Positions 1-20,209 of a stretch of DNA of 20,209 nucleotides are shown one piece after another. Positions within the stretch are counted from its first letter, which is position 1. Every line of letters begins with the position of its first letter. The position numbers and the translations under genes are program-made. This DNA comes from a virus: positions 1-20,209 of IMG/VR virus record IMGVR_UViG_3300046007_011554. One strand, written 5' to 3'. The notes beneath the pieces were generated by a model. That model was not told the origin of the DNA. It worked only from the letters and a program-made list of their open reading frames with translations, and searched no databases.

Positions 1-99
1 ATAGTGCAATTCCCAAAGAATGCCATCCTCGTTTTCGTCTTTACCAACGATAACTTCTGTAACTATATTATTTGCATCTAAAAAAGCATAGTGTGCCAT
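1..99 (-). CDS. Conserved phage protein of unknown function, N-terminal 33 residues only
   Basis: The gene runs off the left edge; 33 in-frame codons are visible, beginning MAHYAFLDANNIVTEV and ending in WELHY. A GGAG ribosome site (110-113) lies 10 bases before the ATG. Proteins starting MAHYAFLD..N.VTEVIVG are, from memory, small conserved proteins found near tail genes of T4-like marine phages; their function is not known to me. It lies 15 bases after the stop of the 374-residue glycine-rich gene and probably belongs to the same late transcript. The start is well supported; the C-terminus cannot be seen. Confidence 0.75.
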   Translation of the reverse strand, partial: MAHYAFLDANNIVTEVIVGKDENEDGILWELHY

Positions 100-114
100 T
101 TTTTTATTTCTCCA

Positions 115-1239
115 TTAATTCCATTGAACTGTTCCGGTACCTGCGGTGAATGAATAAACTAGGAATCCTGGTCTTGATGCGGTATTAACCGTATAGGTTA
201 ATCCGGCTGAAACTATTGCATTAGATATGGTATTGGCATGTGCAAGAATAACTATACCGGAGCCGCCTGCTGCACCGTTTTGAGAAATGTTGGTCGAGGT
301 GTTATATCCACCCCCACCTCCACCTCCTCCGGTGTTTACATTTCCTGAAATAGCGCTGGTAGCGGTACCAATCCCTCCTTTTCCGCCTCCTCCAGTTCCC
401 CCATTCCCACTAGTATTGTTGTTATTGCTTCCGCCCCCCCCACCTCCTCCAGCATATGTAACCGTTGTCCCAGATATGCTTGAGTTCGCCCCGTTTCCGC
501 CTCGTCCGACCTGCACAAGAGGACTTGTGCTCGAACTTTGGCCTGCTTCTCCGGCTCCTCCTCCTCCTGCAGCACCATCGTAGGTGCTAATTATTCCCGG
601 GCTGCTCCCGCCATCGTTTCCTTGAGGTGGACTTACTGGGGGACTATTGCCAAGTCCTCCCGTCTTGTTATTAAAAGAGGCTCCCCCACCACTTCCCCCA
701 TTATTACCTCCAGTTTGCGTAGAACCTGGCCCCCCTTTTCCTCCTCCTCCTCCACCTGCAGAAGAAATATCGGAGAAACTAGAAACGGAACCGTCTATTC
801 CGGAATTAGCGGCGGTAGCCCCGGAACCCCCTGCGCCTACAGTAACAACGTAGCTAGTGATCGAACTATATGTGCCCTGCCCAAATCTAAATCCACCTGC
901 ACCTCCACCGCCACCTCGGCCACCGCCACCTCCACCGCCGCCAGCAATAACTAAATATTCTAAGGATATATTGCGTTTGGAAACATCTACCCAGGATCCA
1001 GTATAAGATTCAAACGCATTGGATTGATTGTTAAATCTTAGCATCCCAGGAACCGGAGAGCCTGGTCTTTGTGCAGTATTTCCTACCGGCACTACGAACC
1101 TGCTAGTAGCTATATTAACTAAACCTGAAGGCTCCATTCGCATGGCCACATTTCCTGTGCCCGTAATGAAAACTATATTGCCAGCATTGTCCGGCTCTAT
1201 TCTTAAACCTGCAGTTATATTAGATCTTATTATAGTCAT
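115..1239 (-). CDS. Glycine-rich tail/adhesin-like protein A (374 aa)
   Basis: Residues 1-45 form a beta-rich head starting MTIIRSN. Residues 50-84 carry the shared array module (PVGNTAQRP, then GMLRFNNQSNAFESY and a Trp). LEYLVIAGG introduces a long polyglycine domain (about 97-335) rich in Gly with Asn, Ser and Thr. The C-terminus (GSGIVILAHAN to TGTVQWN) closely matches the 368-residue paralogue. Glycine-rich domains of this type occur in phage tail and receptor-binding proteins; polyglycine-II folds are known in phage adhesins such as S16 gp38. I infer a role at the tail tip or fibre in host recognition. The start overlaps the upstream stop as ATGA. An eight-G run lies inside the glycine tract. 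Confidence 0.8.
   Translation of the reverse strand: MTIIRSNITAGLRIEPDNAGNIVFITGTGNVAMRMEPSGLVNIATSRFVVPVGNTAQRPGSPVPGMLRFNNQSNAFESYTGSWVDVSKRNISLEYLVIAGGGGGGGGRGGGGGAGGFRFGQGTYSSITSYVVTVGAGGSGATAANSGIDGSVSSFSDISSAGGGGGGKGGPGSTQTGGNNGGSGGGASFNNKTGGLGNSPPVSPPQGNDGGSSPGIISTYDGAAGGGGAGEAGQSSSTSPLVQVGRGGNGANSSISGTTVTYAGGGGGGGSNNNNTSGNGGTGGGGKGGIGTATSAISGNVNTGGGGGGGGYNTSTNISQNGAAGGSGIVILAHANTISNAIVSAGLTYTVNTASRPGFLVYSFTAGTGTVQWN
130..258 (-). repeat. Direct repeat copy 1: 3' end of glycine-rich gene A
   Basis: This stretch aligns without gaps to 1749-1877 at an offset of 1619. By hand about 112 of 128 positions match, the first 48 with one mismatch. It encodes the shared C-terminal cap of proteins A and B. 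Confidence 0.85.
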
Positions 1240-1505
1240 ACTTGTTGTATAGTTGCCCAGTTTGTTCCATCATATCCTTCAATTACACTTGTTGTAGTAT
1301 TAAATCTAACCTCACCAGTAATAGGATTTGCTGGTCTTTGTAATGTATTTCCTGATGGTAATATAAAATCTGATAGTAAAGTAACTCCGTCGTTATTTAT
1401 TAGCATAACATTGGCTTCGACAGACTTAAAAAGTATCTCATCGCTGTTATCCGCTTCTATGGATAAACTTGTCGTATTAGTTCTGCCTGCTCTTATTATA
1501 GTCAT
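1236..1505 (-). CDS. Short tail-fibre module protein (89 aa)
   Basis: I place the start at the ATG at 1505 rather than a TTG at 1526. This ATG forms an ATGA overlap with the upstream stop, and the protein then begins MTIIRAG, matching MTIIRSN of the next gene. The protein is one beta-rich head followed by the array module (LPSGNTLQRPANP, then GEVRFNTTT, IEGYDGTNW). It has no glycine-rich domain and stops right after the module, so it looks like a head-only member of the paralogue family. It could be a small accessory tail protein, a collar for its glycine-rich neighbour, or a decayed copy. It overlaps the next gene by four bases. Confidence 0.75.
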   Translation of the reverse strand: MTIIRAGRTNTTSLSIEADNSDEILFKSVEANVMLINNDGVTLLSDFILPSGNTLQRPANPITGEVRFNTTTSVIEGYDGTNWATIQQV

Positions 1506-1620
1506 GGTTGTATTATTTGTCTCCAATCAACACCATCATAACCCTCAATCTGATTCGTTTGATTGTTATAACGCATCATACCTGCTTCTGGGTTGGCTGG
1601 TCTTTGTAATGTGTTACCTC
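1501..1620 (-). repeat. Direct repeat across a gene junction, copy 1
   Basis: Starts with 19 bases identical to 3907-3925 and continues at the same offset of 2406 through the 3' part of the 76-residue gene. It includes the ATGA junction with the next gene, so the duplicated unit crossed gene borders. Confidence 0.8.
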
Positions 1621-1732
1621 TTGGTAATGTAACATACCCCGAATCAAGAGTCAATCCAAATAAAGTTAAAGACGAATCTTCGTTATTGGTAAAAGTTATC
1701 TTGGAGTTTTGAATGCTTATATTTTTAGGCAT
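1502..1732 (-). CDS. Short tail-fibre module protein (76 aa)
   Basis: Residues 1-35 are a short beta-rich segment (MPKNISIQNSKITF). Residues 37-76 are the array module (LPRGNTLQRPANP, GMMRYNNQTNQIEGYDG, DWRQIIQP). The last 20 residues nearly match the end of the short protein encoded at 3908-4114, and the DNA similarity crosses the gene junction (see the repeat entries). The start lies one base after the stop of the 368-residue glycine-rich gene, and the stop overlaps the next start as ATGA. Function is unknown; a tail or adhesin accessory role is inferred from context. Confidence 0.75.
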   Translation of the reverse strand: MPKNISIQNSKITFTNNEDSSLTLFGLTLDSGYVTLPRGNTLQRPANPEAGMMRYNNQTNQIEGYDGVDWRQIIQP

Positions 1733-1733
1733 T

Positions 1734-2840
1734 TTAATTCCAAGAAACAGTTCCGGTGCCTGCGGTGAATGAATAAACTAGGAATCCTGGTCTTGATGTA
1801 GTATTAACTGTATAGGTTAATCCGGCTGAAACTACAGCATTCGTATATGCGTTAGAATGTGCAAGAATAACTATACCCGAACCCCCACCTCCGCCGGCGG
1901 ATGATGGACTGTTTAAACCTCCGCCGCCGCCTCCGGTATTAACTGTGCCCGAATCTCCCACACCTGGCCATTTTCCACCATTTCCTCCGCCTCCAGCTCC
2001 ACCCAATCCACCCGCAGGACGATTAAAGGTTGAACCGCCGCCTCCACCTGCTCTTGTTACACTAGATCCAGTAATAGAGGAAGAAAGACCATCACCGCCA
2101 TTTGCAGAAGCGGTTGGACTTGCGGCTTGTCCTACAGCACCTGCACCGCCACCTGCTCCAGATTGAAGGGATGGATCTCCGCTATAAGGGGTGCCTCCAC
2201 CCCCAGAATTACCCTGTCCTGAGATTCCGCTACCACCTGAGCCTACTCCTTGACCAGGCGAAGTAGAAGCAGCACCGCCACCTGACCCTCCAGGTGCGCC
2301 ATTCTCCACCGCAGGTGCCACAGATGCACCTCTTCCTCCACCTATTGAAGTTACAGTAGAAAAAATTGAAGGAGAACCATTTGCGGCACTAGACCCCCCT
2401 GCACCTATAGTTACCGTATAGTTAGTAACCGCTCTAATACTAATATTTGATGTTAAAGTATTGGCTGTCAAATAACCACCAGCGCCACCTCCGCCACCAC
2501 CAAAGCCAGAACCTCCTATACCGCCCCCTCCTCCACCACCAATAACTAAATATTCAATATTGAACAATGCGGGAGGAACGAAGGTAGAAACGTTTGCCCA
2601 ACCTATATTAGTATAAGCTTCAAACACATTACTTGCATTGTTGAATCTTAGCATACCAACCTCAGCTACGCTGGGCCTGGTTGCAGTATTTCCTACAGGA
2701 ACTTTGATATAGTTATTTGCAACAACAAAAGAAGTAACACCGTTATTCTGTATGTGCAGAATACCATCGGAGTTACCTGTAATTTTTAAACCTGCAGAAC
2801 CTGTTACCGCTCCGCTATCTGAATTAATTATTGCTGGCAT
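1734..2840 (-). CDS. Glycine-rich tail/adhesin-like protein B (368 aa)
   Basis: The architecture matches protein A. It has a beta-rich head (1-46), the array module (PVGNTATRPSVAE, GMLRFNNASNVFEAY, Trp81), a short linker, then NIEYLVIGGG opening a polyglycine domain (about 97-320). The C-terminal cap SRPGFLVYSFTAGTGTVSWN differs from that of protein A at only a few positions, while the glycine domains differ more. This fits a receptor-binding or tail-tip protein whose middle varies between conserved ends, which is my inference. It starts three bases after the 355-residue gene stops. Gly codons make the DNA locally GC-rich against the AT-rich neighbourhood. Confidence 0.8.
   Translation of the reverse strand: MPAIINSDSGAVTGSAGLKITGNSDGILHIQNNGVTSFVVANNYIKVPVGNTATRPSVAEVGMLRFNNASNVFEAYTNIGWANVSTFVPPALFNIEYLVIGGGGGGGIGGSGFGGGGGGAGGYLTANTLTSNISIRAVTNYTVTIGAGGSSAANGSPSIFSTVTSIGGGRGASVAPAVENGAPGGSGGGAASTSPGQGVGSGGSGISGQGNSGGGGTPYSGDPSLQSGAGGGAGAVGQAASPTASANGGDGLSSSITGSSVTRAGGGGGSTFNRPAGGLGGAGGGGNGGKWPGVGDSGTVNTGGGGGGLNSPSSAGGGGGSGIVILAHSNAYTNAVVSAGLTYTVNTTSRPGFLVYSFTAGTGTVSWN
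1749..1877 (-). repeat. Direct repeat copy 2: 3' end of glycine-rich gene B
   Basis: Partner of the copy at 130-258. It covers the last codons of the 368-residue glycine-rich protein (SRPGFLVYSFTAGTGTVSWN). Confidence 0.85.
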
Positions 2841-2843
2841 ATT

Positions 2844-3911
2844 TTATACAGTCAATCCAAAATTAATTGTTCCGGAATTAGTGAAAACATAGAACACATT
2901 ACCTCCGCTTGAGGTGATATTTGGTGAACCAGTGGTAGAAAAAATTCCAAATGTATTTGAATGGGATAGTATAACAATTCCAGATCCACCCGAACCACCT
3001 GTAGCTGGAGTATTGCCTGCGCCGCCACCGCCACTTCCGGTATTCACATTACCTGAAGTCATTCCTGCTCCAGTTTTCCCCCCATTTCCTCCGCCACCTA
3101 TACCACCAATTGAAGCGAGACCTGGCCCCCCGAAGTTTCCTCCGCCACCCCCTCCTCCAAAAAATCTTCCATTGGGGGCGGGTGTTCCGTAATTTCCGGT
3201 GAACCAAGATACGAGAGCGCCATTTCCCCCGAATCCTCCTCTAGTAGGTGTTCCCGACCCCCCATTTTGATCGGCGCCTCCGCCCCCACCTGCGATAAAT
3301 GCGGGTGAGCCTGGACCACCCGATCCTCCGGGATAACCTTGTATATTTGCTGTTGTTGAAAAAATTGCTGCAGCTACCAATGCTGGATATGTGTTAGATG
3401 ATCCTCCTACTATTGAAGGCCCATAACCTCCCCCACCGCCAGACCCCCCAGGTATACCAAAATTTGTTGCATGACCTCCGCCCCCGCCACCGTCTACAAA
3501 AGCCACTTGAGAATTAGGAAACGATATTAGAGAAAAATTTCCAGAAGTGCCGATAGAACTAGAAGTACCAGTGCCACCGGCACCGATTGTAATGTTTGCA
3601 AAATCTGAAATTCTAATACTTCTGGTTCCGGATACCATTCCTCCGGCGCCACCTCCACCGTAGTTGGCTCCGCCACCCCCTCCCGCAACTATAAGATATT
3701 GTAAATCTACAACACCACCAAATTGTGCCCAACTTGAATTGTTAAAGAATTCAAAAGAACTAGTTTGATTATTAAATCTTAGCATACCAGCTGTTGCAAC
3801 AGCAGGTCTTTGTGCAGTATTTCCTACTGGCACCATAAGTGCAGAATTTGCGAGAGAGATTGATGCATCTCCCGCATCTATAATACCTGATCCTGAAATG
3901 GAAATTGTCAT
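2844..3911 (-). CDS. Glycine-rich tail/adhesin-like protein C (355 aa)
   Basis: A short head (1-26, MTISISGSG) is followed by the array module (PVGNTAQRPAVAT, GMLRFNNQTSSFEFF, Trp61). Then DLQYLIVAGGG opens a polyglycine domain running to about residue 310. The C-terminal cap begins GSGIVILSHSNT like proteins A and B, but the last 35 residues are different (ending INFGLTV). The head is shorter than in A and B. The start overlaps the upstream stop as ATGA. It is probably a tail-tip or adhesin protein, by shared architecture. Confidence 0.8.
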   Translation of the reverse strand: MTISISGSGIIDAGDASISLANSALMVPVGNTAQRPAVATAGMLRFNNQTSSFEFFNNSSWAQFGGVVDLQYLIVAGGGGGANYGGGGAGGMVSGTRSIRISDFANITIGAGGTGTSSSIGTSGNFSLISFPNSQVAFVDGGGGGGHATNFGIPGGSGGGGGYGPSIVGGSSNTYPALVAAAIFSTTANIQGYPGGSGGPGSPAFIAGGGGGADQNGGSGTPTRGGFGGNGALVSWFTGNYGTPAPNGRFFGGGGGGGNFGGPGLASIGGIGGGGNGGKTGAGMTSGNVNTGSGGGGAGNTPATGGSGGSGIVILSHSNTFGIFSTTGSPNITSSGGNVFYVFTNSGTINFGLTV

Positions 3912-4026
3912 GGTTGTATTATTTGCCTCCAGTTAGCACCATCATATCCTTCAATCTGATTTGTTTGATTGTTATATCTAATCATACCAGCAATTGGTGT
4001 CGAAGGTCTTTGTAATGTGTTACCCG
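3907..4026 (-). repeat. Direct repeat across a gene junction, copy 2
   Basis: Partner of 1501-1620. It covers the start of the 355-residue glycine-rich gene, the ATGA junction and the module end of the 68-residue gene. Confidence 0.8.
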
Positions 4027-4114
4027 AAGGTAAAGTTAAAGCTAAATTTCTTAAAGTTATAGTAGTGCCATCTTCGGTTATAGTATTGTTATCTGCATCA
4101 AACGTAATGCTCAT
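3908..4114 (-). CDS. Short tail-fibre module protein (68 aa)
   Basis: A GTG at 4126 would give four more residues, but the ATG at 4114 overlaps the upstream stop as ATGA, the same junction style as its paralogues, so I prefer MSITFDADNN. The head is about 25 residues, followed by the array module (LPSGNTLQRPSTP, GMIRYNNQTNQIEGYDG, NWRQIIQP). It is a close relative of the 76-residue protein and, like it, directly precedes another module gene. Unknown function; a small structural or adhesin-accessory protein is inferred. Confidence 0.75.
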   Translation of the reverse strand: MSITFDADNNTITEDGTTITLRNLALTLPSGNTLQRPSTPIAGMIRYNNQTNQIEGYDGANWRQIIQP

Positions 4115-4473
4115 AGTATTAACCACCTTTGCCCTGGCGCAATCGTCACATTAGCACCATCCACGACAGTAACCGGCCCAATTGATAATCCATTTTGTCC
4201 TACGGGTATATCAAAATTTGCAGTAATCGTGGTATTGGAGAGAAGAATAACTCCAGATCCGCCACCGCCACCTGAAGCAGTCGAACTGATTCTACCATTT
4301 GCTTCTATGGATATATTATTTCCGGCAGATATGGTGGCATTTATCCGGCCATTCGGATTAAATCTAATATAATCCCCAGCTTGTATAATTCCAACAACAG
4401 CATTTGCGGTAAGTTGATTCGCAGTAATTGCCGCATTTGAAATACCGGAAGATTTAATTTGTGTTAGAGCCAT
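4111..4473 (-). CDS. Tail-fibre-like protein, first gene of the late adhesin array (120 aa)
   Basis: The N-terminus MALTQIKSSGISNAAITANQ is of the kind often seen at the start of T4-like marine phage tail-fibre proteins. Two similar beta segments follow (INATISAGNNISIEANGRIS), then a short GGGGG stretch at 69-73. The C-terminal part (TVVDGANVTIAPGQRWLIL) resembles the end of phage fibre modules. It lacks the P-x-G-N-T module of its neighbours. It is the first gene after the late promoter, with an AAGGA ribosome site ahead of the ATG. I infer an attachment or baseplate-proximal piece for the adhesin array. Confidence 0.7.
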   Translation of the reverse strand: MALTQIKSSGISNAAITANQLTANAVVGIIQAGDYIRFNPNGRINATISAGNNISIEANGRISSTASGGGGGSGVILLSNTTITANFDIPVGQNGLSIGPVTVVDGANVTIAPGQRWLIL

Positions 4474-4495
4474 AATGGTTTCCTTTGAACTCTAT

Positions 4496-4503
4496 TATTT
4501 ATA
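4496..4503 (-). promoter_or_regulatory. T4-type late promoter octamer TATAAATA
   Basis: The plus strand reads TATTTATA, so the minus strand carries an exact TATAAATA, the T4 late (gp55-dependent) promoter consensus. It lies in the 30-base gap between the membrane protein stop and the ATG at 4473, with 22 bases to the start codon. It is the only exact copy I found by eye. Its position fits late transcription of the seven-gene tail array. The regulators gp33, gp45 and gp55 are not in the window. Confidence 0.7.
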
Positions 4504-5262
4504 TTATCCCAAATCTTTATTTTTAATGCTAAAAACCGCATCTTTTTCTATTTCTATTGAATATTTGGACTTTTTAGGTTTATATCTTTGTCTGAGCATC
4601 ATGTTTGCGGCTACAACCAGCAGAATAGCCAGCGGGTCAAATACAAAGACCAGAATAACTATAATCATTCTAACCGCTTTGTCTATGGTCTCCAGATCAT
4701 TCTTATCGTAAAATAACTCTGATACGTAGCGTATTGGGCCAATCTCGGAGTTCTGTTTATTTCTCTCCTGCTGTAACTCTCCGATTTCTTTAGTAAGATT
4801 ACCTATTCTATCCTGAGTCTGTTTGATATCTTTTTCTATACGAGAATTACCTTTATCTCGTTTTTCAAGTTGTGTCAACAGATTGTCCAGTCTTCTTCTT
4901 TCGATATCAAGTACTTCCTTGTTCGTTGCTATCTTTGTTTCATTTACATATAAAGATGCAGAGTCAGACGTATAGGATTTAGATAGATAACCAAAGATAC
5001 CTAAAGATGTAATTGCGGATAAAACAATTACACTGATAATAAAGTATACTTTCATTATCCAATTTACCTTTGTCCACATTCTGTAGATAAAGGAAGCGGT
5101 AACCAGTTTGCCTAGTTCTAAGACAACGCCCATTGTTACAATAGGCCAAAATGCCGCGGAGAAGATTAGTGTGAGGCCGACAATTGAGAAGTATCCTGCT
5201 ACTGCGGATAATCCTAATGCGGTTAAAAGAAGTATAGTTGTGAAAATTTTATCATTATTCAT
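4504..5262 (-). CDS. Polytopic membrane protein with central coiled coil (252 aa), function unknown
   Basis: Hydrophobic segments are visible at about residues 7-24, 26-48 and 72-92, then a charged helical stretch (about 105-172, with many K, E, Q, R and L) that should form a coiled coil. A last membrane segment lies at 197-223 (VFVFDPLAILLVVAAN), followed by a basic tail. No signal peptidase site is evident. The FDPLAILLVVAAN stretch looks like a conserved signature; I recall similar membrane proteins in marine phages but no assigned function. It overlaps the upstream gene by eight bases. Candidates are an envelope-remodelling, lysis-timing or superinfection-exclusion protein; none is shown by the sequence. 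Confidence 0.75.
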   Translation of the reverse strand: MNNDKIFTTILLLTALGLSAVAGYFSIVGLTLIFSAAFWPIVTMGVVLELGKLVTASFIYRMWTKVNWIMKVYFIISVIVLSAITSLGIFGYLSKSYTSDSASLYVNETKIATNKEVLDIERRRLDNLLTQLEKRDKGNSRIEKDIKQTQDRIGNLTKEIGELQQERNKQNSEIGPIRYVSELFYDKNDLETIDKAVRMIIVILVFVFDPLAILLVVAANMMLRQRYKPKKSKYSIEIEKDAVFSIKNKDLG

Positions 5263-5887
5263 ACATCACAGTACTGCTATCGCCTAAATTCCATTTGGGA
5301 TTGGTTTCAACGATATATTTCTTAGTGCATACTTTAAAATCCGGAAAGTTCATTTGCTTAGGATTACTTGCTGCATCAAAAAATAAACAACGATTATTTG
5401 GTTGTGCTGCATACTGACCATTATCAAGTTCTATAAAATTAAAACTCTTATGATCCTCTGGCCATTCGCTATATCCTGTGTCTATAATATTTGTATCAGG
5501 ATGAGCATGATCTACAGTAAACATATAATTGCCAGAATACATATTCTTATCCTTGGCATAAAACTTGCAGGATAGATTCTTTAGAAATGCCTTTTGTATA
5601 ATTGCCATATCATAATCAAAGCAATCCCAAATTTGCAGTGTGTCTAAAGGTAAAAGTTCTTTAGATAAATTTTCTGTTCTACTGACGAAAGCGTGTAAAG
5701 GAAGTTTATCATACAAAGCTCCGTAATTAGGTAAATATGCTTCTATTCTAAATGCCTGCCCTCTGATACTTTTTAGAGTGATCCAAATACAAGGTTCGAA
5801 TTCACCGTGTCCCTTTTCAAAATCATAAAGAAACTCTTTACGAATATAACTATGAATGGGTGGAAGATTTGCGACTAAAAATGCCAT
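5255..5887 (-). CDS. Conserved T4-like phage protein of unknown function (210 aa)
   Basis: The sequence is a soluble, mixed alpha/beta-looking protein starting MAFLVANLPPIHSYIRKEFL. It has conserved-looking aromatic and acidic clusters (EFEPCIWITLKSI, LQIWDCFDYD, KDKNMYSGNYMFTVDHAH). I recall close counterparts in many T4-like cyanophages, always annotated hypothetical. No catalytic motif can be named. It shares one base with the stop of the GIY-YIG gene (TAATG), implying translational coupling, and overlaps the membrane protein by eight bases. I would not assign a function. Confidence 0.75.
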   Translation of the reverse strand: MAFLVANLPPIHSYIRKEFLYDFEKGHGEFEPCIWITLKSIRGQAFRIEAYLPNYGALYDKLPLHAFVSRTENLSKELLPLDTLQIWDCFDYDMAIIQKAFLKNLSCKFYAKDKNMYSGNYMFTVDHAHPDTNIIDTGYSEWPEDHKSFNFIELDNGQYAAQPNNRCLFFDAASNPKQMNFPDFKVCTKKYIVETNPKWNLGDSSTVMYE

Positions 5888-6282
5888 TATGTTACCTTAA
5901 TATGTGTTCTATGTACTCTACATTGAATCTGACCATTGTAATAATCATTTGTTTCAAGAACTCTTCTATCCATTTGTTCTCGTGCTTCTAGATAATTACA
6001 TGATCCTTTATTAGGACAGATATGTAGAATTTCTCTGATGAAATTTTCTTCACCGTATTCTTGCACATCCTTTTTCACATCATCAGATGAAGACCAATAC
6101 GTTCTCCAATCTGATTCTGCTTTTAATCTTTTCTTTTTACCCTTAACCGTTTTAGTTTTTCTAAACCAAAATAGTTTTTTACCTATGTATTTTTTATTCG
6201 TAACTTTATTAGTTATCAAATAAACATAACCATATGCATCTTCAGGAATCTCCTCTAAAGGAGCATTATTATATAACCACAT
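5887..6282 (-). CDS. GIY-YIG nuclease-domain protein (131 aa)
   Basis: The GIY-YIG core is visible: GYVYLI (18-23) and YIGKK (32-36) form the first strands. FIREIL (81-86) follows, then a glutamate in YLEAREQ (E99), the expected metal ligand, and an asparagine in DYYNG (N116). A lysine- and arginine-rich stretch at 41-54 and SDWRTYWSS at 57-65 sit between them. The domain fills the protein, with no separate DNA-binding domain, unlike I-TevI. A DNA-nicking or homing-type role is likely from the fold, but a domesticated DNA repair or processing role is possible. A zinc/NUMOD-like protein is encoded immediately upstream, 19 bases away. Confidence 0.75.
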   Translation of the reverse strand: MWLYNNAPLEEIPEDAYGYVYLITNKVTNKKYIGKKLFWFRKTKTVKGKKKRLKAESDWRTYWSSSDDVKKDVQEYGEENFIREILHICPNKGSCNYLEAREQMDRRVLETNDYYNGQIQCRVHRTHIKVT

Positions 6283-6301
6283 AGAAAATACCGATTCTAA
6301 A

Positions 6302-6655
6302 TCAGTATTTATTATGGTTATCTACGACCTCCCAGTAATCACCGTTTTCAACAAATCCGTCAGAATCATCTCTAGGTGGAACTAGAAAATAATCATCGGG
6401 ATCTGTCATCACATCTTCTATTCTTTCAGTGGCAAGACCAGTACCCATCTGCCCTGTTTTATGAAGCATCTTTGTCTGAATAGACTTTTTATATCTATGT
6501 CCTTCAGACTCATCTCTTGCCATGTATTCTTTTTGTTTTTCTGAGAATACCTTTTTGTGCTCCTCTGTCCACTGCCTTGAATTTGCACACACCCTGCTAC
6601 AAAATTTACCAGGCTTTTCATGTGCTGTACCGCATTTAGGACACGTCTTCGTCAT
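6302..6655 (-). CDS. Zinc-finger protein with NUMOD-like segment (about 117 aa)
   Basis: A zinc-binding pair is visible near the N-terminus (CPKCGTAHEKPGKFCSRVC), followed by SRQWTEEHKKVFSEKQKEYM. That stretch resembles the short helix motif (NUMOD3 type, G/W-S-E-E-x-K-K) found beside DNA in homing endonucleases. The C-terminal half is acidic and unassigned. I prefer the ATG at 6655 (MTKTCPKC), which reduces overlap with the upstream gene to 20 bases; an ATG at 6688 would add 11 residues and 53 bases of overlap. With the GIY-YIG gene just downstream, it could be the detached DNA-binding half of a homing endonuclease. This is an inference from a short motif. Confidence 0.65.
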   Translation of the reverse strand: MTKTCPKCGTAHEKPGKFCSRVCANSRQWTEEHKKVFSEKQKEYMARDESEGHRYKKSIQTKMLHKTGQMGTGLATERIEDVMTDPDDYFLVPPRDDSDGFVENGDYWEVVDNHNKY

Positions 6656-6803
6656 ATCCTTCTTCTTCGTAACGATCGTCTTCTCCATCCATTTCAGTTC
6701 CGCAGAAAGGACAATGTGTTACTTTGTAGTAATTTTCATCTAAGTCATAATTTATCTTGAAGACTGCATCACATTCGAAACATTCGAAGTGTTTTCTGGC
6801 CAT
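6636..6803 (-). CDS. Small zinc-ribbon protein (55 aa)
   Basis: An open frame from the ATG at 6803 to TAA at 6636 encodes MARKHFECFECDAVFKINYD, then a CPFCG knuckle and a strongly acidic tail (EDDRYEEEGYDEDVS). Cys8/Cys11 and Cys31/Cys34 give a classic two-knuckle zinc ribbon. The pattern HFECxEC...D.DE.YY.V..CPFCG is one I recall from T4-like phages as a conserved small protein. It overlaps the cytidylyltransferase 3' end by 52 bases and the next gene by at least 20. Its role is unknown; small zinc ribbons often bind nucleic acid or RNA polymerase. Confidence 0.75.
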   Translation of the reverse strand: MARKHFECFECDAVFKINYDLDENYYKVTHCPFCGTEMDGEDDRYEEEGYDEDVS

Positions 6804-7240
6804 GTTATTCCCCTTCTTCTAACTTCAGCTTCAAACACTCTTTTTCTTAAATCTGTAGAGCTGAAATAATGATCTCGTTTGTTGTAATAAAACTTCATAC
6901 CTCTTTTCATGCAAATATCTTTACCTGTGAATTCCTTGTCCATATATTCTTCGCCAAGAATTCTAACATCAATAGGTAAGGTCATTAGAATGTCTTCTAA
7001 CTCTTTCTCAGTCGTATAAATTACAACTTCATCTACATATTTGCATGCTTTAACTTGTATTTGTCTTTCAATGATAGACTGTACAGGTTTATTTTTACTA
7101 TCTCTATCTACGGTAGGATCCGTTTGAATTCCTACTACAAGATACTCGCATTGTCTTTTTGCTTCTTCAAGCATGGTTACGTGACCAGCGTGGAAAAGAT
7201 CAAAAGTCGAGCAAGTGAAACCTACAATTTGATTTTTCAT
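6752..7240 (-). CDS. TagD-like glycerol-3-phosphate cytidylyltransferase family protein (162 aa)
   Basis: The nucleotidyltransferase signature is clear: GFTCSTFDLFHAGHVTML at residues 7-24 includes the HxGH motif that binds the CTP phosphates. YLVVGIQTDPTVDR and the ERQIQVKACKYVDEVV segment follow as in TagD-type enzymes. The second signature, usually R-T-x-G-I-S-T-T, is replaced by KRDHYFSSTDL, so substrate and activity are uncertain. Canonical enzymes make CDP-glycerol from CTP and glycerol-3-phosphate. In phages, relatives may serve surface or nucleotide modification. It overlaps the dCMP deaminase stop as ATGA, and its last 17 codons overlap the small zinc-ribbon gene. Confidence 0.85.
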   Translation of the reverse strand: MKNQIVGFTCSTFDLFHAGHVTMLEEAKRQCEYLVVGIQTDPTVDRDSKNKPVQSIIERQIQVKACKYVDEVVIYTTEKELEDILMTLPIDVRILGEEYMDKEFTGKDICMKRGMKFYYNKRDHYFSSTDLRKRVFEAEVRRRGITWPENTSNVSNVMQSSR

Positions 7241-7668
7241 ATTTTCTCCACTTCAATATTACATTTCTTTAGAAATTCTATACCATCTTCATTTCTATAA
7301 GCATTTTGATAGAATACTTTTTCTATTCCTGCAGTATATATAAGCTTTGCGCAGTCGAAGCAGGGAGCATGAGTAATGTACATATGCGCTCCTTCTCCTG
7401 ATTCTGATGATCTAGCCAATTTAGCTATAGCATTTGCTTCTGCGTGTATTACTTCAGGTTTGGTTTTTAATTCTGCACTGCCATCCTGAGAATTCCAAAT
7501 CGCATCTTCACAGTTATTATCCCAACCCTTAGGGGTGCCATTATAACCAATAGATATTACTCTATCTTCTTTAGTTACAATAGCACCAACCTTCAATCTT
7601 CTCGCATATGAAAGTTCTGCATAATTACCCGCAGCTTTCATGTGGGCATAATCAATTTTCCTCAGCAT
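7237..7668 (-). CDS. Deoxycytidylate (dCMP) deaminase (143 aa)
   Basis: A zinc-dependent deaminase: HAEANAI supplies the zinc-binding His and catalytic Glu, and APCFDCAK supplies the PCxxC zinc cysteines. The N-terminal YAELSYARRLKVGAIV and YNGTPKGWDN stretches are typical of the dCMP deaminase family (T4 gene cd, ComEB type). It converts dCMP to dUMP, feeding ThyX encoded in the same block. Length is normal for the short members. The start at 7668 keeps the conserved IDYAHMKAAG head, although it overlaps the upstream cysteine-rich gene by 17 bases. Confidence 0.93.
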   Translation of the reverse strand: MLRKIDYAHMKAAGNYAELSYARRLKVGAIVTKEDRVISIGYNGTPKGWDNNCEDAIWNSQDGSAELKTKPEVIHAEANAIAKLARSSESGEGAHMYITHAPCFDCAKLIYTAGIEKVFYQNAYRNEDGIEFLKKCNIEVEKI

Positions 7669-7846
7669 TCCATTTCCCCTTTGGGCAGGATGTGCCTCTC
7701 ACCATAGTCTTAGACCATATGGCACATCCACACATATCACAACTTTTAATTCCTATAATTGTAGTAAGATGTTCGCAGGAATAACAAATCTCTCTACGCT
7801 TATCTACAAAATGAATAGGAGCATCTCCTACGCCGCCTTGCCCCAT
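7652..7846 (-). CDS. Cysteine-rich small protein (64 aa), probable zinc binder
   Basis: The ATG at 7846 is preferred to a TTG at 7858. It still overlaps the nrdB 3' end by 19 bases. The body has six cysteines arranged ICYSCEHLT, then SCDMCGCAIWSK, then SCPKGKW, which looks like a treble-clef or ribbon zinc site. Proteins with the REICYSCEHL...CDMCGC pattern are, as I recall, common small T4-like phage hypotheticals next to nucleotide genes. Its position between nrdB and dCMP deaminase suggests co-expression with dNTP synthesis. No activity can be assigned. Confidence 0.75.
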   Translation of the reverse strand: MGQGGVGDAPIHFVDKRREICYSCEHLTTIIGIKSCDMCGCAIWSKTMVRGTSCPKGKWNAEEN

Positions 7847-8820
7847 ACGTCTGTCCAATTTCCACTTAGTGCACCTTTAGCATAATCCGTTGCTCTATTT
7901 TCAAAGAAATTAGTATGCGTTGGTGCGTTAATCATAGTTTCGACCCAAGGTAAAGGATTCTTTTTACGCTTAAAGATTCCTTTTAATCCTAAACTAATAA
8001 GTCTTCTGTCTGCAATATAACGAATATATTCTTTTACTTCTTCTTCGGTTAACCCTTCGATTGCCCCAGACTTGAAAGCAAGTTCAATAAATTTATCTTC
8101 AAGATCAACCATCTTCTCCGCAATCGTGTATATCTTGCCTTTGAGATCATCATTCCAAATCTCCTTATTTTCTTCTACATAGGTTCTAAATAACTTAATC
8201 ATTGCCTCGGCGTGTTGTGTCTCATCTACAATAGACCAAGTTACAATTTGTCCCATGCCTTTCATCTTTCCATGTCTAGGAAAGTTAAGTAACATGATAA
8301 AGGAACTGAATAGTTGCATTCCTTCGGTGAAAGCAGAGAATACTGCAATATGAGTAGCAGTAGAAGCAACATCGCCATTCTGTGAGCTAACACCAAGAAG
8401 GTAATCATGTTTAGCACGCATTTCTTCATATTCTAAAAACTCGTTGTAGGTTGATTCGGGCATTCCCAATGTTTCAATAAGATGAGAATATGCAGCAACG
8501 TGTAAAGCTTCTCTTGCAGCAAATCCTGCTAACATCATTCTTACTTCAGGTTGAGGGAAGTATGGCAAATAGTTTTTAACGTACCCACCTGCTACATCAA
8601 CATCTCCCTGAGTGAAGAAACGGAAGATGTTTGTCAAAAATTCTTTTTCAGCATCTGTTAATTTCTTTTTCCAATCTTTTACATCTTCAAGCATAGGAAC
8701 TTCTGTATGCAACCAGTGACTCTGTTCATGTTTTAGCCATGCATCGTACGCCCAAGGGTAATTAAAAGGCTTGAAGGAATTTCTTTCGTCTGTTAATTTT
8801 AGATTATTCTTTTTTATCAT
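7828..8820 (-). CDS. nrdB: Class I ribonucleoside-diphosphate reductase, beta (radical) subunit (330 aa)
   Basis: The di-metal site is complete: D73 (TQGDVD), E104 and H107 (REALH), E166 (FTEGMQ), E200 and H203 (DETQH). A tyrosine, Y111, sits four residues after H107, the place of the radical tyrosine Y122 in E. coli R2, so a tyrosyl-radical cofactor is expected. Length is slightly below cellular R2 proteins (about 340-375). It pairs with NrdA encoded upstream to reduce ribonucleotides. AGGA precedes the ATG by six bases. Between nrdA and nrdB lie an amidotransferase-like gene, an A-type Fe-S carrier, thioredoxin and a tiny membrane protein. Confidence 0.95.
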   Translation of the reverse strand: MIKKNNLKLTDERNSFKPFNYPWAYDAWLKHEQSHWLHTEVPMLEDVKDWKKKLTDAEKEFLTNIFRFFTQGDVDVAGGYVKNYLPYFPQPEVRMMLAGFAAREALHVAAYSHLIETLGMPESTYNEFLEYEEMRAKHDYLLGVSSQNGDVASTATHIAVFSAFTEGMQLFSSFIMLLNFPRHGKMKGMGQIVTWSIVDETQHAEAMIKLFRTYVEENKEIWNDDLKGKIYTIAEKMVDLEDKFIELAFKSGAIEGLTEEEVKEYIRYIADRRLISLGLKGIFKRKKNPLPWVETMINAPTHTNFFENRATDYAKGALSGNWTDVWGKAA

Positions 8821-8834
8821 TTATATTCCTAGTT

Positions 8835-8975
8835 TTATTTTTCTTCTAATTCGTCGATAAAGCCAAGCATAATTAAAAATCCTATGCCACATAAGGCAAT
8901 ACCAAACAGACTACCTAATCTTATAGCATAGGTCATTAGTAATGTAAATACTAATAGATTCAAAAATAGTTTCAT
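8835..8975 (-). CDS. Tiny hydrophobic membrane protein (46 aa)
   Basis: An open frame from the ATG at 8975 to TAA at 8835 begins MKLFLNLLVFTLLMTYAIRL. It continues with a second hydrophobic stretch (SLFGIALCGIGFLIMLGFI) and ends in an acidic tail, DELEEK. Two membrane segments are likely. It begins four bases after the thioredoxin stop and ends 14 bases before nrdB, filling what would otherwise be the largest gap in this operon. GGGTAG upstream is a modest ribosome site. Function unknown. Small membrane proteins of this kind can be easily missed, so this call is worth recording. Confidence 0.6.
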   Translation of the reverse strand: MKLFLNLLVFTLLMTYAIRLGSLFGIALCGIGFLIMLGFIDELEEK

Positions 8976-8979
8976 TGTA

Positions 8980-9225
8980 CTACCCATTTAACCATTCTCG
9001 CAACTCTGTCTGAGGCTTTGTTCCTGTCATCTTTTTAACTACTTGATTATTACTATCTAACATAACCATAGTAGGTACGCTTCTAATACCATATTCTAAA
9101 GCAAGATCAGTTCTTTCATCGACATCAATAACATCAATAGGAATATTTGTCTCAACTTCTTCTAAAGTCTTTGCCAATGCCTTACAAGGCCCGCACCAAG
9201 ACGCGGTAAATCTAAGTACTTTCAT
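8980..9225 (-). CDS. Thioredoxin / glutaredoxin-like protein (81 aa)
   Basis: The active site WCGPCK follows MKVLRFTAS at the N-terminus; IDVDERTDLALEYGIRSVPTMVM contains the conserved cis-proline loop (SVPT). The ATG at 9225 is chosen because a strong AGGAG lies five bases upstream. A TTG at 9258 would add 11 non-thioredoxin residues and overlap the previous gene. At 81 residues it is shorter than cellular thioredoxins (about 105) but fits compact phage ones. Placed between nrdA and nrdB, it is the likely reductant for the C-terminal CxxC of NrdA. Confidence 0.92.
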   Translation of the reverse strand: MKVLRFTASWCGPCKALAKTLEEVETNIPIDVIDVDERTDLALEYGIRSVPTMVMLDSNNQVVKKMTGTKPQTELREWLNG

Positions 9226-9233
9226 TACTTCTC

Positions 9234-9557
9234 CTAAACAGTAAATGATGAACCACAACCACAGGTTGCCTTCACATTTGGATTTTTAATTTTAAATTCT
9301 GCGCCGAGTAGAGATTGCTCATAGTCTATCTCCGCCTCATTTAGATATTGCATACTCATTACATCTACTACAACTTGTATTCCATCCTTTTCAAAGGTAA
9401 AATCATCTTCTGCCGGAGGATTTTCTTCAAGAGTAAACCCATATTGAAACCCGGAACATCCTCCACCCTCGACAAATATGCGAAGTTTTAAAGAAGAATC
9501 TTCTTCATCAATGATAGATTTAATTTTCTTAGCTGCTGAATCAGATATAACAAGCAT
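9234..9557 (-). CDS. A-type iron-sulfur carrier (IscA/ErpA/HesB family, 107 aa)
   Basis: The three invariant cysteines are present: C34 in [11 protein letters not shown] and C99/C101 in TCGCGSSF. The N-terminal [13 protein letters not shown] and the [22 protein letters not shown] stretch are typical, and the length is normal. A-type carriers bind iron or Fe-S clusters and hand them to target proteins. Homologues occur in T4-like cyanophages and pelagiphages. Its place inside the ribonucleotide reductase block, just ahead of thioredoxin, suggests a link to cofactor supply, perhaps for the NrdB di-iron site. AGGA lies six bases before the ATG. Confidence 0.95.
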
Positions 9558-9590
9558 TACTTGTCCTTTTTATACGAACTACAGATCATT

Positions 9591-10229
9591 TTAACTTTTT
9601 TGTAGAGTATCTACAAATTCAACTAACAATTTTTGATGTCTATAATTGTGCCAGTGCTTCGGCATCCAAGTATAATCATCATACCAGTATTTTTCACTTT
9701 CAAGATGACATGCTATTAAACCTACATTATTTTGTATAATTGCCATTGGGTGACCTGTTTCATAACTGGCAATAGTTTTAAATTTATTCCCAATGTAAGT
9801 ACAGCCATCGAAGAAAAACATTTTATCTTCTACTCCTCGCCAAACTACAGGCATAGCCTTTGCATGAGGTCTTCTGGTATTTACATTCGGCTGTCTAATG
9901 TACTGATCGACTCTTACATTGTCAAGTATATTAAAAAATTTCATATCCGCCCAATAGGCACCCATACAAATGCCAAGATACTTTCCCCCTCGTCTAACAT
10001 AGTTTTTAACTAATTTTTTAGTATTAGGATGTATAGACGAAAAGGAGTCCATGTCACCGACTCCCCCTGGAAAGCAAACTATATCAACATCGTCAAAGAA
10101 GTTGCTTTCTATATCGTGCTTTGTAAAAATCTTAAAATGATAATATGGATCTAAAGCCTTGATAATACCATTGCCTGATTGTACAGAGCACTTTGGATGA
10201 TTTAGAAATAAGGCTATTTTGCCCTTCAT
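9591..10229 (-). CDS. Class I glutamine amidotransferase-like protein, BPL_N type (212 aa)
   Basis: CFPGGVGDMDSF (52-63) and YLGICMGAYWA (84-94) give the Rossmann-like amidotransferase core, with the nucleophile elbow at C88. ACHLESEKYW contains H175 and E177, consistent with the His-x-Glu of the triad. The GG.GD and G.C.GAY pattern is that of the family named after the N-terminal region of fungal biotin-protein ligase, but no ligase domain is present. Substrate unknown. It could deamidate or act on a small molecule or protein during takeover. It sits between nrdA and iscA with gaps of 22 and 33 bases; the ribosome site is weak. Confidence 0.75.
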   Translation of the reverse strand: MKGKIALFLNHPKCSVQSGNGIIKALDPYYHFKIFTKHDIESNFFDDVDIVCFPGGVGDMDSFSSIHPNTKKLVKNYVRRGGKYLGICMGAYWADMKFFNILDNVRVDQYIRQPNVNTRRPHAKAMPVVWRGVEDKMFFFDGCTYIGNKFKTIASYETGHPMAIIQNNVGLIACHLESEKYWYDDYTWMPKHWHNYRHQKLLVEFVDTLQKS

Positions 10230-10251
10230 GTATATCTCTATTCAAATAATT

Positions 10252-12051
10252 TTATCCTTCACACGCCAGACAGGTGTCCCCTTCAATCATAGCTTTCATA
10301 TCCAATTCTTTAATAACTTCTCTTTCAATTTTCTTTGAGACCTTATCCGCTTTACCAATCTTTTCAGAACGGCAATAGTAAAGAGTTTTCAATCCTTTTT
10401 TCCATGCCATAAAATGAATAGCATGTAAATATTTTACATTTGCATCTGGTCTGAAGAATAGATTAATAGACTGTGCTTGATCTATATATTCCTGCCTATC
10501 TGCAGCATGTTCTATTACCCAACGCTGATCTATTTCCATTGATGTTTTAAATACATCTTTTTCCCAGTCTCCCATCCACTCTAGATGTTGTACTGAACCA
10601 TCATTTGCGATAATGCTTGACCACGTTTCATCATACCAACCATCTTTATATGATTCTGCTTCTTTTTTAATAATCTCATCAAGATATCTATTCTTGTTTA
10701 ATGATGATCCTGAGAGGGTGTCTTGTCTGTAGGCGTTTGCACGGTACGGCTCCACGCTAGGAGAAGTATTACCCATAATAATAGAAGAAGAAGCATTGGG
10801 TGCAACAGCCATGAGATGAGAAAAGCGTTTGCCAGTACCAACAGCGTCAGGAGCCTCACCCCGCTCTTTAGCCAATACAATATTTGCCTCATTTAATTTC
10901 TTTCTAATATGACTAAAAATTTGCCTATTCTTACCTACCGCCATAGGCGACTCGAACGCAATGTTATTTCTCTGTAGATAAGCATGGAAACCAAGAGCCC
11001 CCACACCAATGCTGCGCTCTTGCTGAGCAGAGAACCTGGCTCTAGAAATATAATCAGGAGCATTGTCAATAAAGTACTGAAGTACATTATCCAACATCTC
11101 CGCCACGTCCCGAAGAAAAAGTTCATTATTTTTCCATTCATCATAATACTCCAAATTAACAGAAGATAGGCAGCAAACTGCTGTTCTATCTTTATTTGTA
11201 GGTAGAATAATTTCACTGCACAGATTAGATTGTCTGATGCTCAGACCTTTTTTCTTTTGAAACTCAGGCATTGCTCGATTACTTGTGTCAATAAAATGAA
11301 GATAAGGTTCACCTGTCATCATTCTAATCTCAAGAATTCTTTGCCAAAGTTCTCTGGCAGAAACCTTGTCTCTTACTTCTTTTGTATGCGGATCTCTAAG
11401 TTCCCACGTATCATCTGCCTGAGAATCTATCATGCACTTTTCAATTATCTGCATAAAATCATCAGTAATATTAATACCGTGATGCAGATTAAGTGCTCGC
11501 ATATTAGGATCTCCCGTAGGCTTTCGCATCTCTAAAAACAAAAGTATATCAGGGTGGCTAATGTCAAGATATGTAGCATAACTGCCACGCCTAGTGCGAC
11601 CTTGTCTATATGCGAGTGAAGATGCATCATACGTTCGAAGATGAGGCATAATACCAACGGACTTATCATCAGCAGAACGAATACCCAATCCAATTCCGAC
11701 TCCTCCTCCTAACATTGAAAGCCAGTTGACTTCCGATAGTGTGTTGACAAGACCTTCTGCGCTATCATCCAGATAGGGAAGAAAGCAGCTAATAGGAAGG
11801 CCACGCTTACTACGCCCAAAAGAAAGAATAGGAGTAGAATAACTGAGCCAGTGCTTAGAGCTATAATCATAAAGGCGTTGAGAATGGCTTGGGTTAGATC
11901 CGAAAGCTTTTGAAACATAGGCGAACCTTTCTTGGGGAGAAATTTCTTCCTCCTTCATGTAACTATCTTTTAGTCTTTTAATACCTAATTCGTCAAATAA
12001 TTTATCTCGGGAATAATCGACATTAATCCCATGTACGACATTTTCTGCCAT
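10252..12051 (-). CDS. nrdA: Class I ribonucleoside-diphosphate reductase, alpha (catalytic) subunit (599 aa)
   Basis: Catalytic residues are visible: C89 (GLPISCFLP) and C293 (TAVCCLS) as the redox pair, and N276, C278 and E280 in QSNLCSEI for the thiyl radical site. Y558/Y559 (KTLYYC) lie on the radical path, and the terminal CLACEG (C594/C597) is the thioredoxin-reduced tail. The protein begins almost directly with the catalytic-domain lead-in, so the N-terminal ATP-cone of E. coli NrdA (761 residues) is missing, and dATP feedback at that site should be lost. It reduces ribonucleoside diphosphates together with NrdB. GGAG lies about eight bases before the ATG. Confidence 0.96.
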   Translation of the reverse strand: MAENVVHGINVDYSRDKLFDELGIKRLKDSYMKEEEISPQERFAYVSKAFGSNPSHSQRLYDYSSKHWLSYSTPILSFGRSKRGLPISCFLPYLDDSAEGLVNTLSEVNWLSMLGGGVGIGLGIRSADDKSVGIMPHLRTYDASSLAYRQGRTRRGSYATYLDISHPDILLFLEMRKPTGDPNMRALNLHHGINITDDFMQIIEKCMIDSQADDTWELRDPHTKEVRDKVSARELWQRILEIRMMTGEPYLHFIDTSNRAMPEFQKKKGLSIRQSNLCSEIILPTNKDRTAVCCLSSVNLEYYDEWKNNELFLRDVAEMLDNVLQYFIDNAPDYISRARFSAQQERSIGVGALGFHAYLQRNNIAFESPMAVGKNRQIFSHIRKKLNEANIVLAKERGEAPDAVGTGKRFSHLMAVAPNASSSIIMGNTSPSVEPYRANAYRQDTLSGSSLNKNRYLDEIIKKEAESYKDGWYDETWSSIIANDGSVQHLEWMGDWEKDVFKTSMEIDQRWVIEHAADRQEYIDQAQSINLFFRPDANVKYLHAIHFMAWKKGLKTLYYCRSEKIGKADKVSKKIEREVIKELDMKAMIEGDTCLACEG

Positions 12052-12072
12052 TGATATGCTCCAGTGTTATTT

Positions 12073-12339
12073 TTATTTTAAAGATTCGAAATTTTTCTTT
12101 TGCTCAGTGTACCATTCATTCCACATTTGTACTTTATTTGCACATTTGTGATATTCCATATAGTTGTTAGATACAGACTTAGCAACATCACTAAGTTTAA
12201 CATCGTCATTCATTTGTTTCAATTCCAGACATGGCTGCTTCAATTCATCTGGGGCGGCAGGAAATTTTACAGTTACAGGAACTGTGGTAGAACAACCAAA
12301 GAGAAAAACAGATGTTAGAATAAGAATAAGTTTATTCAT
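12073..12339 (-). CDS. Outer-membrane spanin lipoprotein, Rz1-like (88 aa)
   Basis: A short hydrophobic signal (MNKLILILTSVFLFGC) ends in a lipobox with Cys16 as the lipidation site. A Pro-containing stretch (VPVTVKFPAAPDELKQPC) and an alpha-helical C-terminus with YHKCANKVQMWNEWY follow. This matches the o-spanin pattern of phages of Gram-negative hosts. The first eight bases of the gene overlap the 3' end of the membrane/coiled-coil gene upstream, as in many Rz/Rz1-type pairs. The pair would fuse inner and outer membranes at lysis. No endolysin is in the window. Confidence 0.75.
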   Translation of the reverse strand: MNKLILILTSVFLFGCSTTVPVTVKFPAAPDELKQPCLELKQMNDDVKLSDVAKSVSNNYMEYHKCANKVQMWNEWYTEQKKNFESLK

Positions 12340-12787
12340 TTGCTCCTCCCTCTACTTTAGTTGCAGCGCTATTTACAGCTTTTACAAATTCTTTAGGAAT
12401 AACGCAGGTGTTATCATACTTTACAACTTCTCTATCAATATATTGGACATTGTCCTTACCTTTTTTCTCGATAAGTCTATTGACCACTACAATTTTATCT
12501 TTGATTTTAGTATTAGTTACTACTACTTTCTTTTCTACAATCTTTACTTTTTCTTCCATCTCAGCTACACGTCTTCTCCATTCTAGCTCTGTACTAAGAC
12601 CACCTTCAAGATAGATACCAGCTAGTAATATTACTGTGCTTATAATTTTTATTGTGCTACCATACTGTTTAATTAAAGGTATCATCCCAAGGGTAAACCC
12701 GATAATAATACCAAGGGCACCTAGTGCGGTTATTGCATGCGTTACAAAGATTAGAAAAGAATCTGGAAGGAAATTAAGTATCCACAT
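12332..12787 (-). CDS. Inner-membrane spanin, Rz-like, with extra N-terminal membrane segments (151 aa)
   Basis: Hydrophobic segments at about 8-36 and 44-62 are followed by a long periplasmic coiled coil (LEWRRRVAEMEEKVKIVEKK, 68-110), YIDREVVKYDNTC, and an ending like CVIPKEFVKAVNSAA. The IP.EFV...N.AA ending is characteristic of Rz-like proteins. A standard i-spanin has a single N-terminal membrane helix; this one has an additional hydrophobic hairpin, so a holin-like or anti-holin-like extension is possible. It overlaps the lipoprotein gene by eight bases. The assignment rests on the pair and the C-terminal pattern. Confidence 0.75.
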   Translation of the reverse strand: MWILNFLPDSFLIFVTHAITALGALGIIIGFTLGMIPLIKQYGSTIKIISTVILLAGIYLEGGLSTELEWRRRVAEMEEKVKIVEKKVVVTNTKIKDKIVVVNRLIEKKGKDNVQYIDREVVKYDNTCVIPKEFVKAVNSAATKVEGGANE

Positions 12788-12795
12788 AATAGTTT

Positions 12796-13467
12796 TTATT
12801 GATTAATAATAGGGAAAATCGAGGAAATGACATTGGCACATGCTTTTGCTATTTCCGCGTGTTCTTTTTGTGTTCCGTTTTCCGACCTTAATTGTATATA
12901 ATGTATCCAGCTTCTTAAAGTTCCGGACATATACAGTCGGCTAATAGTGAGGCCTTCAGGCAGAACAGCCCTGGCCTGCTCTTTTGCTATACCATTATTT
13001 ATGGCCCATACATAGCTTTCTTTGGCTTTTTTAATAATTTCTTGTTGTTTTTCTTGCCACATTCTAGCCAATTCGCGATTCTCTGGTTTTGACATATCAA
13101 CATCTATGCTATTTTGCCTGTTTTTCGTATCCTGAAATCTAGCTTCTCTGGTCACTAAATCCAGTTCCTGCACAGGATCTGCATATCTTTGACTAAATTC
13201 TTGAAAAGAAAAACTTCTGTGTCTAAGTATTTGTCTTGCAATATCTCTGGTTGTTTCAATCTCAAGACAAACACTCACCATCTCTAAGGGCGACCAATGC
13301 TTATTTTTTATCAAATATTGAATTAATTTTTCAGAAGTTTCTTTATTATACTGATTACTTGGATTAGAAACTCTTGCACAAAAAGCCACCAACCCTTGTA
13401 AATCCTTTTCAATACCGCCACCCAATGTTCGTGGTATTTGCGAATAGCTAATCAATTTAATTTTCAT
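12796..13467 (-). CDS. thyX: Flavin-dependent thymidylate synthase (223 aa)
   Basis: The ThyX signature RHRSFSFQEFSQRY (R-H-R-x5-7-S-x-R-Y type) is intact, preceded by HWSPLEMVSVCLEIETTRDI. EQARAVLPEGLTISRLYMSGTLRSWIHYIQLR is also typical of the family. The enzyme makes dTMP from dUMP with FAD, NADPH and methylene-tetrahydrofolate, so it continues the pathway from dCMP deaminase. I use the ATG at 13467 because it forms an ATGA overlap with the upstream small gene; an ATG at 13485 would add six residues. Length is normal. Confidence 0.95.
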   Translation of the reverse strand: MKIKLISYSQIPRTLGGGIEKDLQGLVAFCARVSNPSNQYNKETSEKLIQYLIKNKHWSPLEMVSVCLEIETTRDIARQILRHRSFSFQEFSQRYADPVQELDLVTREARFQDTKNRQNSIDVDMSKPENRELARMWQEKQQEIIKKAKESYVWAINNGIAKEQARAVLPEGLTISRLYMSGTLRSWIHYIQLRSENGTQKEHAEIAKACANVISSIFPIINQ

Positions 13468-13631
13468 CGTATAACACCGTCCCATCTATAAATTTTATCA
13501 CTTTTATTTTCTGAATATTCCATTGCCGCTGCCCAAGATTCTCTCGCAGCTTCTTTCACAGTAATATCACTAGAAGATTTATACCAAGTATTCCACCAAT
13601 CATTGAAAGCCTTTTCTTGTTCTATTGTCAT
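13464..13631 (-). CDS. Small tryptophan-rich phage protein (55 aa)
   Basis: An open frame from the ATG at 13631 to TGA at 13464 encodes MTIEQEKAFNDWWNTWYKSS, then DITVKEAARESWAAAMEYSE and a basic end. It is predicted helical with five tryptophans. It begins two bases after the upstream stop and overlaps thyX as ATGA, filling the gap between them exactly. I recall similar W..A..W.AA small proteins in other tailed phages, without known function. The tight fit on both sides is the main evidence that it is real. Confidence 0.7.
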   Translation of the reverse strand: MTIEQEKAFNDWWNTWYKSSSDITVKEAARESWAAAMEYSENKSDKIYRWDGVIR

Positions 13632-13633
13632 AT

Positions 13634-14293
13634 CTAGTCCCACAATCCCTGGTAATATTTTCCAAACAATCTAAATCCGTTTTTCATTCTTTCGTGTACT
13701 TTTTCCATACCTGCATAATCGCACTTATAAGTATGATTCGGCCCATCTTTCATTTTAAAATATGCATGATCTCCCTTTGGAATCTCATTACCATCTCTAT
13801 CAACGGGTACCCAGAGCATATCAATTTCACCTGAGCGAAAATTCTCTTCCCAGGAATCATCTACCTTATGTTCAAAAGCGAAGATCATTTCTTTAAGAAC
13901 ATAATCCCAACGCTTGTGATGATTATCGTCAGTATCCCATTCATGTTCTTTTGGTGGTGCAGATGTAGATTTTAGTTCTTCAGGTACATCTTCATCATCA
14001 ACAAAAGGAGAGCCATGCTTAGTTTCCTGCAGCTGTTTTAGCATAGGCAAAATAATATAGCTCAAAGTATGATCCATAGACCAAGTATCCCAACGATCAA
14101 TTTTTACATAGTCAATCTTGGGATTAATTACAGTTAAAACCTTTTGCAGGGTTGTGCAAAAAGGCAAGAGAAAATTCGACAGCTTTTCGATCAAAGGCTC
14201 ATCATAATCAATTTCTCTCCAGAAGAATACTTTTTCTAAAATAGTATATGGCGATAACCAATGATCTCTGTAGTTATTAATATAAACCTTCAT
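13634..14293 (-). CDS. Conserved T4-like phage protein of unknown function (219 aa)
   Basis: The soluble protein starts MKVYINNYRDHWLSPYTI. Conserved-looking blocks are KIDRWDTWSMDHTLSYIILP (residues 69-88), HGSPFVDDEDVP and RWDYVLKEMIFAFEH, which I recall from T4-like marine phages as an unassigned family. It is rich in Asp, Glu, His and Trp, with no recognisable catalytic motif. The gene abuts the primase stop with no gap and precedes the small Trp-rich gene by two bases. Its position next to the primase suggests early expression and possibly a replication or host-takeover role, which is inference only. Confidence 0.75.
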   Translation of the reverse strand: MKVYINNYRDHWLSPYTILEKVFFWREIDYDEPLIEKLSNFLLPFCTTLQKVLTVINPKIDYVKIDRWDTWSMDHTLSYIILPMLKQLQETKHGSPFVDDEDVPEELKSTSAPPKEHEWDTDDNHHKRWDYVLKEMIFAFEHKVDDSWEENFRSGEIDMLWVPVDRDGNEIPKGDHAYFKMKDGPNHTYKCDYAGMEKVHERMKNGFRLFGKYYQGLWD

Positions 14294-15316
14294 CTAACAC
14301 CTCTTCCATTCAGTAAATTTTATTCTTGCTTCTAACCCTTGATAGGTATTCTTTTTAATAATGTTTAAAGGAACTTTACCTGCTAGCACGATATCATTTA
14401 TATCCTTTTCCTGCAAGGATTGAGGCCAAATAACTATTCTATAATTCTTTTCAATTATCTTATCGTAAATTTTACAAACATCTTTGTTGCGAGGCTGATT
14501 ATCTAAAATAGCAACTACTTTTTCTTTTGGTAACTGTAGAGATTCCATTTTAACAAATGCTGTGCCTGCAACAGCAATCGCATTAGGCAAAAACAAACTA
14601 TCAATAGGGCCTTCAACTACGTATATATCTTTACTTTCATCTACTTTATCTATATTAAAAGCTAGAATTTCTTCTTCTCTAGTTTTAATAGTTAAATACC
14701 TAAGACTTTCATTACCTAGGGCTCTACAAGTTACTCCCGTCATAAACCCCTCTTTGTTGTAAAAGGGCAACACTAATCTAGGCTCTTCTGTTTTTACCTT
14801 ATCCTTATATTTCTCACTTAATTGATGGATCTCTTTAATATTATCAATGAAATAAAGATTGTTATACTTTTCTAAAGGAATTTGTCTTTTCTCACAAAAC
14901 TTGACAGCAATGTGATCCTTTGGTAAAGTATCTACTCTATCAAGTATTTTATCAATTATCCTTTCTTCTTTTTTCTCAAAGACAGGTTGTGCCATTTTAA
15001 AAGTATCTTCAATTTTTTGATGTGGTTTATTTTTCGGTAATCCCTGACCATATCTTTCTAAAGCATAATGATTATATTGTATAGCATTAAATTGCTTTAG
15101 AAAGGTACCAAAGTGCATTGATGCATCGCAGTTGTGACACTTGTAAAATAAATCATTTTTAACAGAGTAGAAGTAACCTCTTGCTCGGTTTTTCTTTTTG
15201 GAGGAATCTCCGCAGATCACACAACGGCAATTATATAGTTTGTCGCTCTTTTGCTTAAAGAGCGGCAGCTGTGAACTAATTAACTTTAGATATTTTAAAT
15301 CGACGAATAAAGACAT
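14294..15316 (-). CDS. DNA primase, T4 gp61-like (340 aa)
   Basis: An N-terminal zinc site is formed by C32/C35 (CVICGDSSKKK) and C60/C63 (FYKCHNCDASMHFG), with RGYFYS between. This is the arrangement of T4 gp61. A TOPRIM domain follows: VVEGPIDS with E235, AILDNQ with D272, and KDINDIVLAG with D304/D308. Length matches gp61 (342). It would make RNA primers with the replicative helicase (gp41-like, not in the window). A perfect sigma70-type promoter lies directly upstream, and AGGAG is five bases before the ATG. An inverted repeat covers both promoter and ribosome site. Confidence 0.93.
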   Translation of the reverse strand: MSLFVDLKYLKLISSQLPLFKQKSDKLYNCRCVICGDSSKKKNRARGYFYSVKNDLFYKCHNCDASMHFGTFLKQFNAIQYNHYALERYGQGLPKNKPHQKIEDTFKMAQPVFEKKEERIIDKILDRVDTLPKDHIAVKFCEKRQIPLEKYNNLYFIDNIKEIHQLSEKYKDKVKTEEPRLVLPFYNKEGFMTGVTCRALGNESLRYLTIKTREEEILAFNIDKVDESKDIYVVEGPIDSLFLPNAIAVAGTAFVKMESLQLPKEKVVAILDNQPRNKDVCKIYDKIIEKNYRIVIWPQSLQEKDINDIVLAGKVPLNIIKKNTYQGLEARIKFTEWKRC

Positions 15317-15341
15317 TTAGACTCCTATACGAAGTCTAAAT
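15315..15341 (-). promoter_or_regulatory. Inverted repeat overlapping primase promoter, ribosome site and start codon
   Basis: Nine-base arms ATTTAGACT (15315-15323) and AGTCTAAAT (15333-15341) are perfect inverted repeats around a nine-base loop (15324-15332). In RNA from upstream read-through, the AGGAG would sit across loop and stem and two bases of the ATG would be in the stem. RNA started at the adjacent promoter would lack most of the 5' arm. The DNA palindrome also overlaps the -10 box and start site, so it could be a repressor operator. Confidence 0.6.
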
Positions 15342-15368
15342 TATATAATAATTTTAACAGAATGTCAA
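15340..15368 (-). promoter_or_regulatory. Perfect sigma70-type promoter for the primase block
   Basis: On the minus strand TTGACA (15363-15368) and TATAAT (15340-15345) are separated by exactly 17 bases, matching both consensus hexamers. It lies in the 56-base gap between the coiled-coil membrane gene and the primase. Transcription should start near 15335-15330, leaving a leader of only about 15-20 bases. It is probably an early promoter read by host RNA polymerase and feeding primase, thyX, spanins and the ribonucleotide reductase block. Activity is inferred from consensus only. Confidence 0.75.
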
Positions 15369-15372
15369 GTAA

Positions 15373-15714
15373 TTAAAATAGATTTTCCATTTTAATGTGA
15401 GCCAAAACGTAGCCCACAACCAAAGCGCCGCCCATAATCATCCATCTCCATTTTTCGATTTTGGATATCTTTTCCAAAACATCTAAATTATGCTTCGCAC
15501 TAGTAGCACTATGATCATCTATCTTTTGCAGAATTTTTTCATTTTTAATTTCGAATGCCTGATCTAATTCATTTATTCTTGTGTGTAACACCGCATAGTT
15601 ATCATCAATTTTCTTTTCAATCTTTTCAATATTGTGCGTAAGTCCGGAAACCTGTGTTTCCAACACAGATACTCTGATGTCTGTATCTAAGTCTCTAATT
15701 TTTGGTTCAGCCAT
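15373..15714 (-). CDS. Tail-anchored coiled-coil membrane protein (113 aa)
   Basis: Residues 12-88 form a probable coiled coil (VLETQVSGLTHNIEKIEKKI, then INELDQAFEIKNEKILQKI). WMIMGGALVVGYVLAHI (91-107) is a single membrane segment near the C-terminus. The layout resembles XhlA/haemolysin-like phage proteins and other small lysis- or envelope-associated phage proteins, but no motif confirms this. It overlaps the upstream gene by eight bases. It is the last gene before the primase promoter, and I see no terminator after it, so read-through into the primase is plausible. Confidence 0.7.
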   Translation of the reverse strand: MAEPKIRDLDTDIRVSVLETQVSGLTHNIEKIEKKIDDNYAVLHTRINELDQAFEIKNEKILQKIDDHSATSAKHNLDVLEKISKIEKWRWMIMGGALVVGYVLAHIKMENLF

Positions 15715-16273
15715 TTACCTTTCCTCGTCTGAACATATGTTTAGCATTTTTGCTGGTATATCTTTTCTGTGCCTTAACACTGACCGGAACATCTTTTCCT
15801 AGACCAGCAATACCTGGAGTTGCCGCGGCATTATTTGCCGGAGCTGCAACTGCGCCGATTTCTTCTGAGAATTGCTTAAAGGTAAACATCTTCTTTTCAT
15901 TAAGAACAGTCTCTAAATAAGTAATTTCTTCAGAAAGGTTTGAATCTAAACGGTGTAAGAATTGTTCTTCAAGATTAATAGGTTCTTTATTTGTTTCCAA
16001 GTGTTCTTTTATTAATGAATATGCTGCAGCCAAAGAAACTATTTTCTTATTATCAATAGGTACTTTTTCGATTATCTTTTTTATTCTATAAACTAATCTA
16101 TGAAGTAAAGTATAAGCGTCTCTATCTTCTACTGTATTTAGATCGCTCATCTTTTTTAATTCTTTACCTTTTGCATCGATTATTCCGCGACGAAATGCCT
16201 CAGTATTTTCAAAGGGTGTGACCAATAGAGTTAATATTCTATAGGCTATAATTGAATCGACAAATCTTCCCAT
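15707..16273 (-). CDS. Conserved T4-like phage protein of unknown function (188 aa)
   Basis: The mainly helical protein starts MGRFVDSIIAYRILTLLVTP. RDAYTLLHRLVYRIKKIIEK and IVSLAAAYSLIKEHLE follow, then an Ala/Pro/Gly linker (about 143-163) and a basic C-terminal tail (AQKRYTSKNAKHMFRRGK). I recall the RFVD..laYRIL..LVTPF head from hypothetical proteins of T4-like marine phages. The basic tail after a flexible linker could bind DNA or a virion partner, but this is a guess. It lies one base after the upstream gene and overlaps the next by eight. Confidence 0.75.
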   Translation of the reverse strand: MGRFVDSIIAYRILTLLVTPFENTEAFRRGIIDAKGKELKKMSDLNTVEDRDAYTLLHRLVYRIKKIIEKVPIDNKKIVSLAAAYSLIKEHLETNKEPINLEEQFLHRLDSNLSEEITYLETVLNEKKMFTFKQFSEEIGAVAAPANNAAATPGIAGLGKDVPVSVKAQKRYTSKNAKHMFRRGKVNG

Positions 16274-16274
16274 T

Positions 16275-16664
16275 TTATATTTTTCTTAAAGTTTCTAAAA
16301 TTTTTTCGTCTAAAGGAATATCATTATCTATAATTTCAACGCCCGGCGAAACAATTACTTTCAGTGGCATATAATTTAAAAACACCAAGAAAGTTTTTAT
16401 CTGAGACCAGAACTTTCTTTCTAATTTAAAGAACAACATTTTAGTTGTAGCTTCTACACCAAATAGATTACCTAAAACAATTATATGATTAAGAATTAAT
16501 CTTTCTCTAAGATCTTTTCCTACATTATGCTTTCTCAGTAATCTTTTAATATATTTAAATCTTTTCAGATCGTCGTAAAACTCATCCATTCCCTTACAAC
16601 TGGGATTATCATAATTTTTTACGGCGAACATGATGAAATTATCTTCAGTCAATTCAAATTGCAT
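16275..16664 (-). CDS. Conserved T4-like phage protein of unknown function (129 aa)
   Basis: The compact helical protein begins MQFELTEDNFIMFAVKNYDN. It contains FYDDLKRFKYIKRLLRKH, LRERLILNHIIVLGNLFGVE and ATTKMLFFKLERKFW, blocks I recall as conserved in T4-like cyanophages under hypothetical labels. It ends after IPLDEKILETLRKI. One base separates it from the protease stop upstream and from the next gene, so the three are surely co-transcribed. The sequence before its ATG is AT-rich with no good ribosome site, suggesting coupling to the upstream gene. Confidence 0.75.
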   Translation of the reverse strand: MQFELTEDNFIMFAVKNYDNPSCKGMDEFYDDLKRFKYIKRLLRKHNVGKDLRERLILNHIIVLGNLFGVEATTKMLFFKLERKFWSQIKTFLVFLNYMPLKVIVSPGVEIIDNDIPLDEKILETLRKI

Positions 16665-16665
16665 A

Positions 16666-18255
16666 TTATTTAATTAATGTAAATGCTCCATTAGTAATGG
16701 TAACAGAGCCTCTTAAGTCGGCATCAGATTCTATACCTAAAGGATTGTATAAGAATCTGCTATTTCCTCCCATCAATGATCTTGTATTAGTATAATCATT
16801 GTTGACATTCGAAGTATATATAACCGAATTACTTACTGCTTTTGTAACGAACCAATTTTTTAAATTGGCTGGGGTAAGACCAGGATTTAATTGCAGAACA
16901 AGTGCGCCTAAACCGCAAACCTGCGGTGCCGCCATAGAAGTTCCGCTTAAATTAATTTGTCTAAATGATGAATCTAGATTATAACTAACATTACTATATT
17001 CATTGATATTGCTTGTTGCACTAACTACGTTTGCGCCGGGCGCCCAAATATCTATGCCTGGGCCAGTTTCACTTGAATGCGCTTTTTGATCTTGTACTGC
17101 ATTTTGTGTTACAGAATCAATACTGCCAACCTTTAAAGCATCATCATCATAAGGACTAGAACCTCTATGATATTCATATGAAGTGCCGCCTGTTACAAAA
17201 CTATTATTATAATCTACTCCACCGGGGGTATCTATTTTATGAAAGTTATTTCCGCCAGCAATAACTACATGTACTCCTTCATCTATTAATTCCTGTATAT
17301 CAACATCAACGGAACCTAATCTAAAATTAGTTACAAAGTTACCGCCGCTGGTTAAATTTACTAGCCCATAATTTGTCCAACGATATGCTGCATCAGATGT
17401 TGTTGAGGAATCGGTATATGTGGTTCCCCTATATGTTACAGAAGATACTGATGAATATGTTAAACTATATCCCCAACTCATATTTACTATAGTTGGTCTT
17501 CTAAAGCCAGTGTTAGGATCAATTGGTTTATTTCTGTGCCAAAGTTTAATTACATCAAAGCAATCGGAAATAGAAATACCCGTATTAGTATCTCCTACCC
17601 CCTCCAGACCATTAACCTTTAGAGAGTATATTCTTGCATTTTTTGCCCAACCAAAGGTTCTTCCAGCAACAATCCCTGCAACGTGGGTCCCATGCCCATC
17701 AAAATCTCTATAATGATTTGCGCTCTGTGTTCCGCCAAGTCCGCTGGCAGTATACCAATTTATTTGTTGTACTCTTGATGCTCCGGTATCGTCTTTAAAT
17801 TCAGGATGGTTAACTTCTATACCACTATCTTGAATAACTACATCCACGCCTGTGCCATCTAAAATGTATCTGTAGATATCGTCTGAGGTTGTTCCTGTAC
17901 CATAAACATTTGTTGCCTCATTTATTCTTTTTAGCCCCCAGTTTCTTCTGTTACCTGAGGATGAATTGCCTTTAGAGAAGTCTCCTACTTGTACTCCACG
18001 TAGACCAATTTTTACGTCGTCTCTATATTGAGGTGGTATTTCTACAGAATAAACTCTAGGATCATTTCTTAAATTACTTGCTTCTTCATCTGTTAATGAG
18101 TAATGACAGCTACGTAAGCTACCATCTCTGTTATTAATTATCTCTACTCTTCTAGATGGTACAAAGGAATCGGTTTCGCTTTCATTTTCTATTTGATTCC
18201 AGAAAGCGTCGTAATCAATGTTTCGATGTAAGCTTACAATATATTCTTTATACAT
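16666..18255 (-). CDS. Subtilisin-family (S8) serine protease (529 aa)
   Basis: The catalytic triad is complete: D143 in VVIQDSGIEV, H188 in DGHGTHVAG, and S440 in SGTSMAAPQVCG. The oxyanion Asn is N336 in VVIAGGNN. Residues 1-75 (YIVSLHRNIDYDAFW to NDPRVYSVEIPP) resemble an I9-type propeptide/inhibitor. The region after residue 470 is beta-rich and ends VTITNGAFTLIK. There is no signal peptide, so it should act in the cytoplasm or in the virion. It overlaps the glycine-rich tail gene by eight bases, pointing to tail-protein processing or a particle-borne protease that degrades host surface protein. Activity is very likely; target unknown. Confidence 0.93.
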   Translation of the reverse strand: MYKEYIVSLHRNIDYDAFWNQIENESETDSFVPSRRVEIINNRDGSLRSCHYSLTDEEASNLRNDPRVYSVEIPPQYRDDVKIGLRGVQVGDFSKGNSSSGNRRNWGLKRINEATNVYGTGTTSDDIYRYILDGTGVDVVIQDSGIEVNHPEFKDDTGASRVQQINWYTASGLGGTQSANHYRDFDGHGTHVAGIVAGRTFGWAKNARIYSLKVNGLEGVGDTNTGISISDCFDVIKLWHRNKPIDPNTGFRRPTIVNMSWGYSLTYSSVSSVTYRGTTYTDSSTTSDAAYRWTNYGLVNLTSGGNFVTNFRLGSVDVDIQELIDEGVHVVIAGGNNFHKIDTPGGVDYNNSFVTGGTSYEYHRGSSPYDDDALKVGSIDSVTQNAVQDQKAHSSETGPGIDIWAPGANVVSATSNINEYSNVSYNLDSSFRQINLSGTSMAAPQVCGLGALVLQLNPGLTPANLKNWFVTKAVSNSVIYTSNVNNDYTNTRSLMGGNSRFLYNPLGIESDADLRGSVTITNGAFTLIK

Positions 18256-19323
18256 TTTCTGTAATTGTACTTGGGAATCTTCTTAATTGCCCTGGCCAAA
18301 TAATTCTAACTGCTCCGTTTTTTCCATCTTGTGCATAGCGGTTATCTCCGCCTACGCCACCGCCGCCACCTGAACCATAAAAACCAAATGAACCTGAAGA
18401 ACCATCTCCCCCATCTGCGGCTGCAATAACGGAAGAACCGCCTACTCCACCTGCTCCGTTAGGGCCTGCACCATATATTCCCACACCGCCACCGTTCGCT
18501 CCTCTTGCGTCACGAACTACATCATTTCTAAACCCCGACCCGCCGCCGCCAGCTCCACCGCCGGTTCCAGCTAATCCTGAAAAACCTGCCGCAGAGGTGG
18601 GACTACCTGATGCTCTTTGTCCTCGTGCACCTGCGCCACCGGAGCCAGTATAACCTGCAGCTCCGCCACCACCTGGACCTCTGAAACCTAATATGGTTGT
18701 GTCAATTGATCCACCAACACCTCCAGTTGCGCCACCATCGTATACGCCGGATGCGGCGCCTCCATCGCTATCTGCGGTTGAACCTATACCGACAATAACA
18801 CTAGCCGAAGTTCTTGCTCCCTTTGAACCACCAGTTGCTATACAAGAAAAGGCACTTGATGGGCTTCCATCTGTACTACTTTGAGTAGTTGTTCTATTAA
18901 CTACAACCTGTCCAAACCCACCTGCGCCGACAGTTATTGTATAACTTTGCCCAGGTATAACAGCAATATTATTTCTATATGCCACACCACCGCCACCTCC
19001 ACCGCCACCTACCCCAACGGTATCAGATCCGGCATCTCCTCCGCCACCACCACCAACACAAATAACTGACACTGCAGTTACTCCCTGAGGACATACCCAA
19101 GTATAAGTTCCAGGTGAGGTATATTCATCCTGCCCATATACATAGACAGATTTACCATAAAAATCGTTAAGGGAAATTGTGCCAGAAAGAATGCCTGCTA
19201 GGCTTCTGACAGCTGATTCATTTAGATTTATTGTAGCTGTAGCGCTTCTACTTAACTCAAGGTTAATAGATCTACCTTCTACACTTCCGCCAAGACTAAT
19301 ATCCCCGGAGTTTAAAAGAGCCA

Positions 19324-19324
<1 letters not shown>
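18248..19324 (-). CDS. Glycine-rich tail protein with N-terminal fibre-attachment-like domain (358 aa)
   Basis: The N-terminus (LSGTISLNDFYGKS, residues 46-59) matches a segment common in phage tail proteins. Then EYTSPGTYTWVCPQGVTAVS leads into VGGGGGG and a polyglycine domain (about 91-340) of the phage glycine-rich domain type. The C-terminus GAVRIIWPGQLRRFPSTITE is also a familiar phage tail ending. It lacks the P-x-G-N-T module of the left-hand array, so it belongs to a different glycine-rich lineage. It starts at TAATG after the collagen-like fibre gene. A tail-tip or fibre role is likely. Confidence 0.85.

Positions 19325-20209
<885 letters not shown>

Follow-up and report, generated by a model that had tools for sequence, protein, structure and literature searches.

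A sigma70-type promoter nested in a ribosome-binding-site hairpin at the primase gene of T4-like phages, probably a widespread insulator against read-through

At the T4 genes e, soc and 49, as at I-TevI, I-TevII, I-TevIII, segB and Aeh1 mobE, long RNA folds the ribosome-binding site (RBS) into a hairpin, and a promoter within or just at the 5' arm yields a shorter transcript in which the RBS is left free, an arrangement that also occurs in related phages (PMC3014915, PMC2988022). The nested promoter in these cases is the late promoter TATAAATA, the gene is a late gene, and it is early or middle read-through that is silenced (PMC3014915, PMC2988022). Every gene under such hairpin control is stated to be late (PMC2988022), and for T4 gene e the effect is 100-fold (PMC3014915). 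The open papers that we searched give no account of hairpins at phage primase starts or of promoter-nested terminators like those described below.

Here, we describe a related arrangement at the start of a phage DNA primase gene, located in a window of 20,209 nt (the whole stretch of DNA analysed, from an uncultured, T4-like bacterial virus, IMG/VR record IMGVR_UViG_3300046007_011554). The first-pass annotation had claimed a perfect promoter overlapped by a perfect 9-bp inverted repeat with a 9-base loop, and both are present in the sequence (Table 1). The promoter, TTGACA-17-TATAAT (15368-15340, minus strand), is the sole 12/12 sigma70-like site in the half of the window that was scanned. The repeat, ATTTAGACT (15341-15333) and AGTCTAAAT (15323-15315) on the same strand, forms nine of nine pairs around a loop of 9 nt, and two more pairs, one of them G-U, lengthen the stem to 11 pairs and shorten the loop to 5 nt, ATTTAGACTTC-GTATA-GGAGTCTAAAT. 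Rfam gave no match at gathering score in the window, and the phage collection held no close DNA relatives of the window. Relatives of its gp61-like primase were found in 2,372 phage records. Genes for phrog_11543, thyX, ribonucleotide reductase and dCMP deaminase follow 3' of the primase, and annotations of cultured cyanophages show a comparable gene order (GC198 ... GC201 - primase - nrdA). The subtilase (Peptidase_S8, E 4.5e-36; 16666-18255, minus strand) lies among phage tail genes, and a tail-fibre-like ORF with collagen-like Gly-Pro-Thr repeats (20209-19720, minus strand) runs off the contig end. A single PHROG profile, phrog_451, spans both the DUF7201 gene and the primase, and the gene in the DUF7201 position overlaps the primase in cyanophages, which together hint at fusion or coupling of the two genes.

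Table 1 Features at the start of the primase gene and at the mirror-image element (window positions)
Feature	Position	Strand	Evidence
-35 hexamer TTGACA	15363..15368	-	sequence scan
-10 hexamer TATAAT; final base inside the 5' arm	15340..15345	-	sequence scan
Predicted transcription start region, ~5-11 nt past the -10	15329..15335	-	inferred from sigma70 geometry
Hairpin 5' arm ATTTAGACTTC, mostly 5' of the predicted start	15331..15341	-	
Hairpin loop GTATA	15326..15330	-	
Hairpin 3' arm GGAGTCTAAAT; contains Shine-Dalgarno GGAG and the A and U of AUG	15315..15325	-	arm-swap test
Shine-Dalgarno (SD) AGGAG	15322..15326	-	sequence
Start codon ATG of primase	15316-15314	-	sequence
T4 gp61-like DNA primase, 340 aa	14294..15316	-	phrog_47 DNA primase, E 5e-70
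Final gene of upstream operon, coiled coil and transmembrane segment (DUF7201, cyanophage GC201 position)	15373..15714	-	
Remaining upstream operon, tightly packed: glycine-rich/tail-fibre-like, subtilase, DUF7207, phrog_18642	15707..19324	-	
Mirror element: hairpin covering a segE-like GIY-YIG gene start (gene 5887-6282)	6273..6321	-	

Folding of both RNA forms agrees with the earlier proposal that AGGAG and the ATG are partly paired in long RNA and freed in RNA started around 15335-15330: the SD and the first two bases of the AUG lie within the predicted stem. The cost of opening the initiation region was used as the measure, as accessibility averaged over positions -14 to +3 proved too blunt. 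In predicted folds of the window, this cost is 11.3-13.8 kcal/mol for read-through RNA and drops to 2.4-4.1 kcal/mol for RNA started at 15335-15329. Mean costs are 11.9 for read-through and 3.7 for promoter-started RNA in 27 related lineages with a sequestered SD (type R), versus 5.4 and 3.6 in lineages without the element.

These folds are consistent with a simple mechanism. Read-through RNA from the upstream operon would carry both arms, the stem would hide the SD and the first AUG bases, and primase would be poorly translated from it. Transcripts from the sigma70-type promoter of primase itself, which overlaps the 5' arm, would lack most of that arm and present a free SD. Read-through RNA would arise mainly late, from gp55-type promoters, and the primase promoter would be active early or middle. 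A ribosome terminating 31 nt away is too distant to melt a hairpin; because the stop codon of the DUF7201 gene lies 31 nt 5' of the 5' arm, ribosomes terminating there should leave the stem intact. We consider it likely that the element is a read-through insulator where the structural-type operon upstream meets the primase/nucleotide operon, and that a sigma70 promoter of its own frees primase; the existence of the read-through RNA, its translational silencing in vivo and the timing are what we infer. The 110-220-kb contigs of lineages L032, L034, L047 and L049 carry about 20-30 consensus promoters each, and many of these share an extended -10 motif in the spacer, resembling CCAAAAGGTGTTATAAT. 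This motif is absent from the primase promoter, which may be of a different timing class.

Perfect 9-bp repeats with loops of 3-15 nt occur twice in the window versus a mean of 1.3 in Markov resamples, so that such a repeat, taken alone, is unexceptional for 20 kb with this composition. A hairpin this stable at this position has p ~0.007 when spacer and leader are shuffled with the promoter hexamers and start held fixed (row L001, whose leader and primase are those of the window). The relatives provide 159 different primase leaders, which form 93 lineages below 85% identity, and nearly all retain the 17-nt spacer and a TTGACA/TTGACT-like -35. A hairpin of matching geometry, with at least half of the 5' arm upstream of the predicted start and the 3' arm over the SD or start, was significant in 46 of the 93 lineages at p<0.05 (4.7 expected) and in 35 at p<0.01 (0.9 expected). 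By the same hairpin test, 8 of 87 control promoters from the same phages reached p<0.05; these are non-primase promoters, one primase having been left out.

Exchange of arms between lineages showed that the pairing is specific. In the window's clade, the helix score was 17.9 with own arms versus 13.2 with swapped arms (best of 2,000 permutations, 16.0), and across all 93 lineages it was 14.6 versus 11.6. The 5' regions were taken strictly upstream and the 3' regions strictly downstream of the predicted start; the clade-wide and all-lineage tests are non-circular, and those within hairpin-defined classes are partly circular. As swapped 5' arms pair worse, the arms covary between lineages. MAFFT alignments of the window's clade put the 3' arms out of register, and the evidence for covariation in this clade is therefore the leader table and the arm-swap test. 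Examples of 5'/3' arms are TTTAGGCT/AGCCTAAA in L003, AATAAGACTC/GAGTCTTATT in L016, ATAGTC/GACTAT in L048, CGTGTATC/GATACACG in L054, GCGCAGTATC/GATACTGCGC in L068 and CCTGTCATT/AATGACAGG in L063. The 5' arm is shifted onto the -10 or into the spacer in L054, L063 and L068, still 5' of the start and with the 3' arm reaching the SD. Comparison of relatives for compensatory changes, which the first-pass annotation had suggested, thus revealed altered arms with retained pairing in the window's clade, the opposite of the uncompensated loss of complementarity that it had named as refuting.

In the 28 ungapped leaders of S-RIM8-type cyanophages, 86% of cells are paired versus 23-50% when slid, and two-sided changes occur at six pairs. 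The element is present in the cultured relatives S-RIM8 and P-HM2. Among cyanophage-type leaders, covariation is clear in this subset only, and the hairpin is weak in these leaders overall (8 of 62 at p<0.05). Of the 93 lineages, 25, many of them cyanophage-type, have neither such a hairpin nor a leaderless start, and these two observations indicate that the element is dispensable. T4-type RB14 has neither the promoter nor the hairpin at gp61. Taken across the lineages, the element at the primase start is probably a real and widespread insulator.

Leaders of other kinds occupy the same slot. On the primase tree, the window falls within a clade of 18 lineages, 17 of which are type R. Next to it, most members of a clade of 15 are type T, in which 5-7 T separate the stem from the AUG and the 5' arm lies over the -10 or start; such a leader is, as predicted from its sequence, an intrinsic terminator in place of RBS sequestration. 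By the T-run rule, a stem and then a run of at least five T before the AUG are found in 15 of the 93 lineages (e.g., L233, AAGGTCTCTCTAAGAGGCCTTTTTTTATT), and the intermediates L034 and L219 have the SD inside the stem together with a short U stretch. In 26 more distant lineages, just 6-10 nt separate the -10 and the AUG, and their RNA would therefore be leaderless or nearly so; five of these (L311, L305, L254, L069, L295) also pair the AUG with the promoter. The cultured phages Melnitz and Mosig, whose hosts are OM43 and SAR11 bacteria, have leaders of this short type. Leader states, assigned by simple rules and arguable for L270, L211 and L231, changed at least 27 times on the primase tree. 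Upstream of the primase in L259 and L263, a second inverted repeat covers the -35 and spacer, 5' of the terminator-type hairpin (L259: CTGGAAAAC...GTTTTCCAG). Inverted repeats flank the -10 in L147, L148 and L177 (L147: GAATGTAC-gctataat-GTACATTC), which could be operator-like or another read-through fold. A broader proposal, to which we give an even chance, is that T4-like phages of freshwater and sea have a conserved insulator slot between the structural operon and the replication genes, placed before primase, where a promoter is nested in the hairpin's 5' arm. In this proposal, evolution has repeatedly exchanged one kind of block for another, be it sequestration of the RBS, intrinsic termination or leaderless initiation, and primase synthesis would depend solely on the gene's own promoter, regardless of transcription from upstream.

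The type T leaders bear on an alternative hypothesis, that the hairpin serves mainly to terminate transcription of the upstream operon, with the following promoter overlapping it. A T run of at least five after the stem in 15 lineages, including the sister clade, and the intermediate state of L034 and L219 would fit such a function, and sister lineages indeed have the canonical stem and U run in this slot. However, the window's stem is followed by GTCTTTATTC, without a T run, so that the U-run feature of an intrinsic terminator is absent; the close relatives also lack a T run, and the window's 3' arm carries a good SD. We regard termination as the main role of the window's hairpin as unlikely, and this reading would leave the purpose unchanged because termination also insulates. 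Quite improbable is a role of the stem within the promoter-started RNA, as a 5' stabiliser, a thermosensor or a regulator binding site. Transcription starting at 15336 or earlier would leave at least six pairs, but canonical starts leave little of the stem, and the 5' arm lies entirely 5' of the predicted start in many lineages (L048, L054, L063, L068).

The first-pass annotation had offered a repressor operator on the -10 and start site as an alternative, and the perfect palindrome does cover the -10/+1 region. A DNA operator would call for a conserved half-site and fixed spacing, yet among the relatives arm sequence, half-site spacing (loops of 3 to >15 nt) and position relative to the -10 vary by lineage with pairing kept, G-U intermediates included (L011, L020), and the 27-mer of the palindrome has no second copy within 3 mismatches in the whole record; this disfavours the operator, which we consider very improbable. 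Chance overlap of promoter and inverted repeat is scarcely credible: such a repeat does arise by chance, with about 1.3 expected in 20 kb of like composition, but the arm-swap test, the lineage hairpin counts relative to control promoters and the S-RIM8-type covariation contradict it, and it does not account for the persistence of pairing in relatives despite altered arms.

The insulator reading presupposes transcription from upstream. By its position, TATAAATA is the late-promoter motif in these phages, as 38 of 138 copies precede an SD and start versus 1-7 of 145-232 for similar octamers. In three contigs of relatives, the nearest copy upstream of the primase lies at ~1.9 kb (G004), 2.2 kb (G008) and 3.7 kb (G002), with at most one weak terminator, and none convincing, between late promoter and element; late RNA therefore very probably reaches the primase hairpin, as far as can be predicted from these contigs. 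No TATAAATA occurs on the minus strand at 15368-20209 of the window (4.8 kb upstream of the element), where the putative source of upstream RNA would be past the contig end or another promoter type. At 12478-12512 in L092 (G004), and likewise in L065 and L067, a late promoter, AATATAAATA, sits ~1.9 kb upstream of primase inside a hairpin that also takes in the SD of an upstream-operon gene of 147 aa.

A mirror-image version is found at endonuclease genes. The hairpin over the segE-like start (Table 1) has in its 5' arm AATAAATA, a T4-type late-promoter core (ATAAATA, 6312-6306), and the element is kept in IMG/VR relatives with arms altered yet pairing (L572-L599, L612, L620). In L131, an HNH_3 endonuclease gene (8253-8843) lies between primase and thyX, and a hairpin (8209-8260) covers its start codon with TATAAATA in the 5' arm. 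Both elements are the classical T4 arrangement, a late promoter inside an endonuclease-gene hairpin, and the primase element appears to be that arrangement with the promoter class exchanged.

The likeness to the logic of T4 e, soc and 49 that the first-pass annotation saw holds for the RBS hairpin and the nested promoter, although the promoter is sigma70-type instead of late. As in the T4 type, the primase SD and AUG are paired in the long transcript according to predicted folds, and the promoter is placed so that, from the predicted start, the short RNA is without the 5' arm. In contrast, the promoter is TTGACA-17-TATAAT with no TATAAATA there, the controlled gene is a replication gene, and read-through would come from the structural operon. 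We classify the primase element as a variant of the T4 type and not a member, because the late-promoter feature fails and the late-gene feature probably does too. The timing would be reversed relative to the e/soc/I-TevI logic. In IS10, IS50 and IS200, read-through RNA folds the transposase RBS away and RNA from the own promoter does not. The primase element resembles these in that the RBS would be hidden on outside RNA and free on own-promoter RNA, but unlike in IS10 and IS50, the gene is a primase at a phage operon border and not a transposase within an insertion sequence.

If the proposed function is true, a replication gene hidden from structural-operon RNA would be the reverse of late genes hidden from early RNA, and the RBS-hairpin trick would be a general means of insulating operon borders where genomes lack terminators. 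The mirror pair within one window makes both directions testable in a single phage. Replacement of RBS block, terminator and leaderless start by one another would be a natural experiment on interchangeable ways of ignoring read-through.
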